From positions 1-64,000 of the forward strand of contig LUZY01000014.1 of the NCBI GenBank assembly GCA_001603805.1: DNA of 64,000 bases, written 5' to 3'. This DNA comes from Deferribacterales bacterium Deferri_01. GTDB lineage: Bacteria > Chrysiogenota > Deferribacteres > Deferribacterales > Geovibrionaceae. Numbering within the stretch: position 1 is the first letter of the stretch; every line of letters begins with the position of its first letter. The notes below the pieces were generated by a model. The model searched no databases. It had not been told where the DNA came from and saw only the letters and a program-made list of their open reading frames with translations. The position numbers and the translations under genes are program-made. Below, piece after piece: positions 1 through 64,000 of the stretch.

Positions 1-35
1 TTTAATACTTATACATGGCTCATAAAAAGAAATTA

Positions 36-73
36 TGAGAAACCCTTTTTTAATGGAAAAAAACGGTTTCTCA
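36..73 (-). terminator. Terminator after dnaJ
   Basis: Nine-base inverted arms (TGAGAAACC at 36-44 and GGTTTCTCA at 65-73) are extended inward by a T6/A6 pairing, giving a long hairpin. On the minus strand it is followed by a T-rich stretch. It lies 31 bases past the dnaJ stop and would end the hrcA-grpE-dnaK-dnaJ transcript. Confidence 0.75.
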
Positions 74-103
74 AACTCTTCCCAAAAAACCAAACTGCAA
101 CAT

Positions 104-1225
104 CTACGCGAAGAAGTCCTTTATTTTATCAAAGAGTGACCTGTCGGTTTTGTAGGTGTCGTCGTTGGAGTCAGCCTCAAATTTTGCCAGCAGGTCTTTC
201 TGTTTTTTAGTGAGCTTGGTGGGAATGATCACTTTAAGTTCTATGTGCTGGTTGCCCACGCCGTAACCCTGCACATCCGCAATTCCTTTGCCTTTAAGGG
301 TTATGACATCACCGGGCTGTGAGCCGGGCTTGATCTTTATTTCCTCTTTTCCCTCAAGGGTGGGAATCTCAAGGGTTTTTCCAAGCATTGCATCCACAGC
401 AGATACAGGAAGTTCCAGATAAATATCTCTGCCGTCACGGCGGAAGAATTTATGCTCCTTCACTGATACGGCAATGTAAAGATCTCCTGCGGGCCCGCCG
501 TGGCGTCCGTGGTTTCCTTCGCCGCCTATGCGGATTGTCATACCGTCTTCTATACCTGCGGGAACTTTTACACTGAGTTTTTTATGGATGCGTTTTGCAC
601 CCTCGCCTTTGCACTCTTTGCAGACATTTTTGATAACCTTGCCTGTTCCGCCGCATGATGAGCATGTGGTGGTAATGGCGAAAAGCCCCTGTCTGTTCTG
701 GATTACTCCGGTTCCCCTGCATGTGGCGCAGGTTTCGATACCGCCGTCTTCCGCTCCTGTTCCGCCGCAGCGGGTACATTCCACGATTCGGGGTACGCTT
801 ACTTCTATATCACAGCCGAAAACGGCCTGCTCAAATTCTATTTCATGACGGATTTTTATATCACCGCCTCTGGTAGGGCGGCTTTTTTTGCGTGATCTTC
901 CGGCAGAGCCGAAGAAATCACCGAACACATCCCCAAAGAACTCCTCAAATATTGTCTCCGCACCTGCTCCGCTGAATCCGCCGGAACCGCCGCCAAAGCC
1001 GTTATTATCGAAAACACGTCCGTACTGATCAAACTGCGCTCTCTTTTCCGGATCGCTCAAAACTTCGTATGCTTCTGAAAGTTCTCTGAATTTGTCTTCG
1101 GCTTCCTTATTGCCGGGATTGCGGTCGGGATGGTATTCCATCGCCAGTTTGCGGTAGGCTTTTTTGATTTCTGCTTCTGTGGCGTTTTTATTTACGCCCA
1201 GAATCTCATAGTAATCTCTGCTCAA
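104..1225 (-). CDS. dnaJ: Chaperone protein DnaJ (Hsp40)
   Basis: Co-chaperone that delivers unfolded substrates to DnaK and stimulates its ATPase. The 373-residue protein has all classical parts: an N-terminal J domain with the HPD motif at 32-34, a Gly/Phe-rich stretch (about 73-110), four zinc-binding CxxCxGxG repeats ([32 protein letters not shown]) and two C-terminal beta domains. The start codon is TTG (bases 1223-1225), preceded by GGGGAT at good spacing. It is the last gene of the operon, 76 bases after dnaK, with a hairpin in that gap that may lower its expression relative to dnaK. Confidence 0.97.
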
Positions 1226-1268
1226 TTATTTATCCCCGTAAATTGGCTTTTATTTAGGAAGGAAGTTA

Positions 1269-1292
1269 AGGGGAGCCCGCACGGACTCCCCT
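1269..1292 (-). other. Hairpin between dnaK and dnaJ
   Basis: Arms AGGGGAG (1269-1275) and CTCCCCT (1286-1292), extended by a G-T pair and two G-C pairs, make a stable stem with a 4-base loop. No U-run follows on the minus strand, so it looks like an mRNA-stabilising or attenuating structure rather than a full terminator. Its position right after the dnaK stop suggests it sets the DnaK:DnaJ ratio (inference). Confidence 0.5.
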
Positions 1293-1301
1293 GACATAAT
1301 A

Positions 1302-3221
1302 TTATTTTTTATCTTCTTTTACTTCTTCAAAGTCGGCGTCCACTACGTTTTCATCTTTAGCAGAAGCTGAAGGCTCTTCAGCCTGCTGAGTGCCGGCATC
1401 ATTCTGAGCATTCTGCTGCTGTGCAGAGTTGTAGATAACCTCTGCAAGCTTGTGAGAGGCTTCTGTGAGTTTTTCCACAGCCGCTTTGATAGCGTCCACG
1501 TCTTCTCCGCCCTGAACCGCTTTGAGTTCTTCCTTGGCGGATTCTATGTTCTTTTTAGTCTCTTCGTCAAGCTTATCCCCGTGTTCTTCGAGGGATTTTT
1601 CAGTGCTGTAGACAAGTGTGTCTGCCTGATTGCGGATCTCTACGAGATCTTTTTTCTTTTTATCAGCATCGGCATTGAGTTCAGCATCTTTCACCATACG
1701 GTCGATTTCATCATCTGAAAGACCGCTGCTGGGAGTGATTCTGATTGACTGCTCCTTGCCTGTTCCCTGATCCTTAGCGGCAACATTGAGGATACCGTTT
1801 GCATCAAGGTCAAATGTAACTTCGATCTGCGGAAGCCCTCTGGGAGCTGAAGGAATGCCCACGAGGTCGAAACGCCCGATGGACTTGTTATCCGCAGCCA
1901 TTTCACGTTCACCCTGAAATACGCTGATGGTAACTGATGTCTGGTTATCCGCAGCGGTTGTGAACACCTGGCTTTTCCTTGTGGGGATTGTGGTGTTTCT
2001 GGGGATGATTTTTGTCATCACGCCGCCGAGGGTTTCTATACCCAGTGAAAGGGGTGTTACATCAAGAAGAAGAACGTCCTTCACATCGCCTTTAAGAACC
2101 GCACCCTGAATAGCTGCGCCTATTGCAACAACTTCATCGGGGTTGATACCTTTGTGGGGTTCTTTGCCGAAGAATGCCTTAACCTTCTGCTGAACAAGGG
2201 GCATCCTTGTCATACCGCCCACGAGGATAACCTCGTCAATTTCAGAAGCCTTAAGACTCGCATCTGAAAGGGCTTTGCGGCATGGTTCAAGGGAGTTATC
2301 AACAAGATCCATAACCAGAGACTCAAGCTTGCTTCTGTTCATCTTAACCACGAGGTGCTTGGGACCTGTCTGGTCTGCTGTGATGAATGGAAGGTTGATT
2401 TCTGTCTCTGTTGAGCTTGAAAGCTCGTGTTTAGCTTTTTCAGCGGCTTCTTTAAGCCTCTGGAGAGCCATTTTATCATTTTTAAGGTCTAAGCCGTTAT
2501 CCTTTTTGAACTGGTCAATGAGGAACTCAACTATGCGCATATCGAAGTCATCACCGCCGAGGAATGTATCGCCGTTGGTTGATTTAACCTCGAAAACACC
2601 GTCGCCGAGTTCAAGGATAGACACATCAAACGTACCGCCGCCAAGGTCATAAACAGCGATTTTTTCATCGTGTTTTTTATCCAGACCGTAGGCAAGTGCA
2701 GCAGCCGTGGGTTCGTTGATTATACGGAGAACGTTAAGCCCTGCGATTTTGCCGGCATCCTTGGTTGCCTGACGCTGAGCATCGTTAAAGTAAGCGGGAA
2801 CTGTGATTACCGCATCCGTAACTGTTTCGCCGAGGTAGTCTTCCGCTGTTTTCTTAAGTTTCTGAAGTATCATTGCTGAGATTTCAGGCGGAGCAAACTT
2901 TTTGTCCTTCACCTGAACCCATGCGTCATTATTGTCAGAGGGAACTATTGAGTAAGGAAGAACATCCTTTGCTTTCGCAACCTGAGGAGCGTCAACCTTA
3001 CGTCCGATAAGTCTTTTAATGCTGAAAACTGTGTTTTCGGGGTTTGTGATAGCCTGTCTTTTAGCAAGCAGACCCACAAGTCTGTCTGAATCTGTAAACG
3101 CAACAACAGAGGGAGTTGTGTTCATCCCTTCGGCGTTAGCGATTACCTTCGGCTGACCGCCTTCCATAATGGCTACGACTGAGTTTGTCGTACCGAGGTC
3201 TATACCGATTACTTTGCTCAT
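1302..3221 (-). CDS. dnaK: Molecular chaperone DnaK (Hsp70)
   Basis: ATP-driven chaperone for nascent and stress-denatured proteins. The 639 residues match the normal Hsp70 length. The nucleotide-binding domain starts [12 protein letters not shown], has the signatures [13 protein letters not shown] and [14 protein letters not shown], and is followed by the substrate-binding domain with the linker [19 protein letters not shown] and an alpha-helical lid ending in an acidic tail (EEVKEDKK). The ATG is preceded by a consensus AGGAGG at 7-base spacing. It sits 21 bases after grpE, in the CIRCE-controlled operon. Confidence 0.99.
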
Positions 3222-3242
3222 AAATGCCTCCTGATATATCTT

Positions 3243-3785
3243 TTACTTTTTATTTACTTTAACTTTGGCAGGGCGTATGACTCTTCCGTTGAGGGTGTAG
3301 CCGTTCTGGAGAACCAATGTTACGCAGTTGTTTCCGTATTCATCTGTATTGTCCAGCATAAGCGCCTCATGAAAAGCCGGATCAAACTCTGCTCCTATTT
3401 CCAGCTTAATTCTCTCAAGCCCGTTTTTGGCAAGTGTCTCAACCATCTGTTTCTGTGTAAGTTCAACTCCCTGCTTCAGAGGGTTGTTTTCCTCTGTGTG
3501 AGCGAGTGCCATCTCCAGATTGTCAAGAACAGGGAGAAGGCTTTCCAGTATCTTTGTTCCGGCAAACTTGATTCTTTCCTCTGCCTCTTTTGCCATGCGT
3601 TTGCGGAAATTATCCGCATCTGCAACGGCTCTGAGAGCATCGCCTTTTGCATCTTCAGCCTGTTTTTTGAGGGTTTCGTTCTCTTCCTTCAGAAGTTCAA
3701 GCTCAGTTTTCTCCGTAACGGGTGTTTCCTCCGTGCAGGATTCAGCTTCCTGTTCATCCAAAGTTTTTTTCTCGTCCGAATTCAT
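3243..3785 (-). CDS. grpE: Nucleotide exchange factor GrpE
   Basis: Releases ADP from DnaK so that the chaperone cycle can continue. The 180-residue protein has the usual acidic, long-helix N-terminal half (residues 1-90, Glu/Lys-rich coiled coil) and the beta domain with the family ending (NGYTLNGRVIRPAKVKV). A GAGGAT site precedes the ATG. It lies between hrcA and dnaK in the classical order hrcA-grpE-dnaK-dnaJ. Confidence 0.97.
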   Translation of the reverse strand: MNSDEKKTLDEQEAESCTEETPVTEKTELELLKEENETLKKQAEDAKGDALRAVADADNFRKRMAKEAEERIKFAGTKILESLLPVLDNLEMALAHTEENNPLKQGVELTQKQMVETLAKNGLERIKLEIGAEFDPAFHEALMLDNTDEYGNNCVTLVLQNGYTLNGRVIRPAKVKVNKK

Positions 3786-3813
3786 TTATATCCTCATTGT
3801 CATTATTTACTTA

Positions 3814-4839
3814 TTAAGAAAGTTTGTTGAGCATTTTAGTAATAATTTCCGATGTGCAGTCCACAATAGAGACAACCTTCGGGTAGCTCATTCTCTTGGG
3901 ACCGATGATTCCCAGACTGCCCACAACATGACCGCTTCTGGAATAAGTAGTAGAGACCAGACCAAGCTCATTGATCTCCTCCTTGCCGATTTCAGAACCG
4001 ACAAAAATCTGCACTCCGCTTTCTGTCATACACTTTTCAACAATCTCATTGATAAAGTGTTTTTCCTCAAAAATCCTGTATATCTCTTTTATTTTCTGCA
4101 CATCTCTGAATTCCGGCATATCAAGAACATTTGATGTTCCTTCCAGATATATTTCATGCCCGAAATTTTCCACGGCAAAAACCCTCTCACCGAGGGAGTA
4201 TGCTTTTTCAAAAAGTCTGTCGAGATGTTCTTTCCTGTCCTTCATCTCATTCAGGATATGAGATTTTATCTCGCCAAGTGATTTGTCTGAAAAATGGTCG
4301 TTAAGGTAGTTGCTCACCCTTGTGAGTTCTGATTTATCAACAGGTTTCTCCATTTCCAGCATAAAGTTATGCACTATGCCGGATTTGGTAACAATAACAG
4401 CAAGGATCGTGTATGGGTTGAACTGCAGGAACTCTATATGCTTCAGGTGCATAGTATTCAGCTTGGGCGCCACTACAAAACCCACTGAATTAGTGAGGGA
4501 GCCCATCTTACGGCTGAAATGCTGTAAAAAGCTGTTGACGCTGGTGGTTTGGCAGCCTTCCTGAAGTGAGGAGATTATGTCATTGTCCGGTGAGCCGAAA
4601 ACCACCAGCTTGTCTATATAATAGCGATACCCGTTGTCAGAGGGAACACGCCCGGCGGAAGTATGCGGCTGGGTGAGATAACCCTTCTCTTCAAGATCGC
4701 TCATTATGTTGCGTATGGATGCGGCACTAAGCTGCAGGGGTCCGCTCTTGGAGATATAGCGGGAGCCCACAGGTTCGCTGGTCTTTATATACTCTTCAAC
4801 GATTATCCTTAGTACCGATTCTTCCCTTTCGTTCAGCAT
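3814..4839 (-). CDS. hrcA: Heat-inducible transcription repressor HrcA
   Basis: Repressor that binds CIRCE and shuts off class I heat-shock genes. The 341 residues contain the N-terminal winged helix-turn-helix (EREESVLRIIVEEYIKTSEPVGSR through SDLEEKGYLTQPHTSAGRVPSD), which is strongly conserved in HrcA, then a GAF-like dimerisation domain ending in IGPKRMSYPKVVSIVDCTSE. It is the first gene of the operon, and an exact CIRCE lies about 43 bases upstream, so it is autoregulated. The ribosome-binding site before the ATG is weak. Confidence 0.97.
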   Translation of the reverse strand: MLNEREESVLRIIVEEYIKTSEPVGSRYISKSGPLQLSAASIRNIMSDLEEKGYLTQPHTSAGRVPSDNGYRYYIDKLVVFGSPDNDIISSLQEGCQTTSVNSFLQHFSRKMGSLTNSVGFVVAPKLNTMHLKHIEFLQFNPYTILAVIVTKSGIVHNFMLEMEKPVDKSELTRVSNYLNDHFSDKSLGEIKSHILNEMKDRKEHLDRLFEKAYSLGERVFAVENFGHEIYLEGTSNVLDMPEFRDVQKIKEIYRIFEEKHFINEIVEKCMTESGVQIFVGSEIGKEEINELGLVSTTYSRSGHVVGSLGIIGPKRMSYPKVVSIVDCTSEIITKMLNKLS

Positions 4840-4881
4840 CTCTGATTTTTACCTGTCTTATCAATGTTTGCCCTGTGATTG

Positions 4882-4908
4882 TTAGCACTCAATGCCAAAG
4901 AGTGCTAA
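4882..4908 (-). promoter_or_regulatory. CIRCE operator (HrcA binding site)
   Basis: A perfect CIRCE: TTAGCACTC at 4882-4890, nine-base spacer, GAGTGCTAA at 4900-4908. It starts a few bases downstream of the -10 box of the hrcA promoter, so it overlaps the transcription start and the 5' leader. Bound HrcA would block initiation of the hrcA-grpE-dnaK-dnaJ operon. Confidence 0.97.
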
Positions 4909-4912
4909 ATAA

Positions 4913-4941
4913 AGAATATGACTTGAGCCTTTTACTGTCAA
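4913..4941 (-). promoter_or_regulatory. Sigma-70-type promoter of the hrcA operon
   Basis: On the minus strand, TTGACA (4941-4936), a 17-base spacer and TATTCT (4918-4913) form a near-consensus housekeeping promoter immediately upstream of CIRCE. This fits control by repression rather than by a heat-shock sigma factor. Confidence 0.85.
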
Positions 4942-5141
4942 GCAGTTTTTTAACCTATAAGCATAAGGGATTTAAGGTGTAGAAAAAATCAGATTTCCTG
5001 TAGTCCTGAAAGCGCCGGTGAATGTAAAAATTTTGAAGTTTGCTGTCTTTATATGTATTCGTAAGGAAGCAAGTCTTAAGGTGAGAAATCCGCCTTTCAA
5101 AGCGAAACAGGCAGGATATAAGGTATCAGAGAGAGATTTCC
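4942..5141. other. Intergenic stretch between hrcA promoter and lpxC terminator
   Basis: The gene-free interval 4840-5181 holds the hrcA promoter and CIRCE at its left end and the hairpin after lpxC at its right end. In the central 200 bases I see no open frame with a ribosome-binding site, no tRNA and no strong repeat. Confidence 0.5.
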
Positions 5142-5174
5142 CCCGAAAGCAGCCGGTTATAAGCTGCTTTCGGG
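5142..5174 (-). terminator. Terminator hairpin after lpxC
   Basis: Twelve-base perfect arms CCCGAAAGCAGC (5142-5153) and GCTGCTTTCGGG (5163-5174) around a 9-base loop, 8 bases past the lpxC stop. The U-run is poor on the minus strand, so termination may need Rho or the hairpin may mainly protect the mRNA end. Confidence 0.6.
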
Positions 5175-5181
5175 TAATCTC

Positions 5182-6084
5182 TTAAATCCCCTGTGGTTTC
5201 AGCTCAAGCAGCGAACTGAATGCCGGCATATCCGGCTGTTCTATAATGGAATAGCAGTTAGTAGATTCAAGCAGTGTTCTTGCAAAAATATTATTGAGCA
5301 TGTGCCCTGACTTATACGCCCTGACATGTCCGTAAAATCTGTAGCCTATCAGAGATATGTCTCCGAGAAGATCAAGGATTTTATGGCGGACGAACTCATC
5401 GTTATATCTGAGCCCTTCAGGGTTCAGGATTCCGCTGCCGTCAACAACGACTGCGTTCTCAAGGCTTCCGCCTTTTGCGAGCCCCATAGCATGAAGGGCA
5501 TCAACATCTTTCTTGAAACCGAAAGTTCTGGCTCTGGCTACATCTTCAATGAAGCCTCCGTCTGAGAAATTGAAGTACGCCTTCTGTTCCTGCACGAAGT
5601 TGTCATCAAATGATATGCCGAAGGTCACTTTAAAAAAGCGTGAGGGGATAAGCTCTATCCACTTGTCGCCTTTTTCTATGATGATTCTTTTCTTAAACTT
5701 AAGATATTTTCTTTTTATATTAAGCTCTTTTATTCCGGCTTCTCTTATCATTTCAACAAAGGGATAAGCACTGCCGTCGAGAATCGGCACTTCTGTTCCG
5801 TAGACATCCACGAGAGCGTTGTCAACACCGAGTCCGTAAAGTGCGCCCATGAGATGTTCGATAGTAGATATGCTTCCTTTGCCGCAGTTGATGCTTGTGG
5901 CAAGCTGAGTGGAGGTAACAGTATAGGGACTTGCTTTTGTATATGCAGAACCTGATATGTCCGCACGGCGAAACATTACGCCTGTATCAGTATATGAGGG
6001 GTTTACAACCACCTGAATTGTTTCTCCGGAATGAAGTCCTATGCCGTCAAATTTAATTGTATTATTGAGTGTAGTTTGAAACAT
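5182..6084 (-). CDS. lpxC: UDP-3-O-acyl-N-acetylglucosamine deacetylase LpxC
   Basis: Zinc enzyme for the first committed step of lipid A synthesis, so the organism makes lipopolysaccharide. The 300-residue length is typical. Visible family marks are the opening QTTLNNTIKFDGIGLHSGE, the zinc-site region TIEHLMGAL, the VDVYGTEVPILDGSAYPFVE segment and the second metal motif HKILDLLGD. GGAGG lies before the ATG. It ends the pilT-recX-rplI-dnaB-lpxC run; a hairpin precedes it, so it may be partly uncoupled from dnaB. Confidence 0.97.
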   Translation of the reverse strand: MFQTTLNNTIKFDGIGLHSGETIQVVVNPSYTDTGVMFRRADISGSAYTKASPYTVTSTQLATSINCGKGSISTIEHLMGALYGLGVDNALVDVYGTEVPILDGSAYPFVEMIREAGIKELNIKRKYLKFKKRIIIEKGDKWIELIPSRFFKVTFGISFDDNFVQEQKAYFNFSDGGFIEDVARARTFGFKKDVDALHAMGLAKGGSLENAVVVDGSGILNPEGLRYNDEFVRHKILDLLGDISLIGYRFYGHVRAYKSGHMLNNIFARTLLESTNCYSIIEQPDMPAFSSLLELKPQGI

Positions 6085-6103
6085 TTTGTGTGTCCTCCAA
6101 CAA

Positions 6104-6129
6104 CATGGTTATTATAAGCAATAACCATG
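6104..6129 (-). other. Hairpin in the lpxC leader
   Basis: Ten-base perfect arms CATGGTTATT (6104-6113) and AATAACCATG (6120-6129) with a 6-base loop, ending about 10 bases upstream of the lpxC ribosome-binding site. A smaller CCCCT/AGGGG hairpin (6143-6159) and an inverted TGTACA pair (6175-6189) lie between it and the dnaB stop. They could be a dnaB terminator plus an lpxC control element (inference). Confidence 0.45.
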
Positions 6130-6215
6130 CCATTTGAAAGATCCCCTGATTTCAAGGGGTTTGAGATCAAATCCTGTACACAATGTACAACAGATCCGAA
6201 AAAATGTATGATTTT

Positions 6216-7559
6216 TTATACATATCCCTGAACTATATCTCTGAACTTCATGTACTCACCGATAAATTCAAGGCTTACAGTTCCGGTTGAACCGTTTCTG
6301 TGTTTTGCTATTATCACTTCGGTTATGCCTGTTTTCTTTTCCTTGTTGTAAAAGTCATCTCTGTAAAGAAATACAATGATATCCGCATCCTGCTCTATTG
6401 CTCCTGATTCACGAAGGTCGGAGATAAGCGGGCGTTTGTCTATCCTGCTTTCCACTCCCCTGTTAAGCTGTGAAAGGGCAATAATCGGAATATCCATCTC
6501 CTTGGCAAGCGCTTTAAGCGATCTGGAAATATCAGCGATCTGCTGTTCCCTGCTTTCTGTTTTATTTGAACCCATAAGCTGAAGGTAGTCGATTATAACA
6601 AGGTCAAGCCCGTTTTCTCTTTTCAGTCTGCGGCACTTAGCACGGAGTTCCATTGCAGTAATCGCCGGAGTATCATCCAGATAAAGCCCAAGCTCGCTCA
6701 GCTCACCCGCAGCCGCAGTAAGCCTTGACCATTCCTCAAAGCTGAACTTACCGGAACGGAGCTTGTTTGAGTTTACCCCCGCCTCGCCTGAAAGAAGACG
6801 CTGAACAAGCTGCTGCGCTGACATTTCCAATGAAAAGAATGCAACATTGAACTTCTCTTTTCCTTCTCTGACTGACTTGGAACTGTTGAGCGCAACGTTA
6901 AGGGTGAAAGCTGTCTTACCCATACCCGGACGCCCGGCTATGATTATGAGATCCGAACGCTGAAAGCCGTTTGTCATCTGATCCAGATCCATGAATCCTG
7001 AAGGAATACCTGTGGTATCCTCCTTACGGTGATAAAGCTTTTCAAGCACCTCAAAGGTGCGGTGCATATGCTCGCCTATGGGCAGAACATCCGCTTTAAG
7101 CTTCTGCTCCGCAAGGGAGAAAATCTTCTTCTCCGCCGCCTCCACAACCTCTGCGACATCATCTGTGCGGGTGTAGCAGTCCTCCGTCATTTCAACGGCT
7201 ACGCCTATAAGCTGGCGCAGGGTGGACTTATCTTTAACTATGTTCCCGTAATATTCCGCATTGGCAGAGTTGGGTATGATCTCCACAAGAGACGAGATGT
7301 ATTCCACACCGCCGGCTCTGGGAAGCTCGTTTCTGTCATTGGCGTAATTTGCCAGAGATATGATGTCAACAGGCTTTCCGCTTTCATGGAGTTTATAGAT
7401 TACAGAGTATAGATACTGATGGATCGGGGAATAGAAATCCCCCGCCGTAAGCATGTGCAGAACTTTATCCGCCGCTTTGTCATCTATCAGCAGAGAGGCA
7501 AGAACCGCCTGCTCCGCATCAAGACTGTGCGGCGGAACACGCTTTATCTCATTCGCCAT
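6216..7559 (-). CDS. dnaB: Replicative DNA helicase DnaB
   Basis: Hexameric ATP-dependent helicase that opens the replication fork. The N-terminal primase-interacting domain ([17 protein letters not shown]) is followed by a RecA-like core with Walker [11 protein letters not shown], Walker [11 protein letters not shown] and the arginine-finger region ([16 protein letters not shown]). I chose the ATG giving [10 protein letters not shown] (bases 7557-7559), 447 residues, over an upstream TTG three codons earlier, because the protein family starts here. It overlaps the rplI stop by 11 bases, implying translational coupling. Confidence 0.97.
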
Positions 7560-7992
7560 GAACCTCAACCTTTATCTCGGATTTGATGTCCATATATATA
7601 TTTACCTTAACAGTGTGTATGCCCGTATCCTTGATAGGGTCATGGAGGTCTATATCACGCTTATCAACCTCAAGACCTTCCGCCTTGAGAGCTTCGGCTA
7701 TATCTGCTGATGTTATTGCGCCGTAAAGCTTACCTGTTTCACCGGCTTTTTTGCTCATCTTTATGCCGACCTTTTTCAGCCTGTCCGCAAGCGCTCTGGC
7801 TTCGTCCTTTCTCTTCTGTTCCTTTGCGGCTTCGTTTGCTCTCTGCTGTTCAAGCTTATTAAGGTTGGCCTCTGTAGCTTCCACAGCAATATTCTGTTTA
7901 AAGAGGAAGTTCTTAGCGTAGCCGTCCTTTGCTTCTTTTATGTCGCCTTTCTTCGCAACACCCTTGACGTCTTTAAGAAATATCACTTTCAT
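7549..7992 (-). CDS. rplI: 50S ribosomal protein L9
   Basis: Binds domain V of 23S rRNA and helps frame maintenance. The 147 residues start with the L9 signature ([18 protein letters not shown] and [10 protein letters not shown]), continue through a long lysine/glutamate-rich connecting helix, and end with the C-terminal domain ([16 protein letters not shown]). It overlaps recX upstream and dnaB downstream, a tightly coupled arrangement; rplI-dnaB adjacency is common in bacteria. Confidence 0.97.
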
Positions 7993-8485
7993 TCATCAAC
8001 CTCTCTAAATATTTTTCAGCTTCATATATGTCAAAACCACGCCCCAGCATGTATCTCATACACTTGGAGCGGACAGATATTTTATCCTCATCACCCGTTT
8101 TTGCAAGATACTTTTTCAGGACATTTCCCATAAGGTCTTCCATGTCTATATCCCGCTTTTCCGCCACGGACAGAACATAGCCTCTGTTTACATCCACGCC
8201 TTTTTCACGGAGTTTCCTTATAACAGCATAGACTCCGAAACCGGACAGAAGTTTGGAAACAATAAAATTTTCGGCATAACGCAGATCATCGATATAGCCC
8301 AGTTCTTTCAGGCGGTTAAGGGTTTCATCAGCCTCTTCACGGCTGAATCTTGAAATAAGCTTCTCCCGCATGGTGTACTCGGAATAGTCACGCATGGAAA
8401 GAATTCTGAAGGCGTAATCAAGGGGTGATCTATTCCTCTTCTTCTTTATTGAGCATTCCTCCGAGCTTCCACTCGTTTTCCTCAT
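7973..8485 (-). CDS. recX: Regulatory protein RecX
   Basis: Modulates RecA filament growth. Three-helix repeats typical of RecX are visible: [26 protein letters not shown], then [21 protein letters not shown], then [11 protein letters not shown] and later repeats to a total of about 170 residues. The start is uncertain: this ATG gives [10 protein letters not shown] and lies inside the end of pilT, an ATG at 8530 is also open, and no clear ribosome-binding site marks either. Homology begins only near LDYAF. The neighbouring recA supports the assignment. Confidence 0.85.
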
Positions 8486-9566
8486 TGTCGCTGGAAGATG
8501 ATATGCCCCGCATTTTAAGGGCAAAGTCATCCGGTTTTTTAGCCCACTTCATAGCCTCTTCAAAGGTGACATTTCCCGAACGTACATGGTCAATGAGTGA
8601 CTGATCAAAGCTCTGTGAGCCGTAGACAGAACGCCCCTGCTCTATGAAGTCAGTTATCTGGCGGGTTTTCATCTTATCCACAATACATTCCCTGATTGTG
8701 GCATTTGACACCATTACCTCAATGGCAGCGACACGCCCCGTGCCGTCCGATGTGGGAACAAGCCTCTGGGAAATTACCGCTTTTATTATGCCCGCAAGCT
8801 GTATCCTTATCTGTTCCTGCTGATGGGGCGGGAACACAGAAATTATTCGGTTTATGGTCTCAGGCGCATCAAGAGTGTGCAGAGTGGACATAACAAGGTG
8901 CCCTGTTTCTGCTGCGTGCATGGCTGTTTCTATGGTTTCCAGATCACGCATTTCACCCACGAGGATAACATCAGGATCCTGACGGAGAGCCCTTTTCAGT
9001 GCTTCGGAGAATGAGTTGGTATCCGCTCCGACCTCTCTTTGGGCTATGATGCTGTTTTTATCAACGTGCATAAACTCTATGGGGTCTTCCACAGTGATTA
9101 CATTCACGTATTTATGGGTATTGATATAATCGATCATCGCAGCCAGCGTGGTAGATTTACCGCTGCCGGTGATACCTGTAACAAGCACAAGACCTCTGTT
9201 CTCCAGAGAAATTGTCTTAATAACTTCAGGCAGATGGAGTTTTTCAATGTCGGGAATTTCTATGGGGATCGCCCTGAAAACCATGCTGATTACGCCCCTC
9301 TGAAGAAACGCATTCACCCTGAAACGCCCCACCTTCGGCACGGCATAGGCAAAGTCAGCCTCTTTCCCTTCCTTAAAGCGGTTCTTGGCACTTTGAGGCA
9401 TTACGTCAGTGGCTATTTTCAGTGTGTCTTCCGCAGTGAGTTTCGGAAGTCCCTGAATGGATTCAAGCTTTCCGTGCAGTCTCACTGTGGGCGGTCTGCC
9501 GACTTTAAGGTGGAGGTCTGACGCTCCCATCGCAACAGTTCTCTGGAGAATAGTATTAATATCCAC
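8430..9566 (-). CDS. pilT: Type IV pilus retraction ATPase PilT
   Basis: Hexameric motor that depolymerises type IV pili for twitching motility. The 378 residues hold the N-terminal PAS-like domain (ASDLHLKVGRPPTVRLHG), Walker A GITGSGKSTT, the Asp box, Walker B-like DPDVILVGEMRDLETI, and the His box HLVMSTLHT. The C-terminal extension carries the conserved [11 protein letters not shown]-like tail. No pilin or other pilus gene is in the window. The start follows a GGAGG-like site (GGAGGTC). Confidence 0.96.
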   Translation of the reverse strand: MDINTILQRTVAMGASDLHLKVGRPPTVRLHGKLESIQGLPKLTAEDTLKIATDVMPQSAKNRFKEGKEADFAYAVPKVGRFRVNAFLQRGVISMVFRAIPIEIPDIEKLHLPEVIKTISLENRGLVLVTGITGSGKSTTLAAMIDYINTHKYVNVITVEDPIEFMHVDKNSIIAQREVGADTNSFSEALKRALRQDPDVILVGEMRDLETIETAMHAAETGHLVMSTLHTLDAPETINRIISVFPPHQQEQIRIQLAGIIKAVISQRLVPTSDGTGRVAAIEVMVSNATIRECIVDKMKTRQITDFIEQGRSVYGSQSFDQSLIDHVRSGNVTFEEAMKWAKKPDDFALKMRGISSSSDNEENEWKLGGMLNKEEEE

Positions 9567-9590
9567 GGTTGACCTCCATTTGATAACAAA

Positions 9591-9735
9591 AAAAACTACA
9601 TCCTGTGTTTGCCTATTTTTATGATAGTTCGTAAAAACCTACATCCTGTAGTTTTTACTCACTCGCAGTCTGCGGAGCAAAGCTCCTTGCTGCTCTCACT
9701 ACGTTATGCGTTCATATTCGCTTAGTGCAGGAAAC
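9591..9735. repeat. Repeat-rich recA-pilT spacer
   Basis: The gap between recA and pilT holds a repeated unit, AAAAACTACATCCTGT at 9591-9606 and nearly the same (one extra C) at 9633-9649. It also holds a bulged hairpin with arms at 9631-9643 and 9647-9658 and a small perfect palindrome GGAGCAAAGCTCC (9673-9685). The hairpin could end recA transcription. The rest looks like a dispersed intergenic element, but only a genome search could show copies. Confidence 0.45.
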
Positions 9736-9747
9736 ACTCTCTGAATT

Positions 9748-10761
9748 TTACCCTTCTTCTTTTTCAGGAGCAACGGCGATTCCGTAATGTGCCCTGACCT
9801 TAGAGTCTATCTCCTTAGCCATTTCAGCGTTGGCAGTGAGGAACGCCCTTGCATTCTCCTTACCCTGCCCCAGCTTAGTGTCTCCGTAGCTGAACCATGC
9901 GCCTGCCTTGTTGATTATATCAAGCTTGGCACCGAGATCTATAAGCACGCCGATTCTTGATACGCCTTCACCGTAAAGTATATCGAACTCTGCAACCTTG
10001 AAAGGGGGAGCGACTTTGTTTTTAACGATTTTCGCACTGCCCTGATTGCCGACCTGCTCGTCCTTTTCCTTCAATGCAGTGCTTTTCTTAATCTCCATAC
10101 GGATTGATGCGTAAAATTTAAGAGCATTACCGCCAGTAGTTGTTTCAGGGTTGCCGTAAACCACGCCGATTTTAGAGCGTGTCTGGTTAATGAATATAAG
10201 TGATGTTTTGGACTTGTTCACTATACCTGCAAGTTTTCTCAGAGCCTGACTCATAAGCCTTGCCTGAAGTCCCATGTGTGAATCGCCCATTTCGCCTTCT
10301 ATTTCTGCTCTGGGAGTAAGAGCGGCAACTGAATCCACCACAATTATATCAATAGCGCCTGAGCGGACAAGTGTTTCGCATATCTCAAGCGCTGCCTCGC
10401 CGCTGTCCGGCTGGCTGACAATAAGGTTATCCGTATCAACACCTATAGCTTTTGCATATACAGGGTCAAGGGCGTGTTCAGCGTCTATGAAAGCCGCTAT
10501 GCCGCCCGCTTTCTGCGCTTCGGCGATTGTGTGGAGAGCGATTGTGGTTTTACCTGATGATTCGCTTCCGTATATCTCGATGATTCTTCCTCTGGGGATA
10601 CCACCGACTCCGAGCGCTATATCTATGGAAAGAACGCCTGTGGAGATAACCGGAAGTTTCTCCACCGCACGGTCGCCGAGGCGCATGACCGCACCCTTGC
10701 CGAAATCTTTCTCTATCTTGCCCATGGCAAGGTCTAAGGCTTTCCTTTTCTCTGCATCCAT
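9748..10761 (-). CDS. recA: Recombinase RecA
   Basis: Forms filaments on single-stranded DNA, drives strand exchange and triggers LexA self-cleavage. The 337-residue protein has Walker [11 protein letters not shown], the [13 protein letters not shown] loop, the Walker B/L1 region ([23 protein letters not shown]) and the L2 loop ([23 protein letters not shown]). The acidic C-terminal tail is short. It is 26 bases after cinA; the cinA-recA pair is common. I see no clear SOS box immediately upstream. Confidence 0.98.
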
Positions 10762-10787
10762 TATTTACTCCTTATATAATCTGAAAT

Positions 10788-12014
10788 TTATTTCAATAAG
10801 TCTATCAGCCATGCGAAGGCTGTTTTCACTGTGCGCTCCCTGACGGCAGGTCTGTCACCGTTAAAACCGTAGCCTTTGACTTCGGTTTTTCCGTTTACAT
10901 TCACCGCTATGAACACTGTGCCCACTGGTTTTTCGTCAGTGCCTCCGTCGGGTCCGGCTATGCCTGTTACTGCGGCTGCGCAGTCCGTTCCGAGGAGCTT
11001 TTTTGCCCCTTCTGCCATCGCAGCAGCACATTCGGCACTCACAGCACCGTGAGATTCTATGACATCAGCGGGAACGCCTAAGACATTCGTTTTCACATCA
11101 TTGGAATACGACACAACCGACCCGCTGAAAACAGCGGAGCTTCCTGACACGGATGTGATCTCAGCACCCATCATCCCGCCTGTGCAGCTTTCAGCAAAGC
11201 CGATACTGTATCCTTTTTCCTTAAGCATACGCACAAGGCGCACAGGGAATGTTTCATCACCGTAGCCTATGAAGTTATTCTCGAATGGTTTTCTGACTGC
11301 TTCTGCGAATCTGTGTACCGCAGCCTCATCAAAACCCCGCACTTTAACGAGAATGTCACCCTTGCCGACATTAATTATGCACTCTATGCCTTCCGGTATT
11401 CCAAGCTCACGGATTACGTCATCCACTTCGGATTCCGGCTTGCCTGCTATGCGCAGATCTCTGATGAAACGTTCTCTCAGTGGGAAAAGCTCATGCAGCC
11501 AAGGCAGCACCTGTTCCTCAAACATTGGTTTCATCTCAAAAGGGATGCCCGGCATTGATATTATTCTTGAATTGCCGCATGGAACTGAAAAACCGAACGC
11601 AGTACCCATGCGGTTAAAGAAGGTTTTACATCCGTCCGGCAGTTTAGCCTGATGGTAATGGTTTTCCTTTAACTGTATGCCGAATTTCAGGAGACGTTTT
11701 CTGATATGCTCAAGCTGCTCCTTGTTCAGAGTGTAATCCCTGCCGGAAACACGGCTTACCACCTCAGCGGTGAGATCATCAAATGTCGGTCCCAGACCTC
11801 CGGTTGTTATTATAAGGTCATACTTTTCAGCCGCTTCCACGAAAAGCTCCGCCATCCTGTCCATATTGTCAGGAATAAGGCGGGTATCTTCAACGTTTAT
11901 ACCATGCTTTACAAGGTGGGAGCCTATCCATGCGGAGTTTGTATCAACTATGCTCCCCTCAAGGAGTTCGCTCCCTATGGCAAATACCGCTGCCGTAACT
12001 ACATTGCCAGCCAC
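10788..12014 (-). CDS. cinA: CinA-like protein / nicotinamide-nucleotide amidase
   Basis: Two-domain NAD-salvage protein. The N-terminal half is a molybdopterin-binding-like/ADP-ribose pyrophosphatase domain (FAIGSELLEGSIVDTNSAWIG; TTGGLGPTFDDLTAEVV). The C-terminal half is the nicotinamide-mononucleotide deamidase domain (GFAESCTGGMMGAEITSVSGSSAVFSG; TGIAGPDGGT). The 408-residue length is normal. Start is GTG, overlapping the end of pgpA by 16 bases. It is followed by recA. Confidence 0.95.
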   Translation of the reverse strand: MAGNVVTAAVFAIGSELLEGSIVDTNSAWIGSHLVKHGINVEDTRLIPDNMDRMAELFVEAAEKYDLIITTGGLGPTFDDLTAEVVSRVSGRDYTLNKEQLEHIRKRLLKFGIQLKENHYHQAKLPDGCKTFFNRMGTAFGFSVPCGNSRIISMPGIPFEMKPMFEEQVLPWLHELFPLRERFIRDLRIAGKPESEVDDVIRELGIPEGIECIINVGKGDILVKVRGFDEAAVHRFAEAVRKPFENNFIGYGDETFPVRLVRMLKEKGYSIGFAESCTGGMMGAEITSVSGSSAVFSGSVVSYSNDVKTNVLGVPADVIESHGAVSAECAAAMAEGAKKLLGTDCAAAVTGIAGPDGGTDEKPVGTVFIAVNVNGKTEVKGYGFNGDRPAVRERTVKTAFAWLIDLLK

Positions 12015-12460
12015 AACAGCCCCTTGAGTACAAGCAGTGCGCCTATGGAGTACACTGCCGCTCCGAGATCATCCAGCATAACGCCAATTCCGCCGCCGAA
12101 CTCCTCAAGCCTTTTTATTGGGTAAGGTTTCACAATATCAAATACGCGAAACAGCAGAAACGCCCAGAAAAGGTTATTCAGCGAGTTTTGGAAAAACAGC
12201 ATGATAAAATAATAAGCGGCTATCTCATCTATAACAACCTCAGGAGCGTCCTGCTCCCCTGTTGTTCTTTCGTGATATTCGGATGCGAGAATACCCACTC
12301 CGAAAAGCAGAATACAGAAGATGATCTGAGCCGTAAGAGAGAACCAGCCTGTTAAGATAACAAGACCGACACCCGCAAGTGTGCCCGCCGTACCGGGGGC
12401 ATAGGGGCTTTTGCCCGAATAGAAACCTGTTGCCAGAAAATAGAGAATGTTGTGGATCAT
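11999..12460 (-). CDS. pgpA: Phosphatidylglycerophosphatase A
   Basis: Membrane enzyme that dephosphorylates phosphatidylglycerophosphate to phosphatidylglycerol. The 153 residues show the PgpA pattern: an N-terminal ATGFYSGKSPYAPGTAGTLAG segment, hydrophobic helices, VVIDEIAAYYF (catalytic acidic motif) and the terminal FRVFDIVKPYPIKRLEEFGGGIGVMLDDLGAA. It overlaps cinA and lies 45 bases after hisA; pgpA-cinA-recA is a frequent arrangement. Confidence 0.95.
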   Translation of the reverse strand: MIHNILYFLATGFYSGKSPYAPGTAGTLAGVGLVILTGWFSLTAQIIFCILLFGVGILASEYHERTTGEQDAPEVVIDEIAAYYFIMLFFQNSLNNLFWAFLLFRVFDIVKPYPIKRLEEFGGGIGVMLDDLGAAVYSIGALLVLKGLLWLAM

Positions 12461-12505
12461 ACCCTTAATTTACTCCGTTAAACCAATCAGGACACGCCTG
12501 AGTAA

Positions 12506-13234
12506 TTACCCCGCAGTGATGATGGCGGCGGCTTCTTTTAAATCTATTGTCCCTTCATAAAAGGCTTTCCCTGCTATTGTGCCTTTTATGTTCGGGTGGT
12601 TAAGCTCACAAAGAGCCTTAACATCACTTATATCCTTCAGCCCGCCGGAGGCTATCACGCCCCATGGGCTCTTGTCCGCAAGGGCTGCTGTGGCTTCAAT
12701 ATTCAGCCCCTGAAGCATTCCGTCACGGCTGATGTCGGTGTAGATTACACTTTCTATGCTGTAGCCGGCATAGGTTTTCAGCACATTTTCAGCCTTTGTT
12801 TCGCTGGTTTCATACCAGCCTTCAGTGGCGACATACCCACCCTTGGCGTCTACTCCAAGTATAATCCTGTCCGGGTAAGTTTCGGCAGCTTTTTTCACAA
12901 ATTCCGGATCTTTTATCACAACAGTTCCGAGTATGGCGTATTTCACGCCGATGTCAAAATAAGCTTTAATCCTGTCCATATTGCGGATTCCGCCGCCGAC
13001 CTCTATCTCCATATCCGCTTCACGTATGATGCGTTTTATGGTGTCAAAGTTGGTCATCTCACCTTTTTTGGCTCCGTCCAGATCCACAATGTGAAGCCTG
13101 CTTATACCCAGCTCACGGAACTGAACAGCCGCCTCCGCAGGGTCGTTAAAATATATTTTATAATCATCCATATCGCCCTGACGAAGCCTTACAGCCTTGC
13201 CGCCAAGAAGATCTATAGCCGGAATTATCAGCAT
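12506..13234 (-). CDS. hisA: HisA, ProFAR isomerase (histidine biosynthesis)
   Basis: Isomerises N'-ProFAR to PRFAR, the fourth step of histidine synthesis. It is a TIM barrel of about 242 residues with the two phosphate-binding half-barrel motifs EVGGGIRN and IASGGL and the opening IIPAIDLLGGKAVRLRQGD. I chose the ATG at 13232-13234, five bases after GGGGAG, over a GTG two codons earlier. It overlaps the hisH stop. The neighbouring hisF is absent here. Confidence 0.96.
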   Translation of the reverse strand: MLIIPAIDLLGGKAVRLRQGDMDDYKIYFNDPAEAAVQFRELGISRLHIVDLDGAKKGEMTNFDTIKRIIREADMEIEVGGGIRNMDRIKAYFDIGVKYAILGTVVIKDPEFVKKAAETYPDRIILGVDAKGGYVATEGWYETSETKAENVLKTYAGYSIESVIYTDISRDGMLQGLNIEATAALADKSPWGVIASGGLKDISDVKALCELNHPNIKGTIAGKAFYEGTIDLKEAAAIITAG

Positions 13235-13857
13235 TTCCACTCCCCGAAGTTTTTCAGCAGCTTAAGACCTGTGGTCTGTGATTTTTCAGGGTGAAACTGC
13301 GTGGCAAATACATTATCTCTCGCAGCAGCGGCGGTGAAGTTCACTCCGTATTCGCACTCTGCGGCAACAACTGCCCTGTCTTCCGACTGCACATAATACG
13401 AATGCACAAAGTAAACCATGTCACCGTCATTTATCCCTTTCAGTACAGGGTGATCCTTCTGCGTTATATTAAGGCTGTTCCAGCCCATATGGGGAATTTT
13501 CATCCCTTTTTTAACTATTTCATCGGGAAACTTTTTTACTGAGCCCCTGAATATTCCGAGCCCGTTATGCTCACCGAACTCAAAGCTCTTTTCAAAAAGC
13601 ATCTGCATGCCCACGCATATGCCGAAAAACGGCTTTCCGGAGCTTATAACATCAAGCACTGTTTCTTTAAGCTCTGCCTTTTCAAGTCCGCCGACACAGT
13701 CTCCGAATGCTCCCACACCGGGGAGAACAACCTTGTGGGCTGATTTAATAACAGAGGCATCGGATGTAACCACAGCATCATACCCGAGGCTTTCAAATGC
13801 TTTTTGTACACTGCGGAGGTTGCCCGCTTCGTAATCTATAACTGCTATCTTACTCAC
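13228..13857 (-). CDS. hisH: HisH, glutaminase subunit of imidazole-glycerol-phosphate synthase
   Basis: Supplies ammonia to HisF. It is a class I glutamine amidotransferase of 209 residues, with DYEAGNLRSV at the start, the oxyanion strand VVLPGVGAFGD, the nucleophile elbow FGICVGMQMLFE (Cys) and the His/Glu dyad ATQFHPEKSQ. Start is GTG and overlaps the hisB stop by 8 bases. Its partner HisF must be encoded elsewhere. Confidence 0.96.
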   Translation of the reverse strand: MSKIAVIDYEAGNLRSVQKAFESLGYDAVVTSDASVIKSAHKVVLPGVGAFGDCVGGLEKAELKETVLDVISSGKPFFGICVGMQMLFEKSFEFGEHNGLGIFRGSVKKFPDEIVKKGMKIPHMGWNSLNITQKDHPVLKGINDGDMVYFVHSYYVQSEDRAVVAAECEYGVNFTAAAARDNVFATQFHPEKSQTTGLKLLKNFGEWKC

Positions 13858-14443
13858 TCAATGTTCCCTTAGTGGACATTATCCTGTCTGACTCTATGAC
13901 AACCGCATCTTTTATTGATCTCGCAACCGCTTTAAAGATTCCTTCAATGATATGGTGGGTATTACGCCCGAATCTTTTTATGATGTGCAGGTTCACCGCT
14001 GATCTGTCGGCAAATGCCTTGAAAAACTCTTCCACAAGCTCAGTCTCAAAATTGCCCACACGTACCGCCTGAATATCCGCAGCATAGTTCAGGTATGTTC
14101 TTCCGCTGAAGTCTATTGCGCATTCTATAAGCGTTTCATCCATGGGCAGGAGAAAAAAGCCGTATCGTCTGATTCCTCTTTTATCCCCCAGAGCCTTCTT
14201 AAAAGCGTCTCCGAGACAGATCCCGATGTCCTCAACAGTATGGTGGTCGTCCACAATTGTGTCACCCTTGGCTATGACTTCAAGATCGAAGCCGCCGTGT
14301 CGGGCGAATAGTTCAAGCATGTGGTTAAGAAAACCCACACCGGTGGTTATTTTGCCCTCACCCGAACCGTCTATGTTCAGTTTGAGATAAATATCTGTTT
14401 CGTTAGTTTTTCTTGTAATTTCCGCGGTGCGGCTGCGGTTCAT
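13850..14443 (-). CDS. hisB: Imidazoleglycerol-phosphate dehydratase
   Basis: Manganese enzyme that dehydrates imidazoleglycerol phosphate. The 197-residue monofunctional form has both metal-binding repeats: GFLNHMLELFARHGGFDL with DDHHTVEDIG, and LHIIKRFGRNTHHIIEGIFKA. GGGAGG lies about ten bases upstream of the ATG. It is first in the hisB-hisH-hisA-pgpA-cinA-recA run. Confidence 0.97.
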   Translation of the reverse strand: MNRSRTAEITRKTNETDIYLKLNIDGSGEGKITTGVGFLNHMLELFARHGGFDLEVIAKGDTIVDDHHTVEDIGICLGDAFKKALGDKRGIRRYGFFLLPMDETLIECAIDFSGRTYLNYAADIQAVRVGNFETELVEEFFKAFADRSAVNLHIIKRFGRNTHHIIEGIFKAVARSIKDAVVIESDRIMSTKGTLSE

Positions 14444-14523
14444 TTTCGGTAAACCTCCCTAGGCATCCCCAACCTCTCTTTAAATAATGGCAGGGGTATG
14501 TTATAAGAGTGTCATAAGTAGTG

Positions 14524-14621
14524 CGGACAGTCTGTTTTCCCTTTATTTTTAACGGATTTTATCATACATTACCGAAAAATAAATAACTATTTTCCTTTAT
14601 CGGAAAAGCTGCCACTGTCCG
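14524..14621. other. Divergent spacer with inverted repeat (hisB / globin-PsiE gene)
   Basis: The 200-base gap between the divergent hisB and globin-PsiE genes contains inverted arms CGGACAGT (14524-14531) and ACTGTCCG (14614-14621), with TTTTCC/GGAAAA adding to the match just inside. The AT-rich centre carries weak -10-like sequences but no promoter I would place with confidence. Confidence 0.4.
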
Positions 14622-14643
14622 TTTTTCCCCTGCGGAGCCGCAA

Positions 14644-15534
14644 ATGAAATACTTTAAAAATCTCCAAAAAAGCTACGAAGTTACAGAAGATGACCTGCGC
14701 AATATTGCCTCTCTGAAAGACATAATGGAAAATCACAAGGAAGATTTCATAAGGGATGTTTTTGAAAATTTTTCCAAAAAGTTCCGAATGCCCGATAATA
14801 TATACCCTGTTGTGCTTGCCAAGCACAGGGAGTTCCTTGCCACATGGTATGACAGATTTTTTGAAGCAAAGATTAACAACGCATACCTCGCCTACCTTGA
14901 AAAATTCGGTAATCTTCAGATAAAGTATGAAATAGATTATGAATGGATAAACTCCATGATGAGTTTCATACGCCTCTGGATGCACGAAAAGATTTTTCAG
15001 AGTCTGGATGATGACATACACAGAAAAAATATTCTGTTAAGCGTTCATAAGCTTATGGATATTAATTTTGATGCCATAAACTATGCTTTCTGCGAAAACA
15101 AAATCAAAGAATATACATCTATATTCAGTGTAAGGAACTTTATAGTCTCCGTTTCTGAGAAGTTCTCATTTCTCATGCACACCTTTATGGTGGGTATGCT
15201 TATTCTGATGACTGTCGCTGCGGCTGTCCTGTTCGGAATCGAGATAATGCACCTTCTGGAAGAAAATGCTGACAAAATAATTATAACCGCCCTCGGCTCA
15301 CTCCTTATAATCTGGGTTCTTGTGGAGCTTCTCCATACAGAAGTTCAGATGCTGAAAGGGGGTAAGTTCAAGATAAGCATATTCATCGGCGTGGCGCTCA
15401 TTGCATTCATCCGTGACTTGCTTATCATCACTCTGAAACACGAAACATCAAACCCGATGATATACGGCTTTGTTCTGCTGTCCATTGCGGTGCTTGGTGT
15501 GATATACTGGCTGATTGTAAAAACGGAAAAATAA
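14644..15534 (+). CDS. Globin-sensor domain fused to PsiE-type membrane domain
   Basis: Residues 1-150 match the globin-coupled-sensor (protoglobin) fold: KHREFLATWYDRFF near 60-73 and the F-helix block FGNLQIKYEIDYEWI at 88-102. At the position of the proximal haem histidine (IHLRIGL in typical sensors) this protein has Gln92. Residues 165-296 carry four hydrophobic segments and PsiE-like sequence (VLFGIEIMHLL, ELLHTEVQMLKG, IRDLLIITLKH). A membrane-bound, possibly haem-free sensor is inferred; Geobacter GsGCS is a known globin sensor with a membrane transmitter. CGGAG precedes the ATG. secA follows 15 bases later. Confidence 0.75.
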   Translation: MKYFKNLQKSYEVTEDDLRNIASLKDIMENHKEDFIRDVFENFSKKFRMPDNIYPVVLAKHREFLATWYDRFFEAKINNAYLAYLEKFGNLQIKYEIDYEWINSMMSFIRLWMHEKIFQSLDDDIHRKNILLSVHKLMDINFDAINYAFCENKIKEYTSIFSVRNFIVSVSEKFSFLMHTFMVGMLILMTVAAAVLFGIEIMHLLEENADKIIITALGSLLIIWVLVELLHTEVQMLKGGKFKISIFIGVALIAFIRDLLIITLKHETSNPMIYGFVLLSIAVLGVIYWLIVKTEK

Positions 15535-15549
15535 AGGAAGGTCTAAAGG

Positions 15550-18153
15550 ATGATTAAAGAACTGGCTAAAAAACTGTTCGGCGACTTCAACCAGAGATAC
15601 CTTAAAAAAGTGGGCGCTGTTGTCGATAAAATAAACTCCCTTGAAAGCGTCTTTGAGAAAAAATCCATGGATGAACTCAAAGCATGCACTGCTGAATTCC
15701 GCAGACGGCTTGAAAACGGAGAAAGCATTGATGAGCTCCTCCCCGAAGCATTTGCCGCAGTAAGGGAAGTTGGCAAACGCAGAATGAATATGAGGCATTT
15801 TGATGCCCAGCTCATAGGCGGATACGCCCTGCATAAAGGAAAAATTGCAGAGATGAAAACAGGTGAAGGTAAAACCCTTGTGGCGACCCTCCCCTTGTAC
15901 CTTAACGCCCTTGAAGGAAAAGGGGCGCACCTTGTTACTGTAAACGACTACCTCGCCCGAAGAGACGCCCAGTGGATGAGCCCTGTTTACCTCACGCTGG
16001 GTCTGACTGTGGGCATTATCCAGCACGAGGCATCATGGCTTGTTGAGTGGGATAACGAAGAGGAACTGACCACTAAAATTATGCCCTGCACAAGAAGAGA
16101 AGCCTACGCAGCAGACATAACATACGGAACAAACAACGAGTTCGGATTTGACTACCTGCGTGACAACATGAAGCTCTCCGTGAATGATATGGCACAGAGA
16201 AAGCTACACTACGCCATAGTGGATGAGGTTGACAGTATCCTTATTGACGAGGCGAGAACACCTCTTATCATAAGCGGTCCGACCGATCTCTCCACCACTG
16301 TTTACTACAAAATAGACGAAGTTATCCGCCAGCTTAAACCGGAAACAGACTACAAAGTCGATGAAAAACGCCGTGATGTTCAGCTCCTTGACGCAGGCAT
16401 AAACACCATAGAAAGAGTTCTCGGTCTGGAGAACCTTTTTGATATGGCAAACGTGGACACCCTTCATTATGTAAATAACTCACTGAAAGCCCATGCTGTT
16501 TTTAAACGTGACAAGGATTACGTTGTGGAAAACGGCAAGGTAATTATAGTTGATGAATTCACAGGAAGGCTAATGCCCGGCAGAAGATATTCCGACGGAC
16601 AGCATCAGGCTATAGAGGCAAAGGAACAGGTTGTAATCGAAAACGAAAACCAGACCCTCGCCTCCATCACATTCCAGAACTACTTCCGCATGTATGAAAA
16701 ACTTGCGGGGATGACAGGTACTGCGGCAACAGAAGCAGGCGAGTTTATGCAGATTTACAACCTTGGCGTAGTCAGCATACCCACTCACCGCAAAATGGTC
16801 CGTAATGACAGAGCAGATGTTATCTACAAGACTGCCCGTGAGAAATACGAAGCGATCGTTATGGAAATAGAAGAGATGAACAAACAGGGACGTCCTGTTC
16901 TTGTGGGAACATCATCTATCGAAAAATCTGAACTTGTAAGCAAAATGCTTGAAAAGAAAAAGATTAAGCATGAAGTCCTCAACGCCAAGCACCACGAACG
17001 TGAAGCGCAGATTGTCTCCCTTGCCGGTCAGAAATGCGCAGTAACAATAGCCACAAACATGGCGGGACGAGGAACCGACATCAAACTCGGCGAAGGTGTT
17101 CTTGAAATCGGCGGTCTGCATATTCTGGGCACTGAGCGTAATGAGTCCAGAAGGATTGACAACCAGCTCAGAGGCCGTGCCGGACGTCAGGGTGATGCAG
17201 GTTCATCAAGATTTTTCCTCAGCCTTGAAGATGACCTTATGCGAATCTTCGGCTCTGAAAAAATATCCTACATAATGAACAAGCTGGGAATGAAAGACGG
17301 GGAACCCATTGAACATAACATAATCTCCAAGGCAATTGAAAACGCACAGAAAAAAGTTGAAGCCATGAACTTTGAAGTGCGTAAATACCTGCTGGATTAC
17401 GATAACGTAATGAACCAGCAGAGAACAATTGTCTACGGACTCCGCAACAGCATTCTTAATAAGGAGCAGGTTGAGGAAGTTGCAAGAGAAACCATAAACA
17501 ATACGCTCAACGGGCTTTATGACGAATACGTCACATCGCTGGAGAGGCCCGATCTCGAAGGCTTTAACAACGCACTGAAAGAAACTTTTGCCATTGATGA
17601 TACACCGACTGATGTAAAGAAGCCGGAGGATTTCCTCAACAGCGCTGCACAGAAGATAAAAGAAAAGTTTGAAGCAAAGAAACAGGAATTCGGCGAACAC
17701 TACAGAGGGCTTTTCAGCTACCTTATGATAAGCATGCTGGACGATAAGTGGAAGGAACACCTCCTCAGCATGGATCATCTCCGTGACAGCGTACGGCTCA
17801 GAGGATACGGACAGAAAGACCCGCTCAACGAGTACAAACGTGAGGCATTCAACCTCTTCGCAGCTCTCATGGACAGGGTTTACTATAATACCTGCCGCAT
17901 ACTCTTTAATGTAAAAATGAGTCAGAAGCAGGAAGACGTGGATCTTGAAAAAAAGGAGCAGGAAAGACAGAAAACAGTTAAAATCTCAGAAGAACGCAGA
18001 GATATTCTCTCTGCTGCTCCAAAAGAAGAAAAGACTAAACCTGTCAGGCGTGCAGTACCTAAAGTGGGCAGAAATGATGACTGCCCCTGCGGAAGCGGCA
18101 AAAAGTATAAGAAATGCTGCGGTCAGAACGAACCGGACAGCGAAGACGTTTAA
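15550..18153 (+). CDS. secA: Preprotein translocase ATPase SecA
   Basis: Motor that pushes secretory proteins through SecYEG. The 867 residues show Walker [12 protein letters not shown], the DEAD-type Walker [16 protein letters not shown], the motif [28 protein letters not shown], helical scaffold and wing domains, and the C-terminal zinc-binding tail [13 protein letters not shown] that contacts SecB and phospholipid. Length and order are normal. It is the last gene before a strong terminator. Confidence 0.98.
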
Positions 18154-18178
18154 GATAGCTCAGATATATTTGCACTTA

Positions 18179-18208
18179 AAAGGTCCTTCATGAGAAGGGC
18201 CTTTTTTT
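18179..18208 (+). terminator. Terminator after secA
   Basis: Arms AAAGGTCCTTC (18179-18189) and GAAGGGCCTTT (18194-18204), 11 base pairs with one G-T, a four-base loop and a T-run. It is a textbook intrinsic terminator 25 bases past secA and may also serve azlD from the other side. Confidence 0.9.
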
Positions 18209-18216
18209 ATTCACTT

Positions 18217-18516
18217 TCAGATAATCAGAAGCAGGATATACACCGCCGCAACACCAGAGGCAAACACCGCAATCAGACTTCTGCCCATGAGCCCCATAAC
18301 AGCGGAGACAATTATTCCTCCGGCTGCCGCAGCAGGCGGATTCACTGAAAACAACGCTCCGGGGAATATCAGCGCCCCCAATGAAGCATAAGGAATAAAC
18401 CTCAGAAATCTGTTAAGCCACGGAGCAAGCCGCATATTTTTAAGAAAAACCATCGGCAGCATTCTCGGAATATATGTCACCAGCGCCATGAGAATAATAA
18501 TATTAAGCTTACTCAT
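18217..18516 (-). CDS. azlD: AzlD-like subunit of a branched-chain amino acid exporter
   Basis: Small integral membrane protein (99 residues, about four hydrophobic segments) of the AzlD family, with the family motif MALVTYIPRMLPM near the start and FLRFIPYASLGALIFPG. It pairs with AzlC to export branched-chain amino acids. The chosen ATG (MSKLN) lies four bases after GGGGAT; earlier in-frame ATGs at 18522 and 18528 are possible. It overlaps the azlC stop by 8 bases. Confidence 0.88.
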   Translation of the reverse strand: MSKLNIIILMALVTYIPRMLPMVFLKNMRLAPWLNRFLRFIPYASLGALIFPGALFSVNPPAAAAGGIIVSAVMGLMGRSLIAVFASGVAAVYILLLII

Positions 18517-19207
18517 TTTCATCCCCATGAAGAACAGCCGCTATGAACGACCCCACCACGGTGGCACTCACAATCATCCACCCTGAACCCATTTTAAAAA
18601 ACGGCTGGAAGTACAGTGCGCCGCTAACTGCCATTGAGCACAGTGCCGCCGTAACCGCTGGTTTGGCTCTTTTCATCTCCGGCACAAGCAGACCTATAAA
18701 AAGAGCATACAGACCGAAGGTCAGGCTCTGCTTCAAAGTATCACCAAGTATTGAACCAGCCATCACTCCTGCGACAGTTCCTGCTGCCCAGGCCGTGTAT
18801 GCAGTAAAATTGAGTCCGTAAAGATATGACGGTGCAAGTTTTTCATCCCTGCTCATGCTGGCTACAGCGAACGTTTCGTCTGTGACTCCGAAGGCTGCTA
18901 GGGCAGACTGGGACTTGGTGGTATTATCCGGCAGTCTCCGTGATAATGATGAAGTCATGAGAAAATGACGGAAATTGAGAACAAATGTGGTAAGCACTAT
19001 TTCCCAGCCGCCGACCCCCATCCCGAACATACCGGCACCTACAAACTGTGCCGCTCCGGCGAAAACTATCAATGACATAAGGACCGCAAGCCAGCCGTCC
19101 AGCCCCGCTGAAACAGCGGTAAGACCAAACGATACGGCAACGGGGAAGTATCCCGCCGCTATGGGAAGCGCATATTTAAAACCTTTGGAAAACTGATTCG
19201 GATTCAG
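18509..19207 (-). CDS. azlC: AzlC-like subunit of a branched-chain amino acid exporter, CTG start
   Basis: Large membrane subunit of the AzlCD exporter. The first ATG (19078) would cut off conserved sequence: upstream, the frame reads KGFKYALPIAAGYFPVAVSFG, the standard AzlC opening. No ATG, GTG or TTG exists between the upstream stop and that block. CTG at 19205-19207 follows AAAGGTGAT at good spacing and gives 232 residues, the family's normal length. Other marks are MSLIVFAGAAQFVGAGM and NFRHFLM. It overlaps azlD, which follows. Confidence 0.88.
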   Translation of the reverse strand: MNPNQFSKGFKYALPIAAGYFPVAVSFGLTAVSAGLDGWLAVLMSLIVFAGAAQFVGAGMFGMGVGGWEIVLTTFVLNFRHFLMTSSLSRRLPDNTTKSQSALAAFGVTDETFAVASMSRDEKLAPSYLYGLNFTAYTAWAAGTVAGVMAGSILGDTLKQSLTFGLYALFIGLLVPEMKRAKPAVTAALCSMAVSGALYFQPFFKMGSGWMIVSATVVGSFIAAVLHGDENE

Positions 19208-19253
19208 AGGATCACCTTTGATATAATAATGTGTAAGAAACTATTATATAAAA

Positions 19254-19269
19254 TGTTTCATGTGAAACA
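19254..19269. other. parS-like site (ParB binding)
   Basis: The 16-mer TGTTTCATGTGAAACA differs from the perfect parS TGTTTCACGTGAAACA by one central base. It lies in the 75-base gap between the azlC gene and the 128-residue orphan. Confidence 0.7.
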
Positions 19270-19282
19270 ACAGAAATTTCAG

Positions 19283-19669
19283 TTAAAAGAACTCCACACC
19301 GCCGGCGTTTTCGTGGGCTCTTCCCTTTTCTGCGAGCCATGCTTCTGTTGAAAAATGCTCCACATGAAAAGCAGCCACAAAGAACGCCTCTCCGCCGCAT
19401 ACAGAACCGGCTTCACCAATAACTGCCACATTGACAGCCAGTGATGTCGGGTAATCCTGCCTGTTTTCCTGCAGCTTATGTTCTATTAATTTCGCCAGAT
19501 GCCCGCACAGTTCATCAAGCTGACAGGCATCCGCCGAACGGAAAACAACCCTTCCGTCCGGTATTTTAGTACCTTTAAAGTTTGATGAATTAAGCATAGA
19601 CAGGGTGCTGACATCAAGATACTCCTCCGGCAGAGCAGGAGAGATAACTGCATGGCGGTATGTTTTCAT
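19283..19669 (-). CDS. Hypothetical protein, 128 residues
   Basis: I do not recognise this protein. It is small and soluble, without signal peptide or membrane segment. The composition is ordinary for the genome, with a His/Glu-rich centre (AAFHVEHFSTEAWLAEKG) and the ending ENAGGVEFF. A GGTGAT site lies four bases before the ATG. It follows the diguanylate cyclase by 24 bases on the same strand and could be its co-transcribed partner. A parS-like site follows it. Confidence 0.6.
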   Translation of the reverse strand: MKTYRHAVISPALPEEYLDVSTLSMLNSSNFKGTKIPDGRVVFRSADACQLDELCGHLAKLIEHKLQENRQDYPTSLAVNVAVIGEAGSVCGGEAFFVAAFHVEHFSTEAWLAEKGRAHENAGGVEFF

Positions 19670-19693
19670 CTAATCACCGGAAGCACCTTCTTC

Positions 19694-21010
19694 TTAAAAA
19701 AAGGTGACTTTCTCAACTCTGTTGCGCCCTCTGCTTTTTGCCATGTAAAGCGCATCATCAGCCGTTTTTATAAGAAGATCCTTTGACTGGAGCAGAACGT
19801 ACTCCGTTACACCAAAGCTGCATGTAACCCTGCCCACATGTGAAAACTGCTGGCGCTCTATCTTGCCTCTTATTTTATCAGCAAGCTGACAGCCGCCGTT
19901 TATATCCGTCTCAGGAGCAAGGATTATGAATTCCTCACCGCCATAACGGGCATAAGTGTCAACCACACGGACATTTTGATGCACAAGCTGGGCTATCTCT
20001 TTTATTATGCTGTCGCCAACCTGCCTTCCGTAGCGCTCGTTGATTTCGCTGAAACCGTCAATATCAAAAAGGATAATACTCAAAGGACGGGTGTATCTCT
20101 GCACTCTGTAAAGCTCACGGTCAAGCTCTTCCAGAAACTTCTGTCTGTTTACTATACCTGTCAGTGGGTCTACCATCGCAGGGGTTTCACCTATCACTAC
20201 AGAGCTTTCAAGTGTGGATATATCAACCATTGATACAAATATAGAGTTTTCTTCCTCAACATTGTTGATACGAACCAGAAAGTTTTTTGCTTCGCTTTTC
20301 AGCTTACCTGCCCCCTGCATTTTGAAGACAGCTTCATCAAGTTTTCCCGCAACAGCTTTCTGAAGCCAGCTTTTGAGATCAGCACCGCAATACCCGCTGC
20401 CGTCTTTCAGGATATTAACCCTCTCCAGCACTGACGCTTCCTTGCCAAGTTCTGCCATATCATCATAGCCGATATAACGGAGGAAGGATCTGTTCATATA
20501 ATGAATCTGTTCGAGGTCGGTGATCAGGTAAAATTCAGATGAGTTTTCCATAACAAGCCTGAGCAGCCTGTCCTTTTTTGCTTTTTCCTTTTGCTGTATG
20601 ATGTTCAGGGCAACTTCGCTTAAAAGGCTTCTGAGTTTTTTGATATCCACAGGTTTTTTAATGTATTTCATTGCGCCTATATCTATGGAACCAACAAGAT
20701 ACTTCTCATCATCATAACCGGTTGTTATGATTATAGGTACATCTGCGTTCTCTTTCCTGATCTCTTCCGCCATTTCAAGACCGTTCATCAGCGGCATCTG
20801 TATGTCGGTGATTATTATATCCGGGTTTTCCGACTTAAATATCTCAAGTCCTTCTATACCGTCTGAGGCACTGTAGACTGAGCCGAAATTTTTACTGAGA
20901 AAACCAGAGAGCTTGTCTCTGGCGTCAGACTCGTCCTCAACACAAAGAATCGTGATTTCCTTCATTGCTTCAGGGAAATCTTCCGTCCACTTGTTCATTT
21001 CAACCTTCAT
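19694..21010 (-). CDS. Response regulator with PAS and GGDEF domains (diguanylate cyclase)
   Basis: Makes cyclic di-GMP under phosphorylation control. The 438 residues contain an N-terminal receiver (phospho-acceptor in DIIITDIQMPLMNG, Lys in KYIKKPVD), a PAS domain (about 145-260), and a GGDEF domain with intact active site RYGGEEFIIL. An inhibitory I-site RVVD lies five residues before GGEEF, so product feedback is expected. It is 42 bases downstream of a hybrid histidine kinase, a likely partner. Confidence 0.93.
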   Translation of the reverse strand: MKVEMNKWTEDFPEAMKEITILCVEDESDARDKLSGFLSKNFGSVYSASDGIEGLEIFKSENPDIIITDIQMPLMNGLEMAEEIRKENADVPIIITTGYDDEKYLVGSIDIGAMKYIKKPVDIKKLRSLLSEVALNIIQQKEKAKKDRLLRLVMENSSEFYLITDLEQIHYMNRSFLRYIGYDDMAELGKEASVLERVNILKDGSGYCGADLKSWLQKAVAGKLDEAVFKMQGAGKLKSEAKNFLVRINNVEEENSIFVSMVDISTLESSVVIGETPAMVDPLTGIVNRQKFLEELDRELYRVQRYTRPLSIILFDIDGFSEINERYGRQVGDSIIKEIAQLVHQNVRVVDTYARYGGEEFIILAPETDINGGCQLADKIRGKIERQQFSHVGRVTCSFGVTEYVLLQSKDLLIKTADDALYMAKSRGRNRVEKVTFF

Positions 21011-21052
21011 TCATCCATAATAATATTTATTAATGTTATACACAGGGTAATT

Positions 21053-23299
21053 TTACCCCTTCCTGCCTGCTTTTTCGTTTACTGATTCTGCTATCATCTT
21101 CAGCAGAGCGTGTGCGAAGACAGGTTTTTTTAAGATAATCTTACCTGTAATGTCTATACCCTTTGCCTTGAGTGACTCATCATCATATCCCGTCATATAG
21201 ATTATCGGCAGATTTTTGTATTTCTCAAGAAGGGCTTCCTCCGCCATCATACTCCCGGAATCTGAAAGTACCATATCTATAACAGCCAGTGATACTTCTC
21301 CCAAATGTTCAAGTTTGTTATGAAGAGAAGGGAAACCGTCAAATGAGGCTGCCCTGTAACCGAATTCCCCAAGCATTGTTTCAATGCCTTCTCTCACACC
21401 CGGGTCATCATCCACAACTACCACGCAGCCGTCCAGTTTTACCAGACTGTCTGATGTTGCAGCAGCACATGATATTTCATCTATATCTACAAGAGGAAAT
21501 TCCAGTGTAAAAACTGTGCCATGACCCAAAACGCTGTCACAGGCTATTTTTCCCCCATGAGAGTCCATGAGGTCCTTTACTATGGCAAGCCCAAGCCCTG
21601 TCCCCTTTCCTTCGCTTTTAGTGGTAAAAAACGGCTTGAAAATATTAGCCAGAACATCAGCCGGCATCCCTGTGCCTGTATCCCCTATACGAATTATCAC
21701 GCTCTTTCCTGAGGCGCTTTTTGAGGTTGATACGGTTAACAGCCCGCCATCAGGCATGGCATCCTTTGCATTGTTTGCAAGGTTAAGAAGGATCTGCTCA
21801 ATCTGTGATTCAATAGCTTTTATCCTTACCCCGTCGCATCCTGTTTCCAGATCTATTACTACGTCTTCCGGAAAAACCAGCGAAATTATATCCGAAACCT
21901 TTCTTACAATGCGGTCGACCTCTATGATTCTGAATTCCTGCTCTCTCTTTCTGCTGTACCCCAGAAGACCCTGTGTGAGTGACCTGCCCGATTCTGCAAG
22001 CTCCACCAGCTTATCCGCAAGGTAGCTTAGATCTTTTCTGTCTTTTAGCTTGCGGCTTATCACACTGGCAAACCCGCCCACTGCGGTAAGCACATTGTTA
22101 AAGTCATGAGCTATGCCGCCGGCAAGTTCGCCCAGTGTCTCCATCTTCTGAGCGTGTATGAGCTGCATTTTCATCTCATTGGCTATGGTGGCGTCTTCAT
22201 CAAAGAAAGCAAGATTTGTTATCTCACCTTTTGAGTTTCTTATGGGCGAAACAAATGATATAACCTCCACATGTCCGCCCCCTTTTGTGTTGCTCTTGGT
22301 GCGCCCTGCCCACCTCCTTCCGGAGAGGACCGTTGACCATATGCGGTCATATTCAGCGCTGTCTTCAATAACATTCTTAATAACTTTTATATTGCTGCCT
22401 ATGATGTCTTTTCCGCTGAAGCCTGTCTGCTTCTCAAGCTTCGGGTTGGCATAAGTGACTGTTCCGTCCCTCTCTGTTACAAATATGCCGGACGTGCTGT
22501 ACTCAACCACCTGCATCATACGCATAGCGTTTTCATGGGTGCGTATCTTTTCGCTTAAATCCTCAAGGCGGGCATAAAACATACTTTCGTTTTTTCTGTA
22601 AACAAGCTGCACGGTTGCTTCACTCTGGTGAACTTCACCGTCTTTTGAGACAAGCTCAGTGAACAGAACTATTTTGTCCTGCTCCCCTTCGGCAACGCCT
22701 GCAAGCCTTTCACGCAGTATTTCAGCACTGATATTGCGGACAAGATCAACCGGCGTCATGTTCCGCAGCTCGCCGAAGCTGTACCCTGTTTTTTCTATAA
22801 CAGCACGGTTTACATATCTGAACTTAAGGCTTTTTTCATCCATAAGAAAGATCAGATCCCTGCTTTCCTCTATTATATCAATGAGCAGTTCTTTTTCGTA
22901 ATCATCGCCGCTTTCCTTAACTCCTTTCTTTCTGGCCAGAGTATTGCGCACTGATTCGATGAGTCCTGCTATATCATCTTTGGTGCGGAAGTCGCTCGCA
23001 CCACGGCGGATGCACTCCACAGCGCCCCGCACATCAGAATATGCAGAGAACACAAATACCGGAACATTCCGTCCGGATGCGTTTATTATATCAAGTATTT
23101 CAAAGACATCTGTTTTGCTGAGATATTCCTCGGACACCACTAAATCCCAGTGGCGCCCGGTGAGAAGTTCGTGAAATTCATCTGTTGTTGTGGCAAGGGC
23201 ATGGATCTCTATTGTGAAATGTTTCTTAAGTGCTTCGAGAACTTTGTTTTTTTCTACTCCGGAATCTTCAACAAAAAGTACGCTGATAGAAGACAACAT
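21053..23299 (-). CDS. Hybrid sensor histidine kinase (REC-PAS-PAS-HisKA-HATPase-REC)
   Basis: About 748 residues. An N-terminal receiver-like domain (VLFVEDSG) has Glu where the phospho-acceptor Asp normally sits ([10 protein letters not shown]). Two PAS domains follow, then the H-box [15 protein letters not shown], an ATPase domain with N box [14 protein letters not shown] and G boxes ([23 protein letters not shown]), and a C-terminal receiver with intact Asp (VIDMVLSD) and Lys. No membrane segment: a cytoplasmic sensor. Start chosen at MLSSISVLF, after GGTGTGG; an ATG nine codons earlier is possible. Confidence 0.92.
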
Positions 23300-23407
23300 A
23301 ACCACACCGCAAGTAGGGATTACCATATACTGCGAGGAAAACCGACGCAGAATAACCAGCGGCTGTTAGTTTTCGGCGAAGTCCTTCTCAAAAGGATTCT
23401 GCTCTTC

Positions 23408-24184
23408 TCAGCCTCTGTAACCGAATTTTACTGAAAGAGCTTTCGCTGCCTCCAGAACTATAGGAGCAACTTCTTCATCAACCCGCTCCATAGTCATTCT
23501 CTCAACAGGCGCACTTACACTTATTCCGGCGATGACATTCCCCATGAAGTCTCTCACCGGAGCGCCGACACACCTTACACCAAGCTCGTATTCCTCATCA
23601 TCCAGCGAATAGCCTCTCTCCTTGATCAGTTTAAGGTCAGCCCTGAGAGCTTCCATTGAGCCGATTGTGTTCTTTGTGAAAGTCTGCATATCACCGGAGT
23701 AAAGTTTTTCGATGTCCCTCATATCATAATAAGCAAGCTGCGCCTTTCCTGTGGCTGTGGCATATGCCGGACCAACATTGCCGATGCGGGGAAGAACTCT
23801 GACTGCATGGTCTGTCTCAATAACGTTGAGATAAACCACATTGCCGTCTCTCATTACACTGATATAAGCGGATTCTCCTGTCTGCTGTTTGAGCTGCTGG
23901 AGAACCTGAATGGAGATTTCAATGATGTTCAGCTTGTTTATGTAAGCCTGAGATATCTGGAAGGTCTTTACACCAAGTCTGAAATTACCGGTATAGCGGT
24001 TATACTCAACGTAACCGAACATCTCCAGCGTGGCGAGAAGCTTATTAACATTGCTTCTGGTAAGATTGAGCTTGGTTACCACATCACTTATGCTTAGTTC
24101 GTGTTCACCGTCGCCGAGCAGCTCAAGAATATCTATGGCGTTGTTGACCGCCTGTACGGCATATTCCGACTTATCTCTTTTCAT
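23408..24184 (-). CDS. IclR-family transcriptional regulator
   Basis: 258 residues: an N-terminal winged helix (AVNNAIDILELLGDGEHELSI, NLTRSNVNKLLATLEMFGYVEY) and a C-terminal GAF-like effector domain with the IclR signature (YSLDDEEYELGVRCVGAPVRDFMGNVIAGISVS). The ATG is five bases after GGAGAT; a start 17 codons earlier gives an unlikely extension. The effector and targets cannot be read from the sequence; neighbouring genes are signalling proteins and a nitroreductase. Confidence 0.92.
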   Translation of the reverse strand: MKRDKSEYAVQAVNNAIDILELLGDGEHELSISDVVTKLNLTRSNVNKLLATLEMFGYVEYNRYTGNFRLGVKTFQISQAYINKLNIIEISIQVLQQLKQQTGESAYISVMRDGNVVYLNVIETDHAVRVLPRIGNVGPAYATATGKAQLAYYDMRDIEKLYSGDMQTFTKNTIGSMEALRADLKLIKERGYSLDDEEYELGVRCVGAPVRDFMGNVIAGISVSAPVERMTMERVDEEVAPIVLEAAKALSVKFGYRG

Positions 24185-24314
24185 TTTAATCTCCGATAAT
24201 AAATTAAAACCAAACGTCGTTACGAAAAGCGGCAACTAACGCATAGGTAACTAAATCTATTATATAATCTTATTTTTTGTCAACATAAATTCATGCAACT
24301 CAGGCACCACCCGC

Positions 24315-24342
24315 AAAGACTCCGCAGTATTCGGAGTGCTTT
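24315..24342 (-). terminator. Hairpin after the nitroreductase gene
   Basis: Arms AAAG-ACTCCG (24315-24324) and CGGAGT-G-CTTT (24332-24342), ten base pairs with one bulged G. It lies about 60 bases past the nitroreductase stop, without a clear U-run. Confidence 0.45.
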
Positions 24343-24399
24343 ATGCAAGGTGATTTTCATTGCTTTATCAATAATACCTTTAATTATTAAAATTAGCAT

Positions 24400-24906
24400 T
24401 CAAATAAAACAGCAGATGTCTCCGGCGTTTTTTCTCTTTTTAAGAGCCGGACTTTTATCAGCTGCATACCCTAAAGGTGTCATTACATACACTTTTTCAT
24501 TTTCAGGCAGCTTAAGGGCGGACACCGCCTTTTCTTCATCAAATGCAGCTATCCAGCATGTACCGAGACCCCTGTCACTTGCAGCATTTATAAAATGGTC
24601 TGCGATCACGCTTACGTCGCACATAAGATAATCCGCACCGTCAGCCCTTTTCCAGTTTTCATCTTTGAGCCCGCAGAAAACAGCTATTACAGGCGCTCCG
24701 GCAAACCACTCTCTGGGATATGCTTCGCATAGCCCCGCCTTAACTTTTTCATCCCTTACAATGTATATTTTCCAGGGCTGAAGGTTGCAAGCGCTGGGTG
24801 CAAGCCGGGCACACTCAAGAATATAGTCCATATCCTCTTTGCTGATTTCATCACTCTTATAACTACGGCAGCTGTATCTGCCTTTAACTATTTCCATATA
24901 AGTCAT
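24400..24906 (-). CDS. Nitroreductase-family FMN protein
   Basis: 168 residues with the nitroreductase fold: GRYSCRSYKSDEIS at the start, the FMN-binding region ARLAPSACNLQPWKIYIV, and the second flavin motif DRGLGTCWIAAFDEEKAVSAL followed by MTPLGYA. Likely an NAD(P)H-dependent reductase; substrate not predictable. The ATG lies two bases after the stop of the upstream lipoprotein gene, after TTGGGG. Confidence 0.9.
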   Translation of the reverse strand: MTYMEIVKGRYSCRSYKSDEISKEDMDYILECARLAPSACNLQPWKIYIVRDEKVKAGLCEAYPREWFAGAPVIAVFCGLKDENWKRADGADYLMCDVSVIADHFINAASDRGLGTCWIAAFDEEKAVSALKLPENEKVYVMTPLGYAADKSPALKKRKNAGDICCFI

Positions 24907-24907
24907 T

Positions 24908-26347
24908 TTAACGCCCCAATAATTCAATTTTATCTGCTGAAATAATTCTAAAGCTCTTTACAGTTCTCACTGCTTTTCCGTTATCAATATAATTTATATC
25001 CGTAGCAAACAAGCTGACCGGCTCGCCTTTGAGGAAGCCCACAATATCATTTGCCATGTATCCGGCAAGTGTAGGCTCTTCTCCGTACTGTTCCATATAT
25101 ACCCTGCGGAACTCTGACGCATTGACATTCCCTGCCAGATAGACAGGAGTGAATATCATTGCCCTGCGGAAATAACCTAAATAGTCGTCTGTAAGATATC
25201 TTTTGCCAAAAGAATCTGTTCCGATGATCAGTTTGACCTTTTCAGGATTTTTCACACTGTACCTCACCAGAGGGACAACTTTGATAAGCTTAATTTCAGG
25301 CGATAGAATCATCACAGTATATCTGGTGTCTTTGTCATATTTTGAGGTTATTGCTTTCATTTCATTCTGGAAGCTTCCCTTCTCAAAATTCATGATATGA
25401 ACCTGGATGTTCTGAGCTTTTAATTCTGCCGCTGCTGTTTCTGCGTGGTTAGTGTATTCGTTAGAGACTGCAATTACCGTTACAGCCTTTTCAAGCACTG
25501 CATATCCGGTGGCTTCCGCAACTATATCATCTTTGGTGATATCAAATCTGTAGGTCGTTCCACCCACATCGACAGTTCTGCGGAAAGGATCGATCTTTGC
25601 GGCGTTAAACCCAAATCCATCGCCCATTTCCAGTTTGAATGATGCCCTTTTGTATGCAACTGCAGCTATCGCCGCCTGCATAAACTCCATGTGGCTGCTG
25701 CCTGTAATAAAGACCTTATCAGCCATGGATTTCTCTTTAATAATTTCAACCTGCGGAGCAGGCTCAGGTTCAGTAATTTCAGGTGTAATGCTATGCTCTG
25801 CATCCTTTATCTTTTTATCAGAGGCAGAAGGCTTAAGTCTGCTGTCCACACAATCAGCAAAAGGGTCTCCGGTCGATCTGATACCCTCTGAGCTGCAATA
25901 TGTTTTGATTACAGAAGGGAAAGGCTCTTCATCCTTTCTGTTGCTTATCATTGTGTAGTATTCCAGCGCTTTGTCCTCTTTGCCTGTTTTGATGTAGCCA
26001 TCGAAGAGCCAAAGCATTCCTGAAAAACGCATATATCTGCTGAGGTAGGTCTCTCTGTAATTGCGCTCAAGAAACTTCATTCCTTTGTCATACTGCCCTT
26101 TGCGCACATAGTGTCTGCCCATGATTAAGCCTGCCGCAGCGGACTGCTCAAGGGATGCGTTGCTGTTTATTGTCTGAAGCTTTTCAAGATCTCTGAAATT
26201 AAGGTCTTTTGTAGCATAAAAAGTTTCCGAAAAAGGCTCAACAGGAGCCGTTACCTGAGGACGGCCTGCGCAGGACACCGTCAGTAAAAGAAGTGCTGTC
26301 GCCGATAATAGTATAAGTCCTCGTAAATGGTTTCTCAACCCTGACAT
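24908..26347 (-). CDS. TPR-containing lipoprotein, LpoA-like / periplasmic-binding fold
   Basis: 479 residues. The N-terminal signal ends in a lipobox (LLTVSC, Cys26), so it is a lipoprotein. Next come TPR-like helices (residues about 60-145: GRHYVRKGQYDKGMKFLERNY), an acidic/Lys linker, and a C-terminal periplasmic-binding-like domain (KAVTVIAVSNEYTNHAETAA; YTVMILSPEIKLIKVVP; YLAGNVNASEFRRVY). This layout resembles LpoA, the activator of penicillin-binding protein 1A, but that is an inference. The start (ATG after TTGGGG) overlaps the end of rsmG by 110 bases. Confidence 0.7.
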   Translation of the reverse strand: MSGLRNHLRGLILLSATALLLLTVSCAGRPQVTAPVEPFSETFYATKDLNFRDLEKLQTINSNASLEQSAAAGLIMGRHYVRKGQYDKGMKFLERNYRETYLSRYMRFSGMLWLFDGYIKTGKEDKALEYYTMISNRKDEEPFPSVIKTYCSSEGIRSTGDPFADCVDSRLKPSASDKKIKDAEHSITPEITEPEPAPQVEIIKEKSMADKVFITGSSHMEFMQAAIAAVAYKRASFKLEMGDGFGFNAAKIDPFRRTVDVGGTTYRFDITKDDIVAEATGYAVLEKAVTVIAVSNEYTNHAETAAAELKAQNIQVHIMNFEKGSFQNEMKAITSKYDKDTRYTVMILSPEIKLIKVVPLVRYSVKNPEKVKLIIGTDSFGKRYLTDDYLGYFRRAMIFTPVYLAGNVNASEFRRVYMEQYGEEPTLAGYMANDIVGFLKGEPVSLFATDINYIDNGKAVRTVKSFRIISADKIELLGR

Positions 26348-26882
26348 TTTCAAACCCCAATTTATATTTTTTGAGCAGATCCTGTGCCTGCTGCATCTCT
26401 TCTTCAAGCCGCTCACCCTTGTATAATAGCCACAAAGTGTCTTTACGGGCAAGGTTCTTTGTCCATTTAATAATTTCCTTAACCTTTGCTACGCCTCTTG
26501 CTGTGATCAGGTCAAACTTCCCCTGCACTGCTTCAGCACGGCAGTTAAGAACCTTAACATTATTAAGACCCAGTTCAGAGGCAGCCTGTTCAAGAAATCT
26601 GCATTTTTTTGCAATGCTTTCCACAAGGGTTATCTGCACATCCGGATAAAAAATTGCTGTAACAATCCCCGGAAACCCGCCGCCACTGCCGATATCCGCC
26701 ATTGTTTCACGTAAAACATTTTTTAGTGAAAAAATATAAATGCTGTCCAGATAATGCTTAAGATAAAACTCGTCCTTGTCCTTAATGGCGGTAAGATTCA
26801 AACCTGCATTCATATGAAGTTCATAAAATTTATCCAGCTTTTCTGTGTGAACATCAGTCATTTCAAGATAATTTTCAAGCAT
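26238..26882 (-). CDS. rsmG: 16S rRNA m7G527 methyltransferase RsmG (GidB)
   Basis: Methylates G527 of 16S rRNA. Rossmann methyltransferase of about 214 residues with the SAM motif ADIGSGGGFPGIVTAI, NLTAIKDKDEFYLKHYLDS and LITARGVAKVKEIIKW. The ATG at 26882 or a GTG at 26894 could start it; both overlap the mnmG stop. The C-terminal tail (GVLRRPSSGNGSC) overlaps the following lipoprotein gene. A parS-like 16-mer lies inside the coding sequence. rsmG usually precedes parAB, but here it does not. Confidence 0.94.
   Translation of the reverse strand: MLENYLEMTDVHTEKLDKFYELHMNAGLNLTAIKDKDEFYLKHYLDSIYIFSLKNVLRETMADIGSGGGFPGIVTAIFYPDVQITLVESIAKKCRFLEQAASELGLNNVKVLNCRAEAVQGKFDLITARGVAKVKEIIKWTKNLARKDTLWLLYKGERLEEEMQQAQDLLKKYKLGFENVRVEKPFTRTYTIIGDSTSFTDGVLRRPSSGNGSC
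26703..26718. other. parS-like site inside rsmG
   Basis: TGTTTCACGTAAAACA, one mismatch from the perfect parS 16-mer. It is intragenic, as many chromosomal parS sites are. Confidence 0.6.
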
Positions 26883-28755
26883 CTGTGCCGCCACTGTTTT
26901 TAATTTTACTTATATGAACATGCAGAAGAGCAACAGCAGCAGGGGTCATGCCCTTTATTCTTGCTGCCTGCCCAAGCGTTGCAGGACGGATTGTTTTAAG
27001 TTTATCGATATACTCTCTCCGCAAACCGATTATCCCTTCATATTCTATATTGTCAGGAATCTTTACTGATTCTGTTTTGCGGAATTTTTCTATCTCGTTT
27101 TCCTGTCTCTCAATATAGCCTTCATACTTAGCGTTAATTTCAACCTGCTCACGGACTCTTTCATTAGCAGAACTGCCGCAGAGCTTCTCTATTGTGGAGT
27201 AATCATATTCAGGTCTTTTGAGCAGTTCAAAAGCGCTCACAGGGTTACGCAGCACTCCGCCGTATTGAGCAAGGACTCCCAAAACCTCTACAGAGGGAGT
27301 AATTCTTACTGATTTTAATCTTGCTATATCATCATCTTTTGCCTGACGTTCAAGGCAGAAACGTTCATACCGTGCTTTGCTTATTAAGCCCAATTCATAA
27401 CCTTTATCTGTCAATCTGTATTCTGCGTTATCTTCACGAAGCTGAAGTCTGTATTCCGCTCTTGATGTAAACATGCGGTACGGCTCATCAACACCTTTAT
27501 TTACAAGGTCATCAATCATAACACCGATATAGCTCTGCTCACGCCCCACAATAAAGGGTTCATTACCGCCGATAGCCAGCGCAGCATTAATGCCGGCTAC
27601 AAGCCCCTGTGCTGCGGCTTCCTCGTACCCGCTTGTACCATTGAGCTGCCCTGCAAAGTAAAGCCCTTTAACAAGTTTCGTTTCCAGAGTCGAATAAAGC
27701 CCAGTAGGCTGGATGAAGTCGTACTCTATTGCGTAGGCAGGTCTTACAAATTCGACATTCTCAAGCCCTTCAACTGTTCTATACATAGCTATCTGAACGT
27801 CAATAGGCAACGATGAGGAAAAACCATTAGCGTAGTATTCCCTTGAAGTCAGCCCCTCAGGCTCAAGAAAAATCTGATGCCTTGTTTTATCAGGAAATTT
27901 CTTGACCTTGTCCTCTATGGACGGGCAATAACGAGGACCAATTCCCTTTATCACTCCGCCGTAAAGAGGTGATCTGTGCATATTGTCTCTTATTATCTGG
28001 TGGGTTTTTTCATTAGTATATGTTACGTAGCACGGAAGCTGTGGAAGACTGATACTTTCCGTTTCAAATGAAAACGGCTTTGCGAATTCGTCACCGTGCT
28101 GTGCATCAAGTTTTGAGAAATCTATGGTGTTGACATCAAGCCTTGCAGGAGTTCCTGTTTTCAGCCGTTCAAGGTGAAAACCCGCTTTTGTCAGCGAGTC
28201 AGACATACCAACAGACGCAAATTCATTCATGCGCCCCGCTGGGTAGTTGCAGTCTCCGATATGTATAAGCCCTTTAAGAAATGTTCCGGTGCAGAGAACA
28301 ACTTTCTTTGCTCTATAAAGCATTCCTGTATCAGCAATTATGCCATTAATTTCGCCGTTTTCTATCGAGAGGCTTTCCACCATTCCCTGTTTAAGATCAA
28401 GACCGCTTTGCTCCATTATCACACGCTGCATACGAAGCTTGTAGAGGTCTTTATCAGCCTGCGCCCTGCTGCTTCTTACTGCCGGGCCCTTCTTCATGTT
28501 CAGAACACGGAATTGTATCCCTGTCTCATCAATATTTTTCCCCATCTCGCCGCCAAGGGCGTCTATATCTTTAACGATATTCCCCTTAGCTAAACCGCCG
28601 ATTGCAGGGTTGCAGCTCATATGAGCCACATTGTCCACATTAATGGTAAACAGAGCAGTTAAAGCACCCATACGGGCAGCAGCTAGTGCTGCTTCGCACC
28701 CTGCGTGCCCTGCCCCAACCACAATCACATCGTAAGACTTGTCATAAACAAGCAT
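26875..28755 (-). CDS. mnmG: tRNA uridine 5-carboxymethylaminomethyl modification enzyme MnmG (GidA)
   Basis: FAD protein that works with MnmE to modify wobble U34. The 626 residues have the N-terminal dinucleotide-binding site VVGAGHAGCEAALAAARMG, the GidA signatures GPRYCPSIEDKVKKFPDK and GQLNGTSGYEEAAAQGLVAGINAA, and a C-terminal helical domain (TEEE-type motif AQGLVAG, GMTPAAVALLHVH). It starts the mnmG-rsmG unit, 175 bases from mnmE across a perfect parS. Confidence 0.98.
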   Translation of the reverse strand: MLVYDKSYDVIVVGAGHAGCEAALAAARMGALTALFTINVDNVAHMSCNPAIGGLAKGNIVKDIDALGGEMGKNIDETGIQFRVLNMKKGPAVRSSRAQADKDLYKLRMQRVIMEQSGLDLKQGMVESLSIENGEINGIIADTGMLYRAKKVVLCTGTFLKGLIHIGDCNYPAGRMNEFASVGMSDSLTKAGFHLERLKTGTPARLDVNTIDFSKLDAQHGDEFAKPFSFETESISLPQLPCYVTYTNEKTHQIIRDNMHRSPLYGGVIKGIGPRYCPSIEDKVKKFPDKTRHQIFLEPEGLTSREYYANGFSSSLPIDVQIAMYRTVEGLENVEFVRPAYAIEYDFIQPTGLYSTLETKLVKGLYFAGQLNGTSGYEEAAAQGLVAGINAALAIGGNEPFIVGREQSYIGVMIDDLVNKGVDEPYRMFTSRAEYRLQLREDNAEYRLTDKGYELGLISKARYERFCLERQAKDDDIARLKSVRITPSVEVLGVLAQYGGVLRNPVSAFELLKRPEYDYSTIEKLCGSSANERVREQVEINAKYEGYIERQENEIEKFRKTESVKIPDNIEYEGIIGLRREYIDKLKTIRPATLGQAARIKGMTPAAVALLHVHISKIKNSGGTDA

Positions 28756-28930
28756 TATTCACCTGAATATATTTAAATTTTAGGGTTAAATCCCTTTCCA
28801 TATTTTATCAAGTAAGGAAATCAAATTAGGTGTTCTGAAAAAAAATAATGACATTTAAAATAGATTTCCACATTCTCAATTCATAAAGACATGTTTCACG
28901 TGAAACAGTCAAATTCTCCACAATTACACA
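28756..28930. other. AT-rich mnmG-mnmE spacer, possible origin-related region
   Basis: AT-rich 175-base gap holding a perfect parS and one DnaA-box-like 9-mer (TTCTCCACA at 28914-28922, one mismatch from TTATCCACA). A second weaker resemblance is at 28866. Too few boxes to call oriC. Confidence 0.35.
28892..28907. other. parS site (perfect)
   Basis: TGTTTCACGTGAAACA, identical to the Bacillus-type parS palindrome bound by ParB. It lies between mnmE and mnmG, a classical origin-proximal place. Confidence 0.9.
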
Positions 28931-30259
28931 CTATTTACCGATGCAAAAACTTCTGAAAATATTTGACAATATTTCCTCAGTATAAGATTCACCTGTAATT
29001 TCAGATAAAATGTTCAGGCTGTCACGCAGCTCAAAAGATAAGGAGTCCAGATCATCACACCCCATCTCTTTGATTTCTTCAAGGGAGGCAAGCATACGCT
29101 GAAAGCCATTCTTCTGTCTTTCATTTACAGCTATAGCATGTTCATGAATCTGTGAGTCCTCTTCTGATATAAAAGACTCAAGAATACTCATAAACTCGTG
29201 AACATTCTCACCTGTTTTTATTGAAATACAAATATCCGTCGGATGGTCATACTTTTTCAAATCAGCCTTATTACCCACAATCACACGTTTTGCGTCTTTA
29301 GTCTTTTCCAAAACAAGCCTGTCTTCATCTGTAAGTTCTGCGGAGAGATCAAGGACAACGATAACTATGTGAGAGCTTTCCACCCGCTCAAGAGACCTCT
29401 CAATTCCTGCTTTTTCCACAAAGTCTTCTGTGTGGCGGATACCTGCGGTATCAACAATTTTTACAGGGTGTCCCGCCAGTGTCATATCCGCATCTATGAA
29501 ATCCCTCGTAGTGCCGGGTATGTCAGAGACAATCGCTCTGTTCTCTTTAAGCAGGCAGTTGAGTATCGATGATTTGCCCACGTTCGGGCGTCCGGCTATG
29601 GAAACATAAACAGAATCGTTCACAGACTTAAGCACAGAATAGCTTTTCACCAGTGATGCAAGTTCAATTTCAATCAGACCGTATTTGGTGAATATATAGT
29701 CTAACTCACGGTCAGAAAGATCCTCTTCGGGAAAATCTATATACGCTTCAACAACTGTGAGGACATCTACATAAAGATTTTTCAGACTTTGGATCTGGCT
29801 TTTAAGCCCGCCTTTAAGCTGGTTGTATGAATAAAACAAACCAGCTTCAGATTTGGCGGAAATCATCTCCTCCACAGCCTCAGCCTGAGAAAGATCTATC
29901 TTGCCGTTGATAAACGCTCTTCTGGTAAATTCACCGGGTTCAGCAAACCGCATCCCAAGAGACAGAAAAGAACCTAAGGCACTTTTGATAATAAGCGGAT
30001 TGCCGTGGAAGGATATCTCAAGAACATCCTCACCTGTATACGAATTAGGGGATTTAAAGTAATAGAAGATAACATCATCCTGCACCCTGCCGTCATTAAA
30101 CAGAGCATGATAAACAATGCGTGGTTCAGGAGCCTGAAAGGTTTTGCCGTTTTGCTTTCTAAGATATTCCAGAGCCTTCAGGCAGCCGGAGCCGGAAATG
30201 CGCAGAACGGTTACGGCGGAACGGATAACGGGAGTTATAGGGGCAACTATCGTATCCAT
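28931..30259 (-). CDS. mnmE: tRNA modification GTPase MnmE (TrmE)
   Basis: GTPase partner of MnmG. The 442 residues hold the N-terminal formyl-THF-binding domain (DTIVAPITPVIRSAVTVLRISG), the helical region (ISAKSEAGLFYSYNQLKG) and the inserted G domain (G1 GRPNVGKSS, G3 DTAGI, G4 NKAD). It ends in the hallmark C-terminal motif CIGK. It lies 15 bases after folD's partner region and upstream of the mnmG unit. Confidence 0.97.
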   Translation of the reverse strand: MDTIVAPITPVIRSAVTVLRISGSGCLKALEYLRKQNGKTFQAPEPRIVYHALFNDGRVQDDVIFYYFKSPNSYTGEDVLEISFHGNPLIIKSALGSFLSLGMRFAEPGEFTRRAFINGKIDLSQAEAVEEMISAKSEAGLFYSYNQLKGGLKSQIQSLKNLYVDVLTVVEAYIDFPEEDLSDRELDYIFTKYGLIEIELASLVKSYSVLKSVNDSVYVSIAGRPNVGKSSILNCLLKENRAIVSDIPGTTRDFIDADMTLAGHPVKIVDTAGIRHTEDFVEKAGIERSLERVESSHIVIVVLDLSAELTDEDRLVLEKTKDAKRVIVGNKADLKKYDHPTDICISIKTGENVHEFMSILESFISEEDSQIHEHAIAVNERQKNGFQRMLASLEEIKEMGCDDLDSLSFELRDSLNILSEITGESYTEEILSNIFRSFCIGK

Positions 30260-30274
30260 TCCGCATATACCCTA

Positions 30275-31120
30275 TTAAAGTGTTTTCTCAAATGCTTTAA
30301 GCGTGTTGCTGAGAAGCATGGCTATGGTCATAGGACCGACACCGCCGGGAACAGGAGTAATATATGAAGCCTTAGTGTAAACAGCTTCATAATCCACATC
30401 GCCCACAAGCTTATCATTCAGCCTGTTTATTCCAACATCTATAATAACAGCACCATCACTGACCATATCAGCAGTGACAAAGTTTGCCTTCCCGATTGCA
30501 GCAACAATAATATCTGACTTACGGCATATATCTTTAATGTTTTTTGTGCGGGAGTGACATATGGTAACTGTAGCGTTTGCTTTTATGAGGAGTGCAGCCA
30601 TCGGCTTACCGACAATATTGCTCCTGCCGAGGACAGCAACATTTTTGCCGCTGAGTTCTATGCCGTATTCTTCAAACATAACCATAACACCTGCCGGAGT
30701 GCATGGAGCGAGTGCATCCTCACCTATATTAAGAAGACCCACATTCACAGGGTGGAAGCCGTCAACATCCTTTTCAGGCTTGATAGCGTAAAGAACCTTT
30801 TTCTCATCAATCTGTTTGGGCAGCGGAAGCTGAACAAGGATACCGTTGATAGTATCATCGTTGTTATACTGCTCAACACGGGCGAGAAGCTCGTCTGTAG
30901 TTGTAGTATCAGGCATTCTGTCTACTATGGATTTAAAGCCGGCTTCTTCACAGGCCTTGTTTTTCATGCGGACATAAACCTGACTTGCGGGATCTTCACC
31001 CACAAGGATAACGGCAAGACCGGGCACCCGTCCGGTTTTGTCTTTGAATTCTGCTGCTTTCTCTTTAAGACCGTTTCTGATCTTCTGTGCCAGCTCTTTT
31101 CCGTCAATCTTCGTCGGCAT
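30275..31120 (-). CDS. folD: FolD, methylene-THF dehydrogenase/cyclohydrolase
   Basis: Bifunctional enzyme of one-carbon metabolism. 281 residues with both FolD signatures: CEEAGFKSIVDRMPD with NGILVQLPLPKQIDEKKVL, and the NADP site VAVLGRSNIVGKPMAALL, ending in TPVPGGVGPMTIAMLLSNT. It lies 15 bases upstream of mnmE and 79 bases downstream of gyrA, with the gyrA terminator between. Confidence 0.98.
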   Translation of the reverse strand: MPTKIDGKELAQKIRNGLKEKAAEFKDKTGRVPGLAVILVGEDPASQVYVRMKNKACEEAGFKSIVDRMPDTTTTDELLARVEQYNNDDTINGILVQLPLPKQIDEKKVLYAIKPEKDVDGFHPVNVGLLNIGEDALAPCTPAGVMVMFEEYGIELSGKNVAVLGRSNIVGKPMAALLIKANATVTICHSRTKNIKDICRKSDIIVAAIGKANFVTADMVSDGAVIIDVGINRLNDKLVGDVDYEAVYTKASYITPVPGGVGPMTIAMLLSNTLKAFEKTL

Positions 31121-31164
31121 TGCATTATCTCCTTTGTTTAAAGGTTTTGTTTAATAAAAGTCAG

Positions 31165-31188
31165 GGGAAAGCCTTTCAGGGCTTTCCC
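31165..31188 (-). terminator. Terminator after gyrA
   Basis: Arms GGGAAAGCC (31165-31173) and GGCTTTCCC (31180-31188), followed on the minus strand by CTGACTTTTATT. It separates gyrA from folD. Confidence 0.8.
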
Positions 31189-31199
31189 GCTTGATAGTT

Positions 31200-33632
31200 T
31201 TATTCTTCTTCCTCAGCATCTTCTTCTTTGACTGTTGCGAAGGATATAATTCTGTCTTCATCGGTGGACATGAGTTTAACACCCTGAGTGTCCCTGCCCA
31301 TGACGGGGATTTCCTTAACAGAGAGTCTGATAATTTTGCCGCCCTTTGTGATCAGCATAACATCATCCTCTTCATTTACCTGTTTAGCACCGCAGACAAG
31401 ACCTGTTTTCGGGCTTACCTTGCAGAGTTTAACACCCTTTCCGCCCCTTGTCTGGAGCCTGTAATCGGCCACAAGAGAGCATTTTCCGTAACCGTATTCG
31501 GTCACATTAAGAATATAAGGGTGTCCGGTGAGAACTTCCATAGAAACTACTTCGTCAGCATCTTCCAGATTAATTCCTCTCACACCTGTTGCTGCCCTGC
31601 CCATGGCACGGACATCAAGGGAGCTGAACTGTATGGTCTTGCCGTTTCTGGTAGCAAGGAAAATACTGTCGTTATCTGTAGTAACGTCAGCAGCCATAAT
31701 TTCATCACCATCACGGAGTTTAAGGGCAATCATGCCGCTTCTTCCGCTTTTGAAGTCCATGACGGGGGTTTTCTTAACAACACCGAGCTTAGTTGACATA
31801 AAAAGATATTTCTCGTTGTCTGCTTCGCTCAGTGTGACTACAGAGGCAAGGTTCTCTTCTTTATCAAAGGTAAGCAGGTTGCTAAGGTGTCTGCCCTTGG
31901 TGTCCCTTGCACTTTCCGGTATTTCGTAAACTTTAAGGAAGTGGATTTTACCTGTGTTGGTAAAGAAGAATACCTTAGCATGGTTGGTGGTAACCAGCAT
32001 TCTTTCTGCAAAGTCGTCACCTTTACTCTTAGCACCGCTCTTGCCTTTTCCGCCGCGCTTCTGCGCCACGAAGTTGTCAAGGAGAGTACGTTTAATGTAT
32101 CCGTTGTGGGTGATGGTCACAACTGTTTCGCTGTCAGGGATGAGGTCTTCCATGTTGAATTCCCCTGCGGCTGCAACTATTTCAGTTCTTCTTTCATCAC
32201 CGTATTTTTCCTTAACTTCGTTAAGTTCATCACGGATAACACCCATCATGATACTTCTGCTGCCGAGGATGCTTGTATAGTATTCTATGTCTTTTAAGGT
32301 TTCTTCATATTCAGCCTGAAGCTTTTCGATCTCAAGACCTGTAAGCTTGCTGAGTCTCATTTCAAGTATAGCCTGACTCTGGGCATCGCTGAAGCTGAAA
32401 GCCTCTTTCAGTTTGAGTTTTGCTTCCGGCGTGTCTTTAGATGTTTTGATAAGTCTGATGACTTCATCAATGTTTTCAACCGCCTTTATCAAGCCTTCTA
32501 AAATATGTAGACGTCTTTCAGCTTTATCAAGAAGGTAGCGTGTTCTACGGGTTACAACCACAACCCTGTGATCCAGAAACGCTTCAAGTATCTTCTGAAG
32601 TGTGAGGGTCTGAGGTCTGCCGTCAACAATCGCCACCATATTCATGCCGAAAGTTGTCTGCATCTGGGTGTATTTATAGAGCTGATTAAGAAGAACATCC
32701 GGCATCTGCTCACGTTTAAGCTCAATAACCACACGTATTCCGTCACGGTCAGACTCATCACGGAGATCAGAAATTCCCGTAACAACCTTATCACGCACCA
32801 GTTCGGCTATTTTTTCTATGAGAAGAGCCTTATTCACCTGATAAGGCAGCTCATCAACAACGATCATTTCCTTACCGGTTTTAGTCTCTTCTATATGGCT
32901 TTTGGCTCTTATGGTTATGGAGCCTCTGCCTGTTTTATATGCCTTGTAGATATCCTCACGCCCGAGAATCATACCCGCAGTGGGGAAATCCGGTCCTTTG
33001 ATAACAGAAAAAATATCGTCTTCGGTGTATTCTTCGTTATCTATCATGAGCATAAGGGCGTCTATAGTTTCTGTGAGGTTATGGGGAGGAATATTGGTAG
33101 CCATGCCGACAGCAATACCGCTTGTCCCGTTAACAAGGAGATTAGGTATCCTCGTGGGGAAAACGGATGGTTCCTGCATCGAACCGTCGTAGTTGTCGGT
33201 AAAGTCAACTGTATCCTTATCGAGATCGCTCACAAACTCATCGCTGATTTTTGAAAGCCTTACCTCGGTGTACCTCATGGCAGCAGCACGGTCTCCGTCA
33301 ACAGAGCCGAAGTTACCCTGACCATCCACAAGCGGATAGCGGAGTGAGAAATCCTGCGCCATACGGACCACTGTGTCATAAACAGCGGAATCACCGTGGG
33401 GGTGGTACTTACCTATAACATCACCGACGATACGTGCGGATTTTTTATAAGGTTTGTTATAATAAACACCCATCTCGTGCATGGCGAAAAGGGAACGTCT
33501 GTGAACGGGCTTCAGACCGTCCCGCACATCAGGCAAAGCTCTTCCCACGATAACGCTCATGGCGTAATCGAGGTAGCTGTCCTTGAGAGAGTCCTCAATA
33601 TTAAGATTGATAATTCCTTTATTTTCCATCAT
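31200..33632 (-). CDS. gyrA: DNA gyrase subunit A
   Basis: Breakage-reunion subunit that introduces negative supercoils. The 810 residues show the active-site Tyr in [37 protein letters not shown], and the gyrase-specific GyrA-box QKRGGKG in the C-terminal beta-pinwheel, which distinguishes it from ParC. It ends in an acidic tail (EEDAEEEE). It starts 4 bases after the gyrB stop, with AGGTGA ahead. Confidence 0.98.
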
Positions 33633-33636
33633 TCAC

Positions 33637-36006
<2,370 letters not shown>

Positions 36007-36045
36007 TCACCTGACTATTTATTTCAAAACTGCGGATAAAACCGC

Positions 36046-36066
36046 AAAAACGGGCAATCAAGCCCG
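36046..36066 (-). terminator. Terminator between recF and gyrB
   Basis: Arms CGGGC (36051-36055) and GCCCG (36062-36066) with a 5-base U-run on the minus strand. A second small inverted repeat (TGCGG/CCGCA, 36031-36045) follows. Likely a weak terminator, so gyrB probably has its own promoter. Confidence 0.6.
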
Positions 36067-36095
36067 CAATGTATTAGTGAGCGTGCGAACTGGGT

Positions 36096-37103
36096 TCACA
36101 GCCCTATAGTACGTATATCCTTGAATATACGGTTTTTTACACCTGTCATTATGACCTGCCTTTCACCTGAAAATATGGAAAAGAAGGCAGCTGAACGTTT
36201 TTCATCTAAACCTGCTTCAAAATCATCTAAAAGGGTTATTATATCAATTTTGAGCATTTCTTCAACATCTAATAAAATTGCTGATAAAACAAGAAGCTCA
36301 AATGTTTTTTTCTGACCGTAGGATGAAAATTTATCATAAATTCTTCCTGTGTTCCTGCTGTAAAACCTGTCTCTGTGGATTCCGTAAAGGCATCTTGCCG
36401 CAGAAGCTTCTTTGTTAAGGACATCTAAATTGCCGTTGTTAGTCACATAATCCAGAGTAAAAAATTCATCTGAACCCCCAAAATCATTGTACATAACCTG
36501 AAGACGGGAATTTATCATATCGGTTGCAGCTTTTCTCCTTAAAGAAATTTTACTGCACATTTCGATAATTTTCTCATTTACTGTGTCAATGTAGTTTTTA
36601 TCCGGTCTCTGTTTCTGAAGTTCTGCTGTTTTCTGGGAGATGAGGCGATTATAGTACCTGAGATCGAAAATATGTGCCCTCTCGCGGTAGAAGCATAGGC
36701 GATCAATGTAGTTCCGCCTCACCTTCTGGTCCTTCGCTAAAATCGTGCTTGTATCAGGCGAGAAACAAAAAACAGGACTGGATGCAAGATATTCAGGAAT
36801 ATCTAAAACGCAGACACCGTTTTTTTTCAGCGTCCTTGCATCCTCAAAAAAATAAATCAACCCGCCTGAATCGTCTGCAGAGGAGTAAGATGCCTCAATG
36901 CGCAGAAAATCTGCTCCGAAACTTGTTACACTTTTCGGTGAAGGCTCTTTGAAGCTTTTGAGGTTGAGGAGAAGATAAACGGCTTCGACAACACTTGTTT
37001 TGCCGGAGCCGTTTTCGCCCTCTATGAAAGTTGCCTTGTCAAAAATAAATTTTGAGTCGGCATGGCATCGGAAATTCTGTAAACGGATACTCTCTATCAG
37101 CAT
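36096..37103 (-). CDS. recF: DNA replication and repair protein RecF
   Basis: SMC-like ATPase that loads RecA at gaps. 335 residues with the N-terminal RLQNFRCHADSKFIF, Walker A GENGSGKTSV, and the C-terminal ATPase end TLLDDFEAGLDEKRSAAFF (signature/Walker B region with DD). Slightly short for the family (about 360). Its ATG shares one base with the dnaN stop. Confidence 0.95.
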   Translation of the reverse strand: MLIESIRLQNFRCHADSKFIFDKATFIEGENGSGKTSVVEAVYLLLNLKSFKEPSPKSVTSFGADFLRIEASYSSADDSGGLIYFFEDARTLKKNGVCVLDIPEYLASSPVFCFSPDTSTILAKDQKVRRNYIDRLCFYRERAHIFDLRYYNRLISQKTAELQKQRPDKNYIDTVNEKIIEMCSKISLRRKAATDMINSRLQVMYNDFGGSDEFFTLDYVTNNGNLDVLNKEASAARCLYGIHRDRFYSRNTGRIYDKFSSYGQKKTFELLVLSAILLDVEEMLKIDIITLLDDFEAGLDEKRSAAFFSIFSGERQVIMTGVKNRIFKDIRTIGL

Positions 37104-38209
37104 CAGAACTTATCGATGGAGATTGGAACCACCAGATATTTGTACGATTCATCCTCCGGGAGGATAACCGCCGGACTTCTTCTTCCCTGCATTTCAAGGG
37201 AGAAATATTCAGAATTGATGTTTGTCACGATCTCAAGCATGTGGCGTGCATTGAAAATAATATCCATGTCCTCGCCGTTGTAGATTATGTCATCCATCGT
37301 TTCATGCCCCTGACCATACTCGGTTTCAAGGCTGTTTATCGAAAGATTTCCGTTGTTGAAAGAGAGAACAACACCGTGAGTAATTTCACTGGTGATTGCA
37401 GATACTCTTCTTACAACCTCAACAAATGCCTTAGTGTTTATCTTAGCCTTGATGGGGTATTCGGCTTCAAAGAGTTTGGTAATGCTCTTGATATATTTTT
37501 CTATCAGCTTAGAGTAAATAACAATGTCGCCGACTTTGAAAAGAACCTGCTTCTTATCGGTTTCAACATCCACAAACTCGGTTATATCAAGGATTTTCAT
37601 CAGTTCCATGATGGTTTTTTTAGGAATGTTTATGGTAAATTCGTCTGAAAATTCCTCTTCAAATCCCGCTTTGGAAGTGGCTATCCTCTGAAAGTCAGCA
37701 GCAGAAATTTCCAGTCTGTTGCCGTAAACACTGAAATGCGCTCCGGTGTACTCAATTTTTGATGAGTCATTGGAAATGCAGAATGCAGTTCTTTTAAGAA
37801 GGGTCTGAAGAGTTTCGCTCTTCACCTTGATAAAATATTCAGGCTTGATTTCTGACATAGTCGGAAACATCTCAGGGCTTATGGTCGAAAGACGAAAGCT
37901 TGATTTTCCGGATTTTATGTTCAGCTTTGAACCGTCATGATAGAAGTCAACAACAGCGCCTTCAGGAAGCTCCTTCAGGATATCCATCAGTTTTTTGCCT
38001 GAGACGGTTGCAGAACCTATTTCTTCCACTGCTGCTTTGAGCGAGCCGGAAAAACCTATCTGCATATTTGTTGAACGAAGGCTGAGAGTATCGCTTTCAG
38101 CATCGATCAGGATGTTTTGAAGTACCGTATTCAGGTTCTTCGGGCTGGTGTAGCTGTTTGCATATTGGACGAAAGGGAAGATATCGTCCCTGACAACTTT
38201 AAACCTCAT
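37103..38209 (-). CDS. dnaN: DNA polymerase III beta subunit (sliding clamp)
   Basis: Ring-shaped processivity clamp. 368 residues in three similar domains, beginning MRFKVVRDDIFPFVQYA and containing GKKLMDILKELPEG and the terminal YLVVPISIDKF. It is first in the dnaN-recF-gyrB-gyrA cluster. dnaA, which often lies upstream, is replaced by a divergent spacer and a tandem-Hfq gene. Confidence 0.97.
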   Translation of the reverse strand: MRFKVVRDDIFPFVQYANSYTSPKNLNTVLQNILIDAESDTLSLRSTNMQIGFSGSLKAAVEEIGSATVSGKKLMDILKELPEGAVVDFYHDGSKLNIKSGKSSFRLSTISPEMFPTMSEIKPEYFIKVKSETLQTLLKRTAFCISNDSSKIEYTGAHFSVYGNRLEISAADFQRIATSKAGFEEEFSDEFTINIPKKTIMELMKILDITEFVDVETDKKQVLFKVGDIVIYSKLIEKYIKSITKLFEAEYPIKAKINTKAFVEVVRRVSAITSEITHGVVLSFNNGNLSINSLETEYGQGHETMDDIIYNGEDMDIIFNARHMLEIVTNINSEYFSLEMQGRRSPAVILPEDESYKYLVVPISIDKF

Positions 38210-38253
38210 GGACTCCCCTGCTTTATATATTAATGTAATTTTAATAGTACATA

Positions 38254-38282
38254 ATAATAGGGTATCTTGAAACTGTTTACAA
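38254..38282 (-). promoter_or_regulatory. dnaN promoter
   Basis: On the minus strand: TTGTAA (38282-38277), 17-base spacer, TATTAT (38259-38254), 45 bases before the dnaN ATG. Confidence 0.65.
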
Positions 38283-38453
38283 GTGATATTTAGCCTTGTC
38301 TGTTAAGGTTTTCGGTGTTGAAAAGTTCTGTGGTAAATTACTGATCTTTTTTCAACATTATACAGTAAAATGAATTATTATGGTTGAAATATCCTTCTAA
38401 TGTTTATATCTATATGATTATTCCCAAACAGATCACGCATGTTCAACACATTT

Positions 38454-38482
38454 TTGACATTATTGATTTGTGTTGGTATATT
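38454..38482 (+). promoter_or_regulatory. Promoter of the tandem-Hfq gene
   Basis: TTGACA (38454-38459), 17-base spacer, TATATT (38477-38482); near-consensus. The start of transcription would lie near 38489, about 50 bases before the ATG. Confidence 0.8.
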
Positions 38483-38540
38483 ACGTTAAAGCCCGGATAC
38501 GGGACATATTATTACTCTTTGAGTTTACAAGGCAGGGAAA

Positions 38541-39044
38541 ATGTCTATTTATGCCCAGATTGAATTTGTGTTCATGCACAATGCGAGGAATAAGAACGTT
38601 CCCTTGATGTTCATTATGAGGAACAAGGAACGCTTCAGGGGAAAAATTGTGGATTTCGATCAGTATCATTTCATTATAGACGATGCTGACATCAAAATTC
38701 TTCTTTCCAAGAGAGACATCGCAACAGTTGCTTCCGCCAGAACCGTAGTTGATATAGACTTCATCAGCAAAATTTATTACCACACCCATCAGGGCAAGCA
38801 TCCGAGACATACACGCCCTCCGATGCAGGATATTTTTCTGAACGAAGTCCGCAAATCCAAGTCACCTATTATAAGCTTTCTTACCAACGGTGTGAAGATA
38901 AGAGGCTCTCTCATAGGGTTTGACAACTACACGATACTCACCTCCTTTGAGGGAAGACAGCAGCTTCTTTATAAGAGTGCTATTTCAACAGTATTTCCCC
39001 TTTATCAGTACGGGGAAATCATAAAATACGATGACGAGAGATAA
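38541..39044 (+). CDS. Protein with two tandem Hfq (Sm-like) domains
   Basis: 167 residues. The second half (95-153) is clearly Hfq: MQDIFLNEVRKSKSPI, FLTNGVKIRGSLIGFDNYTIL, LLYKSAISTVFP. The first half (7-66) aligns to the same fold: VPLMFIMRNKERFRGKIVDFDQYHFII and KRDIATV. A His/Arg-rich linker joins them. In both copies the usual YKHAIST motif is altered (KRDIATV, YKSAISTV). The N-terminal Gln of the proximal RNA site survives in copy two. Likely an RNA chaperone acting on sRNA/mRNA; ring geometry would differ from hexameric Hfq. A receiver protein gene follows 3 bases later. Confidence 0.88.
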   Translation: MSIYAQIEFVFMHNARNKNVPLMFIMRNKERFRGKIVDFDQYHFIIDDADIKILLSKRDIATVASARTVVDIDFISKIYYHTHQGKHPRHTRPPMQDIFLNEVRKSKSPIISFLTNGVKIRGSLIGFDNYTILTSFEGRQQLLYKSAISTVFPLYQYGEIIKYDDER

Positions 39045-39047
39045 AGC

Positions 39048-39419
39048 ATGAAAGATATTAAGATTCTTGTCGTGGATGATGAAGAGCATACGAGGCTCGG
39101 TTATGCCGAAGTTCTTGAGATGGAAAACTTCAAAGTAAGTATGGCAGAAGACGCTCTTAAGGCAATTGAACTTCTTAAAGAAGAAAAGTTTGATATAGTT
39201 GTAACCGACCTCCGAATGCCTGAAATGGACGGACTTGCTTTCCTTGAAAGACTGAAACAGATCGATAAAAACGCAAAAGCAATAATGATAACGGCTTTCG
39301 GTTCATTTAAAACATATAAGAAAGCAACTGACGGCGGAGTCGTTATATACCTCAATAAGCCTGTACGTGCAGCCGAACTGATGGAAGCTGTGAATACTGT
39401 TATAGCAATGAAAGATTGA
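39048..39419 (+). CDS. Single-domain response regulator (CheY-like)
   Basis: 123 residues, receiver domain only: acidic pair ILVVDDEEHTR, phospho-acceptor VVTDLRMPEMDG, conserved Thr/Ser strand AIMITAFGS and Lys in YLNKPVRAAEL. It has no output domain, so it acts by protein contact or in a phosphorelay. It lies 3 bases after the tandem-Hfq gene and before a terminator, so the two probably share a transcript. Confidence 0.92.
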   Translation: MKDIKILVVDDEEHTRLGYAEVLEMENFKVSMAEDALKAIELLKEEKFDIVVTDLRMPEMDGLAFLERLKQIDKNAKAIMITAFGSFKTYKKATDGGVVIYLNKPVRAAELMEAVNTVIAMKD

Positions 39420-39446
39420 GACAGAATAAATAACTTATAAATAATC

Positions 39447-39481
39447 AGCCCCTTTCCTTCTTCAGGTCAGGGGCTTTGTTT
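39447..39481. terminator. Terminator between convergent genes
   Basis: Arms AGCCCCT (39447-39453) and AGGGGCT (39469-39475), followed by TTGTTTT on the plus strand. It ends the Hfq/receiver transcript and, from the other side, probably the RACo-like gene. Confidence 0.8.
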
Positions 39482-41211
39482 TATCCTTCCATAAACTCCG
39501 CTTCCGCCTTTTCGTATATACCGGCGAATATTTCATCATCCAGAGAGATATCATCCCCCATTTTCAGCGTGCTTTCAATGTATGAAAGAACTGATGAATT
39601 GTGGAAAAAGTTAATAGCAAAGAGAGTTGGATCTTCTGAAAAAGTTCTTATCACCTCATGGTAGCGTTTGGGAACCATTTCCAGAGTTATCATGCTGTCT
39701 GCAAGTTCTTTGACGGGAAACAGTGAATAGAATATTACCGTATCAGGCTTTCCGCAGCGTTTTTCAGCATATTTTATGGCTGCATGGATGAAGTTTCTGA
39801 GTATGAAGAGATCATCAAAAGCAGCCTGTGGAATTACTATATCATGTCCTGAATCTATCTTGAATGACTGGCTTGTAAACTTGGCTATCAGGCGTATATG
39901 ATGTCCGCCTGATAGTCCGTCGCCCACGAGGGACATTTTATCTGCCAGCTTGAACTGTCTGGAAAGAAGTCCCTTGCTGTAAAGCAGTGCTGCGGTTTTA
40001 AACAGAACAGAGAGAGATATGGAATCCGGCGGAAGATCAGCATTTTTCTTTTCATATCCCATCAAATCATCTGCTATTTTTGTTACGGGGTTTTTACCGC
40101 TGACTTTAATATGCTCAAAAAGAAAATCACTTCTTAAAGATGCGTCCATGCCCATAATTGTGCCGCTGTTGAAAAAGTATATTTTCTCAAGTGCATCAAG
40201 GGGTATAATCATCTTTCTTCCCGAAGTCTGATTAAGAAAACGGAAAAATTTGAGAATATCTTTCGGTGAACCCGCAGGTTGTATGACTTCGCAGAAAAGA
40301 TTGTCATTAGTGAAGCTACAGTAATTTATAAGCCCGAATACAGTCTCACCCTCAAAGTGCTTTTCACTGAGGATGAGTATTGCTCGTTCATAGCCGCTGT
40401 ATTGGAGATTAGCAGTAAGAAACTGTTTAAGCTCACCCTGTCGGAGCAGTTCTGCAAGAGTTCTGTCAGTTTCTATGAAATCCCTTGAGGAAATGCTGCC
40501 TATTCCTGCGGAGTAGTGGAAGTATGTAATTCCTCTGGGTGCCTGAATAAGGAGTATGCCGTCGGTGCTGTAATCAACACCCCGATCCTCCTCTTCAGTC
40601 TGTTCGAGTTCCGGTTCAGTATATTTTACTATAACCGGCTCTTCATCCTCTTTTTCTTCAATAAGAATTTCAGGTTCAGGTTCTTCCTGTTTTGATTCTT
40701 CTTCAATATATTCCGGCTGTTCGTCCTGCGGACGGAACATTCCGCCGGTGAGGACAGACTTAAACTCATTTTCATCCTCTTCGGCTTGCGCTGATTCTGA
40801 TTTTTCAGGAACTATGGGCTCATCAGCACCGTAAACATCTTCAACTACAGGTTTTTCCTCTATTCTGGCGAGTGTCTGCACTGAAAGAACGCACGGATCT
40901 TCATTGGCTCTTCTGGATGGTTCATCGGTGTCCACAACAATGTCGCTCTTAACTGCATATTCACAGGCAAGGCGTATTCCCATACCTATGCTCAGATCAG
41001 AGAGCGATTTTCGTTCAAGGCGTGTGGGTTTGTTGATACTTTTGCTTTCTATCCTTACCTTGCATTTTCCGCACTGACCGTTTCCGCTGCACAGGTTTGA
41101 AATTTTTATTCCGTTCTCCTCCAGCGCATTAAAAAGGTTTTTGCCGGATTTGACTTCAAAGTTTATATCCAGATTCTTGACATAAACCGTGTGTTTTTTT
41201 GAAAGGAACAT
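39481..41211 (-). CDS. RACo-like 2Fe-2S ferredoxin protein with degenerate ATPase half
   Basis: 576 residues. Residues 1-100 form a plant-type 2Fe-2S ferredoxin with ligands Cys41, Cys47, Cys50 and Cys83 in the RACo style (LCSGNGQCGKCKVRI ... GIRLACEY). An acidic linker follows (about 120-215). The C-terminal half aligns weakly with the ASKHA ATPase of corrinoid-activating RACo proteins (IVIPQAAFDDLFILRNFIHAAIKYA), but the expected glycine-rich AGGFG motif reads FYSLFP. ATP-driven activation is therefore doubtful. No corrinoid enzyme is nearby; a redox or sensory role is possible. Confidence 0.65.
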   Translation of the reverse strand: MFLSKKHTVYVKNLDINFEVKSGKNLFNALEENGIKISNLCSGNGQCGKCKVRIESKSINKPTRLERKSLSDLSIGMGIRLACEYAVKSDIVVDTDEPSRRANEDPCVLSVQTLARIEEKPVVEDVYGADEPIVPEKSESAQAEEDENEFKSVLTGGMFRPQDEQPEYIEEESKQEEPEPEILIEEKEDEEPVIVKYTEPELEQTEEEDRGVDYSTDGILLIQAPRGITYFHYSAGIGSISSRDFIETDRTLAELLRQGELKQFLTANLQYSGYERAILILSEKHFEGETVFGLINYCSFTNDNLFCEVIQPAGSPKDILKFFRFLNQTSGRKMIIPLDALEKIYFFNSGTIMGMDASLRSDFLFEHIKVSGKNPVTKIADDLMGYEKKNADLPPDSISLSVLFKTAALLYSKGLLSRQFKLADKMSLVGDGLSGGHHIRLIAKFTSQSFKIDSGHDIVIPQAAFDDLFILRNFIHAAIKYAEKRCGKPDTVIFYSLFPVKELADSMITLEMVPKRYHEVIRTFSEDPTLFAINFFHNSSVLSYIESTLKMGDDISLDDEIFAGIYEKAEAEFMEG

Positions 41212-41376
41212 ATATACCGCCGAATAATGTTAATACTGAATTTTACTCCAGAAATACAAACATACGTATACACTTTTTTTCGGCAAATGTGCAGTCAAGT
41301 TTAGAGCTTAGATGCCAAAGGAGGCATATTTCTGAAAATTCTTGCGTATCCTGACTGTTTGGCATATTTTGACGCA

Positions 41377-42303
41377 ATGCAGATAATCCGAAATATAGAC
41401 GAGTTTTTCACCGAAAAGCCTCATGCTGTTGTTCTGGGAAATTTTGACGGTTTCCATCTGGGACACAAGGCAATAACAGACAGGCTCTGCAATATTTCCC
41501 GCACCAAAGGGCTTGTACCTGCTGTGGTGACCTTTCAGCCGCATCCCATGAAGTTTTTCGGCGCTGATCTCAAACTTATAATGACTGAGGATACGAAGAT
41601 AAAATCCTTCGCCGATGCCGGTGTGGAAAAAATGTTTATTCTCGAATTCAGCAGAAAGTTCGCAGATATAGACCCGGAAGTGTTTGTCAGAGAATTTGTG
41701 GTTAAAAAGTTCCGTGCCGCTGTTGTTATCGTAGGATATGACTACCATTTCGGCAAAGGAAGAAAAGGTGATTACAATCTTCTTGTCACCCTTGGCAAGA
41801 AATATGGCTTTACAGCTGTCCGTGTCCCTCAGGTCACCTGTGGCGGCATCACTGTCTCCAGTACGAATATACGAAACTTCCTTAAGGAAGGCGATGTGGA
41901 AAAGGCCGGGGAGTTTCTCGGCAGACCATTCTTCATCGAAGGAAGCGTTGTGGACGGAAACAAAGTTGGAAGACAGCTTGGTTATCCCACTGCAAATATC
42001 GACTTCCGCAATGAACTGATCCCGAAGGCGGGAATCTATATCAGCATAGCGGTTATAGACGACGTGAGGCATAAATCTGTAACAAACATCGGCAGACGCC
42101 CCACGTTCAGCTTTCCTGATCAGATGAAGGTGGAAACCCACATATTCGATTTTCATGATGACATTTACGGAAAGGATGTTGAGATAGAGCTGCTTAAGTA
42201 TGTCCGTCCGGAAGAGAAGTTCCCGAATGTGGAAACTCTGATCAAAGCCATAGATGAAGACTGTATTCTTGCTAAAAAATGGTTTGAAGAAAACGGATAC
42301 TGA
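41377..42303 (+). CDS. ribF: Bifunctional riboflavin kinase / FAD synthetase RibF
   Basis: Makes FMN and FAD from riboflavin. About 308 residues: the nucleotidylyl-transferase half (VVLGNFDGFHLGHKAI; STNIRNFLKEGDVEKA) and the riboflavin-kinase half (GNKVGRQLGYPTANIDF; VTNIGRRPTF). The ATG fits the family's N-terminus (MQIIRNIDEF) but has no ribosome-binding site. The strong AAAGGAGG at 41317-41324 instead points to an in-frame CTG at 41332-41334, adding 15 residues. Confidence 0.95.
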   Translation: MQIIRNIDEFFTEKPHAVVLGNFDGFHLGHKAITDRLCNISRTKGLVPAVVTFQPHPMKFFGADLKLIMTEDTKIKSFADAGVEKMFILEFSRKFADIDPEVFVREFVVKKFRAAVVIVGYDYHFGKGRKGDYNLLVTLGKKYGFTAVRVPQVTCGGITVSSTNIRNFLKEGDVEKAGEFLGRPFFIEGSVVDGNKVGRQLGYPTANIDFRNELIPKAGIYISIAVIDDVRHKSVTNIGRRPTFSFPDQMKVETHIFDFHDDIYGKDVEIELLKYVRPEEKFPNVETLIKAIDEDCILAKKWFEENGY

Positions 42304-42336
42304 AATCATATAAAAATACAAAACCAAAAGGACAAT

Positions 42337-43644
42337 ATGAAGATTTCTTACATCAGTTTAGGATGTTCAAAAAACAAAGTGGATCTTGAATACCTCATGG
42401 GCTCTCTTCAGGAGGGAGGTCATGAAATAAGTCTGGATATGACAGAGGCTGACGCCATAATAATAAACACCTGCGGGTTTATCGAGCCTGCGGTGAATGA
42501 AGCTGTGGAGGCGGTTCTTGAGGCGGCGCAGGTAAAAAAGCCTGAAGCGAAGCTCATTGTAACGGGCTGCATGACAGAGCGTTTTAAAAACGATGTGGCC
42601 GGAGAACTGCCTGAGATAGATTTTCACACAGGCGTCGGCAAGATGAGCGATGTTATAGCTTATCTGGAAGGGATCGAGCCTGTTAAAAAAGAGCGTGATT
42701 TCCTTTACGGCGGAGCCCGTGTTCTTACGGGTGTGCCATTCAGTGCATATATAAAAATATCCGAAGGGTGCAACAACCGCTGCACTTACTGCACCATTCC
42801 CTCAATCAGAGGAAACCTCACCGGCAGACGCATTGAGGATATAGTAAACGAAATAACCGCCCTCAAGGAGCAGGGAGTCAAGGAATTTGTTCTCGTTTCG
42901 CAGGATAACACTAAATACGGAACGGATATTTACAAAAAGCCCATGCTTTGCAGGCTTTTACGTGAAATAGATAAGATTGAAGGCGATTTTTACGTCAGGA
43001 TAATGTATCTGAATCCGGACGGAGTTAATGAAGAGCTTGTGAAGCTTGTGGAAAAGTCTGATAAAATATTGAGTTATTATGATATTCCGGTTCAGCATAT
43101 AAATAAGCGTGTCCTTAAGGATATGAACAGAAAGTCCACGCCTGATGATATAAAGCGTGTTTTCAGGATGATCAGGGAGATAGACCCTTCTGCTTTTATC
43201 CGCACTACGATGATTGTGGGTTTTCCCGGGGAGACAGACGAGGAGTTTGATGAGCTTCTCGAATTTGTTAAGGTCTATAAGCCGGATTATGCGGGTTTTT
43301 TCCCTTTTTATCCCGAAGAAGGAACAAAAGCCACTGCAATGGGTATGAAGGTGGACGGACGCAAGGTCCGGGGCAGAATCGGTGCGCTTCGCAAAGCACA
43401 GATAAAAAACACCCGTGAACGCTTGAAAAAAGTTAAGAAAAATGACATCATCTGTTTTGCAGAAAAACCTAATGAGGAATTCGGTTTTCTAATGGAAGGC
43501 AGAGCGCTTTTTCAGGCGCCTGAAGTGGACGGAAAAGTTCTCTTCACAGACTCCGAAGCCATAAACGGCTACGGTCCTTATATCTGCCGTATAGAAAAAA
43601 TAAGTTACCCCGACATAGTTTGTGAAATCGTAAGACCGCTTTAA
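42337..43644 (+). CDS. rimO: Ribosomal protein S12 methylthiotransferase RimO
   Basis: Radical-SAM enzyme that methylthiolates Asp88 of S12. The 435 residues hold the UPF0004 domain with three Cys for the second Fe-S cluster (LGCSKNKVD, NTCGF, VTGCM), the radical-SAM motif EGCNNRCTYCTIPSIRG, and a C-terminal TRAM domain. The LGCSKN and IRG features favour RimO over MiaB. AAAAGGA precedes the ATG. Confidence 0.96.
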   Translation: MKISYISLGCSKNKVDLEYLMGSLQEGGHEISLDMTEADAIIINTCGFIEPAVNEAVEAVLEAAQVKKPEAKLIVTGCMTERFKNDVAGELPEIDFHTGVGKMSDVIAYLEGIEPVKKERDFLYGGARVLTGVPFSAYIKISEGCNNRCTYCTIPSIRGNLTGRRIEDIVNEITALKEQGVKEFVLVSQDNTKYGTDIYKKPMLCRLLREIDKIEGDFYVRIMYLNPDGVNEELVKLVEKSDKILSYYDIPVQHINKRVLKDMNRKSTPDDIKRVFRMIREIDPSAFIRTTMIVGFPGETDEEFDELLEFVKVYKPDYAGFFPFYPEEGTKATAMGMKVDGRKVRGRIGALRKAQIKNTRERLKKVKKNDIICFAEKPNEEFGFLMEGRALFQAPEVDGKVLFTDSEAINGYGPYICRIEKISYPDIVCEIVRPL

Positions 43645-43683
43645 ACAAAAGATAAATTTTATAAAACAGCAGAGGTAAAGCTG

Positions 43684-44460
43684 ATGCGTAAACTCCTTAT
43701 AATCATGACTGCTATGGTAATTGCCGTTTCCTGCGCCAAGCAGCCGCCCAAAGAGATTCCCGCCGAAGTGAGCATGCAGAAAGGTATGCAGTATTTTGAG
43801 CGGAAAAAGTTTAAAGACGCTGCGGAGCATTTTGAAGCAGCTATAAGGAGCGCTCAGGATCCTGAAATTGCAGGCAATGCACAGATTTTCCTTGCGGACA
43901 GCCACTTTCTTGCAAAAGATTATGACCTTGCCATCCCCAGCTATGAAACTTACCTCCGGATTTACCCTTTCTCCTCCGATGCTCCCAGAGCCAAACTCAG
44001 GCTTGGACTCTGCTACTACAGGCAGATAGGCGCACCGGACAGAGACATAAAGAATGCCGAAGAGGCGCTCCGTATTTTCAGCGAGCTTAGAAATGAGAAC
44101 CCCGGTTATGCAAAGGAATATGAACTTGCGGATAAAATAAGAGAACTCAGGGGTCTTCTTGGTGAACGTGAGCTTCTTATAGCTAAATTTTATCTCCGCA
44201 CTGATAAGGAAAGACCTGCGGTTAAAAGGCTTCAGTACATTGTGGAAAACTTTCCGGACACAGTGGTATATCCGGAAAGCCTCAGTCTGCTGGGCGATTA
44301 CTACGCTGACAGGGAAGGATACGAAGCCGAAGCAATCAAATACTACAGAGCTTTGATAAGAGAATTTCCCGACAGCAAATATTCGTCGGGCATAACATCA
44401 AAACTTTCCAAACTGCTTGCAAGAATAACCGACACCCTCGGAGATGTGGAGAATAATTAA
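43684..44460 (+). CDS. bamD: BamD-like outer-membrane assembly lipoprotein
   Basis: 258 residues with a lipoprotein signal (lipobox AVSC, Cys17) and BamD/YfiO-type TPR repeats: QYFERKKFKDAAEHFEAAI, FLADSHFLAKDYDLAIPSYETYLRIYPF, ALRIFSELRNENP and KYYRALIREFPDSKY. Probable subunit of the beta-barrel assembly machine, though a related TPR lipoprotein (CpoB-type) cannot be excluded. It ends directly before serS with no gap. Confidence 0.78.
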   Translation: MRKLLIIMTAMVIAVSCAKQPPKEIPAEVSMQKGMQYFERKKFKDAAEHFEAAIRSAQDPEIAGNAQIFLADSHFLAKDYDLAIPSYETYLRIYPFSSDAPRAKLRLGLCYYRQIGAPDRDIKNAEEALRIFSELRNENPGYAKEYELADKIRELRGLLGERELLIAKFYLRTDKERPAVKRLQYIVENFPDTVVYPESLSLLGDYYADREGYEAEAIKYYRALIREFPDSKYSSGITSKLSKLLARITDTLGDVENN

Positions 44461-45729
44461 ATGCTTGATATAAAATATATTATTACTAACCTGGATCTGG
44501 TTAAGGAAAAAACGGCCAGAAGAGGAGCAGAGTTTGACTTTGATACTCTCCTTGCTCTGGATGAGGAAAGAAAGAAGCTCATACTCGAAGGTGAAGAGCT
44601 TAAACAGAAAAGGAACGAGTTTTCCAAGTCATTTCCGCTCATAAAAAAACAGGGCGGTGATGTGGAAACGGCGCAGAAGGAAATGAAGCAGGTTTCAGAG
44701 CGTATTGCCGCTCTGGACAAAGAACTTGCGGATGTTCAGGAGCGTCAGCGGGGCATGCTGCTTACTCTTCCTAACCTCGTTGATGACTCTATACCTGTGG
44801 GCAAAAGTGAAGAAGATAACACTCTTTACCGTGACTGGGGTGTAAAACCGTCATTAGCTTTTGAGCCGAAGGCACACTGGGATATAGCCGAAAGTCTCGG
44901 ACTTGTTGACTTTGAGCGTGGCACAAAAGTGGCTGGAGCCCGTTTTTCCGCATATAAAGGCATGGGGGCAAAGCTTGAGAGAGCGCTTATCAACTTCATG
45001 CTGGACACTCAGTCCTCAAGGGGATACACGGAAGTTATGACCCCTTTTCTTGTGAACGCAGCATCAATGACCGGAACAGGTCAGCTCCCGAAGTTTGAAG
45101 AGGACGCTTTCAAATGTGAGCGTGATGGTTTGTATCTTATTCCCACAGCCGAAGTTCCCGTAACAAACCTTTATGCAGGTGAGATACTGGACGAAGCTGA
45201 TCTGCCCATAAAGCATTGTGCCTATTCACCCTGCTTCCGCAGAGAGGCAGGCTCACACGGCAAGGACGTGCGCGGGCTTATCCGCCAGCACCAGTTCAAT
45301 AAAGTGGAGCTTGTGAAGTTCGTTAAGCCGGAGGAAGGCTGGAAGGAGCTTGAGCTGCTTCTTAGTGACGCCGAGAATATCCTTCAGCTTTTAGGCATAC
45401 ATTACAGAGTTATGACACTCTCCACCGGCGATATAGGCTTTACATCAGCAAAAACTTACGACATAGAGGTCTGGCTTCCGGGGCAGGACTGCTACCGTGA
45501 AATATCATCATGCAGCTGCTTTATGGATTTTCAGGCACGCAGAGCAAATATACGTTACAGAAAACCCGGCGATAAAAGGCTGGACTTTGTTTACACCCTC
45601 AACGGGTCAGGGCTGGCTGTCGGCAGAACCTTTGTTGCAGTGCTTGAAAACTATCAGCTTCCGGACGGACGCATAAGTGTTCCTGAGGTTCTCCGCCCAT
45701 ATCTCGGCGGTGCGGAGATAATAGGCTGA
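44461..45729 (+). CDS. serS: Seryl-tRNA synthetase
   Basis: Charges tRNA-Ser. 422 residues: N-terminal antiparallel coiled-coil arm (residues about 30-105), then the class II core with motif 2 (CFRREAGSHGKDVRGLIRQHQFNKVELVKF) and motif 3 (LNGSGLAVGRTFVAVLENYQ). It follows the bamD-like gene immediately and its last bases overlap the rsmI start. Confidence 0.98.
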   Translation: MLDIKYIITNLDLVKEKTARRGAEFDFDTLLALDEERKKLILEGEELKQKRNEFSKSFPLIKKQGGDVETAQKEMKQVSERIAALDKELADVQERQRGMLLTLPNLVDDSIPVGKSEEDNTLYRDWGVKPSLAFEPKAHWDIAESLGLVDFERGTKVAGARFSAYKGMGAKLERALINFMLDTQSSRGYTEVMTPFLVNAASMTGTGQLPKFEEDAFKCERDGLYLIPTAEVPVTNLYAGEILDEADLPIKHCAYSPCFRREAGSHGKDVRGLIRQHQFNKVELVKFVKPEEGWKELELLLSDAENILQLLGIHYRVMTLSTGDIGFTSAKTYDIEVWLPGQDCYREISSCSCFMDFQARRANIRYRKPGDKRLDFVYTLNGSGLAVGRTFVAVLENYQLPDGRISVPEVLRPYLGGAEIIG

Positions 45730-46397
45730 TGGCGGTTCTTAAGGTTTTAGCCTCACCCATAAGCGGCAACTATTCTCAGCTTCCCGCTTACACACTTGAA
45801 GAGATAAAAAACGCAGACCTGATAATCGGCGAGGAGCGTAAGATAACTTTGCGCTTCCTTGCCGCCGTTGGCTGCCGTGAGCATGAGTACAGACTTCTCA
45901 ACGAACATTCCACAGATGAGGAAAAGACGGAGCTGATGAAGGATGTTTTATCCTGCGGAACAGCAATCCTCTTTTCAGATGCCGGCACACCCTGTATTGC
46001 AGACCCCGGTTATGACTTTGTGGATATGTGCATAAAAGAGGGAATGGAAATCCGCACGCTGAATGCTGTTTCAGCAGTGACAGCGGCAATCTCTGTCAGC
46101 GGGTTTTATGCTGAAACTTTTCTTTTTGCGGGCTTTCCGCCAAAGGATAAGGCAGACAGGCTCAAGTTCTTTAACCACATGAAGAACACCAAGCAGACAG
46201 CAGTTATTTTTGAACGCCCTTATGCACTGATCCGCACTCTGGAGGAGCTTAAAGGTGTGGGAAAAAAAGTCTCTCTTTCCATAAATATTTCAATGCCCGA
46301 CGAAAAGAACTACAGAGGTACGGCAACGGATATTCTTAACCTGCTCCCCGAAGGGATCAAGGCTCCGTTTGTTATTGTTATTGAAGCTCGATGCTAA
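45729..46397 (+). CDS. rsmI: 16S rRNA 2'-O-ribose methyltransferase RsmI
   Basis: Methylates C1402 of 16S rRNA. 222 residues of the tetrapyrrole-methylase-like fold: LASPISGNYSQLP, EEIKNADLIIGEE, NEHSTDEE, LFSDAGTPCIADPGYDFV, and NAVSAVTAAISVSGF with FLFAGFPPKDKADR. The start overlaps serS (TGATGG). The stop shares bases with the stop of a convergent AT-rich gene, which marks the edge of an insert. Confidence 0.93.
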   Translation: MAVLKVLASPISGNYSQLPAYTLEEIKNADLIIGEERKITLRFLAAVGCREHEYRLLNEHSTDEEKTELMKDVLSCGTAILFSDAGTPCIADPGYDFVDMCIKEGMEIRTLNAVSAVTAAISVSGFYAETFLFAGFPPKDKADRLKFFNHMKNTKQTAVIFERPYALIRTLEELKGVGKKVSLSINISMPDEKNYRGTATDILNLLPEGIKAPFVIVIEARC

Positions 46398-46903
46398 TTA
46401 TCATACTTGTTTGCCATTAAAAGGAATATTGATTCTACAATATCGTACATGCAAGTAATAGATACAAATATTCCAATAAGATTTAGTGCGGTATAAAATT
46501 TATTTTTTTCAATCAGTTCTGTAAAAGGGAAGGTAACTTTAGGTATATCTGTTTGTGACAATGCAAGAATAATAATACTTAGCGTAAGCATCCATATTAT
46601 TACTAATAAATCAGTTTTAACTGAATCAAGATATTGTTCAAAAAGATTATTAGATGTTTTATTTTCATATTCTTTAAACTGTTTAAGTTCACTATCTTTT
46701 AAAACTGTGAAAGTTATAGCAAGAGAAGTAAGGGCACCTGTCAAAAAAATGCCCAGTATACTTGGCACAAGTATAAAGAAATTTTTATCTGGAGTATTGA
46801 AGTATCCTAGGGAAAATGAAGCAATAATAATTATATAAAAAATGGGTTTTCTAAAACCATAAAGAAATACATTACAAAGTTTTTTAAATGCTTCAACCTC
46901 CAC
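46394..46903 (-). CDS. Unknown four-helix membrane protein (AT-rich insert)
   Basis: I do not recognise this protein. 169 residues with four hydrophobic segments (about 13-35, 40-68, 96-115, 134-163) and a charged loop between the second and third. Base composition is far richer in A and T than neighbouring genes, with lysine and asparagine AAA/AAT codons. The GTG start overlaps the stop of the upstream gene by 11 bases, so the two are translationally coupled. The membrane half of a two-gene module; transfer is likely. Confidence 0.7.
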   Translation of the reverse strand: MEVEAFKKLCNVFLYGFRKPIFYIIIIASFSLGYFNTPDKNFFILVPSILGIFLTGALTSLAITFTVLKDSELKQFKEYENKTSNNLFEQYLDSVKTDLLVIIWMLTLSIIILALSQTDIPKVTFPFTELIEKNKFYTALNLIGIFVSITCMYDIVESIFLLMANKYDN

Positions 46904-47735
46904 GGTGTGTTCTCCTAATTTCTTTTATAACTTCAGCTGCTGTTGCCCCATCATTTATTGCTGTTAAGTTTGTCTTTTGTTTAAATAGATTATTATTTTT
47001 TTTGACTACTCCTTTATCTCCCACTATTGTCCAATTCCCACCTGTCATTTCGTTATATGTTATTGTTGATTGTAAGCTTTCATTATTCTCATTTAACACT
47101 AACTCATTTGCTTTATTTTCAAGTAAAATACTTGAACTTGAAATATTAAAATCTTCTTTCATGTGTTTCAGACCATCTTTTATCAATTGAGGAGTTTTGC
47201 CAAAGAAATTCATCGGCAGTAGCTCTATTTGGATTTTTTTAATAATATTGAATTTTCTTTTGGCGTCCCAAAAACTGCCTTTTTCTGTAAGTGCTTTAAT
47301 ATTTATATTAAATTCATTAATATGTTTTGATAGTGCTTTTTCTAAAATTGTTAAAAATGTTGAGACTTTACGTTTAAATTGGCTCTCAAGATTTGTACTA
47401 ATAATAAATAATTGTTCTTTATGATCCCATAAAAAATAAACATTTGGGTATGTTTGAGTTTCTGTTTCGTTAAAAGTGTCACTATCCTTATTTGGTATTG
47501 TGACTTGTTTGCTTAATCCAACTTTCCCTGCGATTAATCTATTGTTTTCAAAAATAAAATCACGAAAGGCAATTTCAGTATCGCTAATTAAAAAATCTTT
47601 CTGTGTAATAATTAATTCTTCAAGTAATAAAAGAAATTGTTGACTGGTTTTTGGGTTAATATTTTCACTTAAAAAAGTTGCAATATTTGGTGTTAAGCTG
47701 ATTTGACAAGCATAAAAAGATAGAGCTCGACTCAC
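46893..47735 (-). CDS. Unknown soluble protein (AT-rich insert)
   Basis: 280 residues, unrecognised. I chose the GTG at 47733-47735, which follows AGGGAGAAG; longer versions add an implausible leader. No signal peptide or membrane helix. Visible stretches include YFLWDHKEQLFIISTNLESQFKRKV and, near the C-terminus, NEMTGGNWTIVGDKGVVKK, with much Asn, Lys and Ile. Its AT-rich composition matches the membrane gene it overlaps. A defence or mobile-element cargo role is a guess from layout only. Confidence 0.7.
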   Translation of the reverse strand: MSRALSFYACQISLTPNIATFLSENINPKTSQQFLLLLEELIITQKDFLISDTEIAFRDFIFENNRLIAGKVGLSKQVTIPNKDSDTFNETETQTYPNVYFLWDHKEQLFIISTNLESQFKRKVSTFLTILEKALSKHINEFNINIKALTEKGSFWDAKRKFNIIKKIQIELLPMNFFGKTPQLIKDGLKHMKEDFNISSSSILLENKANELVLNENNESLQSTITYNEMTGGNWTIVGDKGVVKKNNNLFKQKTNLTAINDGATAAEVIKEIRRTHRGG

Positions 47736-47810
47736 TAGTCTTCTCCCTGTACATTTTAATAAAATTATAACCTTATAGATTACCAATTTCTAATCAAAAT
47801 TATAATTAAT

Positions 47811-47826
47811 TGTTTCCCGTGAAACA
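47811..47826. other. parS-like site
   Basis: TGTTTCCCGTGAAACA, one central mismatch from the perfect parS 16-mer. It lies between the AT-rich insert and ybaB. Confidence 0.7.
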
Positions 47827-47841
47827 TTTTTATTATTGTCT

Positions 47842-47869
47842 TTGAAAAAATCTGATTTAGTCTTATAAT
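47842..47869 (+). promoter_or_regulatory. Promoter of ybaB-recR
   Basis: TTGAAA (47842-47847), 16-base spacer, perfect TATAAT (47864-47869). The resulting leader of about 125 bases contains inverted arms CCGGCT and AGCCGG (47910-47960 region), so it may be structured. Confidence 0.7.
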
Positions 47870-48002
47870 ATGCAGTTCAGGGCTTGCTATGTGTCCTGTC
47901 TCCGGCTGTTAAGCTGTGTTTATCCTAGTGAAGCACTGAGCCGGTGTTTAAATGTAAGTAATAGAATCTAATATATATTAAAGAATCCAAGGAGAATTAC
48001 GC

Positions 48003-48317
48003 ATGAACATTCAGATGATGATGAAGCAGGCGCAGAAGATGCAGAAAAAGATCGAGGAAGCGCAGGCGGAAGCAGCGCAGGAAGTTGTGGAAGCTTCTTC
48101 CGGCGGCGGTATGGTAAGTGTTCAGGTAAACGGCAAAAATCAGGTTTTGGGCATCAAAATCGAGAAAGAAGTCGTTGACCCCGAAGATATCGAAATGCTT
48201 CAGGATCTCATTGTAGCTGCCGTCAATGAAGGTATGACAAAGGCTCAGGAAAAAATGCAGGAAAAAATTTCCAAGGTAACAGGGAATCTGGGCATCAACC
48301 TGCCCGGTATGTTCTAA
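48003..48317 (+). CDS. ybaB: Nucleoid-associated protein YbaB/EbfC
   Basis: Small dimeric DNA-binding protein, 104 residues: coiled N-terminal helix (MMMKQAQKMQKKIEEAQAEAAQ), central GGGMVSVQVNGKNQVLGIKIEKEVV and the C-terminal helix VAAVNEGMTKAQEKMQ. GGAG precedes the ATG. It is usually encoded dnaX-ybaB-recR; here dnaX is missing and a parS-like site and AT-rich insert lie upstream. Confidence 0.95.
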   Translation: MNIQMMMKQAQKMQKKIEEAQAEAAQEVVEASSGGGMVSVQVNGKNQVLGIKIEKEVVDPEDIEMLQDLIVAAVNEGMTKAQEKMQEKISKVTGNLGINLPGMF

Positions 48318-48341
48318 GGCGTTTTTTGCCCGTAATGCGGC

Positions 48342-48941
48342 ATGATAAAGAACAGAATATTTGAAAACTGCCTTAATGAGCTTTCCCGTCTGCCCGGAGT
48401 CGGGCGGAAAACAGCGGGACGCCTTGCCCTCCATGTGCTTAAAATGAAGCAGGAGGACGTGAAGCGTCTTGCGGAAAGCATTGTCTACCTGAAGGAAAAA
48501 ACCGTCTTTTGCTCTGTCTGCGGCGGCATATCCGAAACAGCGGTCTGTTCGGTCTGTGAGGATCGCTACCGTGTGCGTTCGCAGATATGCGTAGTGGAGG
48601 AGCCGAAGGATATTTTCATCATAGAAAACACTGGAAGCTACAGAGGGCTTTATCATGTTCTGGGGGGTAAAATATCTCCTCTTGACGGTATAGGTCCTGA
48701 TGAACTCCGCATAGCGTCTCTAATTGAGAGGCTGGAAAACGGAGAGGTTACGGAGGTTATAATGGCGTTGAACCCTGATGTTGAAGGGGAGACTACGTCC
48801 ATATATATTTCCCGTCTACTGAAGCGCTTTCCTGAAATAAGCGTGACGAAAATAGCAAGCGGAGTCCCTATAGGCTCAAATCTTGAGCATACGGACGAGG
48901 TAACACTGCTGAAGGCTCTGGAGGGCAGAATCAGGCTTTAA
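48342..48941 (+). CDS. recR: Recombination protein RecR
   Basis: Ring-forming partner of RecF/RecO in gap repair. 199 residues: helix-hairpin-helix (LSRLPGVGRKTAGRLALHVL), the four-Cys zinc finger (CSVCGGISETAVCSVC) and a Toprim domain (VVEEPKDIFIIENTGSYRGLYHVLGG; ALNPDVEGETTSIYISRLL). It follows ybaB by 24 bases. Confidence 0.97.
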   Translation: MIKNRIFENCLNELSRLPGVGRKTAGRLALHVLKMKQEDVKRLAESIVYLKEKTVFCSVCGGISETAVCSVCEDRYRVRSQICVVEEPKDIFIIENTGSYRGLYHVLGGKISPLDGIGPDELRIASLIERLENGEVTEVIMALNPDVEGETTSIYISRLLKRFPEISVTKIASGVPIGSNLEHTDEVTLLKALEGRIRL

Positions 48942-48954
48942 GGTGAGCTGATAA

Positions 48955-50481
48955 ATGTCCAGAGAGATAATAATAAATTCTACGGTAAATGAATGCCGTG
49001 TGGCTGTGCTGGAAAACGGAAGCACATCGGAAATATTCATAGAAAGAGCCCACAGCAAAAATGTTGCGGGCAATATATACAAAGGCAGAGTTGTTAAAGT
49101 GCTTCCGGGCATTCAGTCCGCTTTTGTTGATATAGGTTTGAACAAGGCTGCGTTTCTCCCCGTTGCTGATATTTATGTGGAAAACGGGGACAAGGTGGCT
49201 TTCTTTGAAAAAAGCGTGGACGGTTCAATCGAGTTCGATGATCTTGAGATGGATCGCCGTGTTCAGGAATTTCCCCCCATTCAGGATCTTCTGCGTGAAG
49301 GGCAGGAGATAATAGTTCAGGTCGCCAAGGAAGCCATAGGGCAGAAAGGCGCCCGTCTTACTACTCACATCACAGTCCCCGGACGCTATATAGTGCTTAT
49401 GCCCGGTTATGAGCATGTCGGCGTATCCCGCAAGATAGAGCAGGATGAAGAGCGCGAGCGTCTTCGTCAGGTTCTTAAGGAGATAAAACCGAAGGGTATG
49501 GGTCTCATAGCCCGCACAGTCTCCGCAGACAGGAGCTATGAGGAGATAAAGAGCGACCTTGAGTACCTTCTCCGTTTATGGGCGAAGATTCAGGAGCGCA
49601 TGACCCGCTCCGGCGCTCCGGCGCTTGTTTATGAAGATCATGACCTGATTTTCCGCATACTCCGTGATGTTGTGAATGAAAAAGTAAGCCGTATTATTAT
49701 AGATAATAAGGCCGACTATCTCAAAATGAAAACTTTCCTGCGGGAATACATGCCTGATCTCGATGTGGAGGTTTCTCTCTATGAGCATGAGCTTCCAGTG
49801 TTTGACCATTACAATATTGAGATTGAGATCAACAGGATACTTGATAAAAAGGTATGGCTGAAATCCGGCGGATATATAGTTATAGATCAGGCGGAAGCCC
49901 TCACTGTTATTGATGTCAACACCGGTAGATTTGTGGGCAAACGCAACTTTGAGGAAACAATACTGAAAACCAACCTTGAGGCAGCTAAAGAGATAGCCTG
50001 GCAGCTCCGCCTGCGTAATATAGGCGGAATAATCATCGTGGATTTCATAGATATGAGCAGGGATGAGAACAAGGAAAAGGTTCTCGTTTCTCTTGAAGCA
50101 GAACTCAAAGGTGACAGAGCGAAATGCTCCGTTGTGAACATTTCCCCGCTCGGTCTTGTTGAAGTAACAAGAAAGCGTGTTCAGGAGAGCCTTACACGCA
50201 CATTAAGCGAGCCCTGCCCGTATTGCGAGGGACGTGGAATTGTTAAGTCAAAGCTCACTATATGCTATGATATCCTCCGTGAAATACGCCGCATTGCCCC
50301 ATACTTTAAAAATAAGAAAATTCTCGTGGAAGCGCATCCTGATGTGGTTGATCTTATTCTTAATGATGAGAAAGAAAGCCTTGATGAAATTGAGCTTATG
50401 ATGAGCGTCAATATAGAAGTCAATCCCAGTGAGGACTTCCATATCGAAAACTATGACGTTGTTCCGGTAAGCAAGGAATAG
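48955..50481 (+). CDS. rng: Ribonuclease G
   Basis: Endoribonuclease of the RNase E/G family (16S 5'-end maturation and mRNA decay). 508 residues: S1 domain (GNIYKGRVVKVLPGIQSAFVDIGL), 5'-sensor and RNase H-like domains, catalytic acidic motifs VIDVNTGRFVG and IIVDFIDM, and the zinc-link CPYCEGRG. It lacks the long C-terminal scaffold of RNase E. GGTGAG lies before the ATG. Confidence 0.96.
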   Translation: MSREIIINSTVNECRVAVLENGSTSEIFIERAHSKNVAGNIYKGRVVKVLPGIQSAFVDIGLNKAAFLPVADIYVENGDKVAFFEKSVDGSIEFDDLEMDRRVQEFPPIQDLLREGQEIIVQVAKEAIGQKGARLTTHITVPGRYIVLMPGYEHVGVSRKIEQDEERERLRQVLKEIKPKGMGLIARTVSADRSYEEIKSDLEYLLRLWAKIQERMTRSGAPALVYEDHDLIFRILRDVVNEKVSRIIIDNKADYLKMKTFLREYMPDLDVEVSLYEHELPVFDHYNIEIEINRILDKKVWLKSGGYIVIDQAEALTVIDVNTGRFVGKRNFEETILKTNLEAAKEIAWQLRLRNIGGIIIVDFIDMSRDENKEKVLVSLEAELKGDRAKCSVVNISPLGLVEVTRKRVQESLTRTLSEPCPYCEGRGIVKSKLTICYDILREIRRIAPYFKNKKILVEAHPDVVDLILNDEKESLDEIELMMSVNIEVNPSEDFHIENYDVVPVSKE

Positions 50482-50490
50482 GAAAAATAA

Positions 50491-51084
50491 ATGTACAACA
50501 GAAAAGACGCTTTTTACAGAAAGGCAAAGAAGGAAGGCTACAAGTCCCGTGCGGCTTACAAGCTGACAGAGCTTAACAAAAAGTACGGGCTGTACAACCC
50601 CAACAGCCGTGTTCTGGACGCCGGCTGCGCTCCGGGAGGCTGGAGCCAGGTTGTGCTTGAGACAGTAAAAAAACAGCCAGTAGTGGGTGTGGATCTTATT
50701 CAGGTTGAGGGAATGGGATATCCTAATTTTCACTTTATCCTCGGCGATCTAACATCAAATGAAACTCTTATGAAAGTGCTTGATATATGCCCTGAGTTTG
50801 ACACGGTGCTTTCTGATGCTGCCCCGAACACTTCCGGCACCAAACTTCTTGACCATGTGAACAGCTGCGAGCTTGTGGGGCTTATTTTTACTTTTGCCAA
50901 AAAAGTGCTTAGAAAAAACGGCAACTTCTGTTTCAAACTTTTTGACGGTGAAGACACCCAAGGGTTATTGAAAGAGATACGCAGGTTTTTCAACATGGTG
51001 AAAGTGATCAGACCGGAAGCCACAAGAAAAAGCTCATTTGAGATATATGTTGTGTGCAAGGGCTACACGGGTGAAAAGGAATAG
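50491..51084 (+). CDS. rlmE: 23S rRNA Um2552 methyltransferase RlmE (FtsJ)
   Basis: Methylates U2552 in the ribosomal A-loop; heat-inducible in many bacteria. 197 residues: AAYKLTELNKKYGL, SAM motif VLDAGCAPGGWSQV, and the K-D-K-E tetrad with Asp in VLSDAAPNTSG, Lys in CFKLFDGED and Glu in SSFEIYVVC. It lies 9 bases after rng. Confidence 0.97.
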   Translation: MYNRKDAFYRKAKKEGYKSRAAYKLTELNKKYGLYNPNSRVLDAGCAPGGWSQVVLETVKKQPVVGVDLIQVEGMGYPNFHFILGDLTSNETLMKVLDICPEFDTVLSDAAPNTSGTKLLDHVNSCELVGLIFTFAKKVLRKNGNFCFKLFDGEDTQGLLKEIRRFFNMVKVIRPEATRKSSFEIYVVCKGYTGEKE

Positions 51085-51153
51085 ACATTTTTAACGAACT
51101 TTCCATGTCATAATCGGATCGGAATGGTATAATAGTCCATGATGAGGTGAAAC

Positions 51154-51777
51154 ATGGAAGCCATTCAAACCATCCTTACCCGCAGGTCAGTGAATTTTTT
51201 TGACCCATCCTTTAAAATGTCTGACAATGAGATTACCGAGATTCTCGAGCTTGCTGCTCTGGCTCCGTCCTCCTACAATATTCAGCCGTGGGAAGTTATT
51301 ACTGTGCGTTCGCCGGAGCGCAAAAAGGCTCTCCGTGCATGCGCTTTTAATCAGCCGAAAGTTGAAGAAGCGTCTGCTGTTTTTATCATAATCGGCAATA
51401 CTGATGCCGTTGAGGAAAATCTTGATGCAGTGGCAGCAGACCTTGTGGAAAAAGGGTATGCAGATGAAAAAACTGCGGAAAGTGTGAAAAAAACCGCCGG
51501 AGGATTTTACGGCGCACCTGACAGCGAGCGGAGAAAAGTTTTTGCCGCCAGAAATGCTGGGTTGTTTGCAATGAATCTAATGATAGCGGCTGAGGGTCTG
51601 GGGTTTGTTACTCACCCCATGGACGGTTTTGATGAAGATAAAATCAAGGAAGAGTTCGGAATAAAATCCGGCAAAGTTATTCCCATGCTTATAGCTGTGG
51701 GCAGGTTTAAGGACGGTGCATCTCTTCCTGACAGAAAAATGCGGTTCTCTTCGGAGCGGTTCGCAAAGTTTGAATAA
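51154..51777 (+). CDS. Nitroreductase-family FMN protein
   Basis: 207 residues: QTILTRRSVNFFDPSF, the flavin motif LAALAPSSYNIQPWEVITV, and the C-terminal NLMIAAEGLGFVTHPMDGFDEDKIKEEFG. Larger than the nitroreductase at 24.4 kb and not a close copy. GAGGTG lies five bases before the ATG. A reductase of unknown substrate. Confidence 0.92.
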   Translation: MEAIQTILTRRSVNFFDPSFKMSDNEITEILELAALAPSSYNIQPWEVITVRSPERKKALRACAFNQPKVEEASAVFIIIGNTDAVEENLDAVAADLVEKGYADEKTAESVKKTAGGFYGAPDSERRKVFAARNAGLFAMNLMIAAEGLGFVTHPMDGFDEDKIKEEFGIKSGKVIPMLIAVGRFKDGASLPDRKMRFSSERFAKFE

Positions 51778-52088
51778 AAGTTAAAAATTATAAATTTAAT
51801 ATAAAACTGTAGTTCAATTTGTTTTAAACTATGGTACACCGAATCGCACCAGTGTAAAGCATAGGTAAATGTAAATGGTCAGACGTCTGGACATTTACTA
51901 AATTTATTTTAGGCTATATACTGCTGATAGTAAATAAAAAACATAGGCTCTAGTTAAGACGCTAACAACTTAATTGTTGACAAATGCGCTAAATAATGAT
52001 TTTACATACCGAAACGGTAGTAATAACCGTTATTACGATTTTTAATTTGTGCAACCATCGTTAGTTTTTTCATTGGAGGACGTGTATT
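51778..52088. other. AT-rich control region before the DUF134 gene
   Basis: 311 gene-free bases. It holds a long palindrome at 51871-51898, a TTGACA-type -35 at 51977-51982 with no clean -10, and a second palindrome GTAATAACCGTTATTAC at 52020-52036. The spacing suggests an autoregulated promoter for the DNA-binding DUF134 protein. Confidence 0.45.
51871..51898. promoter_or_regulatory. 28-base near-perfect palindrome
   Basis: Outer arms GTAAATG and CATTTAC and a perfect centre CAGACGTCTG, interrupted only by two mismatched pairs. It is too symmetrical to be chance and has no following U-run. A repressor operator or a hairpin ending the nitroreductase transcript are both possible. Confidence 0.5.
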
Positions 52089-52508
52089 ATGCCCAGACCA
52101 CTAAAACCACGCACAATAGGTGTTGTGCCGGAAATTTGTCATTTCAAACCAAGGGGAGTTCCGGCAAAAAAACTGAAAACCGTAGGGATAACTCTTGATG
52201 AGTTTGAGGCAATCAGACTCGCTGATTATGAAGGACTCTCCCACGAGGAAGCCGCAGTGCTTATGAATGTTTCACGCCCAACTTTCAGCAGGCTTGTGGA
52301 AAAAGCCAGAGTGAAAGTAGCGGGATTTCTTGTGAACGGAAGCCAGCTTGTGATTGATGGCGGCAACATTGAATTCGACCCGGACAGAGCATGTGTAAGA
52401 TGCAAAGAAAACATGCCTGAAAAACGTATGGAACGCAGAAAACGTGCCTGCGGAATCATTTCCGGATGTACAGAGGAAGAAGCAGAGCTTACGGATGCGA
52501 AGGTCTGA
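52089..52508 (+). CDS. DUF134-family DNA-binding protein
   Basis: 139 residues of the DUF134 family: opening MPRPLKPRTIGVVPEICHFKPRGVP, then a sigma-70 region-4-like helix-turn-helix (TLDEFEAIRLADYEGLSHEEAAVLMNVSRPTFSRLVEKARVKVA) and a short Cys-containing tail (CVRCKEN, CGIISGC). Probably a regulator; members often lie near metal/redox genes. GGAGG precedes the ATG by nine bases. Palindromes upstream suggest autoregulation (inference). Confidence 0.9.
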   Translation: MPRPLKPRTIGVVPEICHFKPRGVPAKKLKTVGITLDEFEAIRLADYEGLSHEEAAVLMNVSRPTFSRLVEKARVKVAGFLVNGSQLVIDGGNIEFDPDRACVRCKENMPEKRMERRKRACGIISGCTEEEAELTDAKV

Positions 52509-52956
52509 AAGAGAAATAAAAGATTATAATATATTAGAAAATCTGCTGAAGCAGGGTGAAGTAATTCACCTTGCTCTGGCGGATTCTCCCTGCCCTTACC
52601 TTGTGACCGTGAACTACGGTTACATGGACGATGCGCTTTATTTCCACTGTGCATCCGAAGGGCGCAAGATTGATCTTATCAAAAAAAATCCCGATGTGTT
52701 TTTCCAGATAATCCTGAAAAATGAACTTATAAAAGCTGAGAGTGCATGCAGGTGGACAACTAAATTTACCTCTGTCTGCGGTGAGGCGAAGGCTGTTATA
52801 CAGGAAACCCACGCTGACAAGCGCAAGGCACTCCAAATAATAATGGACCATTACGGGATGAAAGACACCGAGTTTACAGAAAATATGACCAGAAACATGC
52901 TTACTGTAAAACTGAATATTGTCTCCATCTCCGGCAAGAGTAACGCCGAAAGCTGA
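52495..52956 (+). CDS. Pyridoxamine 5'-phosphate oxidase-like flavin protein
   Basis: About 153 residues of the split-barrel flavin-binding family related to the NimA/5-nitroimidazole group: MRRSEREIKDYNILENLLKQG, ALADSPCPYLVTVNYGYMDDALYFHCASEGRKIDLI and VCGEAKAV. The ATG inside the end of the DUF134 gene was chosen; the frame stays open 17 codons further upstream. Co-transcribed with DUF134. Function in the cell unknown; often an FMN- or F420-binding reductase. Confidence 0.85.
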   Translation: MRRSEREIKDYNILENLLKQGEVIHLALADSPCPYLVTVNYGYMDDALYFHCASEGRKIDLIKKNPDVFFQIILKNELIKAESACRWTTKFTSVCGEAKAVIQETHADKRKALQIIMDHYGMKDTEFTENMTRNMLTVKLNIVSISGKSNAES

Positions 52957-52996
52957 GAATCAGTGTATTTTGACAAACTGATGAAGCTTCCAGAAT

Positions 52997-53956
52997 CTAT
53001 AGGAAAATCTTTAGCCCCTCGTATTTTTTCATAACCTGTTCCGCATGGCGAATCCAGCGCTCCGGTATGGCGGCGTATCCGTATATTGCACCTGCAACTG
53101 CTCCGGTCACTGCTCCTATGGTGTCTGCGTCGCCTCCCATATTCACTGCTTTCAGTAGTGTTTCCTCAAAGGATGATGATTCCATGTTCAGCCAGATTGC
53201 TGTTTCCAAAGTGGTTACACAGTAAGACGTGGTCTGATAAACCTCCGGCTCAAGAAATATATCTTTAAGGTCATCCATCAGCCCTTCATATTCATCACGC
53301 AGAGCCATGATGCTCTGTTCAGGCTCAAACCCTGTAATAAGCTTTTTCAGGAGCAGGTTGTAGATAACGTTTGTGAACTTTGCTATTGGGTGTGCGTGGG
53401 TGACGGAGCAGGAGAGACCCGAAGCGTCTATCAGCTCTTTATCTGTGGAGTTGATGTACCATGCAGTGAGGATGCTGGAGCGCATAAGTGCGCCGTTTCC
53501 GTTTGATTCCCTGTCTGACGGGGCCGAACCTGTGGTAAGTGCCTGACGTGTGGTGCGTCCTATGTCAAATGCTTCGCCCGACGGTGTGTATGCACCTTCT
53601 ATAAACCATTTTAAATAATGTCTGCGCTCGTTCTCAGGGTCAGCTTTTCCCTTTTCGGCAAGGCTCTCTCCCAGTGCTATGAGCATGGAGGTGTCATCTG
53701 TCCAGCTTCCGGCAGCAAGCCCGTATACTCCGCCTCCTGTGATGTCCTTCTGATACTTCCCTGTGAGGCGTACGGGTCGTACAGGTGAGAGCATACCCTC
53801 TCCCGACATCTGGGTAAGTCCCAGCATATCGCCTATGATATTGCCCGCAATCATCCCTTTGATGCGGTCTTTGAAGTTTTCTCCGGTTTCACGCAGTGCA
53901 TGCAGGGTTTCAGGTGAATGCAGGCAGTCCGAGACTCTTTCAAAGTTTTCTTCCAT
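52997..53956 (-). CDS. ADP-ribosylglycohydrolase (DraG/ARH family)
   Basis: Removes ADP-ribose from proteins or nucleotides. 319 residues with all metal and active-site motifs: GNIIGDMLGLTQM, SWTDDTSMLIALGESL, GRTTRQAL, GNGALMRSS, VTHAHPIAKFT and GGDADTIGAVTGAVAGAIYGYAAIPERW. The dimetal-binding aspartates are intact. The gene starts 6 bases after the stop of the degenerate PEP-synthase-like gene, so the two form an operon. Its substrate and any partner ADP-ribosyltransferase are not in the window. Confidence 0.93.
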   Translation of the reverse strand: MEENFERVSDCLHSPETLHALRETGENFKDRIKGMIAGNIIGDMLGLTQMSGEGMLSPVRPVRLTGKYQKDITGGGVYGLAAGSWTDDTSMLIALGESLAEKGKADPENERRHYLKWFIEGAYTPSGEAFDIGRTTRQALTTGSAPSDRESNGNGALMRSSILTAWYINSTDKELIDASGLSCSVTHAHPIAKFTNVIYNLLLKKLITGFEPEQSIMALRDEYEGLMDDLKDIFLEPEVYQTTSYCVTTLETAIWLNMESSSFEETLLKAVNMGGDADTIGAVTGAVAGAIYGYAAIPERWIRHAEQVMKKYEGLKIFL

Positions 53957-53962
53957 AGGGCA

Positions 53963-55765
53963 TCAGTCCTTAATTTCTATTTTGTCTCCGCATAGTTTTA
54001 TTCTTTTTCCGTCTGCTATTAGTCCGGCGAATCGTATTCCGGCATAAAGAGGAGTTCCGGTGCGTATGCAGTATTCTGTCAGGTACGAGAAAAGCGGTGC
54101 TGTGTCAGTGACAACCGCACGGCAGCCATCCAGACAATGAAGCATTGCAGGGGGCAGATTACGCACCAGAGCTATATCTGTGAGTTTGTCTGTAAGGTGA
54201 ACAGGCGCACAGCCAAGCCCCTCATAATCTTCGTGGCAAAAAGATATACAGGGGACCTCTGTTTGCTTTTTTGAGAGCATTTTTTTAACAATGGAAGGTA
54301 TCTCTGATATATCTTTTTCGTATATATCATAAGGAACAAACTGGGCTGCTGTCCGTTCGCCCTGCCATTTTTTAAACCACAGAGTCACAGGTATATTTCC
54401 GTAATACTCATCATTATAGAAGTTTTTAAGATCTGAAAGATCAAATGCAAATACATCAGCGGCGTTTTTAATAAGCCGTCCTTCCAGCATCTCGTTCCCA
54501 AAAGTAAGCAGCAGATGATGGAGAGAGGCAGACACGCCGAAGGCGGCGGATGTTATTTCATCACGCAGATCAAGGCACGAGTGAAGCTCTGAAACACTGC
54601 GGCGGAGTTTATCTTTATTTAGCAAAAACCTCTTTGAAGCAGGGAGAGACGCAAACAGTCCGTCAAAATCAGCATGTTTGAAAGTGCGGCGTACTTCTGA
54701 TTTGATGGACGGGTAAATTGGGTCAAGAAACGGAGGCATATCAAAAGGAGAATCCAGCAATGATCTTTCTCTGGTAAGAAACACAAATTTTAACAGGGTT
54801 TCAGTGTCTTTCAGCAGTGCGTAGCATCTGGTGAATGCTTCCCATGTTTTCATATGGATAAGCTGAGTTGTCATGGCGCAGAGCGCGAGAAATTCTGTAA
54901 AGTTTTCAGAAAAAAGGAATTCTTTGGTTATCTCTGCAGATTTTATATCTTCAATTCCTTCTTTGATCTCTTCATCGTTAATGGCGAAAATTTTCAGATC
55001 CGGATGGCTGAAGGATGATTTTTTATTTTTTACATATATCCACGGTGCGTAGTTCAACAGATAATAATCCTGTGTTGTTCCGGCTGTTGTGCATATGTGT
55101 CCGATGTTTGCAGTGTTGATAAAAGGTTTGCCGCATATGCAGGCAAGTGAGGGGCTCGAGGTTTTCACATTTACACTTATCATCAGCGGATTAAAAAGAT
55201 CAGGCACTGTTTTTGCGAGGGAAAGGGCAAATGGCGAAAGAGTTTCAGGGAAAACGCCGGAAAGCATACCCCTTCCGTAAAGGGTTTTTTCCGGTACGCC
55301 CTCATTCTGAGATAATGTATATTCCACTGACGACAGAGCGGCGGGCACCTTGAAAAGGCGTCTGTCATATTTCAGTTTGTCGGCGGGTCTTATCTCTTCA
55401 GCCTTGAAAACATAACGTTTGTCATCACCGGCGAGAAGCACGCCAATACGCACGGGAGTATCAAGCCCTTTTTCAATATTGACCGCTGTTTCCGCCAGCT
55501 TAACCATGCGTGCCGGTTCTATGACGGGCTCTCCTTCTATGAGGCGCACAAAATCTTTGTACACTCCCTTAAGAAGCACAGCGCAGAAATCTCCGCAGAA
55601 CAAACCGACGAGACCGGCATTATCCTCGTAAACAGTTTCCAGTGTGATAACGAGAGTTTCCGCCGGCATGTCATAATTTTTGCCTTCGTAGGCAAATTCG
55701 CCGTTTTCCGACGGATTCATAACTTTTATTCCGAGTTCTTCTATCTTTTTAAGCATATCTTCCAT
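53963..55765 (-). CDS. Degenerate PEP-synthase/rifampin-phosphotransferase-like protein
   Basis: 600 residues. Residues about 85-135 look like the end of a PEP/pyruvate-binding ATP domain (KLAETAVNIEKGLDTPVRIGV, KAEEIRP). The middle has the family block GVFPETLSPFALSLAKTVPD. The end (about 535-600) matches the swivelling phosphohistidine domain, yet the GGxxSHxA motif reads TAPLFSYLTEY, with Tyr in place of His. Most of the ATP-grasp domain is absent. Catalysis by the usual mechanism seems impossible; a regulatory or binding role is inferred. Operon with an ADP-ribosylglycohydrolase. Confidence 0.65.
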   Translation of the reverse strand: MEDMLKKIEELGIKVMNPSENGEFAYEGKNYDMPAETLVITLETVYEDNAGLVGLFCGDFCAVLLKGVYKDFVRLIEGEPVIEPARMVKLAETAVNIEKGLDTPVRIGVLLAGDDKRYVFKAEEIRPADKLKYDRRLFKVPAALSSVEYTLSQNEGVPEKTLYGRGMLSGVFPETLSPFALSLAKTVPDLFNPLMISVNVKTSSPSLACICGKPFINTANIGHICTTAGTTQDYYLLNYAPWIYVKNKKSSFSHPDLKIFAINDEEIKEGIEDIKSAEITKEFLFSENFTEFLALCAMTTQLIHMKTWEAFTRCYALLKDTETLLKFVFLTRERSLLDSPFDMPPFLDPIYPSIKSEVRRTFKHADFDGLFASLPASKRFLLNKDKLRRSVSELHSCLDLRDEITSAAFGVSASLHHLLLTFGNEMLEGRLIKNAADVFAFDLSDLKNFYNDEYYGNIPVTLWFKKWQGERTAAQFVPYDIYEKDISEIPSIVKKMLSKKQTEVPCISFCHEDYEGLGCAPVHLTDKLTDIALVRNLPPAMLHCLDGCRAVVTDTAPLFSYLTEYCIRTGTPLYAGIRFAGLIADGKRIKLCGDKIEIKD

Positions 55766-55871
55766 AAACGAATTATCCTTTGAGTAAGCGTCTTCGTCAA
55801 GACGATTATTTATTATGAAAAGGTGTTGCAGATTTATATCTTATACGGATAATATGAACTTGGAGAGCATT

Positions 55872-56414
55872 ATGAAGGTTTTGATAATTAACGGAAGCCC
55901 CCGTGCAGAAGGTAACTGTGCGTGGCTTTCAGAACAGCTTGCTGAAAAATATAAGGACGAAGACTGCGAAGTTGTGAGTCTCAGAGAACTTAATTTTTCC
56001 AACTGCGGCGGATGTTCCAACTGCCGTACGGGTGAAGGAATCTGCGAAACAGATGACGACCTCAAGCCTGTTCTGCCCAAGCTCCTTGAGGCAGATCTTA
56101 TCATTCTCTCATCTCCCAATTATTATGCTGCTGTTTCAGGAATCTGCAAAACTTTTATCGACAGATGGGTATGCCTCAAAAAAAGAGGCGGTGTGCCGCA
56201 GTTCCGTCCTGAGCAGAAAATTTTCTTCGTATTTGTGCAGGGTGCCGGCAACCGTTCCCACGGCGAGCCTGCTGTGGAGTGGGCAAAGAAGGTTTTCACT
56301 CACTACGGGCTGAAATTTTACGGAATGGTTATTCCTAACTGCTCCGCAGACAGCAGAGACGGAATCAGGCTTAAGCTTGATGAAATCAGAATGAATCTTA
56401 GCATGTTTCTTTGA
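55872..56414 (+). CDS. NADPH-dependent FMN reductase / flavodoxin-like protein
   Basis: 180 residues with the flavodoxin-like opening MKVLIINGSPRAEGNCAWLSEQLAEKY, then FSNCGGCSNCRTGEGICETDDDL and IILSSPNYYAAVSGICKTFIDRW. The cysteine-rich C-x2-C-x2-C segment is typical of iron-sulfur-flavoprotein-type reductases. The ATG follows GGAGAG at six bases; an ATG 19 codons earlier is less likely. Single gene. Confidence 0.9.
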   Translation: MKVLIINGSPRAEGNCAWLSEQLAEKYKDEDCEVVSLRELNFSNCGGCSNCRTGEGICETDDDLKPVLPKLLEADLIILSSPNYYAAVSGICKTFIDRWVCLKKRGGVPQFRPEQKIFFVFVQGAGNRSHGEPAVEWAKKVFTHYGLKFYGMVIPNCSADSRDGIRLKLDEIRMNLSMFL

Positions 56415-56450
56415 GTCCAAGCGTAAAGAAAGCTGCCCTGAAGGGGACTA

Positions 56451-56480
56451 TTGATTGGCGGTTTTCTTGAGAGATATAAT
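56451..56480 (+). promoter_or_regulatory. Promoter of the aldolase gene
   Basis: TTGATT (56451-56456), 18-base spacer, perfect TATAAT (56475-56480), followed by GGAGG (56486-56490) and the ATG at 56499. The leader is very short. Confidence 0.7.
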
Positions 56481-56498
56481 GTAACGGAGGTTTTATAA

Positions 56499-57473
56499 AT
56501 GGCTGTTTCTTACAGAGAACTCGGTCTGGTGAACACTCGTGAGATGTTCAAAAAAGCAATGGCAGGAAAATATGCCGTGCCCGCCTACAACTTTAACAAC
56601 CTTGAGCAGCTTCAGGCTATAGTTACCGCCTGCGTGCAGACAAAGTCACCCCTTATCCTTCAGGTTTCAAAAGGAGCAAGGGAGTATGCAAATGCAACAA
56701 TGCTCCGCTATATGGCAATGGGCGCCACAGCTCTTGCTAAAGAGATGGGCTGCGAAATACCCATAGCGCTTCATCTTGACCACGGCGACACCTTTGAAAT
56801 ATGTAAGGACTGCGTGGACTATGGTTTTTCATCTGTGATGATAGACGGCAGCCACCATTCATTTGAAGACAATATAGCGCTCACCAGAAAAGTGGTTGAG
56901 TATGCTCATCAGTTTGATGTAACTGTGGAAGGCGAACTCGGTGTTCTCGCCGGAATAGAGGATGATGTATCCTCCGAAAAATCACACTACACCAACCCTG
57001 ACGAGGTTGAAGAGTTTGTAAAAAGAACAGGGGTTGACTCGCTTGCCATCTCTATCGGCACATCACACGGAGCCTACAAGTTTAAGGTTAAGCCCGGCGA
57101 ATCTGTTCCTCCTCTCCGTTTTGACATACTTGAGGAGTGCGAAAAGCGTCTCCCCGGTTTTCCCATAGTTCTTCACGGTGCTTCATCTGTTGTGCCGAAG
57201 TATGTGGAAATCATAAATGCCAACGGCGGTCAGCTTGACGGCGCAGTGGGCATACCCGAAGAACAGCTCAGAAAAGCTGCGGAGAGCGCTGTGTGCAAAA
57301 TCAACATAGACAGTGACGGCAGACTTGCTTTCACTGCTATGATTAGGGAGACTCTGACTAAAAATCCTTCGGAGTTTGACCCCAGAAAATACCTTAAACC
57401 CGCAAGAACAGAACTTATTGAGCTTTATAAACATAAAAACCTCAATGTTCTCGGCTCTGCCGGCAAAGCATAA
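56499..57473 (+). CDS. fba: Class II fructose-bisphosphate aldolase
   Basis: Zinc aldolase of glycolysis and gluconeogenesis, 324 residues. Motifs: YAVPAYNFNNLEQLQAIV, zinc/catalytic HLDHGDTFEICKDCVDYGFSSVMIDGSHHSFEDNI, VEGELGVLAGIEDDV, AISIGTSHGAYKF and IVLHGASSVVP. Own promoter and terminator: a single-gene unit. Confidence 0.96.
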   Translation: MAVSYRELGLVNTREMFKKAMAGKYAVPAYNFNNLEQLQAIVTACVQTKSPLILQVSKGAREYANATMLRYMAMGATALAKEMGCEIPIALHLDHGDTFEICKDCVDYGFSSVMIDGSHHSFEDNIALTRKVVEYAHQFDVTVEGELGVLAGIEDDVSSEKSHYTNPDEVEEFVKRTGVDSLAISIGTSHGAYKFKVKPGESVPPLRFDILEECEKRLPGFPIVLHGASSVVPKYVEIINANGGQLDGAVGIPEEQLRKAAESAVCKINIDSDGRLAFTAMIRETLTKNPSEFDPRKYLKPARTELIELYKHKNLNVLGSAGKA

Positions 57474-57482
57474 TAATTAAAA

Positions 57483-57512
57483 CCGGGCGTCTCTCATAAG
57501 AGAGGTGCCCGG
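57483..57512. terminator. Terminator after the aldolase gene
   Basis: Thirteen-base arms (57483-57495 and 57500-57512, CCGGGC...GCCCGG) with two non-canonical pairs and a four-base loop. U-run weak. It lies between two convergent genes and probably serves both. Confidence 0.65.
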
Positions 57513-57519
57513 ATACTGT

Positions 57520-58107
57520 TTATTTCCTCAGTATTTCCGATTTTGGTTCCAAGTCTATTCTGAATCTGTTCAGTGTCCCAAGGGGCGGACGTCTGCATAT
57601 TATTCTGTACTCGCTCCTGACAGCCTCCTCCACAAAACGGTAAAGCTCTCTGGCATCGTATTTTCCATTGCTTTCTATGTGTATAATACGTTCGGAGCGG
57701 TCATAGGCTACACGGCAGTAAGGTATATTCAGCTCAAGATGCTTTTTCTTCGGAATAAACGGAGCTGCGGAGTCATTGATACAGGTTTCGATCAGGCTTT
57801 TTTCTTTTTCAGCGGCAGTTTCAATGAGTCTCGGAACTCTGACACCGAAATAATGTGTGTAGGCAAAGCATGCAAGACTGGCTGAGAGGATAAAGACAAG
57901 TGACCCGAAATCTGGTTTGAAGGGCATAAAGAGGCTTATCACAGTGAAGCCTGAAAAACCGCAGAAGACATATGATGAAACTTTGAGCCGAATCATCCTG
58001 TATGATATTATTTCGGAAAACATTGCGAGTGTTCCGTAGAGTCCCGCTATAAGAAATAATGTCCTTAACGCTATCAGTGCAAGCGTTCCGCCGTAATCAT
58101 AAAACAT
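57520..58107 (-). CDS. Unknown membrane protein
   Basis: 195 residues, unrecognised. Three hydrophobic segments in the first 100 residues (LIALRTLFLIAGLYGTLAMF, VFCGFSGFTVISLFMP, LVFILSASLACFAY), then a soluble C-terminal half of about 100 residues with basic character (KYDARELYRFVEEAVRSEYRIICRRPP). The ATG follows AGGT; a start 27 codons earlier would add a low-complexity leader. Monocistronic. Confidence 0.7.
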   Translation of the reverse strand: MFYDYGGTLALIALRTLFLIAGLYGTLAMFSEIISYRMIRLKVSSYVFCGFSGFTVISLFMPFKPDFGSLVFILSASLACFAYTHYFGVRVPRLIETAAEKEKSLIETCINDSAAPFIPKKKHLELNIPYCRVAYDRSERIIHIESNGKYDARELYRFVEEAVRSEYRIICRRPPLGTLNRFRIDLEPKSEILRK

Positions 58108-58245
58108 AAATACCTGTTTAGATAAAATAATAATACTGTTATCGGTATTATTATAACAAATGTTAGATCTGATTTGGAAATAATTCATTGAATTTTAACT
58201 TAGCAGAAGTGGACGGGATTTTTACTGAATGGTGAGAGAAGAGTT

Positions 58246-58269
58246 CAGGGGGAGTTTCAGCTCCCCCTG
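58246..58269 (-). terminator. Terminator after the FecR-domain gene
   Basis: Nine-base perfect arms CAGGGGGAG (58246-58254) and CTCCCCCTG (58261-58269), five bases past the FecR-domain gene stop. U-run weak. Confidence 0.65.
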
Positions 58270-58273
58270 TGTA

Positions 58274-59050
58274 TTATTCAAAGTCTATGTGTATTCTTGC
58301 CTTTCCGGTGAGTACCTCAACAAGGTTTTCCCTGTCCTGAGGTTTTTCATATATCTGATCAATATCGTTTGTTCCGTTTCTCAGACCATCCAGAACAAGG
58401 TTCGGAGACTGCACGGGACCTGAACCGGCAAGCCCTTCCCTGCCTGTGAGTCCGTCTGTTTCATCTTCGTAATCAATGTCTGTTTCAGGCTGATTCCTGG
58501 TGACATTCATTTCATCGCTGTCCTGCCTTATAAGAACAGACTGACCTTCATTGAGAAGTACGCTTCTTTCCGGGACATCCAGCCTGCTGACTTCGACAAT
58601 CCCCTCAACAACCGTAACTCTGGTGAGTTCGGGCAGAACATCAATGCGGAAAGATGTACCCTTAACGCCGATGATCGATGTTGTGGTTTTAACTTTAAAA
58701 TCGCCGCTGACATCTTCTGCCTTGGCTATGTCAAAAAGGACACGCCCTTTGCTTATGTCTGCATTGTAGTCTTTTCCGCGCTCTATTCCGTTGATTTTCA
58801 GGCGGCTTCTTTCATAGATTTTAACACTTGAGCCGTCCACAAAGGAAACTTCAGCATAGCTTTTTCTTTTAGTACGGATGAGGTCATCGGTGAGAAATTC
58901 GGTTCCGGCTTTTGCTGCTTTGCCCACAACCTGCTGTTCTTTTAAAATCTCAACTTTTCCGTTAACCAGTTTAACTTCTCCGGCTTTTTCAGCGGCGAAA
59001 ACAGGCAGCGCAAGGAGTAAGGCGGTCATTATTGATATTATCAGTCTCAT
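58274..59050 (-). CDS. Exported FecR-domain protein
   Basis: 258 residues. A cleavable signal peptide (about 1-19, ending VFAAE) is followed by a FecR-like beta domain (GEVKLVNGKVEILKE, LIRTKRKSYAEVSFVDGSSVKIYERSRLKI, TSIIGVKGTSFRIDV, VTVVEGIVEV). Here this is a periplasmic stand-alone protein, not an anti-sigma regulator. Encoded 10 bases after the TPR/barrel gene, so the two probably act together at the outer membrane. Confidence 0.85.
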   Translation of the reverse strand: MRLIISIMTALLLALPVFAAEKAGEVKLVNGKVEILKEQQVVGKAAKAGTEFLTDDLIRTKRKSYAEVSFVDGSSVKIYERSRLKINGIERGKDYNADISKGRVLFDIAKAEDVSGDFKVKTTTSIIGVKGTSFRIDVLPELTRVTVVEGIVEVSRLDVPERSVLLNEGQSVLIRQDSDEMNVTRNQPETDIDYEDETDGLTGREGLAGSGPVQSPNLVLDGLRNGTNDIDQIYEKPQDRENLVEVLTGKARIHIDFE

Positions 59051-59060
59051 CTTCCGCTCC

Positions 59061-60659
59061 TTAATAGAAATAGCTTACGCCTAAGTCAAAGACGTGTTTT
59101 TTATAGTCGTTGTAATCATCGTTTGAGTCGTTAACATTAAACCTGTAACCGAGGTTCAGGTAGTGTCTGTCCAGAAATTTGTATAAAACTGTTGCTCCGG
59201 CGCTGTGATACCTGTCTTCACGTCCGCCGTTTTTGTAGTCGTAATATATTGTGTTGTAATCAAGCTGAAGAGTGACATCACGCACTATCTGCCCGGTGTA
59301 GGCGAGTTTAAGCTCACTTGTGGTCACTTCCCTGTATTTACCGTCAGTATCTTCCGCACCGAAGTTTCCTTCAAGGGTTACCATGTGCGCCTTGTTTAAT
59401 GCCTTGGAGACACCCAGACCGCCTTTGTAGCCGTTTCCGTCTCTGTTGTAGTCATCAGGGGTGTCGGTGTCGTAGCTCCTTATTGTAAGAGACAAAGGCA
59501 TGTAAAAACGCCATGAGTCCATTAAATAGGCACCCTTTGCCTCAAGGGTGAAAGTGTCGGAGTATTTTTCGCCGTCCATATAGGTCAGAGCATAGCTTAT
59601 GTACGGAAGTGTCAGTTCAAAGTCGTCATATTTTTTTATGAATCCCGCATACAGCTTGTGAGACTGTGCATTATATTCCGAAACGCTGTGGTTCCATGAT
59701 TTATAGTTCAGCAGCCCTGTTTCTATCCTGTCATAGAGTACATCGTAAAAGTTAAGTTTAAGATCGGCAAATATATATGTTCTGAAGCTCTCTTCCTCTG
59801 AAAAGTTTTCCACCTTGTCCTCATCAATTGAGGTAACGTTGGAATCGTACTGTTCTCCTATTGCTATGACAGCGCCGAAAAGTTTCTTCTGATTTTTAAG
59901 CTCTTCTTTTTTCTGCCTGGCAAAGTTGGGGGAGGTTGACGTCATAGCATCATAGCCCTTTTCGCTGCATGCAAAACGCTTCTGAGCAGCGCATATTTCT
60001 GCTATCATGTAGTTGCTGTTGGCGTAAGCTTCTGTGTGCGGAGCGCTTTTGACACTTCTGAAATTTCTGAGAGATGTCTGCACATGCCCTTTATTGAGTT
60101 CTATGATCCCTTTGCGGTATGCGTAGCGGTCGTCCTTCCAGCGTCCTTGTTCAAGTTCGGTCTGGGCTTTCTCCAGATCCCCCGTGTTGATGTATATATC
60201 AACTGTGCGGAAGTGTACGTCTGCATCGGTTCCGCCTGCGGATTTGAATTTAAGGAAATATTCAAGCGCTGCTGAAAGATTGCCTGTGCCGTAGTGTGCG
60301 AAACCTTTATATTTGGAAAGCTCAGTGGTATTAACCCCTTTAGCCTCTTCACGGTTCAGGAGGTAAAGTGCTTCGTCAAACTCTTCAGCAGCAAGCATCC
60401 TGTCCACAGCTGCGTAGCCTTTTTCCTGCTGATTATTTTCAAAATAACATAAACCGAGATAAAACTCCTGCGATACCCCTTCCTTTGCGGCAAGCTCATT
60501 AAGCTCCGCCGCCATATTATCGCATTCTCCTTTGCTTATCTTCTCAAAGACAGGCTGATAGTTTTCCGTGCTGCTGCCGGAAACCGGATAATCATAAGCA
60601 GACGCAGAAAGGGCACACACTAAAAGCCCAACTGCGAAAACGGTTGTTTTGATCCTCAT
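59061..60659 (-). CDS. TPR protein with C-terminal outer-membrane beta-barrel
   Basis: 532 residues: signal peptide (about 1-21, ASAYD), TPR-type repeats to about 260 (GLCYFENNQQEKGYAAVDRML, YFLKFKSAGGTDADVHFRTVDIY), then alternating aromatic strands ending in a terminal Tyr (HVFDLGVSYFY), typical of a BAM-inserted barrel. Similar TPR-barrel proteins move surface lipoproteins or polysaccharides outward; which one cannot be told. GGAGG precedes the ATG. Operon with the FecR-domain gene. Confidence 0.8.
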   Translation of the reverse strand: MRIKTTVFAVGLLVCALSASAYDYPVSGSSTENYQPVFEKISKGECDNMAAELNELAAKEGVSQEFYLGLCYFENNQQEKGYAAVDRMLAAEEFDEALYLLNREEAKGVNTTELSKYKGFAHYGTGNLSAALEYFLKFKSAGGTDADVHFRTVDIYINTGDLEKAQTELEQGRWKDDRYAYRKGIIELNKGHVQTSLRNFRSVKSAPHTEAYANSNYMIAEICAAQKRFACSEKGYDAMTSTSPNFARQKKEELKNQKKLFGAVIAIGEQYDSNVTSIDEDKVENFSEEESFRTYIFADLKLNFYDVLYDRIETGLLNYKSWNHSVSEYNAQSHKLYAGFIKKYDDFELTLPYISYALTYMDGEKYSDTFTLEAKGAYLMDSWRFYMPLSLTIRSYDTDTPDDYNRDGNGYKGGLGVSKALNKAHMVTLEGNFGAEDTDGKYREVTTSELKLAYTGQIVRDVTLQLDYNTIYYDYKNGGREDRYHSAGATVLYKFLDRHYLNLGYRFNVNDSNDDYNDYKKHVFDLGVSYFY

Positions 60660-60759
60660 GCAGATTCCTCCGAAGGAATTAAATTTTATAATAGCTATAT
60701 GGGCAGAATATAAAAAAACTAATTAAGTTTAAATCTGCCATGCCCTTTTGTAAAGGCGA

Positions 60760-61719
60760 TCAGAGGTTCTTTGATCTTAAACGTGCGTTTATAAGAAACC
60801 CTATTCCGGCAAGCACCATAATAATGCTTATGAGGTGCGGCGCACGAAGCATTCCGAGCATCAGGTCATCTGCACGGAAGAATGTCACCGCAGCACGTAT
60901 CACGCCGTATGCTATGAGATATCCGCCGACAATTTTTCCTGTGCCGATATTTGAGTCTTTTCTCCACAATATAAACAGAATAAGAAAGCCGATGAAATTA
61001 AGGAACATTTCATAGAAGAAAGTGGGGTGAACAGGCAGAGTGCCGAAGTCACGCCATGCGGCGGCTCCGTATTTGTTGGTGAAGCTTATTCCCCACGGGA
61101 AATACTCTTTAATATAGTATATTTTGTCCATGAAGGTCACTGCCAATCCGTCGGGAGACTGAGCGGCTATATCTTTCAGGCGTGAGACGCTTTCCGGATT
61201 ATTATTAAGCCCTGCGGTTTTCAGCACCTGCGCCCAGAACTGGGGAAATACGTTTTCTGCACGGAAAATTATTGAAGGCGGGGTAAGAGTGGGAACTCCG
61301 TGCGCCTCTCCGTTGGCGAAGTTGCCGAACCTGCCCAGAGCCTGACTGAGAAGAAGCCACGGAAATATGATATCCCCCATTTTAAAAGGGCTTATTTTTT
61401 TATAGAGACAGAAACTTATAGCAGCTATGAATCCTGCTATGAGTCCGCCGTGTATGGCGAGCCCGCCGTGCCAGATGGCTATCATCTCAAAGATGTCGCC
61501 TCCGTAGTAGTCCCACCGGAAAAGAACATAATAGGCACGGGCGCCTATGAGAGCAAAAAGGAATGTGAAAAGTATAAAATTTTCAGTGTCTTCCTGTTTA
61601 ATTCCGAGCTTTGCCGCTTTTCTGCGTGAAAAGTAGATTGTAAGCAGGATGCCTGTTATGTACATAAGGCTGTATATTCTGAGTTCCAGAAAACCTATTT
61701 TGAAGAGATAAGGAAACAT
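60760..61719 (-). CDS. lgt: Prolipoprotein diacylglyceryl transferase Lgt
   Basis: Adds diacylglycerol to the lipobox cysteine of prolipoproteins, including the lipoproteins encoded in this window. 319 residues, seven membrane helices, with HGGLAIHGGLIAGFIAA and the Lgt signature GRFGNFANGEAHG. A longer than usual periplasmic insertion (about residues 160-245) precedes LPVHPTFFYEMFLN. Divergent from rpsB. Confidence 0.95.
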   Translation of the reverse strand: MFPYLFKIGFLELRIYSLMYITGILLTIYFSRRKAAKLGIKQEDTENFILFTFLFALIGARAYYVLFRWDYYGGDIFEMIAIWHGGLAIHGGLIAGFIAAISFCLYKKISPFKMGDIIFPWLLLSQALGRFGNFANGEAHGVPTLTPPSIIFRAENVFPQFWAQVLKTAGLNNNPESVSRLKDIAAQSPDGLAVTFMDKIYYIKEYFPWGISFTNKYGAAAWRDFGTLPVHPTFFYEMFLNFIGFLILFILWRKDSNIGTGKIVGGYLIAYGVIRAAVTFFRADDLMLGMLRAPHLISIIMVLAGIGFLINARLRSKNL

Positions 61720-61999
61720 GGGATATATTTCTCCTTAGTTAGATGATGAAAAGCCGTACGGCTTTTTCCATTGCTGTTTTAAGTTTTTTTATGTCTGTAG
61801 TAAAGCGGTAAGGGTACAGTTGAGAAATATTTGTATAAAAACACGCTGAAAAGCCCATTAATCCTTGATCTTTTCTTTTGCAAATGTTAGAAAACAAGTC
61901 CATTTCACACGCCTGATCATCATTTTCGGCGGCATGTGCCTGTTAGATAAGGTGCTTTCCGGAAAACAGGCGGAGGAAAAACAAAAAGGAGGGACTGAC
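61720..61999. other. lgt-rpsB divergent spacer
   Basis: 280 bases. It holds a perfect palindrome AAAAGCCGTACGGCTTTT (61749-61766), a possible promoter (TTGATC at 61865-61870, TAGAAA at 61888-61893) and the rpsB leader with stem CCTGTT (61939-61944) / AACAGG (61975-61980). An in-frame ATG-like opening upstream of rpsB is not used. Confidence 0.4.
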
Positions 62000-62812
62000 A
62001 TGTCCTATATTTCAATGAAAAACCTGCTTGAGGCAGGCGTTCACTTCGGTCACCAGACAAAACGCTGGAACCCCAAAATGTCCAAATATGTTTTCGGCGC
62101 AAGAAACGGTATCTACATTCTTGACCTTCAGAAAACAGTTCAGTGCTTCAATCAGGCTTATGAGTTCGTAAGAGACGCTTCCAAAGGCGGCAACAAGTTC
62201 CTTTTCGTAGGTACTAAAAAACAGGCTCAGGAAGCTATCAAAGAAGCTGCTGACAAATGCGGCGCTTACTATGTAAACCAGAGATGGCTGGGCGGAATGC
62301 TCACTAACTTTGAAACAATCAAAGGACGTATCGCAAGACTTAAAGAACTTGAAGATATGTTTGAAAGCGGCTACATCAACAGATTTACCAAAAAAGAACA
62401 GGCAGTTCTCCGCAGAGAGTTCGAGAAACTTACAAAGAACCTCAGCGGTATCAAAGAAATGACTGAAGTTCCCGACATTATGTTCGTTATCGATATCAAA
62501 CTTGAACAGAACGCCATCAGCGAAGCTCACAAACTCGGCATACCCGTTGTTGCCATAGTTGACACCAACTGCGACCCCGATCTTGTTGACTTCCCCATTC
62601 CCGGTAACGATGACGCTATCCGTGCCTGCCAGCTTATCGCTGTAAGAATAGCCGACGCTATTCTCGAAGGCAAACAGCTCAGAGAGGAAAACCTCATTGA
62701 AGAAATCAGAAGCGCAGGCTCTGATGATGTACCCGTTGAGGAAATAGTTGACGAAGCAGAGCTTGCAAAAGAGCTTACTTCCGGCGAACCCGAAAAAAAG
62801 GATGAGGATTAA
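62000..62812 (+). CDS. rpsB: 30S ribosomal protein S2
   Basis: 270 residues with the S2 opening [27 protein letters not shown] and signatures [32 protein letters not shown] and [13 protein letters not shown]. The ATG lies seven bases after AAAGGAGGG; a frame open 45 codons further up is leader, not protein. It is followed by tsf after 3 bases, the universal rpsB-tsf pair. Confidence 0.98.
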
Positions 62813-62815
62813 TCA

Positions 62816-63685
62816 ATGGCAGAAATAACAGCAGCACTCGTAAAAGAACTTCGTGAAAAAACCGGCGCAGGCATGATGGACTGCAAAAAAGCCCTTGCCG
62901 AAACCGATGGTGATATGGATGCAGCTGTGGATTTCCTTCGTAAAAAAGGTCTTTCCGCAGCAGCTAAAAAAGAAGGCAGAATCGCAGCCGAAGGCGTTGT
63001 GGCTGACTGCCTTAAAGGAAATGTCGGTGTTATTGTTGAAATCAACTCTGAAACTGACTTTGTTGCTAAAAATGCTGACTTCCTTAACTTTACAAAACAG
63101 ATAGCAGAAATCATAGCTGACAGCAATCCCGCTGATGTTGATGCTCTTCTTCAGATTCAGACAGGCGGCAAGCCCGTTTCTGAAGTCCTTACAGAAAAAG
63201 TGGCAACAATAGGCGAGAAACTCAGCATTCGCCGTTTCAAAAGATGCGAAGGCGGCAACATCGGCACTTACATCCACATGGGCGGAAAAATCGGTGTTGT
63301 TGTTGAGCTTGAAGGCGGAGACGCAGAACTTGCTAAGGATGTTTGCCTCCACGTTGCGGCATCAAACCCCAAGTTCCTTGACAGCAACTCTGTTGATCCC
63401 GAATACATAGCTAAAGAAGAAGAAATCTTCGCTGCTAAACTTGCTGAACAGGGCAAACCCGCAAACATGATCCCTAACATTGTTAAGGGTCAGGTTTCAA
63501 AACTCCTCAAAGAAGTGTGCCTTATTAACCAGCCCTTCGTAAAGGATCCCGACACCACAATAGAAAAGCTTGTTGCAGGAAAAGGCGCTAAGATAGTTTC
63601 CTTTACCCGTTTCCAGATGGGAGAAGGCATCGAAAAAAAGCAGGAAAACTTTGTGGAAGAGGTAATGAAACAGATCAAACAGTAA
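62816..63685 (+). CDS. tsf: Elongation factor Ts
   Basis: Guanine-nucleotide exchange factor of EF-Tu. 289 residues: LREKTGAGMMDCKKALAETDGDMDAAVDFLRKKG (UBA-like and TDVP-type region), INSETDFVAKN, HMGGKIGVVVELEG and the C-terminal FTRFQMGEGIEKK. Transcribed with rpsB and followed by a strong terminator. Confidence 0.98.
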   Translation: MAEITAALVKELREKTGAGMMDCKKALAETDGDMDAAVDFLRKKGLSAAAKKEGRIAAEGVVADCLKGNVGVIVEINSETDFVAKNADFLNFTKQIAEIIADSNPADVDALLQIQTGGKPVSEVLTEKVATIGEKLSIRRFKRCEGGNIGTYIHMGGKIGVVVELEGGDAELAKDVCLHVAASNPKFLDSNSVDPEYIAKEEEIFAAKLAEQGKPANMIPNIVKGQVSKLLKEVCLINQPFVKDPDTTIEKLVAGKGAKIVSFTRFQMGEGIEKKQENFVEEVMKQIKQ

Positions 63686-63726
63686 GCTGTTTCACTACTG
63701 CTTTCGGAGTAATGAAAAAAGTTCAG

Positions 63727-63761
63727 GGTCTGCTTCCTTAAAGGGGGCAGACCTTTTTTTT
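63727..63761 (+). terminator. Terminator after tsf
   Basis: Arms GGTCTGC (63727-63733) and GCAGACC (63747-63753) with further G-T/C-G pairing inside, then eight T. An intrinsic terminator for rpsB-tsf. Confidence 0.95.
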
Positions 63762-63771
63762 GATTAAATTT

Positions 63772-64000
63772 TTAGGCTTTTGCGGCTTTATCGGATTTTT
63801 CTGTTTTAATACGGTTCAGATACTCGTCACCCACAACTTTGATAAACGAAGCAACAGGCAGCGCAATAATCATACCGCCTATTCCCATGAGAGAACCGCC
63901 CGCCATCAGGGCAAAAATAACAGCAGTAGGATGAAGCCCCAGAGACTCGCCGACAATTTTAGGTGTTACATAGTTGCTTTCCAGCGCCTGAACTACTGAA
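63772..64000 (-). CDS. AI-2E family transporter, C-terminal part (runs off the window)
   Basis: Read on the minus strand, the frame gives SVVQALESNYVTPKIVGESL, then a membrane helix (HPTAVIFALMAGG, GMIIALPVASFIKVV) and the tail EYLNRIKTEKSDKAAKA, with a TAA at 63772-63774. This is the last 75 residues of a PerM/AI-2E-type membrane protein; the N-terminus lies beyond 64000. Confidence 0.9.
   Translation of the reverse strand, partial: SVVQALESNYVTPKIVGESLGLHPTAVIFALMAGGSLMGIGGMIIALPVASFIKVVGDEYLNRIKTEKSDKAAKA

Follow-up and report, generated by a model that had tools for sequence, protein, structure and literature searches.

A globin-PsiE membrane protein encoded beside secA in Deferribacterales carries glutamine at the position of the haem-ligating histidine

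In a stretch of 64,000 nucleotides of the Deferribacterales bacterium Deferri_01 (contig LUZY01000014.1, referred to here as the window), the gene directly upstream of secA encodes a sensor globin fused to a PsiE membrane domain, and glutamine occupies the place of the proximal haem histidine. This protein is probably a membrane sensor of the type represented by GsGCS of Geobacter sulfurreducens, with a cytoplasmic sensor globin and a four-helix PsiE domain, in which the globin has lost the ability to bind haem. Judged from the homologues collected, the fusion is a widespread architecture of known type, and loss of the histidine is recurrent and, among the genomes sampled, largely confined to Deferribacterales.

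The open reading frame originally predicted at this locus was correct in strand and coordinates (Table 1). It had been described as a protoglobin-like N-terminus joined to a four-helix PsiE-like membrane half and encoded next to secA, and all of this was recovered: the two halves scored 54 bits against the Pfam family Protoglobin (cut-off 25) and 73.9 bits against PsiE (gathering cut-off 23.9), four helices were predicted in the PsiE part, and secA begins immediately downstream. When the protein was compared with PDB sequences using phmmer, one convincing match was obtained, the globin of GsGCS (2w31, E 3e-9). The alignment is gap-free from helix E to helix G and pairs Leu65 with His66 (HisE11), His61 with Leu62 (E7) and Gln92 with His93 (HisF8); since the F helix is aligned without gaps, Gln92 stands opposite the proximal ligand of GsGCS. 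An AlphaFold2 model of the full protein was built on 24 orthologues (pLDDT 78). Its residues 1-151 superimposed on residues 1-152 of the 2w31 chain with a Z score of 20.1 and an rmsd of 2.0 A over 149 residues, and this nearly end-to-end match leaves little room for a register shift. Below GsGCS, the structure search ranked AfGcHK, HemAT (Z 18.3) and other globin-coupled sensors, followed by pXO2-61 (15.1), pXO1-118 (14.5) and RsbR (13.1).

Two further histidines were considered as proximal ligands and ruled out. His61 aligns with Leu62 of GsGCS, four residues before HisE11, which is position E7 on the distal E helix, while His31 lies just before the helix formed by residues 32-46 and is not conserved. 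The claim that Gln92 sits in the position of the haem histidine was thus upheld by both the alignment and the structural comparison with GsGCS. At the positions compared, the window protein has Phe40, His61, Leu65 and Gln92, and Trp68 is kept. In the same model helix H is predicted to run on into TM1, the linker between them having a pLDDT of 58-76 with lower confidence around residues 150-170.

Table 1. Features of the globin-PsiE gene and its neighbours, numbered from the first nucleotide of the window.
Feature	Position	Strand	Basis or occurrence
Globin-PsiE fusion protein, 296 aa plus stop codon	14644..15534	+	Orthologues in 41 of the 60 relatives searched
Protoglobin / sensor globin domain, residues 4-149	14653..15090	+	Pfam PF11563, E 2.5e-14; Z 20.1 to GsGCS 2w31
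Phe40 (ttt), opposite Tyr40 of GsGCS	14761..14763	+	Alignment and residue survey
His61 (cac), topological E7, sole remaining His of the distal helix and candidate haem ligand	14824..14826	+	Alignment and survey
Leu65 (ctt), E11, equivalent to the distal haem ligand His66 of GsGCS	14836..14838	+	Alignment
Gln92 (cag), F8, in place of the proximal haem His	14917..14919	+	Ungapped against His93 of GsGCS
His114 of the invariant HE, helix G	14983..14985	+	26/26 secA-linked orthologues; 11/132 outside the order
His135 of the invariant HK..D, helix H	15046..15048	+	26/26 secA-linked orthologues; 0/39 in the first outgroup set
Continuous predicted helix formed by helix H, linker and TM1, residues 124-207	15013..15264	+	AlphaFold2 model
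PsiE membrane domain, residues 178-295, four predicted helices	15175..15528	+	PF06146, E 1.7e-20; models
secA, 15 nt 3' of the globin-PsiE stop codon	15550..18153	+	Adjacent in 26/26 orthologues from seven families
hisB, divergent neighbour (hisBHA cluster)	13850..14443	-	Conserved in most of the 26 loci

From its sequence, the protein is a globin-coupled sensor by fold and architecture only, and we do not file it as a haem-binding one: an N-terminal globin of the protoglobin/HemAT type (PF11563) is followed by a C-terminal output domain (PF06146), and F8 is glutamine. GsGCS is the closest known system in sequence as well as in structure; its orthologues carry the same C-terminal PsiE, and Pfam and the models agree on a four-helix PsiE membrane transmitter in the window protein. 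However, the haem of GsGCS is held by HisF8 and HisE11 (PMC4476040), and these bis-His ligands are replaced by Gln and Leu in the window protein. The combination of a globin fold with a lost F8 histidine, found in both the alignment and the structure search, is that of the non-haem sensor globins. RsbR of Bacillus subtilis, which has Ala74 at F8 and binds no haem (PMC4476040), shares the sensor globin fold without the F8 histidine, but it has a cytoplasmic STAS output domain, within the stressosome, and lost its histidine separately. The globin folds of pXO2-61 and pXO1-118 of B. anthracis, classed as non-haem (PMC11617747), are likewise similar, although both proteins consist of a single domain without a membrane part; a non-haem globin domain of B. 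anthracis was crystallised with a fatty acid (PMC4976288). The window protein is most likely a membrane globin sensor that, like RsbR, does without haem.

A search of genome contigs with the single sequence alone yielded one relative only, and profile searches gathered 132 distinct full-length homologues from other phyla. These share the globin-PsiE fusion, and Glu228 and Arg257 in the PsiE half and Trp68 in the globin are conserved in all of them. Orthologues of GsGCS from Desulfuromonadales, 60-67% identical to it in the globin, also carry a C-terminal PsiE domain; going by these orthologues, as G. sulfurreducens itself was absent from the sequences identified, GsGCS very likely has PsiE as its membrane transmitter. 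Since the fusion is common to GsGCS orthologues and other phyla, it is not in itself the novelty. The F8 histidine was present in 130 of the 132 homologues outside the order. The two exceptions, with Gln in L133 (G513:C212:1472-2341) and Phe in L171 (G923:C165:708-1601), are separate from the losses in Deferribacterales. The distal Tyr, which faces position 40 and which we take to be B10, was not universal in this set (71/132), and HisE11 was mainly a feature of Desulfuromonadales (19/21 there). In the column of window residue 100, where helix G begins, 120 of the 132 have a second His, and Deferribacterales have Glu or Asp.

Within Deferribacterales, by contrast, His92 was kept in only 8 of the 26 secA-linked orthologues, which come from seven families. 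It was replaced by Gln in the window genus, by Leu, Ile or Val in g3 and g4, by Asn in f3, by Phe in f7 and by Tyr in L025; family f6 mostly has Gln, in an alignment that is unsure at this position because of a one-residue insertion nearby. The SecA tree contains two fully supported sister pairs that differ at the ligand position: L004 has His and the window genus Gln, and L026 has His and L025 Tyr. The other losses fall on backbone branches with support of 68-91. With reversals allowed, the SecA tree required at minimum 4 changes between His and not-His and the protein tree 5, and the number of losses becomes five or six if a lost His is never regained. Two separate losses of His92 are therefore firmly supported, and four to six are likely. 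Protoglobin scores were 85-105 bits outside the order, 62 bits in the His92 keeper L004, 54 in the window protein, 32 in L007 and 20 in L010, and were below detection in f6.

Other ligand candidates on the distal side bear on whether haem might still be bound. His61 was retained in 7 of the 8 keepers of His92 versus 4 of the 18 losers, including all three members of the window genus. It could hold haem alone, as the distal His can in other globins, and in six-coordinate globins an E7 histidine is known to act as a ligand (PMC4476040). The ancestral pair of the clade may have been HisE7 with HisF8. A protein in which His61 binds haem from the distal side, with Gln92 as a weak or absent sixth ligand, would be an unusually ligated redox or gas sensor. 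We consider this unlikely, since in sister groups that share the synteny neither histidine is present (Asn61 with Leu or Val92, Tyr61 with Asn92, Met or Tyr61 with Phe92), and haem is therefore dispensable for the gene in those groups. In addition, the window protein lacks the distal Tyr, having Phe40 instead, and this Tyr was kept in 7 of the 8 keepers versus 2 of the 18 losers. The direction of a linked loss of His92 with Tyr40 or His61 agrees in nearly all pairings, for which we claim no significance because only 2 independent pairs sit on well-supported branches.

Lack of haem in these organisms was ruled out as a trivial cause: a ferrochelatase was found in all 45 genomes checked, and haem is therefore available. 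A hydrophobic pocket may survive in the window protein, which retains Trp68, Leu65 and a fold of globin size, and this counts against the haem-free reading. With F8 replaced in relatives of the same synteny, several of which lack an E-helix His, and with the distal Tyr mostly gone, the original description as a haem-free or unusually ligated membrane sensor is the best-supported one.

The conservation of the globin differs along its length. Mean identity was 0.28 in helix E and 0.34 in helix F among losers versus 0.41 and 0.46 among keepers, while helices G and H, which form the dimer face of globin-coupled sensors, were equally conserved in both (0.53). Of the eleven globin residues that are invariant in the 26 secA-linked sequences, ten lie in helices G and H, namely Arg110, His114, Glu115, Phe118, Arg127, Lys128, Leu131, His135, Lys136 and Asp139. 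Arg110, Lys136 and Asp139 are family-wide, and His114, Phe118 and His135 characterise the secA-linked clade; His135 is not among the commonest residues at its column in the 132 homologues outside the order. A simple compensation of the loss of His92 by His114 and His135 was not supported, because keepers of His92 have both too. A protein that retained its fold, dimer face and membrane link and gave up haem fits this evidence.

We propose that the globin would dimerize through helices G and H, the sole part of it still strongly conserved in the order, and that a signal other than a haem-bound gas would shift helix H. This signal might be a protein partner or a small hydrophobic ligand, the latter modelled on the non-haem sensor globins of Bacillus. 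Because helix H runs on into TM1, its shift would move the PsiE bundle. The conservation of G and H could also reflect a protein contact unrelated to sensing, which would count against a haem-free sensor. In a more elaborate scenario, which we regard as improbable, the sensing site of the secA-linked clade had moved from the haem pocket to the G/H dimer face, with His114-Glu115 and His135-Asp139 invariant before the ligand was lost. This site, contacting a metal, a lipid or a protein, would have made the F8 histidine dispensable, and several lineages would then have lost haem independently while the gene stayed tied to secA.

It is very doubtful that the globin is a decaying remnant serving as a passive anchor, with the PsiE half alone functional. 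TM2 and TM3 of PsiE are indeed far better conserved (identity 0.7-0.85) than the globin (0.28-0.6), and the f6 globin is no longer recognised by Pfam. However, the globin is full-length in every orthologue, its eleven invariant residues hold across seven families, and dN/dS lies well below 0.2, with values for the globin half among losers of 0.025-0.072, taken only from pairs with unsaturated dS after several saturated pairs had been set aside. By these sequence measures the globin frame is intact and under purifying selection, and the intact frames, together with the low dN/dS, rule out a pseudogene.

The gene immediately precedes secA in 26 genomes from seven families, with hisBHA mostly divergent on its other side. 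As read directly from the locus sequences, its stop codon and the secA start share nucleotides (ATGA or TAATG) in f3, f5, f7 and f8, do so too or are spaced by 1 nt in f2, and are 12-81 nt apart in f1. This suggests co-translation with secA, by which the level of the protein would be set together with the secretion machinery. From gene order and spacing we infer a functional link to secA; that the protein acts directly in secretion is no more than a guess. The close spacing would also suit a gene whose main effect is on secA expression, with translation of the upstream frame controlling that of SecA as with secM in E. coli. This is highly improbable, as the conserved C-terminal stretch is common to homologues not beside secA and hence shows no position-specific arrest motif; moreover, f4 carries secA but lacks the gene, and in f6 the gene lies at another locus.

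No globin-PsiE copy was found in any f4 genome searched, and linkage to secA was not found in the wider-phylum loci L052-L070. The diverged f6 copy, away from secA and with a globin that Pfam does not recognise (L036 1998-2900; L028 1492-2385), lies beside a glycosyltransferase/phosphorylase-like gene and a thioesterase-like gene, so named from sequence alone. In L010 (1501-2385), L014, L018 and L022-L026 the ATGA overlap is accompanied by basic C-terminal tails, for instance EQQGTRRSIK and EKNDNKRRNK, and the window protein is without such a tail. At 19694-23326 on the reverse strand, the window also appears to encode, adjacent to each other, a response regulator with a GGDEF-like C-terminus and a large PAS/histidine-kinase-like hybrid.

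The PsiE part was modelled alone on 58 sequences and gave four helices (pLDDT 76.5). A fold search of this model against solved structures returned no match with E under 1; nothing was therefore learned about the output, nor can the fold be called new. The family is named after a phosphate-starvation-inducible membrane protein of E. coli, which presumably lacks a globin, unlike the window protein, and is no guide to the output because its biochemical function is not known. Our literature search found no paper combining 'PsiE' and 'protoglobin', and no account of recurrent histidine loss in a secA-coupled membrane globin sensor. A haem-free sensor globin is of a known kind, with RsbR of Bacillus and a few others as examples, and its recurrent origin by ligand loss in a secA-coupled membrane sensor is new as far as the literature was searched. 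One syntenic gene across an order, with keepers and losers of the ligand in sister genera, provides matched pairs for studying how a haem sensor takes on a different role. PsiE is a membrane family that is widespread and of unknown function, and these proteins open a way to approach it, because outside the order nearly all members of the family are fused to a globin with the haem ligand intact.
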